NCBI GenBank assembly: GCA_016124845.1
Contig: WGMW01000064.1
Coordinates: 1 to 39,110, forward strand
Reading direction: 5' to 3'
Source of the DNA: Flavobacteriales bacterium
GTDB taxonomy: Bacteria > Bacteroidota > Bacteroidia > UBA10329
DNA length: 39,110 nucleotides
In this document: positions 1 to 39,110 of the stretch, piece after piece
How positions within the stretch are numbered: the first letter of the stretch is position 1
Layout: each line of letters opens with the position of its first letter
Translations under genes and position numbers: made by a program
Notes under the pieces: model-generated
Databases searched by the model: none
The model's input: the letters and a program-made list of their open reading frames with translations, nothing else
What the model was told of the DNA's origin: nothing

Positions 1-18
1 ATCGCGCCCAAGCGCGAA

Positions 19-70
19 CCCTCTCTTCCCAAAAGAGAGGGGAAAGCTTTGCTTGCAAAGCAGGGGAGAG
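19..70. repeat. Compound palindromic intergenic element
   Basis: Two hairpins lie side by side: a 9-bp stem at 19-27/33-41 (CCCTCTCTT / AAGAGAGGG) and a 7-bp stem at 46-52/55-61 (GCTTTGC / GCAAAGC). GAGAG at 66-70 could also pair with CTCTC at 21-25, forming a larger cruciform. It resembles short dispersed palindromic elements seen between genes in bacterial genomes. Copy number cannot be judged from one window. Confidence 0.45.
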
Positions 71-123
71 TTGATCAAACACTTTTGCCCACCATCTGAC
101 AAAAGCATCTTGTTGGTTTTCCA

Positions 124-131
124 TAGCTTTA
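124..131 (+). promoter_or_regulatory. Possible -7 element (TAGCTTTA)
   Basis: TAGCTTTA differs from the Bacteroidota consensus TAnnTTTG only in the last base and lies 25 bp before the ATG at 157. No clear -33 TTG was found at the expected distance. Confidence 0.3.
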
Positions 132-156
132 CAATAACCCTAAAGGCAACAATCCC

Positions 157-1872
157 ATGAAAACACTTAGCACCTTTTCCGTCATCTCATTTCTGTTTTT
201 CACGTTCAATGTGTCGGCTCAGATAAGTGTCAGCCTGATTGGCCAAAAGACCCTTGGCGGAACAGGACTTGATGTCCCCTCGGCTATTGTAGCAACTATG
301 GATGGTGGCTATTTGGTAGGAGGGGCTTCGTTTTCAGGAATTTCTGGAGACAAGACAGAGAATTCGCGAGGAGATCAAGATTATTGGATAGTCAAATTGG
401 ATGAGCAGCTTACTGAAGTTTGGCAGCATACATTCGGAGGAGATTCTGCGGATGATTTTACATCTATGGTTGCGAATGCCGATGGCACATTCATTTTGGG
501 AGGTAATTCAAGTTCAAATATCTCAGGTGATAAGACAGCACCGAAGAAAGGGTTCTCAGATTATTGGGTTCTCAAGTTGGATGCTGATGGAAATGAGGTT
601 TGGCAGAACACTTACGGGGCGGATCTGGGAGAATTGATGTGGAAAATGATAGCTCTCCCGAGTGGGGACATACTTTTGGCTGGTAGTTCAAATTCCGGCA
701 TTTCAGGTGATAAGACGGCACCATCCAAGGGAGGAACTGATTATTGGCTGGTGGCCATTGATGCCGATGGGAACAAACTTTGGGATAAATCATTTGGAGG
801 AATGGATGACGATTATTCTGAAGATGTGCAAATCTTCGGTGACAAGGTGATTCTTTCAGGTATTTCATGGTCAAACACAAGTGGGGACAAATCTGAAGAC
901 GATTATGGTAGTGGGGATAGTTGGGTTATTGCGCTGGACACGGTCGATTGGAACCCTGTTTGGGATATTACCCTTGGGGGAACTTCATTTGAAATCAAGT
1001 CTCAGATGGCAGTTATGTATGGGCGGCTCTTCGTCATGTCAAGTTCAGATTCAGACATTTCGGGTACCAAATCCGAGAATTCGCATGGTTCATCTGATTA
1101 TTGGATTACCTGCTTGGACATGGCTGGAAGTATTTTGTGGGACAGGACAATCGGAGGTGATAGCTATGAAGATCCCCGGTCACTGATTCCTACAACTTAC
1201 GGAAATGTGCTTGCCGTGGGAGGTTCATTATCTGACGCAAGCTATGATAAGGATGAGGACTCAAAAGGTCTTTATGATTTTTGGCCGGTAAGTATTGATA
1301 CTATAGGTAATATTCAATGGCAGGCCACTATCGGTGGTTCAATGGTGGATGTGGCTATTGCTGCAGTAGAGCCATCGCCTGGACGTTTTGTTCTAACGGG
1401 CATGTTAAAATCGGATGCCGATGGTGATAAGACCGAGAATAATCGAGGAGACAATGATTACTGGATTGTAGAAATAGCCACCTCTGTAGGCATCTCCGAG
1501 GCCGACCCATTGGAGCTCAACATGTACCCCAACCCTGCCTACGAGCAACTACAGATAACATGGAAAGATGCCAAATCGAGTTGTGCCGGTCTCATCCAAC
1601 TCTATGATGCCGATGGCCGCATGGTGCAGCAGCAGAACATGCAAACCACCACGGCCACCATTCCCACAGGCCAACTGCCACAGGCCAACTGCCACAGGCC
1701 AACTGCCACAGGGTCTCTACACACTGACCCTCACAGATTGCCAAGGCCACAAGGCCACCGAACGTTTGGTGCGTCTCAAGCGTTAGCATTGACCGAAGGT
1801 CAAACGCCCCCCTCCTTTGAAAGGGCCTGTCCTGAGTTGGTCGAAGGAAGCGTTTCTCAGGTTTGCAACTAA
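157..1872 (+). CDS. Secreted repeat (beta-propeller-like) protein, T9SS sorting domain frameshifted
   Basis: Residues 1-22 form a signal peptide ending in SAQ. The body holds seven repeats of about 55 residues, each with GDKT, DYW and W..T.GG signatures, suggesting a seven-bladed beta-propeller. A T9SS type A sorting domain starts near residue 450 (MYPNPAYEQLQI) and should end with a GLYTLTL...VRLKR strand. That end is present in the DNA, but in another frame (stop at 1784-1786), because a 14-bp unit is tripled at 1664-1712. The annotated reading frame therefore leaves the domain at about residue 507 and runs through unrelated sequence to 1872. As written, the protein would be exported to the periplasm but probably not recognised by the T9SS. 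The exact ligand or role of the propeller is unknown. An assembly or sequencing error is possible, but a tandem repeat is a classic slippage site. Confidence 0.8.
   Translation: MKTLSTFSVISFLFFTFNVSAQISVSLIGQKTLGGTGLDVPSAIVATMDGGYLVGGASFSGISGDKTENSRGDQDYWIVKLDEQLTEVWQHTFGGDSADDFTSMVANADGTFILGGNSSSNISGDKTAPKKGFSDYWVLKLDADGNEVWQNTYGADLGELMWKMIALPSGDILLAGSSNSGISGDKTAPSKGGTDYWLVAIDADGNKLWDKSFGGMDDDYSEDVQIFGDKVILSGISWSNTSGDKSEDDYGSGDSWVIALDTVDWNPVWDITLGGTSFEIKSQMAVMYGRLFVMSSSDSDISGTKSENSHGSSDYWITCLDMAGSILWDRTIGGDSYEDPRSLIPTTYGNVLAVGGSLSDASYDKDEDSKGLYDFWPVSIDTIGNIQWQATIGGSMVDVAIAAVEPSPGRFVLTGMLKSDADGDKTENNRGDNDYWIVEIATSVGISEADPLELNMYPNPAYEQLQITWKDAKSSCAGLIQLYDADGRMVQQQNMQTTTATIPTGQLPQANCHRPTATGSLHTDPHRLPRPQGHRTFGASQALALTEGQTPPSFERACPELVEGSVSQVCN
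1664..1712 (+). repeat. 14-bp tandem repeat, three copies plus a partial fourth, controls reading frame
   Basis: The unit CCACAGGCCAACTG occurs three times without mismatch (1664-1677, 1678-1691, 1692-1705), followed by CCACAGG. With a single unit the sequence reads T-G-Q-L-P-Q-G-L-Y in the sorting-domain frame. Each extra unit shifts the frame by 2 modulo 3, so copy numbers 1, 4, 7 are in frame and 2, 3, 5, 6 are not. The present three copies are out of frame. Confidence 0.9.
1826..1847. repeat. Dispersed intergenic repeat fragment (CPELVEG type)
   Basis: The stretch beginning CCTGTCCTGAG and ending GGTCGAAGG resembles a widespread bacterial intergenic repeat that yields spurious CPELVEG peptides when translated. 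It lies after the ancestral stop codon of the upstream gene (1784-1786), which supports the view that sequence beyond 1786 was originally non-coding. Confidence 0.4.
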
Positions 1873-1911
1873 GCAAAGGGCCGCGGCCAAGATTTCCCAA
1901 TGGACACAAAC

Positions 1912-1944
1912 AAAAAGCCCCGCACATATCCATGTGCGGGGCTT
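1912..1944 (-). terminator. Rho-independent terminator of the coiled-coil gene
   Basis: A perfect 12-bp stem (1915-1926 with 1933-1944) encloses the loop TATCCA. Read on the minus strand it is followed by a run of five T (1912-1916), correctly placed 22 bp after the stop codon of the minus-strand gene at 1966. Confidence 0.85.
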
Positions 1945-1965
1945 GATATTGAAAGAAGGTTTTCC

Positions 1966-2865
1966 TTATCTGAATGTCACAGATGATGTACCGATAAGTG
2001 CCTTGTCCACATAGATCTCAACCGTCTGTTTACCAGCATCAAATCCGTTGGTAGGCGCCAAGTAGAACATACAGATGTTAGGGATCTGCTTGTTCTGGTA
2101 ATCCACATCCTGAGACATGCTGTAGGTCATCGACCCACCCTCGAACTCAAACTCTTCGCCATGGCCTTTGGTCAGCACTTTTCCGTCTGGCCCTACAATA
2201 CGTACGTAAAGCGTTTTGCTCCCTGGAGGTGTCAATGGATTTTCACTCAGCGTGAAACAGATCTGAAGCTTTTCCACCCGCTTGGCCTTGTTGTTCACCT
2301 TATTCTTCTTACCATGAACACCTTCCACTACAATTTGGTAGGCGGTAAGCACAGAACCCATCGCCACTTTATTGGCCAAGTTCATGTTCTCATTGGTCAA
2401 CTCCTTGTTCAAGCCTGTTTGCTTGGAGTACTCGCCTTGCAGGTTTCCATACTGCCCTTGCAACGAATCATGCACTGCAAAAAGGCTGTCATACTTGGCC
2501 TCCATGGTCTCATACTTCTCGTTCATCGCTTTCAGCTGAGCACGGTACCATGCCAGTTTTCCAGCATCTCCCTTATACTTCTCCACATCGGCCTTCAATG
2601 CCAGAATCTCCTGACGCTGTTGCTCCAATTCTTCAGAAAGCTGTCCGTTCTCTTCTTCCAGCGAACTGTACTTTCCAAGCAGGTCGTCCAACTCAGCTGT
2701 AAGTTCATCCTTCTCGGCAGTAAGTTGTTGCTTCTCAGCTGCAAGCTGGTCATTGGCGGCCTTCTGTTCGAACAACTGCCATCCTAAAATGCCCGAAAGC
2801 AAGAGGAGAATTACAGCGAGAATCAGAAAAACGCGGTTACTCTGGGTCTTTTCCTTGTCTTCCAT
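1966..2865 (-). CDS. Membrane-anchored coiled-coil protein of unknown function
   Basis: 299 residues. A short cytoplasmic N-terminus is followed by one hydrophobic helix (about residues 12-32), then a long heptad-rich coiled coil rich in Glu, Gln, Lys and Leu (about 33-165), then a globular C-terminal part (about 166-299) rich in beta-forming residues. The order helix, coiled coil, beta domain suggests an inner-membrane anchor holding the C-terminal domain away from the membrane. Such proteins are often automatically labelled chromosome-partitioning-like in Bacteroidota, but the sequence gives no catalytic motif supporting that. A near-consensus -7 box on the minus strand (TACTTTTA, 2892-2899) lies 27 bp before the start. 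A strong terminator follows, so the gene is probably monocistronic. Confidence 0.75.
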   Translation of the reverse strand: MEDKEKTQSNRVFLILAVILLLLSGILGWQLFEQKAANDQLAAEKQQLTAEKDELTAELDDLLGKYSSLEEENGQLSEELEQQRQEILALKADVEKYKGDAGKLAWYRAQLKAMNEKYETMEAKYDSLFAVHDSLQGQYGNLQGEYSKQTGLNKELTNENMNLANKVAMGSVLTAYQIVVEGVHGKKNKVNNKAKRVEKLQICFTLSENPLTPPGSKTLYVRIVGPDGKVLTKGHGEEFEFEGGSMTYSMSQDVDYQNKQIPNICMFYLAPTNGFDAGKQTVEIYVDKALIGTSSVTFR

Positions 2866-2956
2866 TTAATGGGTCGAATGGGTTAATGCGCTAAAAGTAT
2901 AAATTTAACCTAACTTGAAATGCTGTGGTGACACGCCTTTCCTACAATTGCAACGT

Positions 2957-3655
2957 ATGTTAAATAAGCCCGCTTCGTTGGTCAGGGATGTGGTCGGATT
3001 GTTCTATCCGCGCATCTGTGGCGGCTGCGATGCGCACTTGATGAAACACGAAGAGAATCTGTGCTTGAACTGTCTTCATGGCCTGCCAAAGACTTACTAT
3101 TGGGATTACAAGGTCAACCCTGTGGAGCAATTGTTCTTCGGAAGACTGCGGCTAAGTTCTGCATGTTCCTTTCTGCATTTCGAAAAGGGCTCGGTTACCC
3201 AAAGGCTCATGCATCGCTTCAAGTACGAAGGGAAGTCCAATGTGGCCATGGAATTGGGAAAGGTGTTCGGGAACATCTTGAAGGAGAAGCAATGGTTTTC
3301 CGATGCTGATCTGATCGTTCCTGTTCCGCTGCATCCCGCCAAGGAAATGAGGCGCGGGTACAACCAGAGTTCGTACATCGCAGACGGTCTCTCGGAGAGT
3401 TTGGACGTTCCTGTTCGTTCTAAGTTGATGAAGCGGGTAAGGATGACCGACACGCAGACACAGAAGTCGCGTTTTGAGCGCTCGCAGAACGTGGATAGCG
3501 TATTTCAAGTTGATTATCCTTCCAGAGTTCGAGGCAAGAATATCATCTTGGTGGATGATGTGGTAACAACGGGGGCTACGCTGGAAGCTGCCGGAATGCA
3601 ATTGCTGGAAGCCGGGGTTTCTAAGCTGTACATTGCCACCTTGGCTGTGGCCTGA
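2957..3655 (+). CDS. comF: ComF family phosphoribosyltransferase-like protein
   Basis: 232 residues from the ATG at 2957. A four-cysteine zinc-ribbon comes first (C21, C24, C36, C39: CGGC and CLNC), then a type I phosphoribosyltransferase fold with the PRPP-loop motif ILVDDVVTTGAT near residues 196-207, and the family motif RGYNQS. ComF proteins take part in natural DNA uptake in competent bacteria; dprA, another competence and recombination gene, is also in this window. An in-frame TTG at 2915 would add 14 residues, but the ATG is preferred because the added residues do not fit the family N-terminus and a near-consensus -7 box (TACAATTG, 2943-2950) lies just before it. dxs follows after 79 bp, with its own promoter. 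Confidence 0.88.
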   Translation: MLNKPASLVRDVVGLFYPRICGGCDAHLMKHEENLCLNCLHGLPKTYYWDYKVNPVEQLFFGRLRLSSACSFLHFEKGSVTQRLMHRFKYEGKSNVAMELGKVFGNILKEKQWFSDADLIVPVPLHPAKEMRRGYNQSSYIADGLSESLDVPVRSKLMKRVRMTDTQTQKSRFERSQNVDSVFQVDYPSRVRGKNIILVDDVVTTGATLEAAGMQLLEAGVSKLYIATLAVA

Positions 3656-3704
3656 TCTACCCGTCTGTTATGGAAAGTTGGGAATTCACCTTATGCCGAA
3701 TAGT

Positions 3705-3712
3705 TATCTTTG
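3705..3712 (+). promoter_or_regulatory. -7 promoter element for dxs (TATCTTTG)
   Basis: TATCTTTG matches the Bacteroidota consensus TAnnTTTG exactly and is followed by C. It lies 22 bp before the preferred dxs start at 3735 and inside any longer reading from 3633, which argues for the later start. Confidence 0.65.
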
Positions 3713-3734
3713 CAGTTCATCTTTATCCAACCGA

Positions 3735-5672
3735 ATGGGAGATAGGAAGTACGTTCCAGGAGAATTGCTGGCCAAAGTAAACGTGCCGGCAGACCTTAGA
3801 AAGTTGAACGAGGATCAGCTGGAGCAGTTCTGTCAGGAACTGAGGCAGTACATCATTGATGTGGTCTCGGTCAATGGCGGCCACTTTGGGGCGAGTTTGG
3901 GCGTGGTGGAGATGACCACCGCTTTGCATTACGTTTTCAATACGCCCACCGATCAGTTGGTGTGGGATGTGGGACATCAGGCCTATGGCCATAAGATCAT
4001 CACGGGCAGACGCGATAATTTCCACACAAACAGGAAGTATAAAGGTCTGAGTGGTTTCCCAAAGAGGAAGGAAAGTGAGTATGATACGTTCGGTGTCGGA
4101 CATTCCAGCACGTCTATTTCAGCCGCCTTGGGAATGGCCGTGGCTTCGCGCCATAATGGCGATACTTCCAAACAGCATATTGCGGTTATCGGTGATGGTG
4201 CGATGACAGGCGGAATGGCGTTTGAAGGACTGAACCATGCAGGCGTAGAAAACACCAACCTCTTGGTAGTGCTCAACGATAATTGCATGAGCATCGATCC
4301 CAACGTAGGTGCGCTGAAAGAATACCTTACCGACATCACCACCTCGCACACGTATAATAAAGTTAGAGATGAGGTTTGGAATCTGCTGGGAATGATCAGC
4401 AAATTCGGGCCGAATGCGCAGGAGATCGCCTCGAAGATCGAGAACGGTTTTAAGAGTACGCTTCTCAAGCAGAGTAATCTTTTTGAGTCATTGAACTTCC
4501 GATACTTCGGCCCCATTGACGGACATGATGTCAACCACATGGTGCGCGTAATGCGCGATCTGAAAGACATTCCAGGACCGAAAATTCTGCATTGCCTCAC
4601 CGTAAAGGGAAAAGGCTACAAGCCTGCCGAAGATGGCGATACCACCAAATGGCATGCGCCAGGTCTTTTCGACAAGGATACTGGCGAAATAAAAGTGGTG
4701 AAACCGGAACAGCCTGAACCACCAAAATATCAGGATGTGTTCGGCCATACCATGGTGGAGTTGGCCGAAATGAACGAGAAGATCGTTGGCGTAACACCTG
4801 CCATGCCTTCGGGATGTTCACTGAATATCATGATGAAGGCCATGCCGAAACGCGCCTTCGATGTAGGCATTGCCGAACAGCATGCGGTCACTTTCTCGGC
4901 CGGAATGGCCACGCAGGGATTGGTGCCTTTCTGCAACATCTATTCATCATTCATGCAGCGGGCATACGATCAGGTCATTCATGATGTAGCCCTGCAGAAT
5001 CTGAATGTGGTTTTCTGTTTGGATCGCGGAGGTTTGGTCGGTGCTGATGGAGCAACGCATCATGGCGCGTACGACATTGCTTACATGCGGTGCATTCCCA
5101 ACATCAAAGTGGCTTCTCCGATGAATGAGGAGGAGCTTCGGAATATGATGTACACGGCCCAGCAGAAGGATATGGGCGTGTGGTCCATCCGATATCCGCG
5201 CGGAAATGGCGTGATGCCAGATTGGGGAACTCCGTTCCAGGCCATTGAGGTCGGGAAAGGACGAAAAGTTACCGATGGTTCGGATGTGGCCATCCTAAGT
5301 TTGGGTCATATCGGAAATTATGCTGTTGATGCCACGGCTCAACTCAAATTGCAGGGAATTTCTGCCGCCCATTACGACATGCGTTTTGCCAAGCCATTGG
5401 ATGAAAAGCTTCTCCACGAGGTTTTCAAGAAATTCAACAGGATCATAACGATTGAAGATGGTTGTCTGACCGGAGGTTTCGGAAGCGCCATCGTTGAATT
5501 CATGTCGGATAATGGTTACTTTGCTCATGTAGAACGGCTTGGGGTTCCGGACCGTTTCATCGATCACGGTTCTCAAAAAGAGTTGCACATTGAGTGTGGG
5601 TACTACAAGGATGACATCGTTAAAGCTGCCGTTAAGCTTGTTGGCGTTACAGAGAAGGCTGCTGCGGGTTAG
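3735..5672 (+). CDS. dxs: 1-deoxy-D-xylulose-5-phosphate synthase
   Basis: 645 residues. The enzyme condenses pyruvate and glyceraldehyde 3-phosphate with thiamine diphosphate and magnesium, the first step of the MEP isoprenoid pathway, and also feeds thiamine and pyridoxal synthesis. Visible family features are the N-terminal GHFGASLG and WDVGHQAYGHKI segments, the thiamine-diphosphate motif GDGAMTGG...LNDN, the catalytic-site segment DVGIAEQHAVTF in the transketolase pyrimidine-binding domain, and the C-terminal transketolase domain with EDG...GGFGSA. Length is normal for the family. The open frame extends upstream to 3633, overlapping comF, but the ATG at 3735 (MGDRKYVPG) fits both the protein family and the promoter at 3705. 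The 3' end overlaps the next gene. Confidence 0.96.
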   Translation: MGDRKYVPGELLAKVNVPADLRKLNEDQLEQFCQELRQYIIDVVSVNGGHFGASLGVVEMTTALHYVFNTPTDQLVWDVGHQAYGHKIITGRRDNFHTNRKYKGLSGFPKRKESEYDTFGVGHSSTSISAALGMAVASRHNGDTSKQHIAVIGDGAMTGGMAFEGLNHAGVENTNLLVVLNDNCMSIDPNVGALKEYLTDITTSHTYNKVRDEVWNLLGMISKFGPNAQEIASKIENGFKSTLLKQSNLFESLNFRYFGPIDGHDVNHMVRVMRDLKDIPGPKILHCLTVKGKGYKPAEDGDTTKWHAPGLFDKDTGEIKVVKPEQPEPPKYQDVFGHTMVELAEMNEKIVGVTPAMPSGCSLNIMMKAMPKRAFDVGIAEQHAVTFSAGMATQGLVPFCNIYSSFMQRAYDQVIHDVALQNLNVVFCLDRGGLVGADGATHHGAYDIAYMRCIPNIKVASPMNEEELRNMMYTAQQKDMGVWSIRYPRGNGVMPDWGTPFQAIEVGKGRKVTDGSDVAILSLGHIGNYAVDATAQLKLQGISAAHYDMRFAKPLDEKLLHEVFKKFNRIITIEDGCLTGGFGSAIVEFMSDNGYFAHVERLGVPDRFIDHGSQKELHIECGYYKDDIVKAAVKLVGVTEKAAAG

Positions 5673-6237
5673 TCTCTTCCTTCTGTTTCTCGTTCTCGCT
5701 AACCATCAGCATTTATTTGCTCAGCGGTTGGCGGTTGGTGCCGATAGAGGAACCAATACACACGTGATGTATGTGGAGTTCGGAGGAACGGGATACTATT
5801 ACACGGTCAACTACGAACGGCTATTCTTCAATAAGAATAAGGTGGCGTTATTTGGTAGAGTAGGGCTTGAGTACATTCCGTTTTACGGGGCCGACCGACT
5901 TCTACATTTCCCAATTGGTGCCAATTTCACTTATGGGGAAAAGAAACACCGACTTGAGGCTGGATTTGCAGCGCTGTTCAGAATGAATTTCAACCAGAAT
6001 GTTGGTTTTGGAGAAGGATTCTATTTGACCAAACCGCCAACAAGAATCTTTCTCTGTCCATCAGTCGGCTATCGCTTTCATGCCAAACCCAATGAATGGG
6101 GAGAAACATTCTTTCTACGCGTAACATTCACTCCAATAATCGGAATGGATGTCTTTCAGAACAAGCCATACTTCCTCCCTCATGCTGGCATCAGCATCGG
6201 AAGAACTTGGAACAACCCCAACAGAAAGGGGCGCTAA
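5611..6237 (+). CDS. Putative outer-membrane beta-barrel protein overlapping dxs
   Basis: About 208 residues from the ATG at 5611 (preceded by ACAAGG), or 198 from a TTG at 5641. Either start gives an export signal with a hydrophobic stretch (RVSLFLLFLVLA) ending in FAQ. The mature part alternates polar and aromatic residues in strand-like blocks rich in Tyr, Phe and Gly, and ends with GISIGRTW, as expected of a small outer-membrane barrel. No family was recognised with certainty. The start lies inside dxs, in another frame, so the signal peptide is encoded by DNA shared with the end of dxs, and translational coupling is likely. The stop is 3 bp from the stop of the convergent small gene. Confidence 0.7.
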   Translation: MTSLKLPLSLLALQRRLLRVSLFLLFLVLANHQHLFAQRLAVGADRGTNTHVMYVEFGGTGYYYTVNYERLFFNKNKVALFGRVGLEYIPFYGADRLLHFPIGANFTYGEKKHRLEAGFAALFRMNFNQNVGFGEGFYLTKPPTRIFLCPSVGYRFHAKPNEWGETFFLRVTFTPIIGMDVFQNKPYFLPHAGISIGRTWNNPNRKGR

Positions 6238-6240
6238 AAA

Positions 6241-6504
6241 TTACATGTTCTCAAGTAAGAAAGCCTGACGTTCTTCCAAAGGAAGCGAATTCAGCTTTTG
6301 CTGAATAGGATTCTGTAGTCTTGGGCGTGGGCTTCCTGATCTGCGAGGATTGTTCAAATGAGCCTCCAATCTTGCAAGAGAGGATTTCAACCTGCGAAGC
6401 CGTGCTTCAACTTCTCGAATGGAACGTACGTTTTCCTTCAGAGCCAAACGTGTCTCGCGAAGAGATTCTTCCAATTGCTCTACTTCTTCAATTTCTTTTT
6501 GCAT
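6241..6504 (-). CDS. Small coiled-coil protein of unknown function
   Basis: 87 residues. The first 55 form an almost continuous charged helix (EEVEQLEESLRETRLAL, then RSIREVEARLRRL) with heptad spacing, followed by an Arg/Pro-rich linker and a short C-terminal helix (SLPLEERQAFLLENM). No family was recognised. It is likely a real gene because it has a consensus promoter 75 bp upstream, fills the gap tightly, and has sensible amino-acid composition. It could be a cytoplasmic scaffold or a partner of a larger protein; the sequence does not say which. Confidence 0.65.
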   Translation of the reverse strand: MQKEIEEVEQLEESLRETRLALKENVRSIREVEARLRRLKSSLARLEAHLNNPRRSGSPRPRLQNPIQQKLNSLPLEERQAFLLENM

Positions 6505-6578
6505 CGTGTTGTGTTTTGATGGTTAAGTAAAGATAGTCAATAACACTTTGCGTAGTGTATTGGGTTGAAAACCTATGC

Positions 6579-6586
6579 CAAATGTA
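6579..6586 (-). promoter_or_regulatory. -7 promoter element (TACATTTG) for the small coiled-coil gene
   Basis: On the minus strand the sequence reads TACATTTGG, an exact TAnnTTTG match. It would give a leader of about 70 nt ahead of the ATG at 6504. Confidence 0.5.
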
Positions 6587-6628
6587 AAATTCATATTAAC
6601 TATATGGATAGATTTTCGTCAGTTGATG

Positions 6629-6661
6629 AAAAAAAAGCCTCCGATCGATAGATGGAGGCTT
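6629..6661 (-). terminator. Terminator of the nrdB-nrdA operon
   Basis: An 8-bp stem AAGCCTCC (6635-6642) / GGAGGCTT (6654-6661), extendable by three pairs across one bulged base, is followed on the minus strand by eight T (6629-6636). It lies 29 bp beyond the nrdA stop. Confidence 0.85.
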
Positions 6662-6689
6662 CGAAAAGGAAGCAATTTAACTTGGCAGA

Positions 6690-9170
6690 TCAGCTTCCAC
6701 ACATTTCACATCCTTCAGGATTATCCAGCGAACAGGTTATCTGAGCCTGCGCATCGGCCAGATTTACAGGCTGCACACCATCCGCGGTTGAACTCTGAAC
6801 CATGACAGGTGTGGCCAGCTCTGACTTTGGTGTTGGCGTTGCAACTGGAGCTTTGGTCAATTCATCTGTTGTGTTGGTTTCGGTCTCGCCAGCAGGTTGT
6901 GCCTTTGTTTCCTTGTTTACCGTAAACTGAATGGCTGCTGCTGCTGCCTGCGTTCTCAGGTAGTACATACCCGTTTTGAGACCGGCCTTCCATGCATAGA
7001 AGTGCATAGAAGTAAGTTTACCGAAGTTCGGATTCTGCATGAACAGGTTCAGACTTTGACTTTGGTCGATGTAAGCACCGCGGTCGGCAGCCATATCAAT
7101 GATGTCCTTCATGCTCAACTCCCAAACAGTTTTGTAGAGGTCGCGGATGTTCTGTGGAATCTCTTCAATACTCTGAACGGAACCTCCGTTAGCGATCAAC
7201 TTATTCTTCATGTCATCATTCCACAGACCGAGTTTTACAAGGTCTTTCAGAAGATGCTTGTTCACCACTACGAACTCGCCAGAAAGCACGCGTCTGGTGT
7301 AAATGTTTGAGTGGTATGGCTCGAAGCACTCATTGTTTCCAAGGATCTGTGATGTGGAAGCCGTTGGCATCGGTGCAACAAGCAATGAGTTACGCACGCC
7401 ATACTTCTTCACTTCTTCCTTCAATACATCCCATTCCCAGCGGTCTGTTGGCGTTACGCCCCAAAGGTCATACTGGAACTTGCCTTCAGAAACAGGAGAT
7501 CCAGGGTAGGTTTCGTAGTGACCGAATTCTTTGGCCTGATCCTTAGAACAGGTCATGGCTGCGTAGTAGATCGTTTCGAAGATCTCCTTGTTCAGTTGCT
7601 TCGCTTCTTCACTATCGAATGGCAGACGCATTTTGATGAAAGTATCTGCCAAACCTTGAACGCCCAAACCTACAGGACGGTGGCGCATGTTGCTGTTGCG
7701 CGCCTCTGGCACAGGGTAGTAGTTACGGTCGATAACCTTGTTCAAGTTGCGCGTGGCAACGTAAGTGATGTCGAACAGTTTCTGATGATCGAACTCGCCT
7801 TCTGGTGTAACGAATTTTGGCAACGCGATAGAAGCCAAGTTGCATACGGCAACCTCGTCTGGCGCGGTATATTCTACAATTTCGGTACACAAGTTCGAAG
7901 ACTTGATGGTTCCCAAGTTCTGCTGGTTCGACTTACCGTTGCATGCGTCCTTGTAAAGCATGTAAGGCGTTCCTGTTTCAATTTGAGATTCGAGGATATG
8001 GAACCAAAGATCCTGTGCTTTCACGGTCTTGCGGGCCTTTCCTTCTTTCTCATATTGCTCGTAAAGGGCTTCGAATTTTTCACCCCAGCAGTCTCCCAGT
8101 CCAGGCGCTTCATTTGGGCAGAAAAGCGACCAGTCACCACCATCTTCCACACGCTTCATAAACAGGTCTGGAACCCACATGGCGTAGAACAGATCGCGGG
8201 CGCGATTTTCTTCCTTACCGTGGTTTTTCTTCAGATCGAGGAAGTCATAGACATCCGCGTGCCATGGCTCCAAGTAGATGGCGAATGAGCCTTTTCGCTT
8301 GCCCCCGCCTTGATCCACGTAACGTGCCGTGTCATTATAAACGCGCAACATCGGCACAATTCCGTTCGATGTTCCGTTGGTGCCTTTGATGTAAGACCCT
8401 GTGGCACGCACGTTATGGATGCTGAGGCCGATTCCTCCCGCAGATTGCGAGATCTTGGCACATTGCTTCAATGTGTTGTAAATGCCATCGATACTGTCAT
8501 CTTGCATGGTTAGCAAGAAACAGCTGCTCATCTGCGGCTTTGGAGTACCCGCATTGAAAAGCGTTGGCGTGGCATGCGTAAACCATCTTTCTGAAAGAAG
8601 ATTGTAGGTCTCAATTGCCGACTTGATATCTTCCTTGTGGATTCCAACGGCAACACGCATCAGCATGTGCTGCGGACGCTCGGTGATCTTCCCGTTGGTC
8701 TTCAGCAGGTAGCTTCTTTCCAATGTTTTGAACCCGAAGAAATCGTAACCGAAATCCCTGTCGTAAATAATGGTAGAGTCAAGGATCTCTGCATTTGCCT
8801 CGATGATCTCGTACACATCATCAGCGATCAGCGAAGCCTTTTCCCCTGTCTTCGGATCGATGTAATCGTACAATTTCTTCATCGTTTTTGAGAACGATTT
8901 CAATGTTGACTTGTGCAGATTGGAAACCGCAATACGGCTTGCCAAAAGCGCATAGTCTGGGTGGCGTACGGTAAAAGACGCGGCTGTTTCCGCAGCAAGT
9001 TCGTCCAACTGCTGTGTGGTCACACCTTCGTAGATGCCCTCGATCACCTTCATGGCAACTGGAATCGGGTCAACGATAGGGTCAAGGCCGTAGCACAGTT
9101 TCTGAACACGGGCAGTTACCTTGTCAAACTTGATGGACTCTTTGCGTCCGTCTCTTTTTACAACATACAT
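6690..9170 (-). CDS. nrdA: Ribonucleoside-diphosphate reductase, class Ia large subunit
   Basis: 826 residues. This is the catalytic subunit that reduces ribonucleoside diphosphates to deoxy forms. An ATP-cone allosteric domain occupies about residues 1-90. Catalytic features are a first redox cysteine in SSCFLL (about residue 216), the active-site NLCTEI (about residue 427, supplying Asn, thiyl-radical Cys and Glu), the second redox cysteine in [10 protein letters not shown], and the radical-transfer tyrosine pair in GMYYLRTQ. The last 80 residues are a Thr/Pro/Ala-rich flexible tail ending in CEMCGS, the CxxC pair that relays electrons from thioredoxin or glutaredoxin. It lies 44 bp downstream of nrdB, in the same operon. 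The gene order is B then A, the reverse of E. coli. Confidence 0.97.
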
Positions 9171-9214
9171 GGGGAAAGGGATTTGGTGGTTTACAATTGG
9201 ATTATTCGGTCAGA

Positions 9215-10252
9215 TCAAAAGTCAGCGTCAGTAGTAAACGTGTGGTTGTCGGTACTTCCACCTGTCATTACACCTGCTTTTTGGTATTCAGAAACTCGCT
9301 TTTCGAAGAAGTTGGTTTTTCCTTGAAGCGAGATCATTTCCATGAAATCGAATGGGTTTGTGGCGTTGTACACTTTCGAACAGCCCAGTTCGCCCAACAG
9401 ACGGTCGGCCACAAACTCGATGTATTGGCACATCAGGTTGGCATTCATCCCGATCAAAGCAACTGGAATGGCATCCACCACGAACTCTTTCTCGTATTCA
9501 ACAGCTTCGGTAATAATGGCCGTTACTTCTTTCGGATCGAGTTTATTCTGAAGTTGGTTGTACAGCAAGCATGCAAAATCGCAATGCAGACCCTCGTCTC
9601 TCGAGATCAGCTCATTGGAGAATGAAAGTCCTGGCATGAGGCCACGTTTCTTCAACCAGAAAATGGAGCAGAAACTGCCTGAGAAGAAAATGCCTTCCAC
9701 AGCTGCGAATGCTACCAATCGCTGAGCGAATGTTCCGTTCTCGATCCAACGCAACGCCCAGTCGGCCTTCTTGGTTACGCATGGTAGATTTTCGATGGCG
9801 TTGAAAAGGAAATCCTTCTCTTTCGTGTCCTTTATATACGTGTCGATCAGCAGCGAATACGTTTCTGCGTGAATGTTCTCAATGGCAATTTGGAAACCGT
9901 AGAAACATCTGGCCTCTGGGTACTGAACCTCATTCAGGAAGTTGATGGCAAGGTTCTCGTTTACAATGCCATCGCTTGCGGCAAAGAATGCCAACACGTG
10001 CTTGATGAAGTGACGCTCGTCCTTGGTCAACTTGTTCTCCCAATCGTTCATGTCCTGCTGAAGATCGATCTCTTCGGCAGTCCAAAAACTGGCTTCGGCC
10101 TTCTTATACATGGCCCACATTTCGCGGTGCTTGATAGGGAAAATGACGAAGCGGTCATTGCTTTCCTGAAGGATCGGCTCAACTGGCAATGAGGTTTTTT
10201 CTGGCAGAATTTCGGTCAGATTTGTTGCGGTTTGCTGAGTCGGTCGATCCAT
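9215..10252 (-). CDS. nrdB: Ribonucleoside-diphosphate reductase, class Ia small subunit
   Basis: 345 residues. This is the radical-generating di-iron subunit. Expected ligands are visible: Asp in WTAEEIDLQ, Glu in VNENLAINF, Glu/His in ENIHAETYS, Glu in [10 protein letters not shown], and Glu/His in [10 protein letters not shown]. The radical tyrosine sits in ARCFYGFQ. These segments and the C-terminal tail TFTTDADF, which docks into NrdA, resemble the eukaryotic R2 proteins more than the E. coli type, which is usual for Bacteroidota. The tyrosine argues for a conventional class Ia enzyme rather than a tyrosine-less subclass. First gene of the operon; the start codon follows a 404-bp gap that must carry its control. 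Confidence 0.97.
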
Positions 10253-10656
10253 CTTTTTCGTGTTTTTAAGCGTTAATAATCCCTGTGGTCGAATGCTCTG
10301 TTATTCGTTGGATTACTCCCGATTCTAACGGCTTTCGACCTAAAAAATTCTTTTAAGTCTTCTAATTGTTTGGTTGCGAGCGGGTTAAGAAATGCAGTAC
10401 CCTCGCGCCTTCCACCCTTCAAATTTTCGCAAAAAAGCCTGTGGGGTCAACCCGAAAGAATTAACAATCGGCCATAGTTTTTAACATCGGGTTTATTACG
10501 CCCACGTTAATAAAAATGTATAACGCCTGTAATCCTTGCTATGACTGCATTTGCGCTTTATCGTCACTCTTTAGGTGACAAAAAAGGTTGCAAAATCTTT
10601 TGCGAATGTTACGCGAGAGTTACCCGAAATTGGCTACGTAAATCGCGCAAAAAATT
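10253..10656. other. 404-bp intergenic region upstream of nrdB
   Basis: AT-rich, with no convincing ORF. It must hold the nrdB promoter (minus strand), but no exact TAnnTTYG box was found. A 5-bp hairpin GTCAC-TCTTTAG-GTGAC lies at 10563-10579 next to a run of A; on the minus strand the T run precedes the stem, so it is not a standard terminator for the upstream DUF3109 gene. No NrdR-box pair was recognised. Regulation of dNTP supply could plausibly use this unusually long leader, but the sequence shows no named element. Confidence 0.5.
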
Positions 10657-11232
10657 TTAATCCTTTTGCTTTTGCAGTTGGTCGATCATTTCCAACTCTT
10701 CATACCACTCGGTTCCGTACTTTCTGATCAAAGCCTCTTTTAGGAAACGGAACAATGGAACATTCAATTTGGCACCACAGTCGCACGCGGGCTTGCAAAT
10801 GCTCCACTTGTTGTAATTCACCGCATCGTAGCTTTCGTACTCGGTAATTCGAACGGGATAGAGATGGCACGAGATGGGCTTTTTGAATTTGACCGCACCA
10901 TCATTGTAGGCCTTTTCGATGCCGCAGGAAACCATTCCGTTCTCATCGATCAGCGCGTAGGCGCATCTTCCGTTTTCAAGTAGGGAAGTGCCTTTGTCGC
11001 CATCCACATCAATTTCAAAAACACCTTTCTCCGCGATCATGGCCCGCCCTTCCTCATCTAAATAAGGAAGAACGTCATCGATGATGTTTTCCAGAAGATC
11101 GATCTCCTCATCGGTGAGCGGAGCACCCGCATCGCCCTTCACGCAGCAAATGCCTTTGCAGGCGTTCAGGTCGCAAACGAAATGGCGCTCCAGGAGGTCG
11201 AGCGAAACAAGTGTATTCTGAATGGCAAACAT
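10657..11232 (-). CDS. DUF3109 family cysteine-rich protein
   Basis: 191 residues. The pattern FVCDLNACKGICCVKGDAG near the N-terminus, further Cys in GRCAY, MVSCGIE, ISCHLYP, and the C-terminal CKPACDCG make about ten conserved-looking cysteines. This matches the DUF3109/YkgJ-like group, thought to bind a metal or iron-sulfur centre; the function is not established. The promoter (11238-11245) ends five bases before the ATG, so the mRNA is expected to be leaderless. It is divergent from the RimB-like gene. Confidence 0.85.
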   Translation of the reverse strand: MFAIQNTLVSLDLLERHFVCDLNACKGICCVKGDAGAPLTDEEIDLLENIIDDVLPYLDEEGRAMIAEKGVFEIDVDGDKGTSLLENGRCAYALIDENGMVSCGIEKAYNDGAVKFKKPISCHLYPVRITEYESYDAVNYNKWSICKPACDCGAKLNVPLFRFLKEALIRKYGTEWYEELEMIDQLQKQKD

Positions 11233-11237
11233 GGCGG

Positions 11238-11245
11238 CAAAGGTA
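11238..11245 (-). promoter_or_regulatory. -7 element (TACCTTTG) giving a leaderless transcript
   Basis: On the minus strand the sequence is TACCTTTGCCGCC followed directly by the ATG at 11232. With the usual distance of about 5-7 bp from this box to the start of transcription, the first transcribed base would be at or next to the A of the ATG. Confidence 0.6.
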
Positions 11246-11288
11246 GCTTGGTTCTTCTTGAAGTGAAACAGGATAGACCGAACTATGA

Positions 11289-11296
11289 TAATTTCG
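11289..11296 (+). promoter_or_regulatory. -7 element (TAATTTCG) for the RimB-like gene
   Basis: TAATTTCGC matches the TAnnTTYGC form repeated in this window. It lies 15 bp before the ATG at 11312 and downstream of the alternative ATG at 11285, which selects 11312 as the start. Confidence 0.55.
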
Positions 11297-11311
11297 CAAT
11301 CAGTTCAAGCT

Positions 11312-11761
11312 ATGAAGAGAACGGTTCGTACAATAGGTAGTGTGGATAAACTGGATCTTCCATTTTTCGGGATCGAAGACCTGGATTGCAAGATCGATAC
11401 GGGCGCAGATACATCCAGTCTGCATTGCAGCAAAGTACGGGTGGTGGAGAAGGACGGAAAGGAATACCTGAAATTTCGCGTGTTGGACAAGAAGCATCCG
11501 CAGTTCAGCAAAGTGGATCAATTGGTGTCCGATTTCAGGGAGAAAACCGTGCGAAGCTCCAACGGAGAATCAGAGATACGCTATGCGATACGGACCAAAG
11601 TGGTGCTTTTCGGACGGACCGAATCGATCACATTCACGCTTGCAGACCGTGGCAAGATGAAGTTTCCCGTTCTGCTTGGAAAACGGTTCCTGAAGCATAA
11701 GTTTCTGGTGGATGTTGCGCAGAATGACCTCTCGTACACGGAGAAGGTTTCCGCTGGTTAG
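11312..11761 (+). CDS. RimK/RimB-type retropepsin-fold protein (putative ATP-dependent zinc protease family, PF05618)
   Basis: 149 residues. The aspartyl-protease-like motif is clear: KIDTGADTSSLHC near residues 30-42, with LADRGKMKFPVLLGKRFL in the second half. This is the pattern of PF05618, often called putative ATP-dependent zinc protease, structurally a single-domain retropepsin; relatives are encoded next to RimK glutamate ligases and are proposed to trim poly-glutamate. No rimK is visible here. The 3' end overlaps the convergent DUF389 gene by 4 bp, each stop lying within the other gene's end. Confidence 0.85.
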   Translation: MKRTVRTIGSVDKLDLPFFGIEDLDCKIDTGADTSSLHCSKVRVVEKDGKEYLKFRVLDKKHPQFSKVDQLVSDFREKTVRSSNGESEIRYAIRTKVVLFGRTESITFTLADRGKMKFPVLLGKRFLKHKFLVDVAQNDLSYTEKVSAG

Positions 11762-13233
11762 AATTCCACAATTCTGACCGTGTCCAACGCCAACCGTTGC
11801 TGTAGCCAGCGTTGCATTTTAAACTTTTCTTCCCGTTTCAATTCGCTTGAGATCTTGTCCCATTGTATCAAGAATGTCGGTACCGTGTCCAATCCGAAGC
11901 TGTTCACTTCCACACTTCGGGCGTAGGCCAGTCGGTTCACCTTCGGGTAGATTATCTTCACTTCTTTCAGCAGGTTCTCCATCGGAACGCTGTCTTTTTG
12001 CAAACTCGACAATCGTCTTTCCAACGAAGAGATGCGCGCATCTTTTTGGGCCATCTGCTGCTCATTCTTATTGTAGATGTCTTCAAGAATTCCCACTCTT
12101 ACCTCGTTTGTGAGCTTCCCAGCAATATCGTTGGTCACGTCTTTTGGCTGATGAATTTTCAGCACCGTCTTTTCCAACCCCTGCTTGGCCATTTGGTTTT
12201 CGAGTTGTCGTTGCGTTTGGTTGCTGATCGGGTCGCCCATGATGAAAATATCAATGCGCGAAATGGTATCGGTGTAAGTGATCTTCTTGCTCACGATCTC
12301 TGTTCCCTGCATTTGCAGATTCTCCGAAATGAACTTGTCTGCCTTGCCCATAAAAATGGTCTCTTTTACCAATCCGTAAAAGATCCACGCGCTTGGCAAG
12401 AGAACCACGATGACAAACGCAACCATGTAGCGTTTCACCTTCTTTTCGGTGTCAGCGTTCACAAAACTTACAAGCGGGAACCGCAGATAGCGAACAATTA
12501 GAAATGTGGAACCTGCAATGAAAATGGAGTTCAGGGTGAACAGATAGAACGCTCCGAAAAAGAACGAAAGTTCCCCGTTCGCAAGCCCATAACCTGCTGT
12601 ACAAAGGGGAGGCATCAATGCAGTTGCAATAGCAACTCCAGGAATTACGTTTCCTCTGTTCCTTCTCGAAACACCGATAATTCCTGCCAAACCACCGAAA
12701 ATCGCAATCAGTGCGTCCAGAAAAGTTGGCTTTGTACGGGCCAACAGTTCAGGTTGTGCCTCATGTAATGGCGTAATGAAAAAGTAAACGGTGGAAGTGA
12801 TCAACGCCACCACGATCATCACCCCGAAATTCTTCAACGCGCGTTTCAGTGTTTCCCAATCGTTGGTTCCCACCGAAAGGCCGATGGCCAAGATCGGACC
12901 CATGAGCGGGGAGATAAGCATGGCACCGATGATCACCGCGGTGCTGTTCAGGTTCAGTCCGATACTGGCGATGAAGATGGAGCAGATGAGGATCCAAACG
13001 ATGTGGCCTCGGAAAACCATATCCTTTTTAATGGTCTCAATGGTTCCTTCCTGGTCGCTGTCATCCGCCAAGTTCATGGTGGTCCGCGCAAAATCGCGCA
13101 GCGAAACAAGCATGCGCAGAACGTTGAAGTTCAGGTTCTCTTTCGCCTGCTCCTCCGCCTGTTGGTTCTGTTCCTGATCCGTGTCTTTTTCTGCCTCCAT
13201 TCCCAATCTGATTCGTCCTTTATCCGAACTCAA
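11758..13233 (-). CDS. DUF389 (TIGR00341-like) integral membrane protein
   Basis: 491 residues (480 from an alternative ATG at 13200). A charged, Gln/Glu-rich N-terminus precedes a membrane core of about six helices containing the DUF389 hallmark MLISPLMGPILAIGLSVG and NRGNVIPGVAIATALMPPLC. The C-terminal third is soluble, with a coiled-coil piece (QQMAQKDARISSLERRL). The family is widespread and its function is not firmly known; transport has been suggested. It converges on the RimB-like gene with a 4-bp overlap and diverges from glyS, whose promoter box lies just beyond the longer start. Confidence 0.88.
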   Translation of the reverse strand: MSSDKGRIRLGMEAEKDTDQEQNQQAEEQAKENLNFNVLRMLVSLRDFARTTMNLADDSDQEGTIETIKKDMVFRGHIVWILICSIFIASIGLNLNSTAVIIGAMLISPLMGPILAIGLSVGTNDWETLKRALKNFGVMIVVALITSTVYFFITPLHEAQPELLARTKPTFLDALIAIFGGLAGIIGVSRRNRGNVIPGVAIATALMPPLCTAGYGLANGELSFFFGAFYLFTLNSIFIAGSTFLIVRYLRFPLVSFVNADTEKKVKRYMVAFVIVVLLPSAWIFYGLVKETIFMGKADKFISENLQMQGTEIVSKKITYTDTISRIDIFIMGDPISNQTQRQLENQMAKQGLEKTVLKIHQPKDVTNDIAGKLTNEVRVGILEDIYNKNEQQMAQKDARISSLERRLSSLQKDSVPMENLLKEVKIIYPKVNRLAYARSVEVNSFGLDTVPTFLIQWDKISSELKREEKFKMQRWLQQRLALDTVRIVEF

Positions 13234-13239
13234 AATTCA

Positions 13240-13247
13240 TAGCTTTG
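13240..13247 (+). promoter_or_regulatory. -7 promoter element for glyS (TAGCTTTG)
   Basis: TAGCTTTGC is an exact TAnnTTTG match, 39 bp before the preferred ATG at 13287. The longer open frame from 13245 would start inside this box, so it is rejected. Confidence 0.65.
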
Positions 13248-13286
13248 CGCCACCTAAAATACAGCATTCCAACACAGTTTTTCTAC

Positions 13287-14828
13287 ATGAACAACGAAGA
13301 TCTTTTCAAGAACGTCATTGCCCACTCCAAAGAGTACGGTTTCATTTTTCAGAGCAGCGAGATCTATGATGGCCTCAGCGCGGCTTACGATTACGCACAG
13401 ATGGGCGTGGAATTGAAGAAGAACATCCGCGATTACTGGTGGAAAGCGATGGTGCAGTTGAATGAGAACATCGTTGGGTTGGATGCGGCCATCTTCATGC
13501 ATCCAACTACTTGGAAAGCCTCGGGTCACGTGGATGCATTCAATGATCCGCTCATAGACAATAAGGATAGCAAGAAACGCTACCGCGCGGATGTGCTGAT
13601 CGAGGATTACATGGCCAAGATCGACCAGAAGATTCTTAAAGAAGTGGTAAAAGCGGCCAAGCGTTTTGGCGATGCGTTCGATGAGGACCAGTTCATGGCC
13701 ACCAATCCGAACGTGCTGCGGAATGTGGAAAAGAAGGAAGAGATCCGTAAGCGATTTGTGGAAGCGTTGGAGAACAACGATCTGGCTGAGGTTCGTCAGA
13801 TCATCATCGATCTGGAGATTGCGTGCCCTGTTTCAGGTTCTAAGAACTGGACGGAAGTGCGTCAGTTCAACTTGATGTTTGCTACCGAAATGGGCGCGAT
13901 GGCCGATGGTGCCAGCACGGTTTATCTACGTCCAGAAACGGCTCAAGGAATTTTCGTGAACTACCTGAACGTTCAGAAAACGGGAAGGATGAAGATTCCT
14001 TTCGGAATTGCGCAGACAGGCAAGGCATTTCGAAATGAGATCGTTGCGCGTCAGTTCATTTTCCGCATGCGGGAGTTTGAACAGATGGAAATGCAATTCT
14101 TCGTCAAACCAGGAACCGAGTTGGATTGGTTTGAAACCTGGAAGGAAAAGCGCCTCGCTTGGCACAAAGCCATGGGCTTGGGCGATGACAAATACCGTTT
14201 CCATGCGCACGATAAGTTGGCACACTATGCCAATGCAGCTTTCGATATCGAGTTCGATTTCCCATTCGGATTCAAAGAGTTGGAAGGAATTCACTCTCGT
14301 ACCGATTTCGATTTGAGCCAACACGAAAAATACTCAGGCAAGAAGCTCCAGTATTTCGATCCAGAGATGAATAGCAGCTATGTGCCCTACGTGGTTGAAA
14401 CGTCCATTGGTCTTGACAGAACAGTTCTGGCCGTGCTTTCATCTTCGTACACGGAAGAGAAATTGGAAGACGGTTCAGAGCGAACAGTTTTGACCATTCC
14501 GCCATTTTTGGCACCTGTTAAATTGGCCATTCTGCCTTTGCTGAAGAAAGACGGTCTGCCCGAAAAGGCGATGGAGATCTTCAACCAGCTGCGCTTCGAC
14601 CACAATATTATATATGAGGAGAAGGACAGCATCGGTAAGCGTTACCGAAGACAGGACGCCATCGGCACACCTTATTGTATTACGGTAGATCACGACACGC
14701 TGACCGATAATGCGGTTACCCTCCGCGACCGCGACACCATGCAACAGGAGCGCGTTCCAATCGAGAAACTCTCTCATATTGTGGAGGAGAAGGTTGGAAT
14801 GAAGAAGGTTTTGGAGAGTATTGGTTAG
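13287..14828 (+). CDS. glyS: Glycyl-tRNA synthetase, homodimeric class II type
   Basis: 513 residues. It charges tRNA-Gly with glycine at the expense of ATP. The start MNNEDLFKN...SSEIYDGLSAAYDYAQMG is the family N-terminus (motif 1 region). Motif 2 is FRNEIVARQFIFRMREFEQME and motif 3 is ETSIGLDRTVLAVL. The C-terminal anticodon-binding domain includes APVKLAILPL and RYRRQDAIGTPYC. This is the single-chain bacterial/eukaryotic-like enzyme, not the alpha2beta2 form. Confidence 0.96.
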   Translation: MNNEDLFKNVIAHSKEYGFIFQSSEIYDGLSAAYDYAQMGVELKKNIRDYWWKAMVQLNENIVGLDAAIFMHPTTWKASGHVDAFNDPLIDNKDSKKRYRADVLIEDYMAKIDQKILKEVVKAAKRFGDAFDEDQFMATNPNVLRNVEKKEEIRKRFVEALENNDLAEVRQIIIDLEIACPVSGSKNWTEVRQFNLMFATEMGAMADGASTVYLRPETAQGIFVNYLNVQKTGRMKIPFGIAQTGKAFRNEIVARQFIFRMREFEQMEMQFFVKPGTELDWFETWKEKRLAWHKAMGLGDDKYRFHAHDKLAHYANAAFDIEFDFPFGFKELEGIHSRTDFDLSQHEKYSGKKLQYFDPEMNSSYVPYVVETSIGLDRTVLAVLSSSYTEEKLEDGSERTVLTIPPFLAPVKLAILPLLKKDGLPEKAMEIFNQLRFDHNIIYEEKDSIGKRYRRQDAIGTPYCITVDHDTLTDNAVTLRDRDTMQQERVPIEKLSHIVEEKVGMKKVLESIG

Positions 14829-14907
14829 CCCTTAGACCTGTCATTTTAGCTGACAGTTTCGTTTGATTGACTTTGTTGAAGTTTTCACCTTGGTGCAAAA
14901 TTTCGGC

Positions 14908-16392
14908 ATGGTGTCACGTTTTACAATTCTATTTGTACTTATCACTTCGTGTGTTCAAGCTCAAACACTACTTCAATCGGGTGAGATAATTGGTGGTCGG
15001 CCAACACGTATTCCAATCGATTATTCTGGAAATTCGGTAAACTCGATTGAACTGGTTACGGTCAATAACTACAATATTGCTGCTACCCAAGTCTATGCTT
15101 TTAATGTCAATGCATTGGGCGAATTGATATATGCGGATACCCTTCAATTCGCTGAAGTACTTGACACGTTGGGAAACGTTGAAATGAGACAGCACCAGTA
15201 TCAGTATGGAGTTACCGTTGGTGGAATGGTCATTCTCGCGGGTTTGAGTCACAGGACGGTCATGCCATTTGTCCCAAAAGTGATTTGCGCTGGAGGGTTT
15301 GGGTCATATTCTCCTTATGCAGGATGGATAGATAGGGATTATTATGTTTTCAATTGGCAATTCTCTCCAGTTGGAGTTGAATATAATCGGTTTGATCCAA
15401 GGTTTGTGAGTTACGCAACCTCACAGCACCCGAACAACGAAGGAGTAAGAATTACTGGAGCCTTCAATCGATTTGAGGGAAGCTCGGTGCTATTGGACGT
15501 GTATGACATTTATCCAGAAGAGAGTTTGCCTACGCATAAGCTTTTCAGTCTGCCGCTTGAAACAACATTTTTCATCAATCATTCAATCGAACTTGACCGA
15601 AAGCTATTGCTTTCAGGTTTTTGGGTTGATATGGATGCAGGGTTCTTGAAACGTCCCAAGGCTGTTCTGATCGATCTTGAAAGTCAAGAAGTCCAAGAAT
15701 TGATTTTAGACCAAACTGAATACCACGTAGAGGTAATTTCGGGTTTGGTCGCTGACAGTGACCGTTGTTTTTTGATACTCAGGGAAACAGACAATAATGG
15801 ACAACTGGTGGAGAGCAGAATACTTCGTTTTGATGCAAATACCAATGCCAACGTCATCGCTTCATTTTCAAGTCAATTTGTTCCTGCCAGCATAGTAAGC
15901 GAGACAAGTAATGGAATCCTTATTGGGGGAGATTATAACCGATTCGGTCTGAAAACGGCATCTGTTTTTGAGGTGAATGGGTATGCAGAAGCAGAGCCTG
16001 AGATGATTGGCTATGCAGAACTGGGGGAAGTGGCTACGAGTTTCAAAGGATATGAAGAAACGTTGCTGGGTAATTTCCTTGTCGGAACCTACGATTCATT
16101 GAATGGGACACCGAAAGGATCGTTCATGACCCCAATTCTTGGACAGTCATTGCTGTCAGTTGGTGAGAGGCGAACGGAAGATTTGGCCACTCTTTTAGGG
16201 GACATGCTTTTTATTAAGTCAGCGGAACCTGTACAGCTCAGGGTATTTGATTTGGAAGGTAGGATTTTCCTTGCTGAGAAGATTAATTCTGGTCCAAAAG
16301 ACCTATCGCATCTTGTGAATGGAGTTTACCTCATTTCCGTTTGGAATAATGAAACAAGACAGACCTTGAAAACTGTTTTCGTCACCCATTAA
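14908..16392 (+). CDS. Secreted protein with T9SS sorting domain, unknown function
   Basis: 494 residues from the ATG at 14908; a longer frame opens at 14863 but lacks a clean signal peptide. Residues 1-19 (MVSRFTILFVLITSCVQAQ) form the signal peptide. The body is beta-rich with no catalytic motif recognised. The last 75 residues look like a type A sorting domain (LRVFDLEGRIFL, LVNGVYLISVW, TLKTVFVTH), so it should be exported by the T9SS and released or anchored at the surface. A near-consensus TGACTTTG box at 14868-14875 may be its promoter. It ends 11 bp inside the convergent pth gene. Confidence 0.75.
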   Translation: MVSRFTILFVLITSCVQAQTLLQSGEIIGGRPTRIPIDYSGNSVNSIELVTVNNYNIAATQVYAFNVNALGELIYADTLQFAEVLDTLGNVEMRQHQYQYGVTVGGMVILAGLSHRTVMPFVPKVICAGGFGSYSPYAGWIDRDYYVFNWQFSPVGVEYNRFDPRFVSYATSQHPNNEGVRITGAFNRFEGSSVLLDVYDIYPEESLPTHKLFSLPLETTFFINHSIELDRKLLLSGFWVDMDAGFLKRPKAVLIDLESQEVQELILDQTEYHVEVISGLVADSDRCFLILRETDNNGQLVESRILRFDANTNANVIASFSSQFVPASIVSETSNGILIGGDYNRFGLKTASVFEVNGYAEAEPEMIGYAELGEVATSFKGYEETLLGNFLVGTYDSLNGTPKGSFMTPILGQSLLSVGERRTEDLATLLGDMLFIKSAEPVQLRVFDLEGRIFLAEKINSGPKDLSHLVNGVYLISVWNNETRQTLKTVFVTH

Positions 16393-16942
16393 ACTGGTTC
16401 ATCACGAACCGTAGTTCCATGGTGCCGAAGGCTTTGATGGCCTCAACCGACTTTTCAATTTTCGGTTTGATGATGTCGAGGTCTTCCTTGGTCCATTCGC
16501 CAAGTACGTAATTGACCTGCTGGCCCTGGCCGAAATCGTTACCGACACCAAATCGTAAACGCGGATAATCCTGTCGGCCAAGAACTTGGTTGATGCTTTT
16601 CAGGCCGTTGTGTCCGCCATCGCTTCCTTTCGCGCGGATGCGAATGGTGCCCGTTGGCAGGGCAATATCATCGGTAATGATGAGAAGATTTTCAATCGGA
16701 ACTTTCGTTTCCGACATCCAGTATTGAACGGCTTTTCCGCTCAGGTTCATGTAGGTGTTCGGTTTCAGCAGTACAAAAGTTCTGCCTTTGAATTTCACCT
16801 CAGATACATCGCCAAAACGGCCTGCCTTAAAAACAGAAGTGGACGCCTCCGCAAAGGCGTCCACTATCTTAAATCCAATGTTGTGACGGGTTTCGGCATA
16901 CTCGCTGCCGATGTTTCCCAACCCAACAATCAGGTACTTCAT
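16382..16942 (-). CDS. pth: Peptidyl-tRNA hydrolase
   Basis: 186 residues. It hydrolyses peptidyl-tRNA released from stalled ribosomes, recycling tRNA. Catalytic residues are in place: N10 and H20 in GLGNIGSEYAETRHNIGF, Asn in NTYMNLSG, and Asp in ITDDIALP. The substrate-binding segment GSDGGHNGLKSI is intact. It is the last gene of prs-rplY-pth, starting 2 bp after the rplY stop; the pairing of ribosomal protein L25 with pth is common in bacteria. Confidence 0.96.
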   Translation of the reverse strand: MKYLIVGLGNIGSEYAETRHNIGFKIVDAFAEASTSVFKAGRFGDVSEVKFKGRTFVLLKPNTYMNLSGKAVQYWMSETKVPIENLLIITDDIALPTGTIRIRAKGSDGGHNGLKSINQVLGRQDYPRLRFGVGNDFGQGQQVNYVLGEWTKEDLDIIKPKIEKSVEAIKAFGTMELRFVMNQFNG

Positions 16943-16944
16943 GC

Positions 16945-17595
16945 TTATTCAGCGGCTGCTTCAGCTGCTGGAGCTTCGCCACCTTCGGCAGCTGCTTCAG
17001 CACCTTCTTCGCCTTCAGCACCTTCTTCTGTCTCTTCTTCGTCTTCTACCAGCGCACCACGCTTCATACGTACAGCAACGATGATCTGACTTGGAGCAGC
17101 CAAGAAAGTAACCCCAGGAATATTGAGGTCACCGATCTTGATGGCCTTGCCGATACGAAGGTTGGTGATATCCAACTCGATGAAGCTTGGCATGTCTTCA
17201 GGCAGACCTTGAACTCTCACATTTCGTCTTACCACACGCAAACGTCCACCATTAAGAACACCACGAGCCTGACCTTTGGTAAGGATAGGCAACGTCATTC
17301 GCACTGGGCGACCAGCCAATTGCTGGAAGTCAACGTGAAGAATCTTGTCTGATACTGGGTGATACTGAACATCCTTCAGTACAACGGGGATAGTTTCGCC
17401 ATCCACGTCAAGGTTAACGATGTACTGATTTGGTGTGAAAATCAGCTTGGTGAATGCGCGCTCATCAATTTGAACGTGCACATTTTCTTTTCCCCCGTAG
17501 ATGATGCATGGAACCAAGCCTTCGTTACGAAGCGCTTTTGCATCGGCTTTCCCAAGGGACTTCCTTTTTGATCCTGTAATAGTGATCGATTCCAT
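16945..17595 (-). CDS. rplY: 50S ribosomal protein L25 (Ctc family)
   Basis: 216 residues. The N-terminal domain (about 1-95) is the 5S rRNA-binding L25 fold (SITGSKRKSLGKADAKALRNEG start). The second beta domain (about 96-180) makes this the long Ctc/TL5 form. The last 33 residues are an acidic, Ala/Glu/Gly-rich, low-complexity tail, probably disordered. It lies 33 bp downstream of prs and is coupled to pth. Confidence 0.95.
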   Translation of the reverse strand: MESITITGSKRKSLGKADAKALRNEGLVPCIIYGGKENVHVQIDERAFTKLIFTPNQYIVNLDVDGETIPVVLKDVQYHPVSDKILHVDFQQLAGRPVRMTLPILTKGQARGVLNGGRLRVVRRNVRVQGLPEDMPSFIELDITNLRIGKAIKIGDLNIPGVTFLAAPSQIIVAVRMKRGALVEDEEETEEGAEGEEGAEAAAEGGEAPAAEAAAE

Positions 17596-17628
17596 TAGAT
17601 ATTGATTTAGTTAATTATTGATTACTGA

Positions 17629-18564
17629 TTAAAAAATGAACTTGGTGCTGATAGACTCGTAATTGTGAGCCTTGCGGATAACATCAGCAAAAAGCGGTGC
17701 GCAACTCAGAACGGTGATCTTCTCGTTCTCTTCGCGAAGCGGAATGGTATCGGTTGTTACCAATTCTGTCAATCGTGAGTTGCGGATATTGTCGTGTGCG
17801 TTTCCTGAAAGAAGTGGATGCGTGATGCATGCACGGACCGTTTTCGCTCCGTGATCCAACATCATTTCAGCTGCTTTGCAGAGTGTGCCGCCTGTATCAA
17901 TGATGTCATCCACAAGCACAACGTCTTTTCCTTCCACATCACCGATAACGGTCATGTCGGCCACCTGATTGGCCACCTTGCGCTGCTTGTAGCAGATAGC
18001 AAGATCCACGTTCAACGCCTTGGCGTAAGCATTTGCTCTTCTGGTACCGCCAACATCTGGCGTGGCCATTACCAAATTATCGATGTTCATGCTGTTTCTC
18101 AGGTGATCCAAGAACAGGTAAGAACCGAAAAGGTGATCCACAGGAACATCGAAGAAACCTTGGATCTGATCGGCATGAAGATCCATGGTCATCACACGGG
18201 TAACGCCAGCAGCTTCCAACAGGTCGGCCATCAATTTGGCACCGATCGGAACACGTGGTTTCACCTTTCTGTCCTGACGCGCCCATCCGAAATAAGGGAT
18301 AACCGCCACAATTCTTTTGGCCGATGCACGCTTGGCAGCATCGATCATCAAAAGCAATTCAAGAAGGTTGTCGCCAGGAGGAAACGTGGATTGAATAATG
18401 AAAACATCATCACCGCGAATGGACTCCTCAAAACAAGGCTCGTATTCCCCATCCTTGAAGCGCAAAGTGGTCTGGCTGGCAAGTTCCGTTCCATAGCTTT
18501 CAGCGATCTTCTCCGAAAGATATTTGGTGGCTTCTCCAGTAAACAGCTTTACGTTAAAAGGCAT
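17629..18564 (-). CDS. prs: Ribose-phosphate pyrophosphokinase
   Basis: 311 residues. It makes PRPP from ribose 5-phosphate and ATP for purine, pyrimidine, His and Trp synthesis. Family segments are complete: FKDGE, YFGWARQDRK, MDLHADQIQGFF, and the PRPP loop VVLVDDIIDTGGTL. First gene of the prs-rplY-pth operon, transcribed from the box at 18595-18602 with a leader of about 25 nt. Confidence 0.97.
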   Translation of the reverse strand: MPFNVKLFTGEATKYLSEKIAESYGTELASQTTLRFKDGEYEPCFEESIRGDDVFIIQSTFPPGDNLLELLLMIDAAKRASAKRIVAVIPYFGWARQDRKVKPRVPIGAKLMADLLEAAGVTRVMTMDLHADQIQGFFDVPVDHLFGSYLFLDHLRNSMNIDNLVMATPDVGGTRRANAYAKALNVDLAICYKQRKVANQVADMTVIGDVEGKDVVLVDDIIDTGGTLCKAAEMMLDHGAKTVRACITHPLLSGNAHDNIRNSRLTELVTTDTIPLREENEKITVLSCAPLFADVIRKAHNYESISTKFIF

Positions 18565-18594
18565 GGGTTCCGTTCCTTTATTTTTAAGGGGGTG

Positions 18595-18602
18595 CGAAAG
18601 TA
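18595..18602 (-). promoter_or_regulatory. -7 element (TACTTTCG) for prs-rplY-pth
   Basis: On the minus strand it reads TACTTTCGC, the TTCG variant also seen at other genes here, 30 bp before the prs ATG. Confidence 0.55.
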
Positions 18603-18676
18603 AGAAAAACGTTCCCTATTTCCGAAGGAATCTGCGCGCACAAGAAAGAAAGTGCTGCAAGTATCTGAAAAACGTA

Positions 18677-18684
18677 TAAATTCG
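18677..18684 (+). promoter_or_regulatory. -7 element (TAAATTCG) for tRNA-Leu
   Basis: TAAATTCGCAG lies 15 bp before the mature tRNA 5' end and shares the TTCGCAG extension with the deaminase promoter at 18869. Confidence 0.5.
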
Positions 18685-18699
18685 CAGCCCCAATCACAA

Positions 18700-18781
18700 G
18701 CCGAAGTGGCGGAATTGGTAGACGCGCACGACTCAAACTCGTGTTCCGAAAGGAGTGCCGGTTCGACCCCGGCCTTCGGTA
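18700..18781 (+). tRNA. tRNA-Leu (anticodon CAA)
   Basis: 82 nt. The acceptor stem GCCGAAG pairs with CTTCGGT (one G-U pair), and the discriminator is A73. The anticodon arm is CACGA-CTCAAAC-TCGTG with anticodon CAA (reads UUG). The T arm is CCGGTTCGACCCCGG, and a long variable arm typical of tRNA-Leu is present. No CCA is encoded. A terminator follows at once. Confidence 0.93.
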
Positions 18782-18785
18782 CTTG

Positions 18786-18817
18786 AAACCCCGATACTGA
18801 AAAGTGTCGGGGTTTTT
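18786..18817 (+). terminator. Terminator after tRNA-Leu
   Basis: The stem AAACCCCGATAC / GTGTCGGGGTTT (one G-T pair) has the loop TGAAAA, and ends in five T (18813-18817). Confidence 0.88.
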
Positions 18818-18822
18818 GTTTG

Positions 18823-18855
18823 AAAGTCGTCAACTTTCCAAAAGTTGACGACTTT
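18823..18855. repeat. Perfect 15-bp inverted repeat between tRNA and deaminase gene
   Basis: AAAGTCGTCAACTTT (18823-18837) and AAAGTTGACGACTTT (18841-18855) are exact reverse complements separated by CCA. Each arm also begins AAAGT and ends ACTTT, or the reverse, so each is partly palindromic itself. It lies 5 bp after a complete terminator and reaches the -33 region of the deaminase promoter at 18869. It could be an operator, a REP-like mobile element, or a second terminator; there is no T tract outside the stem. Confidence 0.7.
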
Positions 18856-18868
18856 GGATAGAACATCT

Positions 18869-18876
18869 TAGCTTCG
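18869..18876 (+). promoter_or_regulatory. -7 element (TAGCTTCG) for the deaminase gene
   Basis: TAGCTTCGCAG ends only 8 bp before the ATG at 18885, predicting a leader of zero to three nucleotides. Confidence 0.5.
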
Positions 18877-18884
18877 CAGACCTT

Positions 18885-19346
18885 ATGGACGAAGGCTTCA
18901 TCAAGTACGACAATCCCGAAAAGCAGCTTCGCTACGACCGTGCGTATCTGCGCATGGCGCTGGAGTGGGCAAAACTTTCGCATTGCAAGCGCAAACAGGT
19001 GGGTGCCATCATTGTAAAAGAAGGGCAGATCATAGCCGATGGCTACAACGGCACGCCAACGGGTTTCGACAATTGTTGCGAGGATGATGAAGGCGATACC
19101 AAGTGGTATGTGCTGCACGCAGAGGCCAATGCCATTATGAAAGTGGCGCGGTCCATGAACAGCGCGCGCAATTCCACGTTATATCTTACCATGTCGCCTT
19201 GCAAGGAGTGCAGCAAATTGGTGCATCAGGCGGGCATTAAGCGGTTGGTTTTCATAAATGGTTATAAAGACATGAGCGGGGTGGAATTTTTGGAGGAAGC
19301 GGGCGTTGAAGTAGTGCAACTGCCACAAGCATTGACCGATGAGTGA
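18885..19346 (+). CDS. dCMP deaminase family protein
   Basis: 153 residues. The zinc-binding cytidine/deoxycytidylate deaminase motifs are HAEANAIM (His ligand plus catalytic Glu) and PCKEC (two Cys ligands). The N-terminal KRKQVGAIIV and DGYNGTPTGFDNCCE segments are typical of dCMP deaminase (ComEB-like), which makes dUMP for thymidylate synthesis. The stop overlaps the S41 protease start by 8 bp, so the two are translationally coupled. Confidence 0.93.
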   Translation: MDEGFIKYDNPEKQLRYDRAYLRMALEWAKLSHCKRKQVGAIIVKEGQIIADGYNGTPTGFDNCCEDDEGDTKWYVLHAEANAIMKVARSMNSARNSTLYLTMSPCKECSKLVHQAGIKRLVFINGYKDMSGVEFLEEAGVEVVQLPQALTDE

Positions 19347-20937
19347 GAACCGATTCAGACTGTTCATTTATTACCCGATCATTTTGGCGGTGGTGCTTTC
19401 CGCTGGCATTTATCTGGGTTCCATGCTTGGGGTCGGCTACATGCACCAAGGACTTATCGAGCAGTCTTCGACCGATTCCAAAAAGATCACCAACCTTCTG
19501 AATTATGTGCAGGAAGAGTATGTGGATTCGGTGGATCTGGACGGACTGACCGAGTCGGCCATTATCAACATGTTGGATCAGCTCGATCCGCACTCATCTT
19601 ACATTCCAGCCCGCGATCTGGAGGCCATGAACGAACCGTTGACGGGGAATTTCGATGGCATCGGGGTTGAATTCAACATCATTGAAGATACTATTGTGGT
19701 CGTGGCCCCGATCAATGGCGGGCCGTCCGAAAAATTGGGAATCCGTTCGGGAGATAGAATTGTGATGATTGAAGATTCGCTGGTGGCGGGAGTTGGAATT
19801 ACCAATAAAGATGTCATATCGAAGTTGCGTGGCGAACGCGGGACCAAAGTGCGAATTGAGATATTCAGAAGAGGGCAGAAGAAGCTGATCCCGTTCAAAA
19901 TAGAGCGAGATAAGATTCCGATCTACAGCGTGGATGCAGGTTACATGATCGATGACAAGGTCGGATACATCAAGATCAGCAGGTTCGGGGCAACAACTTA
20001 TGATGAGTTTGTGGAGAAATTGGATGACCTCAAAGCGAAGGGCATGCAATCGTTGATCCTCGATCTGCGAGGAAATCCTGGCGGTTACCTAAATGCAGCC
20101 ATTCAGATATGTGATGAGTTTCTGCCGAAAGGCGAGTTGATCGTTTACACTGAAGGTCGTTCGCGCCCGAAAGACAGCGCGTTTGCCACGGGAAGAGGTG
20201 ATTTCGAAAAGGGAAAACTGGCCATTCTGGTGGATGAAGGTTCGGCCTCGGCATCAGAGATCGTTTCAGGTGCAATTCAGGATAACGACCGCGGAACCAT
20301 CGTTGGTCGCAGAACTTTTGGCAAAGGCTTGGTGCAGGAACAGGTGGAGTTGCCTGATGGTTCGGCTGTTCGTCTCACCATTGCCCGTTACTACACGCCA
20401 ACAGGCCGTTGTATTCAGCGGCCATACGGCAAGGACGAGGATTATTATGGCGATTTCATCCACCGCGTGGAGCATGGCGAACTCTATGAGAAGGACAGCA
20501 TTGAGGTGGATAAAAGCGAGCGGTTTGTGACCAAAGGCGGAAAAGTGGTCTATGGAGGTGGTGGCATCGTTCCTGACGTTTTTGTCCCGCTCGACACATC
20601 GAACTACACCGATTTTCACAGCCAATTGCTGAGCACGGGCGCGCTGCGCGAATTCGCTCTGAATTATTCTTCCGAGAACCGTTCTGTTTTGGAGAAGTTT
20701 GCTTCGCCAAAAGATTTCAGCAAGAAGTTCAAATTCACGGATGCAGATTACAAGAGCTTGATCGCATTTGCCGCTACGCGCGAAGTGACCGCAACGGACA
20801 CCGAGAAGGCGAGACCAGAGGTGCTCAATAATCTGAAGGCGCTGGTGGCGCGCAGCAAGTGGAACGGTGATGGATTCTATCCTGTCATCAATGAGAACGA
20901 CAAGGCCATCAAGGCTGCGATGGAATCGTTCAACTAA
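19339..20937 (+). CDS. S41 family C-terminal processing peptidase
   Basis: 532 residues. An N-terminal hydrophobic segment (about residues 10-32) serves as signal or membrane anchor. A short helical region leads to a PDZ domain (about 85-170; VVAPINGGPSEKLGIRSGDRI). The S41 protease core follows, with the catalytic Ser in DEGSASASEIVSG and Lys in RRTFGKGLVQ. The C-terminal 130 residues are extra. The enzyme would act in the periplasm, probably in envelope protein turnover. It is coupled to the deaminase gene upstream and overlaps convergent dprA by 4 bp. Confidence 0.93.
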   Translation: MSENRFRLFIYYPIILAVVLSAGIYLGSMLGVGYMHQGLIEQSSTDSKKITNLLNYVQEEYVDSVDLDGLTESAIINMLDQLDPHSSYIPARDLEAMNEPLTGNFDGIGVEFNIIEDTIVVVAPINGGPSEKLGIRSGDRIVMIEDSLVAGVGITNKDVISKLRGERGTKVRIEIFRRGQKKLIPFKIERDKIPIYSVDAGYMIDDKVGYIKISRFGATTYDEFVEKLDDLKAKGMQSLILDLRGNPGGYLNAAIQICDEFLPKGELIVYTEGRSRPKDSAFATGRGDFEKGKLAILVDEGSASASEIVSGAIQDNDRGTIVGRRTFGKGLVQEQVELPDGSAVRLTIARYYTPTGRCIQRPYGKDEDYYGDFIHRVEHGELYEKDSIEVDKSERFVTKGGKVVYGGGGIVPDVFVPLDTSNYTDFHSQLLSTGALREFALNYSSENRSVLEKFASPKDFSKKFKFTDADYKSLIAFAATREVTATDTEKARPEVLNNLKALVARSKWNGDGFYPVINENDKAIKAAMESFN

Positions 20938-22040
20938 TTCAGTTTGTAAACCTTTCCGGGTAGATTGCTCACAATTCCTTCGAACTCCAGTTCGAGTAGG
21001 ATGGAAGCTACCTTGCTCATCGGGTAACCCGAAAGCACGGTCAATCTGTCAATGGTGTGATTCTGTTCTCGAAGCACGGCAACCACTTTTTCCTGTTCTT
21101 CCGTTAGGTCGATCAGCAATTTTCGCTGTGGTTGTGGTTTGACCGCTCTATTCATTTCATCCCAGTTCATGGCCCTTAGAATATCCTCGCCCGAAGTTGC
21201 CATGGCCGCTTTCAGACTTTTGATGAGCCGATTACAACCTTCGGAGAACTCATCGCCAACGCGCCCTGGAATGGCAAACACATCGCGGTTGTAACCGTTG
21301 GCCAGTTCGGCTGTGATGAGCGCGCCACCTTTGGCACTTGCCTCCACCACAATGGTTGCATCGGCCATACCCGCCACTATTCTGTTCCGTTTTGGAAAAT
21401 TTTCTCTGTCGGGTTTTGTTCCTATCGGGAAATCGGTGATCAGCGCACCCTTCTCCAAAATTTCGTTGGCCGTATTGGAGTGTAGCTGAGGATAGATTCT
21501 GTCGAGACCATGCGCCAGACAGGCAATGGTCGGTGTATCGAATTTCAAAGAGGCCTTATGCGCTGCGATGTCAATTCCGTAGGCGAGGCCGCTTACGATG
21601 GTAATGTTCGATTCGGCCAGTTTCTCAACGATCTTCTCGGTCATTTCCTTGCCGTAGCGGGTCGCATTTCGCGTTCCGACCACGGCCACAGACCGTTCTG
21701 AGTTTATGTTTCCGTTACCTTTTACATAAAGGATCACGGGAGAATCTTCGCAATGTTTGAGGCGTTTGGGATAATCTTGGTCTAAGAATGAAACGACTTT
21801 GACGCCATTCTTTGATGCGAACTCCAACTCCTTCTCGGCATCCTTTAAAACGTTGCTGTTCCGAACGGCAGAAGCAATGGCGTTTCCTACGGTCGGAATC
21901 TTCTCTATGAATGTTTTGGACTGCCCGAAAACCTCCTTGGCACCACCGCAATAGGCCACCAATTTTTTGATGCGGACATCGCCCAACCCGGCAACCTTTG
22001 TCAGCGCGATCAAATAGAGTGTCTGTCCGTTTCTATCCAC
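20934..22040 (-). CDS. dprA: DNA-processing protein DprA (Smf)
   Basis: 368 residues from a GTG start. It loads RecA on incoming single-stranded DNA during transformation. A helical N-terminal domain (about 1-75) precedes the Rossmann-like core (about 80-290) with VVGTRNATRYG, SGLAYGIDIAAHKASL and AIPGRVGDEFSEGCNRLI. A C-terminal winged-helix domain (about 305-368) completes the standard architecture. The GTG is immediately followed by GATAGAAAC; no ATG fits better. Confidence 0.95.
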   Translation of the reverse strand: MDRNGQTLYLIALTKVAGLGDVRIKKLVAYCGGAKEVFGQSKTFIEKIPTVGNAIASAVRNSNVLKDAEKELEFASKNGVKVVSFLDQDYPKRLKHCEDSPVILYVKGNGNINSERSVAVVGTRNATRYGKEMTEKIVEKLAESNITIVSGLAYGIDIAAHKASLKFDTPTIACLAHGLDRIYPQLHSNTANEILEKGALITDFPIGTKPDRENFPKRNRIVAGMADATIVVEASAKGGALITAELANGYNRDVFAIPGRVGDEFSEGCNRLIKSLKAAMATSGEDILRAMNWDEMNRAVKPQPQRKLLIDLTEEQEKVVAVLREQNHTIDRLTVLSGYPMSKVASILLELEFEGIVSNLPGKVYKLN

Positions 22041-22055
22041 AAATGCAAATATTGA

Positions 22056-22063
22056 TATATTCG
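22056..22063 (+). promoter_or_regulatory. -7 element (TATATTCG) for the TonB-dependent receptor
   Basis: TATATTCGC lies 41 bp before the ATG at 22105, in the 64-bp gap between the divergent genes dprA and the receptor. Confidence 0.5.
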
Positions 22064-22104
22064 CCCCGTTCTAAACCAAGCGTAAGGCTGCTGAATATAC
22101 CTAC

Positions 22105-24600
22105 ATGAAAAGAATTTTTACAACCTCAATTCTATCATTTTTTGTGCTTTTCACCTTCGCCCAAGACACGGGTACTGTAAAAGGTGTGGTAAAAGACAAG
22201 GAAACCGGAGAGACCATTATCGGTGCCAATGTTGTTTGGGAAGCTGATAACGGTCGTGGTGCCGCAACGGACTTTGATGGTAACTACAGTCTGATATTGC
22301 CCGTTGGGCCACAAAAAATCGTTGTTTCCTCCATTGGTTATGATGCTCAAACCATTCCGGTGACAATTAAGAAAGGAGAGACGACAACAGTTAACGTGGA
22401 TCTTGGTGTTGGTTCGATCCAGAAGGACATGGTTGTTGTAACTGCCGGTAAGTTCGAACAAAGGATCGAGGACCTTACAGTTTCAGTATCAGTAGTAAAG
22501 CCTGAACTGGTTGAAAACCGTGGTTCTGTTTCTGCAGATGATGCCATTGAACAGACACCGGGTTTGACCATTGTTGATTCTGAGCCACAGATGCGTGGAG
22601 GTAGCGGTTACAGTTTCGGAGCCGGTTCGCGTGTGATGATGCTGGTAGACGACCTTCCGATCTTGAGTGGGGATGCCGGCCGTCCAAGTTGGGGTTTCAT
22701 TCCGGTTGAGAACCTGGAGCAGATCGAGGTTATCAAGGGAGCATCTTCTGTATTGTATGGTTCGGCTGCTTTGAATGGAATCATCAATATCAGAACGGCC
22801 TATCCGAAAGACAAGCCCAAGACCAAGATCAACCTTTATTCAGGTTTTTATAGCCCACCCGCTCAGCAAGATGCGCAGTGGCGAGGAAAGGATGACATGC
22901 CCATCTATGCCGGCATGAACTTCTTCCATTCCAGAAAGATCGGGAAGAACTGGGACCTGGTTATCGGAGGTAACGTACTTGTTGACAATGGCTTTATCGG
23001 TTATGAGCCTGCAGATACGATGATCAACAATACACCGAAGATCATTGATGATTATGTACGTGATTCAACCGGTAATGTGATCGGTGCCAACACGCACGAC
23101 CCTATGAAAGAGTACTCGAACCGTGTCAGGGTCAACTTCAATTTGCGCAAGCGTTCTGGAAAGATCCACGGCCTTTCGTACGGTATCAATGGTAATATCA
23201 TGTACTCCAGAGGAACCAGTACCTTGCTTTGGTTGAACAGTGGCTATGGACTTTACCGTCCGTTCGGTGGGAGTTTGACCCGCACGTTGCAGACCACGTT
23301 CAACTTCGACCCTTACATCACCTATTCCGGAGCAGGTGGCGCAAGACACACATTCCGTACACGGGTTTTCCATCAGAACAACAACAACAACAACAATCAA
23401 GGAAACGAGAACTACGTGTTCTTCGGTGAATATCAGTTCGCATACAAGTTCCCACAGATTCACGATTTCACCATTACGGTGGGTACAATGGGAAAATACA
23501 CGCTTTCACAGGCTCAGTTATATGCAGGAAACCCTAATGGAGATGGAAAGAACAATGCGGCAAACGCCTCGGTCTATCTTCAATTGGACAAGAAATTCTG
23601 GAGACGACTTACTGTGAATGGAGGAGCACGTTTTGAGTATTTCAGCGTTAATGGCAATGACACGATCATTCGTCCGGTATTCCGAATCGGTGCCAATACC
23701 ATGCTTTGGAAAGAGGGTTACCTGCGTGCCTCATTCGGAGAAGGTTTCCGTTTCCCGACCATTGCCGAGCGTTTCATCTTTACAACGGTCGGTGGTCTGC
23801 CCATTGTTCCTAATACTGGCATCAAACCAGAACGTAGCTATGCCACAGAGCTTGGTCTGCGTCAAGGAATCAAGATCGGCAAGTTCCTCGGTTATTTGGA
23901 TGTTGCCGGATTCTACCAGTACTACAAGAACTTCGTAGAGTTCAACGCAGGCAAGTTCAACCCGAATCCGGGACCTCCGTTCTACGGTCTTGCCTTTAGA
24001 AGTCTGAATACCGGTGATGCTCGTGTTTACGGTGTAGATGCATCCATTATGGGGAATGGCCAGTTTACCAGTTGGTTCGGCATGAACGTACTTGTCGGCT
24101 ATACCTATTCGCGGCCGGAAACGGTAAATCCGAATTACGTATATGCCGTTGACAATTCTGGAAAGGAGCTTACCCAGGCAAGTTCTACTTCTTTGTTGAA
24201 TTCTTCGAGTACTGCGGCTGATTCTGCGGCCTACATGAAAAACCCGGTACTGAAATATCGCTTCGAACATTTGGTGAATGCCGATATTGAGTTCGTATTT
24301 AAGGTCAAGAAGAAATATGATCTTGCTTTCGGGGTCACATACCGCTATTACAGCTTTATGCGAAATGTCGATCAGATCTTCTACGCGGTCGATCCATTGT
24401 TCAAATGGGGCGCAGTTCAGTTCAGACAAGATCATAACAAGGGAGACCATGTGTTCGACCTTCGCGCTTCCTTAGAACTTACCGAGCAGGTGAAGATCGC
24501 TGTGATCATGAAGAACGTGGCCAATCGCATTTATGCGTTGCGTCCGCTCAAGGTCAATCCGCCTCGCACCACGCAGATTCAGCTGACCATCAATTTCTGA
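22105..24600 (+). CDS. TonB-dependent outer-membrane receptor with carboxypeptidase-like N-terminal domain
   Basis: 831 residues. A signal peptide of about 19 residues ends in FAQ. Residues 22-105 form a CarboxypepD_reg-like beta sandwich (GVVKDKETGETIIGANV). The plug domain (about 120-235) contains DDAIEQTPGLTIV, RGGSGYSFGAGSRVMMLVDD and IEVIKGASSVLYGSAALNGIINI, followed by the 22-strand barrel ending in INF with a terminal aromatic. The substrate is unknown; no SusD partner gene is next to it, so it is not a canonical SusCD pair, and an iron or cofactor role is equally likely. An Asn homopolymer is coded at 23377-23397 in a likely surface loop. Confidence 0.93.
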   Translation: MKRIFTTSILSFFVLFTFAQDTGTVKGVVKDKETGETIIGANVVWEADNGRGAATDFDGNYSLILPVGPQKIVVSSIGYDAQTIPVTIKKGETTTVNVDLGVGSIQKDMVVVTAGKFEQRIEDLTVSVSVVKPELVENRGSVSADDAIEQTPGLTIVDSEPQMRGGSGYSFGAGSRVMMLVDDLPILSGDAGRPSWGFIPVENLEQIEVIKGASSVLYGSAALNGIINIRTAYPKDKPKTKINLYSGFYSPPAQQDAQWRGKDDMPIYAGMNFFHSRKIGKNWDLVIGGNVLVDNGFIGYEPADTMINNTPKIIDDYVRDSTGNVIGANTHDPMKEYSNRVRVNFNLRKRSGKIHGLSYGINGNIMYSRGTSTLLWLNSGYGLYRPFGGSLTRTLQTTFNFDPYITYSGAGGARHTFRTRVFHQNNNNNNNQGNENYVFFGEYQFAYKFPQIHDFTITVGTMGKYTLSQAQLYAGNPNGDGKNNAANASVYLQLDKKFWRRLTVNGGARFEYFSVNGNDTIIRPVFRIGANTMLWKEGYLRASFGEGFRFPTIAERFIFTTVGGLPIVPNTGIKPERSYATELGLRQGIKIGKFLGYLDVAGFYQYYKNFVEFNAGKFNPNPGPPFYGLAFRSLNTGDARVYGVDASIMGNGQFTSWFGMNVLVGYTYSRPETVNPNYVYAVDNSGKELTQASSTSLLNSSSTAADSAAYMKNPVLKYRFEHLVNADIEFVFKVKKKYDLAFGVTYRYYSFMRNVDQIFYAVDPLFKWGAVQFRQDHNKGDHVFDLRASLELTEQVKIAVIMKNVANRIYALRPLKVNPPRTTQIQLTINF
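23377..23397 (+). repeat. AAC triplet run coding for seven Asn in the TonB-dependent receptor
   Basis: Six AAC codons and one AAT follow each other. Slippage in steps of three would change the number of Asn residues without breaking the frame. The position, between two predicted strands, suggests an extracellular loop. Confidence 0.8.
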
Positions 24601-24622
24601 TCTTTCAATACCGATCCACACC

Positions 24623-24654
24623 AAAGGCTCATCGGCATGTTCGGTGAGCCTTTT
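24623..24654 (+). terminator. Terminator of the TonB-dependent receptor gene
   Basis: A 9-bp stem AAAGGCTCA / TGAGCCTTT with a 13-nt loop ends in four T, 23 bp beyond the stop codon. Confidence 0.75.
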
Positions 24655-24792
24655 CTGCAAGGTTCAGTTCTGTAATTGTAGAAGTTTCCATTGGGTCATC
24701 CTTAAAACAATTGGGCAATTATTCTGATGGTGGTCAAATAGGCGGACAGTAAATTTTTTAACCTTTACGGCCGTTACCAAACAAAAGGACAA

Positions 24793-26247
24793 ATGGCTAA
24801 GACAAGGAAAAGAACAATTGAGAAGCTGACCGAAAAACGGGAACACAGCTTTTTTGGTGATGTACTGAAGTATTTCGATCACGCGGCAGAATTTCTCGAT
24901 CACGATCCGGCACTACTGGAGCAGATCAAATATTGCAACAGCGTTTATCGGATGCGTTTTCCAGTAAGAAATGATGAGGGTAAGTTAGAAGTGATCGAGG
25001 CGTATCGGGTAGAACACAGCCATCACAGGCAACCAACAAAAGGAGGTATCCGATACAGTATTCACGTGGAACAGGATGAGGTGATGGCCTTGGCTGCGCT
25101 GATGACCTACAAATGTGCGCTTGTGGATGTTCCGTTCGGAGGAGCGAAAGGTGGCATCAAAGTAAGTCCGAGATTGACGAGTACTCCCATGCTCGAACGG
25201 ATCACAAGACGTTATACGACCGAACTTATCAAAAAGAACTTCCTCGGCCCGGGAATTGATGTTCCGGCTCCCGATTACGGAAGTGGGGAGAGAGAAATGG
25301 CATGGATGGTTGATACCTATACCACATTCTATCCCACAGAATTGAACGCCATTGCCTGTGTTACCGGAAAACCGATCAGTCATGGTGGAATTGCTGGACG
25401 TAGAGAGGCAACGGGTCTTGGGGTTTTCTATGGCGTGCGACATGCCTGCACCTATAAGGAGGATATGGACCGCTTAGGGCTTGATGTAGGTCTTGAAGGC
25501 AAGCGCATTGCCATTCAAGGTATGGGTAACGTAGGCTACTGGGCTGCCAAATTTTTTCATGAAGGAGGTGCCAAGATCATTGCTGTTGCAGAATGGGATG
25601 GTTCCATTTACTCAGAGGACGGCATCGATCCAGATGAGCTCTTAGCATATAAGAACGAGAACAACGGAGTTGTTGGATTTCCAGGGTCCAAAGAAATTGG
25701 AGGTCCCGGTGCTGCTTTAGAGGTCGAGTGCGATATCTTGGTTCCAGCTGCGCTGGAGAACCAGATCAATAGCGACAATTGTCAGAACATCAAGTGTAAG
25801 ATATTGGCAGAAGCCGCAAACGGTCCAGTTACTCCAGAGGCTGAACAGGTACTTCTGAAAAAAGGTGTACTCCTTATTCCTGATATTTTCATCAATGCCG
25901 GAGGTGTGAGTGTTTCCTATTTCGAATGGTTGAAGAACCTATCGCACGTCCGTTTCGGGCGGATGGAAAAACGTTATCGCGCCACTATGAACCGCAATAT
26001 CCTTGACGCGATCGAGGGGGCAAGTGGGTCAAAAGTCAGTGATGACTCCATCAGCCTGATCAATCGTGGTGCTGACGAGCGCGACCTTGTGTATTCTGGA
26101 TTGGAGGAGACCATGATCAATGCGTATGACAATATTCGCAACCGGATGGCCTCTACGGAGGGCATCAATGACCTTCGTACCGCTGCATTTGTAGAGGCGA
26201 TCGATAAAGTGGCCACGAGTTATCAGAATCTCGGCATTTGGCCGTAG
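24793..26247 (+). CDS. gdhA: Glutamate dehydrogenase (Glu/Leu/Phe/Val dehydrogenase family)
   Basis: 484 residues. It interconverts glutamate with 2-oxoglutarate and ammonia. The substrate-binding domain has the family motifs PTKGGIRYS, VPFGGAKGGIKV (active-site Lys) and PAPDYGSGEREMAW. The Rossmann domain has the dinucleotide motif GMGNVGYWAAKFF and the AEAANGP segment. The ELFV C-terminal pattern (INAGGVSVSYFEW) is intact. Asp or Trp downstream of the second strand (VAEWDGS) does not settle NAD versus NADP preference. Leucine or valine dehydrogenase is less likely at this length. Confidence 0.93.
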   Translation: MAKTRKRTIEKLTEKREHSFFGDVLKYFDHAAEFLDHDPALLEQIKYCNSVYRMRFPVRNDEGKLEVIEAYRVEHSHHRQPTKGGIRYSIHVEQDEVMALAALMTYKCALVDVPFGGAKGGIKVSPRLTSTPMLERITRRYTTELIKKNFLGPGIDVPAPDYGSGEREMAWMVDTYTTFYPTELNAIACVTGKPISHGGIAGRREATGLGVFYGVRHACTYKEDMDRLGLDVGLEGKRIAIQGMGNVGYWAAKFFHEGGAKIIAVAEWDGSIYSEDGIDPDELLAYKNENNGVVGFPGSKEIGGPGAALEVECDILVPAALENQINSDNCQNIKCKILAEAANGPVTPEAEQVLLKKGVLLIPDIFINAGGVSVSYFEWLKNLSHVRFGRMEKRYRATMNRNILDAIEGASGSKVSDDSISLINRGADERDLVYSGLEETMINAYDNIRNRMASTEGINDLRTAAFVEAIDKVATSYQNLGIWP

Positions 26248-26265
26248 TAAGTGGTAGAGTAAATG

Positions 26266-26292
26266 AAAAAGGGGCTAAATGCCCCTTTTTTT
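26266..26292. terminator. Bidirectional terminator between gdhA and the convergent gene
   Basis: A 10-bp stem AAAAAGGGGC / GCCCCTTTTT with loop TAAAT carries T runs on both strands. It overlaps the first bases of the convergent stop codon (26291-26293). Confidence 0.88.
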
Positions 26293-27883
26293 ACGCCTTT
26301 CCCAAATGTTCCAGAAAGACCTGCTCAGTACTTTTCCCCTCGGCCCGTGCCTTGGCCCAAAGCCACATTTCTTCCGCTCCCAGTGTGTTGCCGTCCACAA
26401 ATGGCTTGAGGAGTTCAACAAACTCTGCAAGAGATCGACTCACATTATTGATTGAAACTTTTTCATGTCTGAGCAGCCAATCGTGGACAAGAATTTCAAG
26501 ATCATACCCTCGGTGATTTTTGCTGAAAAACCGTTGACTGTTTCTCAGGTAATGTTCGAAATTCAGTTCACTTCTTTTGTTCGACATGAGCAGAAGCCTA
26601 AGCAAACGCGCCACCCCTTGTAGGTCTTGGCGCTCTGGAAGGCTGCCAAGTTGACGGATGCGATCGAAATAGTGAATGGCTTTCTTGTCTTTGTCCAACA
26701 GTAAATAATTGATTCCCAGATTGTATATAAGGGTGAGTCTGTTACTGTTTGAAATGGATTTTTGGAATTTCTTCAGCCCTTCCAGTATAATGCTTTCGCG
26801 TTCGAGGGCTTTTTGAAGTTGACCTTGATTCAAATAGAAAAGCTGATACTGAATTTCTACCCCAACAAAATGGCTTGTTTCCTCTTTCCGACCTTTGACA
26901 GATAATTTCTGAAGTTTACTCAACAGCTGAGCAGCCTCTTCCGTATGTCCCAACATTGAAAGTTTACCGATAAGGTTGGTCATCGCGGTTCTATATTCAG
27001 AGGGGTCAGCCTGAATACGTTCTGGTTTCTTTTCCCATAGTTTCAATAACCATCGGCTATGTTCATTGCTTTTTTCGAAGTCATTCAACTGTCCGTAATA
27101 GTGTTCCCAACTTGTATGGTAACGGGTTTGGGAAGGAAGTGAATCAGCCATGTTGACATCCTTCATCTCAGGTAAATTAACCAATTCTTCAATCCCTCTT
27201 TTGACAGCATCGCTGTCAGTCACTCGGTAGCTGCGCATGTAGTCGAACATGCGGTCGTTGATCTGGTTATACCGCATCAACGTAGCCAGTTTTTTGCTGG
27301 CCATTACCAACAGGTATTCGTTCTCAGTACGTTTGTTAACCAGTTTTGACTGATTCATACTCTTTAACACTCTTCTAAGCAGATCTCGCAGTAGAACTTC
27401 TAAGTGAAGATCCTCCATTTCCACTGCTTTCTCTATTCCCTTTTCGGCTACTTCTGCAGCCTCAACGCGCAACCCCATGTCAAACAACACCTCAGCCTCT
27501 TCAAGCTTTTTTCTCTGCATGGTCATTTTACCCCTTGCAGTGTTCAGTTCTTTCACGTACATGACAAGCACTTCGTACAGTCTGAACTTTTCCACCGCAA
27601 GGTTTTTCGAAATCGGGTATTTGTTCAGAGCGTGTTTCAGCTTTTTATTGGGGTCTTGTCGTCTCGCCTGCAAAGCACTGAACATGGCCAAGTAGCCTCG
27701 TTTTACCGCGCTTGCGTCCTGCTTTAATTTGCTTTTGCAGTAACGTTTTTGACCTTCGTCAAGTGAGTTTATGAAAGCATGTAAATGGTCTGTTTTCAAG
27801 TTCAAAAATGTAAACTCGTTGAAATATATGAATAAAGTTTGCTGGAAAAAATGTGTTTTACAGCATTCCTTTGATGAAAACAA
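26291..27883 (-). CDS. Large helical-repeat protein, unknown function
   Basis: 530 residues as the longest frame; a TTG at 27799 (LKTDHLHAFINSLDEGQKRYC) probably marks the true start, giving 502 residues, because the preceding 28 residues are Phe/Cys-rich, unlike the rest, and would leave only 8 bp to the divergent gene. The protein is almost wholly helical with loosely repeating pairs reminiscent of TPR units (for example EEAAQLLSKLQKL and EEAEVLFDMGLRVEAAEVAEKG). The opening pattern of a short helix then EGQKRYCK is shared by a Bacteroidota family of cytoplasmic TPR-like proteins, recalled only from general knowledge. No catalytic motif is visible. Confidence 0.75.
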   Translation of the reverse strand: MFSSKECCKTHFFQQTLFIYFNEFTFLNLKTDHLHAFINSLDEGQKRYCKSKLKQDASAVKRGYLAMFSALQARRQDPNKKLKHALNKYPISKNLAVEKFRLYEVLVMYVKELNTARGKMTMQRKKLEEAEVLFDMGLRVEAAEVAEKGIEKAVEMEDLHLEVLLRDLLRRVLKSMNQSKLVNKRTENEYLLVMASKKLATLMRYNQINDRMFDYMRSYRVTDSDAVKRGIEELVNLPEMKDVNMADSLPSQTRYHTSWEHYYGQLNDFEKSNEHSRWLLKLWEKKPERIQADPSEYRTAMTNLIGKLSMLGHTEEAAQLLSKLQKLSVKGRKEETSHFVGVEIQYQLFYLNQGQLQKALERESIILEGLKKFQKSISNSNRLTLIYNLGINYLLLDKDKKAIHYFDRIRQLGSLPERQDLQGVARLLRLLLMSNKRSELNFEHYLRNSQRFFSKNHRGYDLEILVHDWLLRHEKVSINNVSRSLAEFVELLKPFVDGNTLGAEEMWLWAKARAEGKSTEQVFLEHLGKA

Positions 27884-27891
27884 ATTAAGAT

Positions 27892-28329
27892 ATGCCCAAT
27901 TACACTTTTACTACAGCGAGTTCCTATGCGCTCAGTACGCATGAAGTGAGCTTTACAAAAACAACCATCACGATCAAGCTGACATCAACGGGTCAGACGG
28001 TATACAGCAAAGCATACGATGGAGGTTTGGCCTTCATGTGTTCGGGGAATGATTTCTGCGTTGGAACCCTCAATGACAATGGCGTGTTCAGTAAAACGGT
28101 TGATTTCGGGAATCGCCAAGCGGCCATGTGGGTTGAAGAGGCCAGTGGGGCCAATAAATTTATTGGGTCTAACAACGTTGGCGATGAGGGGATATACAAC
28201 AATTACGTCCTCAACACCTGCCCTGTCCGTCTGGTCAATTCAACCGGAGGGAATTATGTGACCATCGAATGCCCTTGCGAGAGTTCAAGCGGAACATGTA
28301 CCAATAGCTGCTACTCATATGGCTCGTGA
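27892..28329 (+). CDS. Orphan beta-rich protein with cysteine-rich C-terminus
   Basis: 145 residues, no signal peptide. The first 110 residues are rich in Thr, Ser, Val and Gly in beta-strand spacing; two Cys occur in FMCSGNDFC. The last 25 residues hold CPCESSSGTCTNSCYSYG, four to five cysteines in a Ser/Gly/Thr-rich tail. No family was recognised. It is the first of three closely packed orphan genes (next start overlaps by 11 bp), divergent from the large helical gene. It might be a metal-binding or disulfide-rich structural protein; a secreted role would need a route other than Sec. Confidence 0.6.
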   Translation: MPNYTFTTASSYALSTHEVSFTKTTITIKLTSTGQTVYSKAYDGGLAFMCSGNDFCVGTLNDNGVFSKTVDFGNRQAAMWVEEASGANKFIGSNNVGDEGIYNNYVLNTCPVRLVNSTGGNYVTIECPCESSSGTCTNSCYSYGS

Positions 28330-28699
28330 GATGGATCCGTTGGCAATTAAGGTCGCTTTGGAGATGATCCATCCAGAGAGCCAAGGATGGAGGAGACTGT
28401 TTGGTAAGCGGTTGGATGGAATCGGCATTGATGTGGTGCTGTTTTGCAAGGGACAGCCACCTATTATGGCGGTTAAGATGGAGAGTACCTATGTGAACAG
28501 ACAGGATATTCAACTGGCCCAGCACCTACAGCAGGTTTATTTGCAGCGGATGAACGGTAGGAATGCCAAGGTGTTACTGATGTACGAACAATTGTTGTTT
28601 CCACCTTACAGGCTTCCCAAAGACGTTAGCGTGATAAGTATCATGGAAGCGTACCAAGAGAAACCGAATTCTTGGCAAGAACCCTTGGTGTTGAACTGA
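28319..28699 (+). CDS. Orphan alpha/beta protein of unknown function
   Basis: 126 residues, or 122 from the ATG at 28331, which lies one base after the upstream stop. A helix (DPLAIKVALEMI) is followed by GIGIDVVLFCKGQPPIMAVKMES, a strand-turn-strand pattern similar to the core of PD-(D/E)xK nuclease folds, then helices and a strand (KVLLMYEQLLF). The usual acidic residue before the Lys is replaced by Ala-Val (AVK), so if the resemblance is real the site is degenerate. No family is claimed. Coupled to the genes on both sides. Confidence 0.55.
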   Translation: MAREMDPLAIKVALEMIHPESQGWRRLFGKRLDGIGIDVVLFCKGQPPIMAVKMESTYVNRQDIQLAQHLQQVYLQRMNGRNAKVLLMYEQLLFPPYRLPKDVSVISIMEAYQEKPNSWQEPLVLN

Positions 28700-28720
28700 G
28701 AAGTTGGATAGACGGCAATA

Positions 28721-29047
28721 ATGATCAGACAAACGACTGTTACCATATCGAAACCAAATGCATCTACTATAGAAAGAAATCAGAGCATGCCCAAGGAAAG
28801 GAACTGTGTATTCTGTGGGAGTTCAGAGAAACCAAACCCCACGAAATATATGATAGCTGTAGGGCCAACAACGGAGAGACAAACGGTTTGTACGTGCTGC
28901 TTGCTCTCTATCGGAGATAGAACGCCACAGGAGTGGTTTCGTTGGCTGAAGAGAAATGACCCGGAGCACTGGCAGAAGCTGGTGGACCATCATCGTCTTG
29001 AAGGGTCGGACATTGCGGATCTTATAAGAAGGATCAGAATTGAGTAG
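28721..29047 (+). CDS. Small protein with ClpX-type C4 zinc finger
   Basis: 108 residues from 28721, or 86 from the ATG at 28787 (MPKERNCVFCGSS), which fits the domain better. The pattern CVFCGSS...YMIAVGP...VCTCC has the spacing and flanking residues of the N-terminal zinc-binding domain of ClpX, but no ATPase follows; the remainder is a short basic helical tail (EWFRWLKRNDPEHWQKL). A free zinc-finger domain of this kind could bind partners of ClpX or act as a competing adaptor, but that is inference. Third gene of the orphan trio. Confidence 0.6.
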   Translation: MIRQTTVTISKPNASTIERNQSMPKERNCVFCGSSEKPNPTKYMIAVGPTTERQTVCTCCLLSIGDRTPQEWFRWLKRNDPEHWQKLVDHHRLEGSDIADLIRRIRIE

Positions 29048-29185
29048 TTTGATGATCAACAGATTCTATTGATTTCGATGGGAAAGGCGATCTGTCGTAT
29101 TTGATTCGTTGTTGTATTTGAGTAATTTCAATGGCCATTATTGGTCAGGAAACCAGGTGATCATGAGTGTAACACTTGTTCGGAA

Positions 29186-31675
29186 ATGGAACTATCCGAG
29201 ACATATCAATCTTCCGACAGGCTTCGGTTAACCAGTATTTTTACTGGTTGGCTTGCCTTTGTGCTCGGAGCCTCGGTGCTTGTCGGTTGGCTCTTGGATG
29301 TCGAAATTCTGCTGCGTCCTATTCCCGGTTCGGTAGCAATGAACCCTACCACCGCACTCTGCTTTATGCTGTGCGCCATCGGTGTCCTACGTCATCCATC
29401 GGCACTGGCACGATGGTCTGTTGGAGTTGCATTCGTTATCTGTGCCATTAAGTTGGTTCTGTGGATAATGGACAGTTCATTCTCCATCGACAGGATCCTG
29501 TTTGCGTCAAAACTCGATTTTGACATGTACCGTGGGCTGAACAACCGGATGGCACCGAATACCGCAATCGCCTTTGTGCTTTCCAGCGGAGCCATGCTCT
29601 ATTATCCGCAGTCCAAAAAGGGAAGACTGCCAGAACTCTTGGCACTGCTGGCCACGGTTCTCGGAACACTCTCGCTCATCGGTTACGGGTATCGGGTCCC
29701 TGAGTTTTACGGAGTGCTCAAACACTTCCCCATGGCGGTACACACGGCCGTGGGGTTTGTGTTGCTTGGCGTTGCCATTCTGGCCTTTGGAAAGGACGGG
29801 CCGCTGGTCTCCACTATTTTGAGCAAAGGCACAGGTGGTCTTATCGCACGATGGTTGTTGCCGTTGGCAATTCTGCTTCCCATTGGGCTTGGTGCCATCC
29901 GATTGTATGGAGAACGACAAGGAATCTATTCAAGTGTGTTCGGTCTTATGCTTTTGGTGGTGGTGATCATCATTATTTTCTGCCTGATCATCTGGAGAGT
30001 TGCTGCCTACGCCAATCAGCATGACCTGAAACTGAAAGAATACGCTGATAAACTGGCGGAGTTGAACACGGATCTGGAAGCCCAGGTGAGATCCAGAACC
30101 GTTGCCCTGGAACGGCAGACCCGCATGTTGGAACTGAAACTGAAAGAGCTGACCGACTACAAGTATGCATTGGATCAAGGCACCATTGTGGCAATCACGG
30201 ATCAGAAAGGGATCATTCTTCATGTCAATGACAATTTCTGTCGCATCTCAGGTTATGCCGAAGAGGAATTGCTGGGTCGGGATCACAGGGTCATCAACAG
30301 CGGACATCATCCCAAGGAGTTTATGCGCGACCTGTGGCGAACCATTGCCAGCGGCAAAGTGTGGCGTGGCATTATCCGCAATAAGAGCAAGAAAGGCGGT
30401 TATTATTGGGTCGATACCACCATCATTCCGTTTTTAAATGAGGAGGGAAAGCCCGTAAAGTACATGGCTATCCGATCGGACCTCACCGATCTGAAAGACA
30501 CCTCTCAGCAACTGGCCGACAGCGAGGCAAGGTTCCGCTATACACTCGACAACATGATGGAAGGGGCGCAGATGATCGATAAGGAATTTCGATATGTGTA
30601 CCTGAACGATGCGGTGTTGAAGCATGGCAAATATGGTCGGGAAGAAATGGTTGGCCGCACCATGATGGAATGCTACCCCGGTATTGAGCAGACCGAGGTT
30701 TTCAAGTTGATCGAGAAATCGATGGGGCAACCGGAAGGGACCAATCATCATATTGAGAACCATTTTCAATATCCTGACGGAACCAGCGCCTGGTTTGAGC
30801 TCAGCGTTCAGCGTGTGCCAGAAGGGGTGTTCGTACTTTCCATCGATGTGACGGATAGGAAGAAGGCCGAGAACGAACTGCGCGAACTGAACCGGTCGCT
30901 GGAGAAAATGGTCGATCAGCGCACCGCGCAGTTGCAGGCCAGCAATCAAGAATTGGAATCATTCAGCTATTCGGTAAGCCACGACCTAAGGGCACCGTTG
31001 CGTGCCATCAACGGTTTTTCGGAAATGCTCGAAAAGCAGTACACCCAAACGCTGGACGACAACGCCAAGCGCCTGTTGGGAATCATCAAGTCGAACGCCC
31101 TTACCATGGGCAAATTGATCGATGATCTTCTCGAATTCTCACGGACGGGCAGAAAGGAAGTTCGCAATTCGCAAGTAAGCATGCAGGAGGTGGTGGAGAA
31201 CATCTTGAGCGATCTGAAACAGGAATATCCAGAGGGTGGAACAAAGATCACGCTCGGTAAACTGCCCGTTTCCAAATGCGATCCGCAGCTGATGCGTCAT
31301 GTTTGGGGCAACCTGATCTCCAACGCGTTCAAGTATTCTTCCAAAAAGGAAAACCCCGAGATCACTATCTGGGCCGAAGACACCGAGAACGAGATCCTTT
31401 ACCACATTAAAGACAATGGTGCCGGATTCAACATGGAGTATGCCGATAAGCTGTTCGGTGTGTTCCAGCGTTTGCACAGCACCAGCGAGTTTCAAGGCAC
31501 AGGTGTCGGTCTTGCCATTGTCAACCGCATTGTGAACAAGCACGGAGGCCGTGTTTGGGCAGAGGCCGAAGTTGGCAAAGGCGCCACCTTCCATTTCAGC
31601 CTTCCCAAGAACCCCAATTTAAACCCCGAATATCATGAACAAGAAGATAGCCGAACTGCTGTTGGTGGAGGATAA
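29186..31675 (+). CDS. PAS-containing membrane histidine kinase
   Basis: 829 residues from the ATG at 29186 (a longer frame opens at 29141). About eight hydrophobic helices occupy residues 15-285 and form a MASE-like sensory module, including FPMAVHTAVGFVLLGVAIL. A first PAS domain (about 330-440) and a second (about 450-565) follow, each ending in a DxxD or DVTDRK linker and a short coiled coil. The HisKA dimerisation helix carries the phosphorylated His 599 (SFSYSVSHDLRAPLRAI), and the HATPase domain has the N box WGNLISNAFKYS, DNGAGF and GTGVGLAIV. It overlaps the response regulator gene by 41 bp. The signal sensed is unknown. Confidence 0.92.
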   Translation: MELSETYQSSDRLRLTSIFTGWLAFVLGASVLVGWLLDVEILLRPIPGSVAMNPTTALCFMLCAIGVLRHPSALARWSVGVAFVICAIKLVLWIMDSSFSIDRILFASKLDFDMYRGLNNRMAPNTAIAFVLSSGAMLYYPQSKKGRLPELLALLATVLGTLSLIGYGYRVPEFYGVLKHFPMAVHTAVGFVLLGVAILAFGKDGPLVSTILSKGTGGLIARWLLPLAILLPIGLGAIRLYGERQGIYSSVFGLMLLVVVIIIIFCLIIWRVAAYANQHDLKLKEYADKLAELNTDLEAQVRSRTVALERQTRMLELKLKELTDYKYALDQGTIVAITDQKGIILHVNDNFCRISGYAEEELLGRDHRVINSGHHPKEFMRDLWRTIASGKVWRGIIRNKSKKGGYYWVDTTIIPFLNEEGKPVKYMAIRSDLTDLKDTSQQLADSEARFRYTLDNMMEGAQMIDKEFRYVYLNDAVLKHGKYGREEMVGRTMMECYPGIEQTEVFKLIEKSMGQPEGTNHHIENHFQYPDGTSAWFELSVQRVPEGVFVLSIDVTDRKKAENELRELNRSLEKMVDQRTAQLQASNQELESFSYSVSHDLRAPLRAINGFSEMLEKQYTQTLDDNAKRLLGIIKSNALTMGKLIDDLLEFSRTGRKEVRNSQVSMQEVVENILSDLKQEYPEGGTKITLGKLPVSKCDPQLMRHVWGNLISNAFKYSSKKENPEITIWAEDTENEILYHIKDNGAGFNMEYADKLFGVFQRLHSTSEFQGTGVGLAIVNRIVNKHGGRVWAEAEVGKGATFHFSLPKNPNLNPEYHEQEDSRTAVGGG

Positions 31676-32081
31676 CCCGTTTGACGCGGAGCTTACCCTC
31701 ACCGCCTTGAAAGAAAAGAACCTTGCCAACAGCCTTTACCACGTAGAGGATGGCGCGGAGGCGCTGGACTTCGTTTACGCACGAGGAAAATACACGGACA
31801 GAAGCGGACTTCCGCTGCCCAACCTCATCCTGCTCGACCTCAAAATGCCAAAACTGAACGGTATGGAGGTTCTCCGCAGCCTGAAAAGCGACCCGCAGAC
31901 CAAGTGTATTCCCATTGTGGTGCTCACCAGTTCCAAGGAAGATCCGGACATAAAGGAATGTTACCGGCTCGGAGTAAACAGCTACATCGTAAAGCCGGTA
32001 GGCTTCGAAAATTTCGTGAAAGCCGTTACCGAAGTAGGGTTCTATTGGGCCTTGCTGAACACAAACCCCGATTGCAAATGA
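31635..32081 (+). CDS. Stand-alone response regulator receiver (Rcp1-like)
   Basis: 148 residues, one receiver domain, no output domain. The acidic pocket is VEDN (E12, D13), the phospho-acceptor D68 lies in LILLDLKMPK, the Thr/Ser switch is VVLTSSK, and the Lys is in YIVKPVGF. The LLDLKMPKLNGMEVL type is typical of receivers paired with phytochrome-like PAS kinases. Its start lies inside the kinase gene, so the two are co-translated, making it the likely direct partner of His 599. Confidence 0.93.
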   Translation: MNKKIAELLLVEDNPFDAELTLTALKEKNLANSLYHVEDGAEALDFVYARGKYTDRSGLPLPNLILLDLKMPKLNGMEVLRSLKSDPQTKCIPIVVLTSSKEDPDIKECYRLGVNSYIVKPVGFENFVKAVTEVGFYWALLNTNPDCK

Positions 32082-32102
32082 CAACCTCTAAATGCCCGAT
32101 AA

Positions 32103-33746
32103 ATGAAAAAGTTACAGATACTGATGCTCGAAGACAGCGAGGAGGACCTGATGCTGGTCCTTAATACGCTGCAAGAGTCTGAGCTGGATTTCGACTATGC
32201 GCATGTGAGCAACGAGCGCGAGTACCTGAACCGCTTGAGGGATGTACAGCCCGACATCATCCTGTCGGATTACGGATTGAGCGGTTACAACGGGTTGGCC
32301 GCATTGCGCGATAAGCGGGAAATGGGCGTGCCATCTCCCTTCATACTGGTAACAGGGTCGTTGCCGGACGATATTGCCGTTGAGTGCCTGAAGGCCGGGG
32401 CCGATGACTACATACTGAAGGACCGCCTGAACCGATTGCCGGATGCCATCCGCTCGGTAATGGACCGTCAGCATGCCGAGGCAGAAAGACGCAGAGCCTT
32501 CACCGAACTCATACGCAGCCAGAAAAGGCTGGAAGCGGCAGAACGCATGGCCAAGGTGGGCAATTGGGAATGGCATCTTGGTACAGGAGAGATCATCTGG
32601 TCCGATGAGATGTACAACATCTGCGGTGCCGATCACAAAACCTACAGGCCTACGGTACACTCATTCATGGAACTGATACTTCCCGATGAATATGAGAGAT
32701 CTTTCAAGGTGACACAGGACATTGCTTCGGGTAAAAGCACCGAAGCCGAGACCACATTTCAGATACGGTCTTTTCGCGGAGACATCAAAATGATCCGTAG
32801 CATATACAAGGGCAACGGTAAAATGCCTGAAAGCGGTGAGTTGAAGGTGTTCGGTACCATGCAGGACATTACCGTGCTGCACCGGACCGAAATGGAACTC
32901 CGCAAACTGACCGAGGAGTTGGAGGAGCGAGTGAACGAACGCACCCGGCAGTTGCAGAAAGCAAACGAACAGCTGGAACGGAAGAATGCCGAAATGACCG
33001 ACAGCATCAACTACGCGCAACTCATACAGAAGGCATTGCTTGCCAAGCTGGACGAGTGCAGGAAACTCTTTCCGAAGTCGTTTGTGCTGTGGAAACCCCG
33101 AGACATTGTAAGTGGCGATTTTTACTGGCAGTATCACAACGACCGCTACGATTACATTGCCGTTGTAGACTGCACGGGTCACGGTGTTCCGGGAGCGCTC
33201 ATGTCCATGATCGGACACCAGATGCTGAACCATACCGTTATTGATAAGGGAATCTCTGAGCCCGCAGAAATATTGAATGAGCTTGACCGTGATGTAGACG
33301 AGGCATTGTTCAACAATAATGGAGCAAGCGTGAACGATGGGATGGACCTTGTGCTTTGCCGTATTGACCGTGAGCAACGGCAAATTTGTTTTGCAGGTGC
33401 GCTAAGGCCGCTTTTTCTTGTGAACAAGGAAGGTCTTACCGAACATCCGGGGAGCCGAAACCCGATCGGAAATACGGTGGTCCATGCGGCCACCCATTCC
33501 TTTACCCAGAAATGCGTCAGATTTAAGGAAGGCGACACCATCTACCTCACCTCCGATGGCTATTACTCGCAGTTCGGTGGGCCCAAAGGCAAAAAGATCA
33601 TGAAGTCGCGGTTCAAGCGACTGCTACAAGAAGTAGGCGGCCTGCCCATAGATGAACAGTACAGGAAGCTGAACGAATACCTGGCCCAATGGCAGGGAGA
33701 TGAGCCACAGGTGGACGACATTCTTGTTATCGGCATTCAATTCTGA
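32103..33746 (+). CDS. Receiver-PAS-SpoIIE phosphatase response regulator
   Basis: 547 residues. The receiver domain (1-120) has acceptor D56 in IILSDYGLSG and the Lys in YILKDRL. A PAS-like domain (about 140-265; GNWEWHLGTGEIIWSDEMY) and a coiled coil (about 270-310) lead to a PP2C-type SpoIIE phosphatase (about 320-547) with metal-binding GDFYW, DCTGHGVPGALMSMIG and DDILVIGI. Such phosphatases usually act on an anti-sigma-factor antagonist, but no STAS or anti-sigma gene is in view. It lies 21 bp downstream of the single receiver, in the same operon. Confidence 0.93.
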   Translation: MKKLQILMLEDSEEDLMLVLNTLQESELDFDYAHVSNEREYLNRLRDVQPDIILSDYGLSGYNGLAALRDKREMGVPSPFILVTGSLPDDIAVECLKAGADDYILKDRLNRLPDAIRSVMDRQHAEAERRRAFTELIRSQKRLEAAERMAKVGNWEWHLGTGEIIWSDEMYNICGADHKTYRPTVHSFMELILPDEYERSFKVTQDIASGKSTEAETTFQIRSFRGDIKMIRSIYKGNGKMPESGELKVFGTMQDITVLHRTEMELRKLTEELEERVNERTRQLQKANEQLERKNAEMTDSINYAQLIQKALLAKLDECRKLFPKSFVLWKPRDIVSGDFYWQYHNDRYDYIAVVDCTGHGVPGALMSMIGHQMLNHTVIDKGISEPAEILNELDRDVDEALFNNNGASVNDGMDLVLCRIDREQRQICFAGALRPLFLVNKEGLTEHPGSRNPIGNTVVHAATHSFTQKCVRFKEGDTIYLTSDGYYSQFGGPKGKKIMKSRFKRLLQEVGGLPIDEQYRKLNEYLAQWQGDEPQVDDILVIGIQF

Positions 33747-33772
33747 ACAGAAACCAATAAAACCCGGAACCA

Positions 33773-34015
33773 ATGGAAACGAAGAATTTCAAGGATTATA
33801 AGAACCTGAGCGGCAGCTCAATCATCAAGGCATACCGGATGGAGGAGAACGGGGTCACCGTTCACTTCCGCAACGGAGAGGTGTACGAATACACCCACGG
33901 TAGTACCGGCAGCCACCACATAGAGACCATGAAGCACCTGGCACAGGCCGGTTGGGGACTGGGCTCCTATGTGGAACAGATGACCAAATTCGGCTACGCC
34001 CGACAGCTCAAATGA
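33773..34015 (+). CDS. KTSC-like small protein
   Basis: 80 residues. The core SSIIKAYRMEENGVTVHFRNG...YEYTH followed by a helix and a Gly (WGLGSYVEQ) resembles the KTSC domain, a small module often next to or fused with other proteins and of uncertain function. It lies 26 bp after the phosphatase gene and shares ATGA with the next microprotein gene. Confidence 0.6.
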   Translation: METKNFKDYKNLSGSSIIKAYRMEENGVTVHFRNGEVYEYTHGSTGSHHIETMKHLAQAGWGLGSYVEQMTKFGYARQLK

Positions 34016-34107
34016 AAGACGAACCCCGCATCATCAAACTGCTCTATGTGCTTCTGGCATTGACGGTCACCGCCTGCCTGGTGTACATGTTCAGCGCAGG
34101 ACACTGA
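34012..34107 (+). CDS. 31-residue single-helix membrane microprotein
   Basis: An open frame of 31 codons starts in ATGA, where its ATG (34012-34014) overlaps the stop TGA of the KTSC-like gene. The product begins MKDEPRIIKLLYVLLAL, has one hydrophobic helix of about 18 residues flanked by a charged N-terminus (KDEPR) and ends MFSAGH. The ATGA coupling and helix suggest a real product, perhaps a membrane partner of the kinase, but the size makes this tentative. Confidence 0.5.
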   Translation: MKDEPRIIKLLYVLLALTVTACLVYMFSAGH

Positions 34108-34152
34108 TAAACGCTTTATATCAATTCAATTATTAACCAAAACAAAAACAAC

Positions 34153-34653
34153 ATGCCAGTACCAGTAGTATTAGGTGTCGAGTTCACCCAAGCGGAGGTC
34201 GATGCCATGAAAGCAGGAGCACAGGTCATTATTGACACCATCGTCTCCAAGATCAACCTCAACCTCAGCAACGAGGAGCGCCAAGGCCTCTCCACGGTAA
34301 GCAACCAGCGGTTGCCCTACGTGCTCCGATCGGTAAAGGAGTATGCGGTAGATTACCCGAACCTCAACGGCATAGGCTACTCCCTTGCCGATGCCGATAA
34401 GGACCTCGATACCTTCGGACAGATGTTCGAAGTGCTTACCAAACTCACCGAGGCCACCGAGCGTACCGAAGAGCTGCAGATGGTGGCAGGCCATTTTGCC
34501 TACGAGTTCACCAGAGACCAATACGCCAATGCCGAGCGCTACCGCACCAAGAACGTGGCAGGCGCACAGGTGGTGTACGATGGCCTCAAGGAATGCTTCG
34601 AAGTATCGGGTACCACCAACGATGCACCCGTAAATGACGGAACCACTTCCTAA
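34153..34653 (+). CDS. Soluble helical protein of unknown function
   Basis: 166 residues, no signal peptide. Mostly helical; it opens with VPVVLGVEFTQAEVDAMKAGAQVIIDTIVSK and has a regular run of Lys/Glu-Leu helices (FGQMFEVLTKLTEATERTEELQMVAGHFAYEF). It ends in a flexible Thr/Asp/Asn tail. No family was recognised. It is the last gene before a strong terminator and is probably transcribed with the signalling operon, or from its own promoter in the 45-bp gap, where no consensus box is seen. Confidence 0.6.
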   Translation: MPVPVVLGVEFTQAEVDAMKAGAQVIIDTIVSKINLNLSNEERQGLSTVSNQRLPYVLRSVKEYAVDYPNLNGIGYSLADADKDLDTFGQMFEVLTKLTEATERTEELQMVAGHFAYEFTRDQYANAERYRTKNVAGAQVVYDGLKECFEVSGTTNDAPVNDGTTS

Positions 34654-34664
34654 CACCTGAAAAG

Positions 34665-34698
34665 AAGGGCAGACGGCCTCAGGCCCCGGCCCTTTTTT
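34665..34698 (+). terminator. Terminator closing the signalling cluster
   Basis: The outer stem AAGGGC (34665-34670) / GCCCTT (34689-34694) contains an inner GGCC-TCA-GGCC hairpin and ends in six T. Confidence 0.85.
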
Positions 34699-34710
34699 GT
34701 TGGCGTATGA

Positions 34711-34932
34711 ACTGAGGATAAAGCAACATCGACCGAAGAAGTCACACTTCAAACAGAGGAAATACCACTACAAACTGAGGATGACCGACCTTGAACTGAT
34801 ACAAAACCACCTGTAACTGTAGATAACACACACTTAACCGAAGAAGAGCCACCATAAACTGTAGGTAACTCACATTAAACAGTAAAAGACCAACAGTAAA
34901 CTGAGGATGTCCAACTTATAGGCTGAGGATAA
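34711..34932. repeat. Array of degenerate 21-bp phased repeats
   Basis: Ten units start exactly 21 bp apart at 34711, 34732, 34753, 34774, 34795, 34816, 34837, 34858, 34879 and 34900, with an eleventh shifted by one base at 34922. Positions 1, 2, 4 and 15 are the same base in all ten (A, C, G, A), position 16 is C in nine and position 21 is A in nine. The consensus is about ACTGAGGATRACC.AC...A. Between them the other positions vary freely, so these are not recent duplications. Read in the phase of the units the DNA codes Thr-Glu-Asp-like heptads, but stops occur in several units and there is no start codon, so it is not an intact gene. The array lies between a terminator and the gene at 34970. 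Confidence 0.85.
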
Positions 34933-34969
34933 AACGTATATGAAACAACACACCACACTGTTCTGAACC

Positions 34970-35215
34970 ATGAGAAAGCTTAAACAGGAAGAGATACCGG
35001 AAGTGCTGCCCATTATAAAGGGCCGAAATACCATGCTGCGCGTGCAGCTGCTCCAGCTCCAAGTAGGAGAGGTGCTGTTTATGGGAAAAGAGGAATGGAA
35101 GACCAAAACATCACCCCGATTTGTGGTCTATGCCATTACCAAGAAGTACTCCATGCGCTACGAGTACGGCCGCACCATCGATGGTACGGGCTGGCTCTTT
35201 AAACGCATTGCGTGA
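34970..35215 (+). CDS. Small orphan protein downstream of the 21-bp array
   Basis: 81 residues. A charged N-terminus (MRKLKQEEIPEVLPIIKGR) is followed by a beta-rich part (VQLLQLQVGEVLFMG, RFVVYAITKK, WLFKRIA). No family was recognised. It is the only gene between the array and the cassette region, and starts 37 bp beyond the last repeat, so the array is in the position of a promoter or leader for it. Confidence 0.55.
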   Translation: MRKLKQEEIPEVLPIIKGRNTMLRVQLLQLQVGEVLFMGKEEWKTKTSPRFVVYAITKKYSMRYEYGRTIDGTGWLFKRIA

Positions 35216-35321
35216 TTGTTTTTGGCAGATCACCCTCCGGCAGTCTCAGGGCCGGCATTTGGAGAATTCCGCCTTGTTGAATGACGTAAACAGCTATATT
35301 GCAAGCAATTAAACCAGCTAC

Positions 35322-35386
35322 CCACAGAGTTGGCTAACGATACCTGATTATCTTTAGCCAATAGTTGGCGTGCATTGTGGCGCAAC
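35322..35386. other. attC-like palindromic module border A
   Basis: An inner perfect 8-bp inverted repeat TTGGCTAA (35330-35337) / TTAGCCAA (35354-35361) is flanked by an outer CCACA (35322-35326) / TGTGG (35376-35380). The right end reads TTGTGGCGCAAC, close to the GTTGTGCAAC core found at the other borders. Confidence 0.45.
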
Positions 35387-35433
35387 CTGACAGAACATCC
35401 ATGAAATCAACCTTGACATCATCTAACACGAAA

Positions 35434-37467
35434 ATGAACCTAAACATGACGAAACCAATTTTATCACTTCTTACCGTAGTGGTTAGCTTATTATCTATCG
35501 TAAATGCGAACGGACAGTGGATTGAAACAAATGGTCCGTATAGCGGTGTTGTTCAGACCATGCTTATAGATGGAACAGACATTTATGCAGGAACTAGTAA
35601 TGGTGGAGTATTTTTATCAATGGACAATGGCTCATCGTGGTCAAGAATTAACGATGGTTTAACCAATTACGACATCCGTTCAATAGTCGTAAATGGATCA
35701 AACATTTATGCTGGCACATGGAATGGAGGTGTCTTTTTATCAACCAACAATGGATTGTCTTGGTCGCCTGTTAATAATGGTCTAACGAACGCTTACGTTT
35801 CCTCATTACTGGTCAATGGTTCAACTATATATGCCAGTACAAATGCTGGAGTATTCAAGACAAACAATAATGGTAGTTCTTGGACGGCTGTCAATAGCGG
35901 ATTGACAAGTAATTATACTACCTCTTTGGCAACAGATGGAACGAATATCTATGTCGGAACATCAGGTGGCATATTTGCTTCTTCAAATAGTGGTGCTTCG
36001 TGGACAGCAGTAAATACTGGTCTTTTAAACCCAAGCGTTAAATCAATTGCCACAGATGGTTCAAACCTTTATGTTGGAACTACAAGTGGTGTTTTTGGGT
36101 CTACCAATGGTGGCGCAAACTGGACTGCGTTGAATAACGGCTTGTCTGCTAGTATTAGGTCACTAGCAATAAGCGGCTCAAATGTCTTTGCTGGAACACA
36201 AGATGATGGCGTGTTCTTGTCCTCAGACAATGGTGCTTCTTGGACAGATGTTAATACTGGACTGACCAATTTGTCTGTTTACTCATTAGCAACTGACGGA
36301 ATAAACCTTTTTGCTGGCACTAATTACGGTGGTGTTTTCTTATCAGTCAATAACGCATCTTCTTGGACTGCTGTGAATGAAGGCTTCACAAATACATACG
36401 TTCTATCATTGGCAACTGACGGGGTAAATATTTTCGCAGGAACTATAAATAATGGTGTCTATTTATCAAATAATGAAGGCTCTACTTGGGTCAAAATAAA
36501 TAATGGATTAGGGGATTTTTCGATAAATGCCATAGCAATTCATGGTTCAAATATCTACGTTGGAACTGTTGGACATGGCGCATATTTATCCACGAATAAT
36601 GGTTCGTCTTGGTCTGCGATCAATACTGGATTAACTAGTCCTTCGGTTTCCTCTTTTGCTATTAGTGGCACAACCATTTATGCTGGCACACAAAACAATG
36701 GAATATTTAAGTCTGTCAACAATGGTAATTCTTGGACTGCCGTTAATAATGGTTTAGGGAGCATGACCATTACTGCCTTAACAATAGTCGGGACAAACAT
36801 ATTTGCAGGGACTGGTGGCAACGGTGTCTATTTGTCAACTAATAGCGGTTCATCATGGACAGGTGTAAGCACAGGTTTAACCAACTTTAATGTCAGTTCA
36901 CTTGCCAACGATGGCAACAATATTTATGCGGGAATTTACGGCAGGGTGTTTCTGTCAACCAATAATGGTACAACTTGGACAGGCACGGCAAATACTATTT
37001 CTGGAACAGGTATTAAATCACTCCTCGTAAGCGGTGGAAATGTTTGGGCGGGAAATTCCACAGGTGTTTATCTAACAACAAATAATGGTACAAGTTGGTC
37101 TCAGATAAATACAAATCTTACGACAACAGATGTTCGTTCTTTAGCCTTAGCTGGTTCAAATATATATGCTGGCACGATGGGCGGTTCTGTTTGGAAAAGT
37201 GAGAATGTAATAACAGACATCGACAATACTGACCCAGCGTTATCATCTCATTTCACTGCATATCCTAATCCTGCTCGGACTGAAATAAGCATAACTGGCT
37301 ACAATCCTGCACACATAAAACTGGTCAACGCCCTTGGTCAAGTTGCGGCAACATCTAACCTTAGCAACAAAATATTTGTGGCTGACTTGCCAGTAGGACT
37401 ATATGTATTGCAACTCTTCGACAAGAATGGTCACCAAATCAAGGCGGAGAAAGTAATTATTGAATAG
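35434..37467 (+). CDS. Secreted double beta-propeller (BNR-like) protein with T9SS sorting domain
   Basis: 677 residues from the ATG at 35434; ATG at 35401 or 35446 are alternatives, each leaving a signal peptide ending NANGQ. The body consists of fourteen repeats of about 40 residues with the pattern YAGT.NGGVFLS.NNGSSW..VN.GLTN, that is, two seven-bladed beta-propellers of the BNR/Ycf48-like type. The C-terminal sorting domain starts at TAYPNPARTEISI and ends LPVGLYVLQLF...AEKVIIE, so the protein should leave through the T9SS. The gene is AT-rich compared with the housekeeping genes and sits inside the palindrome-bounded region. A surface adhesion or binding role is likely, but the ligand is unknown. 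Confidence 0.85.
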   Translation: MNLNMTKPILSLLTVVVSLLSIVNANGQWIETNGPYSGVVQTMLIDGTDIYAGTSNGGVFLSMDNGSSWSRINDGLTNYDIRSIVVNGSNIYAGTWNGGVFLSTNNGLSWSPVNNGLTNAYVSSLLVNGSTIYASTNAGVFKTNNNGSSWTAVNSGLTSNYTTSLATDGTNIYVGTSGGIFASSNSGASWTAVNTGLLNPSVKSIATDGSNLYVGTTSGVFGSTNGGANWTALNNGLSASIRSLAISGSNVFAGTQDDGVFLSSDNGASWTDVNTGLTNLSVYSLATDGINLFAGTNYGGVFLSVNNASSWTAVNEGFTNTYVLSLATDGVNIFAGTINNGVYLSNNEGSTWVKINNGLGDFSINAIAIHGSNIYVGTVGHGAYLSTNNGSSWSAINTGLTSPSVSSFAISGTTIYAGTQNNGIFKSVNNGNSWTAVNNGLGSMTITALTIVGTNIFAGTGGNGVYLSTNSGSSWTGVSTGLTNFNVSSLANDGNNIYAGIYGRVFLSTNNGTTWTGTANTISGTGIKSLLVSGGNVWAGNSTGVYLTTNNGTSWSQINTNLTTTDVRSLALAGSNIYAGTMGGSVWKSENVITDIDNTDPALSSHFTAYPNPARTEISITGYNPAHIKLVNALGQVAATSNLSNKIFVADLPVGLYVLQLFDKNGHQIKAEKVIIE

Positions 37468-37524
37468 AAAAGTATTGTGTTAAAGCCAACCCCATTCTGA
37501 CAACGATTAGTAATCTCCCAAGCT

Positions 37525-38244
37525 TTGGACAAGTCCCTAGATAAAATCATCGACAAGCATTCTTCGGAGTTTAATGCAATATTTGAAAAGGTTAACGAAT
37601 ACATAGATATGAGCAATTCCGAAACGGATTTCTCATCAGACGATAACCTGAAAGTTACTGTCAATTGTGTCAACGCTTTTGCCAAAATCGCTGAGTACTC
37701 TTTTGAATATGGAAAGTTCAAAGATGAATGGGAGTACGGTGATTTTTACGACCATCATTATGGTCCCGAATTAATCATTAAGTCAATTAAAACTCAATGT
37801 GACTATAAGATTGGACTTGATGAAAACGGAATTTATTTGTCATCTGACCTTAGACATAATGTCAATCTACCATACATGGATGATCAATTTTGGAAAAGTT
37901 TATTTGAACTATCAGAGTTTGACGGATTTCAATATGAGCAGTATGAATTCACCTCTGATGAGCAAAGTAAAAAGTACCCGCAATTGTTCAAAAAGGATAA
38001 AAGCATGATCTTTCGAATAATGCGAAAGCACTTCTTTGATGCTACAAATGAGAATTCACGCTACATATCAAGTAGTGTTGGGGAGTTGAAAATTACATGG
38101 ACAGCTGACAAGGAATTTGAATTCATTATAAGAAAATGTTGCGAAGCTTTCAAACAACTCTACAGATTAAACTACCAATTATGGAAGGTATCTGACATGA
38201 AAGAAAAGAAAACAACGACACGCCAACAGCTGCTATCAAAATAG
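37525..38244 (+). CDS. Cytoplasmic orphan protein in a cassette-like module
   Basis: 239 residues with a TTG start (MDKSLDKIIDKHS); the next ATG is at 37609. There is no signal peptide. It is rich in Asp, Glu, Phe and Tyr, mixed helix and strand, and has no recognised motif. AT-rich. Its C-terminus (KKTTTRQQLLSK) and stop lie inside the left arm of palindrome C, which is the usual relation between a cassette gene and its recombination site. An upstream stop at 37498 fixes the region of possible starts. Confidence 0.6.
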   Translation: MDKSLDKIIDKHSSEFNAIFEKVNEYIDMSNSETDFSSDDNLKVTVNCVNAFAKIAEYSFEYGKFKDEWEYGDFYDHHYGPELIIKSIKTQCDYKIGLDENGIYLSSDLRHNVNLPYMDDQFWKSLFELSEFDGFQYEQYEFTSDEQSKKYPQLFKKDKSMIFRIMRKHFFDATNENSRYISSSVGELKITWTADKEFEFIIRKCCEAFKQLYRLNYQLWKVSDMKEKKTTTRQQLLSK

Positions 38245-38351
38245 GGCGTGACGACAGGTACGCAAGCTCAGTTGTTTCTACCAAGTTCGGCATCGGGCGA
38301 AAGGTCGAAGGAATTAAAGCCCTATTTTCATAGCAGTTTACGTTGTGCAAC
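38212..38351. other. attC-like palindromic module border C
   Basis: A 20-bp imperfect inverted repeat (38228-38247 with 38319-38338; 18 of 20 positions pair) is flanked by ACAACG (38212-38217) and CGTTGT (38341-38346). The spacers next to the stem are unequal (10 nt left, 2 nt right), and two unpaired positions give bulged bases, as in integron attC sites. The right end is CGTTGTGCAAC. The internal 71 nt are variable and include part of neither gene. Confidence 0.6.
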
Positions 38352-38358
38352 ATTTGAA

Positions 38359-38919
38359 ATGAGACATCTGCTCACATTTATCGCCCTGTTTGCTATCCAA
38401 GCAAGTGCCGCTCAGAACAGCCTTCAAGTGAACGACAGCAGTCTGGTATTCGTTGAACTCAATGAAAGATATGGTCTTGGGGTCAAATCCTACGTGAAAT
38501 ATTTAACCGAGGACAGCAGTTCAGTTTATCATGTAGGACTTTTCCCAACTGGAAACCTGGCCTATGAATATTATGAATTGAATGGTGAAGAAATCGGAAC
38601 TTTTCGTCAATGGAATAAAAGTGGTCAAATTATACGAGTTGCATTTTCAAGCGGTGGTGTGAGTATCGGTACAAGCATAGGATGGTTTGACGATGGAGCG
38701 ATTGAGGAGATTGCAGAGTACAGTCTTAATGCAGCTGATGAAATTACCATAGTAAGCCATGACACTTTGATTTTTCAAGACGGTGACGGAGTTGTTAGGT
38801 CTCAACCAGTTACAGGTATAAACAAATCAAATCGACAAGGACATTGGAAGCGCTGGAATGAGAATGGGGAAATAATAAGGGAGGAACTGTACAACCATGG
38901 AAGGAAAGTAAATGAATGA
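38359..38919 (+). CDS. Exported MORN-repeat (YwqK-like) protein
   Basis: 186 residues from the ATG at 38359; the longer frame from 38248 runs through the palindrome and is rejected. A signal peptide of about 18 residues ends in ASAAQ. MORN-like variant repeats follow, for example FPTGNLAYEYYELNG, GTFRQWNKSGQIIR and GHWKRWNENGEIIREELYNHG, as in YwqK-type proteins, some of which are labelled antitoxin without clear evidence. It starts 8 bp after palindrome C and is the only gene of its module. Confidence 0.7.
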   Translation: MRHLLTFIALFAIQASAAQNSLQVNDSSLVFVELNERYGLGVKSYVKYLTEDSSSVYHVGLFPTGNLAYEYYELNGEEIGTFRQWNKSGQIIRVAFSSGGVSIGTSIGWFDDGAIEEIAEYSLNAADEITIVSHDTLIFQDGDGVVRSQPVTGINKSNRQGHWKRWNENGEIIREELYNHGRKVNE

Positions 38920-38955
38920 TTACAAGCCTATGGTAGATTGAAAGAAAATGAAAAA

Positions 38956-38986
38956 CGTTGCACAACAATGGTGCCCGTTGCACAAC
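38956..38986. repeat. Module border D: paired CGTTGCACAAC repeats
   Basis: CGTTGCACAAC occurs at 38956-38966 and again at 38976-38986, starts 20 bp apart. The core GTTGCACAAC is the reverse complement of GTTGTGCAAC at border C (38342-38351). It lies 36 bp beyond the MORN gene stop. Confidence 0.5.
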
Positions 38987-39058
38987 CCAAATATACCTGT
39001 TGAAAACTCAGTTTTCCATGATCTTGACTTTTTGCGCGGTCGGTCCGACCTTCGGTAG

Positions 39059-39110
39059 ATGCAAGGCAAGAAGAAGTATTCGGAGAAGCTGTTCACCAGC
39101 TTCCAGTTGA
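39059..39110 (+). CDS. Probable IS1182-family transposase, 5' fragment cut by the window edge
   Basis: Seventeen codons beginning MQGKKKYSEKLFTSFQL run off the window. The basic start followed by SEKLFTSFQL is the typical opening of IS1182-type DDE transposases in Bacteroidota, as recalled from general knowledge. Upstream lie a 6-bp inverted repeat GGTCGG-T-CCGACC (39038-39050) and another GAAAAC / GTTTTC (39002-39016). The left end of the element is probably between border D and 39002, but no terminal repeat can be confirmed without the right end. Confidence 0.5.
   Translation, partial: MQGKKKYSEKLFTSFQL

Follow-up and report, generated by a model that had tools for sequence, protein, structure and literature searches.

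In the C-terminal phase variation of Helicobacter canadensis and Neisseria gonorrhoeae, a length change that is not a multiple of three near the 3′ end of a gene swaps the C-terminus of its product among three frames, with the body of the protein still being made (PMC2823697; PMC5320596). The tracts responsible are mostly homopolymers, the length of which varies between strains or on passage. Repeat length also decides the presence of a C-terminal sorting signal in Streptococcus agalactiae, this being a Gram-positive cell-wall anchor (Janulczyk et al., 2010, as reported in the citing text of PMC5320596). Tandem repeats of longer units are found in the promoters of Mycobacterium tuberculosis, where arrays of about three copies vary clonally at 1e-2 to 1e-3 per chromosome, the switching being seen in reads (PMC12817950). 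Phase variation as such is recognised by a change at one locus only, which is reversible and frequent enough to be detected (PMC11868660, section 6).

The targeting signal of a T9SS sorting domain (CTD) lies in its last 22 residues, and RgpB of Porphyromonas gingivalis stays in the periplasm when its two C-terminal residues are removed (PMC11285876). Motifs D and E, located in the last CTD strands, contact the T9SS (PMC11285876; PMC10202324). The replacement of RgpB residues 712-714 by an 11-residue PorZ-like stretch leaves export and anchoring normal (PMC11285876, section 2.4); these residues were placed just before the NGVY motif from the sequence of the A719R primer.

The window analysed here, 39,110 nucleotides in length, is contig C64 of the 4.36-Mb genome (G000) of an environmental Flavobacteriales bacterium. 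An ORF near its start encodes a protein which matches the SBBP beta-propeller model and, towards its C-terminus, two models of the type A T9SS sorting domain, namely PF18962 (profile positions 1-54 of 75) and TIGR04183 (positions 1-50 of 72). Within the sorting domain lies a perfect tandem array of a 14-bp unit, and the features of the gene and its surroundings are collected in Table 1.

Table 1. Features of the beta-propeller gene, its repeat array and the adjoining region, with positions in the window.
Feature	Position	Strand	Basis or remark
ORF of 571 aa: Sec signal peptide, 7-bladed SBBP-like beta-propeller, partial type A T9SS sorting domain, out-of-frame tail	157..1872	+	Profile matches, predicted structure, Foldseek matches of orthologue
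Predicted Sec signal peptide MKTLSTFSVISFLFFTFNVSA	157..219	+	Read from sequence
In-frame first part of T9SS sorting domain (CTD model positions 2-55)	1525..1681	+	Profile matches
Perfect 14-bp tandem array of CCACAGGCCAACTG, 3.5 copies, in beta5-beta6 loop of CTD	1664..1712	+	Tandem Repeats Finder, direct scan; loop located from the aligned orthologue L032 and its model
7-bp word CCACAGG	1664..1670	+	Repeated at 1706-1712; likely seed of the expansion, judged by sequence and array-free orthologue
Out-of-frame 52-residue tail at 3.5 copies, predicted disordered	1714..1872	+	Frame arithmetic; pLDDT below 50, residues 508-571
Rest of sorting domain: motif D GxY, basic C-terminal strand, VRLKR and stop codon	1715..1786	+	Other frame than body at 3.5 copies
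Stop codon used at 2.5 copies	1725..1727	+	Frame arithmetic
Hairpin terminator-like site, 13 pairs, between ORF 157-1872 and convergent gene 1966-2865	1915..1944	.	Found on - strand; stem nearly symmetrical

The array was recovered both by Tandem Repeats Finder (3.5 copies, period 14, 100% matches, 0 indels) and by a direct scan, and its copies are identical, without drift. The 14-mer CCACAGGCCAACTG occurs at three sites in the whole genome, all of them within the array, and about 3e-15 perfect period-14 arrays of this length would be expected per genome in random sequence of the same composition. Both searches agree with the 14-bp period described in the first-pass annotation of this DNA; the three copies counted there are the three whole units, the real number being 3.5 when the trailing half unit is included.

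At 3.5 copies, no single frame of the ORF spans the whole of the PF18962 or TIGR04183 domain. With a profile built from the genome's own CTDs, the body frame gives the first part of the domain listed in Table 1 and another frame, starting inside the array, gives positions 51-75, so that the two halves of the CTD meet at the array. All three profiles therefore bear out the earlier placement of the repeat in a T9SS sorting domain. With 1.5, 4.5 or 7.5 copies the domain would be complete, reading LYTLTLTDCQGHKATERLVRLKR and ending at the stop codon at 1784-1786. Translation would end after VSTH, four residues past the array, at 2.5 or 5.5 copies, and with the present 3.5 copies, or with 6.5, an unrelated tail is read as far as the stop codon at 1870-1872. 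The 502 codons upstream of the array are translated in every phase, the three frames thus giving three C-termini, and from 3.5 copies the domain is restored by the gain of one unit or the loss of two but not by the loss of one. The reported loss of frame at the repeat is confirmed by this arithmetic together with the split profile match, and the restoring counts of 1, 4 and 7 hold as whole-unit counts of 1.5, 4.5 and 7.5. A frame-altering repeat is thus present at a single locus and, as in C-terminal phase variation, the tract lies near the 3′ end with the body made in all phases.

The part of the domain which is out of frame at 3.5 copies, here termed the cryptic tail, scores 13.3 bits against the CTD tail profile, which is at about the 10th percentile of 146 intact tails (5th percentile 12.1, median 18.5); the tail read at 3.5 copies gives no score against this profile. 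As the score falls within the range of intact tails, the cryptic half has not decayed. No further stop, frameshift or sign of decay was found in the approximately 500 codons upstream of the array nor in the cryptic tail. The genome also encodes the T9SS sortase PorU (1391 bits, over the cut-off); a predicted Sec signal peptide and T9SS machinery are both present, as expected of a T9SS substrate. Promoter-like sites around the ORF are no commoner than in shuffled sequence. Type A T9SS sorting domains above the cut-off number at least 150 in this genome and at least 150 also in that of a congener (G004), and the window itself has two more CTD-bearing genes (16219-16378 and 37258-37461).

The closest homologue found, with 48% identity, is encoded in a Flavobacteriales MAG (JANQJC010000100.1; L032, the same locus as L157). 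It matches PF18962 over positions 1-74 of 75, ends in ...NLGDLSQGVYTVSVLDEILNIASRKIVKLNR and is collinear with the cryptic tail (...TGQLPQ/GLYTLTLTDCQGHKATERLVRLKR) but free of the array. Nearly all other full-length homologues have an intact CTD; as most match the CTD model over its full length, the homologues appear to be T9SS substrates. No such array was found near the 3′ ends of the full-length homologues, all of which are at most 48% identical. The gene has no DNA-level match in eight congener genomes, the best protein matches there having E-values of 1e-10 to 1e-18, and no match among plasmid records. No viral contig was found with 1.5 copies of the 14-bp unit, nor was any same-species sequence with 1.5 copies, and it is for the latter reason that we infer the direction of change. 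The one-copy ancestor sought among relatives following the first-pass annotation was accordingly not observed; the nearest orthologue is array-free, and an ancestor of 1.5 copies is a reconstruction.

The orthologue L032 was modelled with AlphaFold2 together with 12 homologues, giving a propeller and a seven-stranded CTD with a mean pLDDT of 88.5. Foldseek matched the model to beta-propellers and also, with a poor superposition over a greater length, to PorZ. The array aligns with residues 506-511 of the orthologue, which form the loop joining strand 5 (500-505) to strand 6 (512-519); strand 6 together with strand 7 (524-532) has a pLDDT mostly of 67-86. The propeller is predicted with a pLDDT above 90 in the window protein and the orthologue alike, and in the predicted structure at 3.5 copies the window protein is without strands 6 and 7. 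By analogy with RgpB, the array would lie in a loop that accepts insertions, immediately before an export signal of all-or-none character. If the loop tolerates insertion and the signal is all-or-none, three added units (14 residues) could pass, while one or two could not, and an ON state of 4.5 copies with 14 extra residues in the beta5-beta6 loop is plausible on the same analogy.

The reading rated highest, and which we consider rather probable, is a recent slippage expansion of a 14-bp segment, which would at present prevent export but could in principle be reverted. It is placed above both true phase variation and an assembly artefact. The array, its frames, the intact cryptic half of the domain, the lack of the array in homologues and its uniqueness among the sampled CTDs are observed, whereas the slippage origin, recency, loss of export and revertibility are inferred. 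The ancestral sequence would have been CCACAGG-CCAACTG-CCACAGG, that is 1.5 units in which the 7-bp word CCACAGG stands twice, a sufficient seed for slippage. Mispairing between these words may then have added two whole units (28 bp). As the expansion lies in the beta5-beta6 loop, it leaves the synthesis of the propeller and of CTD strands 1-5 unaffected, but the unrelated tail would have taken the place of strands 6 and 7 and, with them, of the GxY and basic C-terminal motifs on which export depends. The product is predicted to cross the inner membrane and to remain in the periplasm. Such retention of an off-state protein, claimed in the first-pass annotation, is backed by analogy with published CTD truncations and stands as a prediction (PMC11285876; PMC10202324). 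The tract is now a perfect repeat and should therefore keep mutating and, since a gain of one unit or a loss of two restores the frame, the change is revertible in principle.

True C-terminal phase variation, in which slipped-strand mispairing at a raised rate would give an exported protein at 1.5 or 4.5 copies and a retained one at 2.5 or 3.5, both states being useful, is a serious contender though an unlikely one. It is in keeping with a perfect non-triplet array in a domain that depends for export on its last part in an all-or-none manner, with an undecayed cryptic half, and with the restoration of frame from 3.5 copies by a single gained unit, whereby the 14 added residues would sit in the loop where RgpB tolerates an 11-residue stretch (PMC11285876). 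To bring 1.5 copies to 3.5, slippage would have had to act twice in succession or once over two units, a hint that the tract is mutable and hence that it switches rather than recording a single accident. Perfect tandem arrays were enumerated over 2.62 Mb (60%) of the genome, and in this portion no other array in a long open frame whose period is not a multiple of three is as long as that at 1664-1712, the runner-up being a 28-bp heptamer array. That the longest such array falls within a signal for surface targeting, and there in the one loop which by analogy is known to be insertion-tolerant, speaks against an accident.

Set against phase variation are the copy number of just 3.5, short for an evolved phase-variable tract, and the lack of the tract in the homologues and in every other sampled CTD of the genome. 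The CTD survey covered 1.82 Mb (42%) of the genome and, among approximately 171 CTDs sampled, this ORF is the only one broken by a frame change. In the 146 full CTDs, the in-register direct repeats are all of 10 bp or less compared with a 35-bp run at 1664-1712, and none carries such a tract, a point raised for checking by the first-pass annotation. Matches in short frames (such as L060, L064, L073, L100 and L124) were set aside as candidates, these being complete or near-complete domains, mostly in small ORFs, or cut by the end of a stretch. The array in a CTD is thus an isolated event and not one of a repertoire: no similar tracts, by which a phase-variable locus may be recognised, were found among the approximately 170 other CTD matches. 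A repertoire is usual for phase-variable loci but not strictly required. VNTR alleles of up to 13 units in Escherichia coli O157:H7 mutate at a constant, low rate, which also weighs against a raised rate here (PMC3777172), although promoter repeats of three copies do vary in M. tuberculosis (PMC12817950). Of the three properties that characterise phase variation, the single altered locus is the only one seen at this site. The fuller claim, that an evolved slippage switch sets for each cell whether the beta-propeller protein is exported by the T9SS or retained in the periplasm, is put forward tentatively and is held to be unlikely; it would work through the position of the repeat, in a CTD loop tolerating extra residues and upstream of the all-or-none export strands.

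It is improbable that the extra copies are an artefact of assembly or library preparation, absent from the cell, with the genome having the 1.5-copy frame. The genome is a draft of 65 contigs and the gene starts 156 bases from a contig end, as might favour such an error, but the array itself lies 1.66 kb from that end. At 49 bp, it is also shorter than a usual short read, so that reads span it. Errors in long reads are mostly small indels and not perfect 14-bp duplications. Ordinary gene decay, in which selection has gone and the frameshift is a first lesion with no reversion to follow, is more improbable still; the lack of a close counterpart in the eight congeners would suit a dispensable gene, but no other lesion is present in the 500 codons or in the cryptic tail. 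The sole difference between gene decay and the preferred slippage expansion is whether reversion matters. That the 52-residue tail is functional, for example by retargeting the protein, can practically be dismissed for, although the frame is open to 1870, the tail is predicted to be disordered, is unlike any CTD and enters a dispersed genomic repeat at 1831-1847. The sequence at 1831-1847 is one of eight genomic copies of the dispersed element CCTGAGYTNGTCGAAGG, through which the out-of-frame tail reads.

A number of other repeats were observed. On the minus strand of L183 (5412-5439; G000:C27, approximately 45411-45438) four perfect copies of CCTTTTT lie in signal-peptide codons (MKKLLLSLLFPFSFFLLPALAQ) and are currently in frame. 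The protein concerned has approximately 1370 residues with YadA-head repeats and a C-terminal Peptidase_S74 domain. A repeat able to break the frame within the leader of what is probably a surface protein calls Opa-type phase variation to mind, and the tract may be a stronger candidate than the array at 1664-1712. In another species of the genus, a metallophosphoesterase-like ORF has a 21-base (CCTTTTT)3 tract in its signal peptide, MKHSIFFSFFLFPFFSVAQ (L212:1501-1521; congener G005:C38:26641-26661); the presence of (CCTTTTT)3 in both species could be convergence from hydrophobic codons. An array of 6.25 copies of ACTTGAAC (L134:7929-7978; G000:C49, approximately 18203-18252) lies directly upstream of an ORF starting at L134:7984, which has no Pfam match, and is possibly a promoter-spacing repeat. 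A 16-bp intergenic array of CTAATTAACTGGTCAG with 3.2 perfect copies sits between two convergent genes (L188:15126-15176; G000:C20). In the window itself, Tandem Repeats Finder also reported a 42-bp unit in 2.1 copies with approximately 79% matches (34815-34903).

Should the switching be real, bacteria with a T9SS would have a new way of varying their surface, by the destination of a protein and not by whether it is made. As each genome here has at least 150 sorting domains, surface variants would arise even if the beta5-beta6 loop underwent slippage only now and then. Should it be a one-off mutation, the locus is still a clear case of a tolerant loop before essential strands holding a frame-breaking repeat. 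If true, the switching would be the first of a phase-variable T9SS targeting signal known to us. A literature search combining T9SS and phase variation found no case, the terms standing in unrelated contexts in passages of PMC3796261, and PMC10450907 being by its topic a review of post-translational modification. The suggestion in the first-pass annotation that such a signal is not commonly described is consistent with this search for the T9SS, but its wider novelty is lessened, as C-terminal phase variation, including the repeat-driven gain and loss of cell-wall anchors, had already been described (PMC2823697; PMC5320596).

With the type A T9SS sorting domain (PF18962, TIGR04183), the locus shares the profile match, the Sec signal, the order of motifs and a PorU in the genome. 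The domain is normally encoded in one frame, however, and in this allele it is split between two. The repeats of M. tuberculosis have larger units and a promoter location, unlike the present array in a coding frame. Compared with the homopolymers of Helicobacter and Neisseria, the tract is a 14-bp unit in 3.5 copies seen in one assembly; the array would act like C-terminal phase variation, membership of which is not claimed as length variation was not seen. By analogy, and as far as the citing text describes that system, the closest counterpart of the array is the loss of C-terminal wall anchors that repeats bring about in S. agalactiae, with a T9SS signal in place of the Gram-positive anchor.
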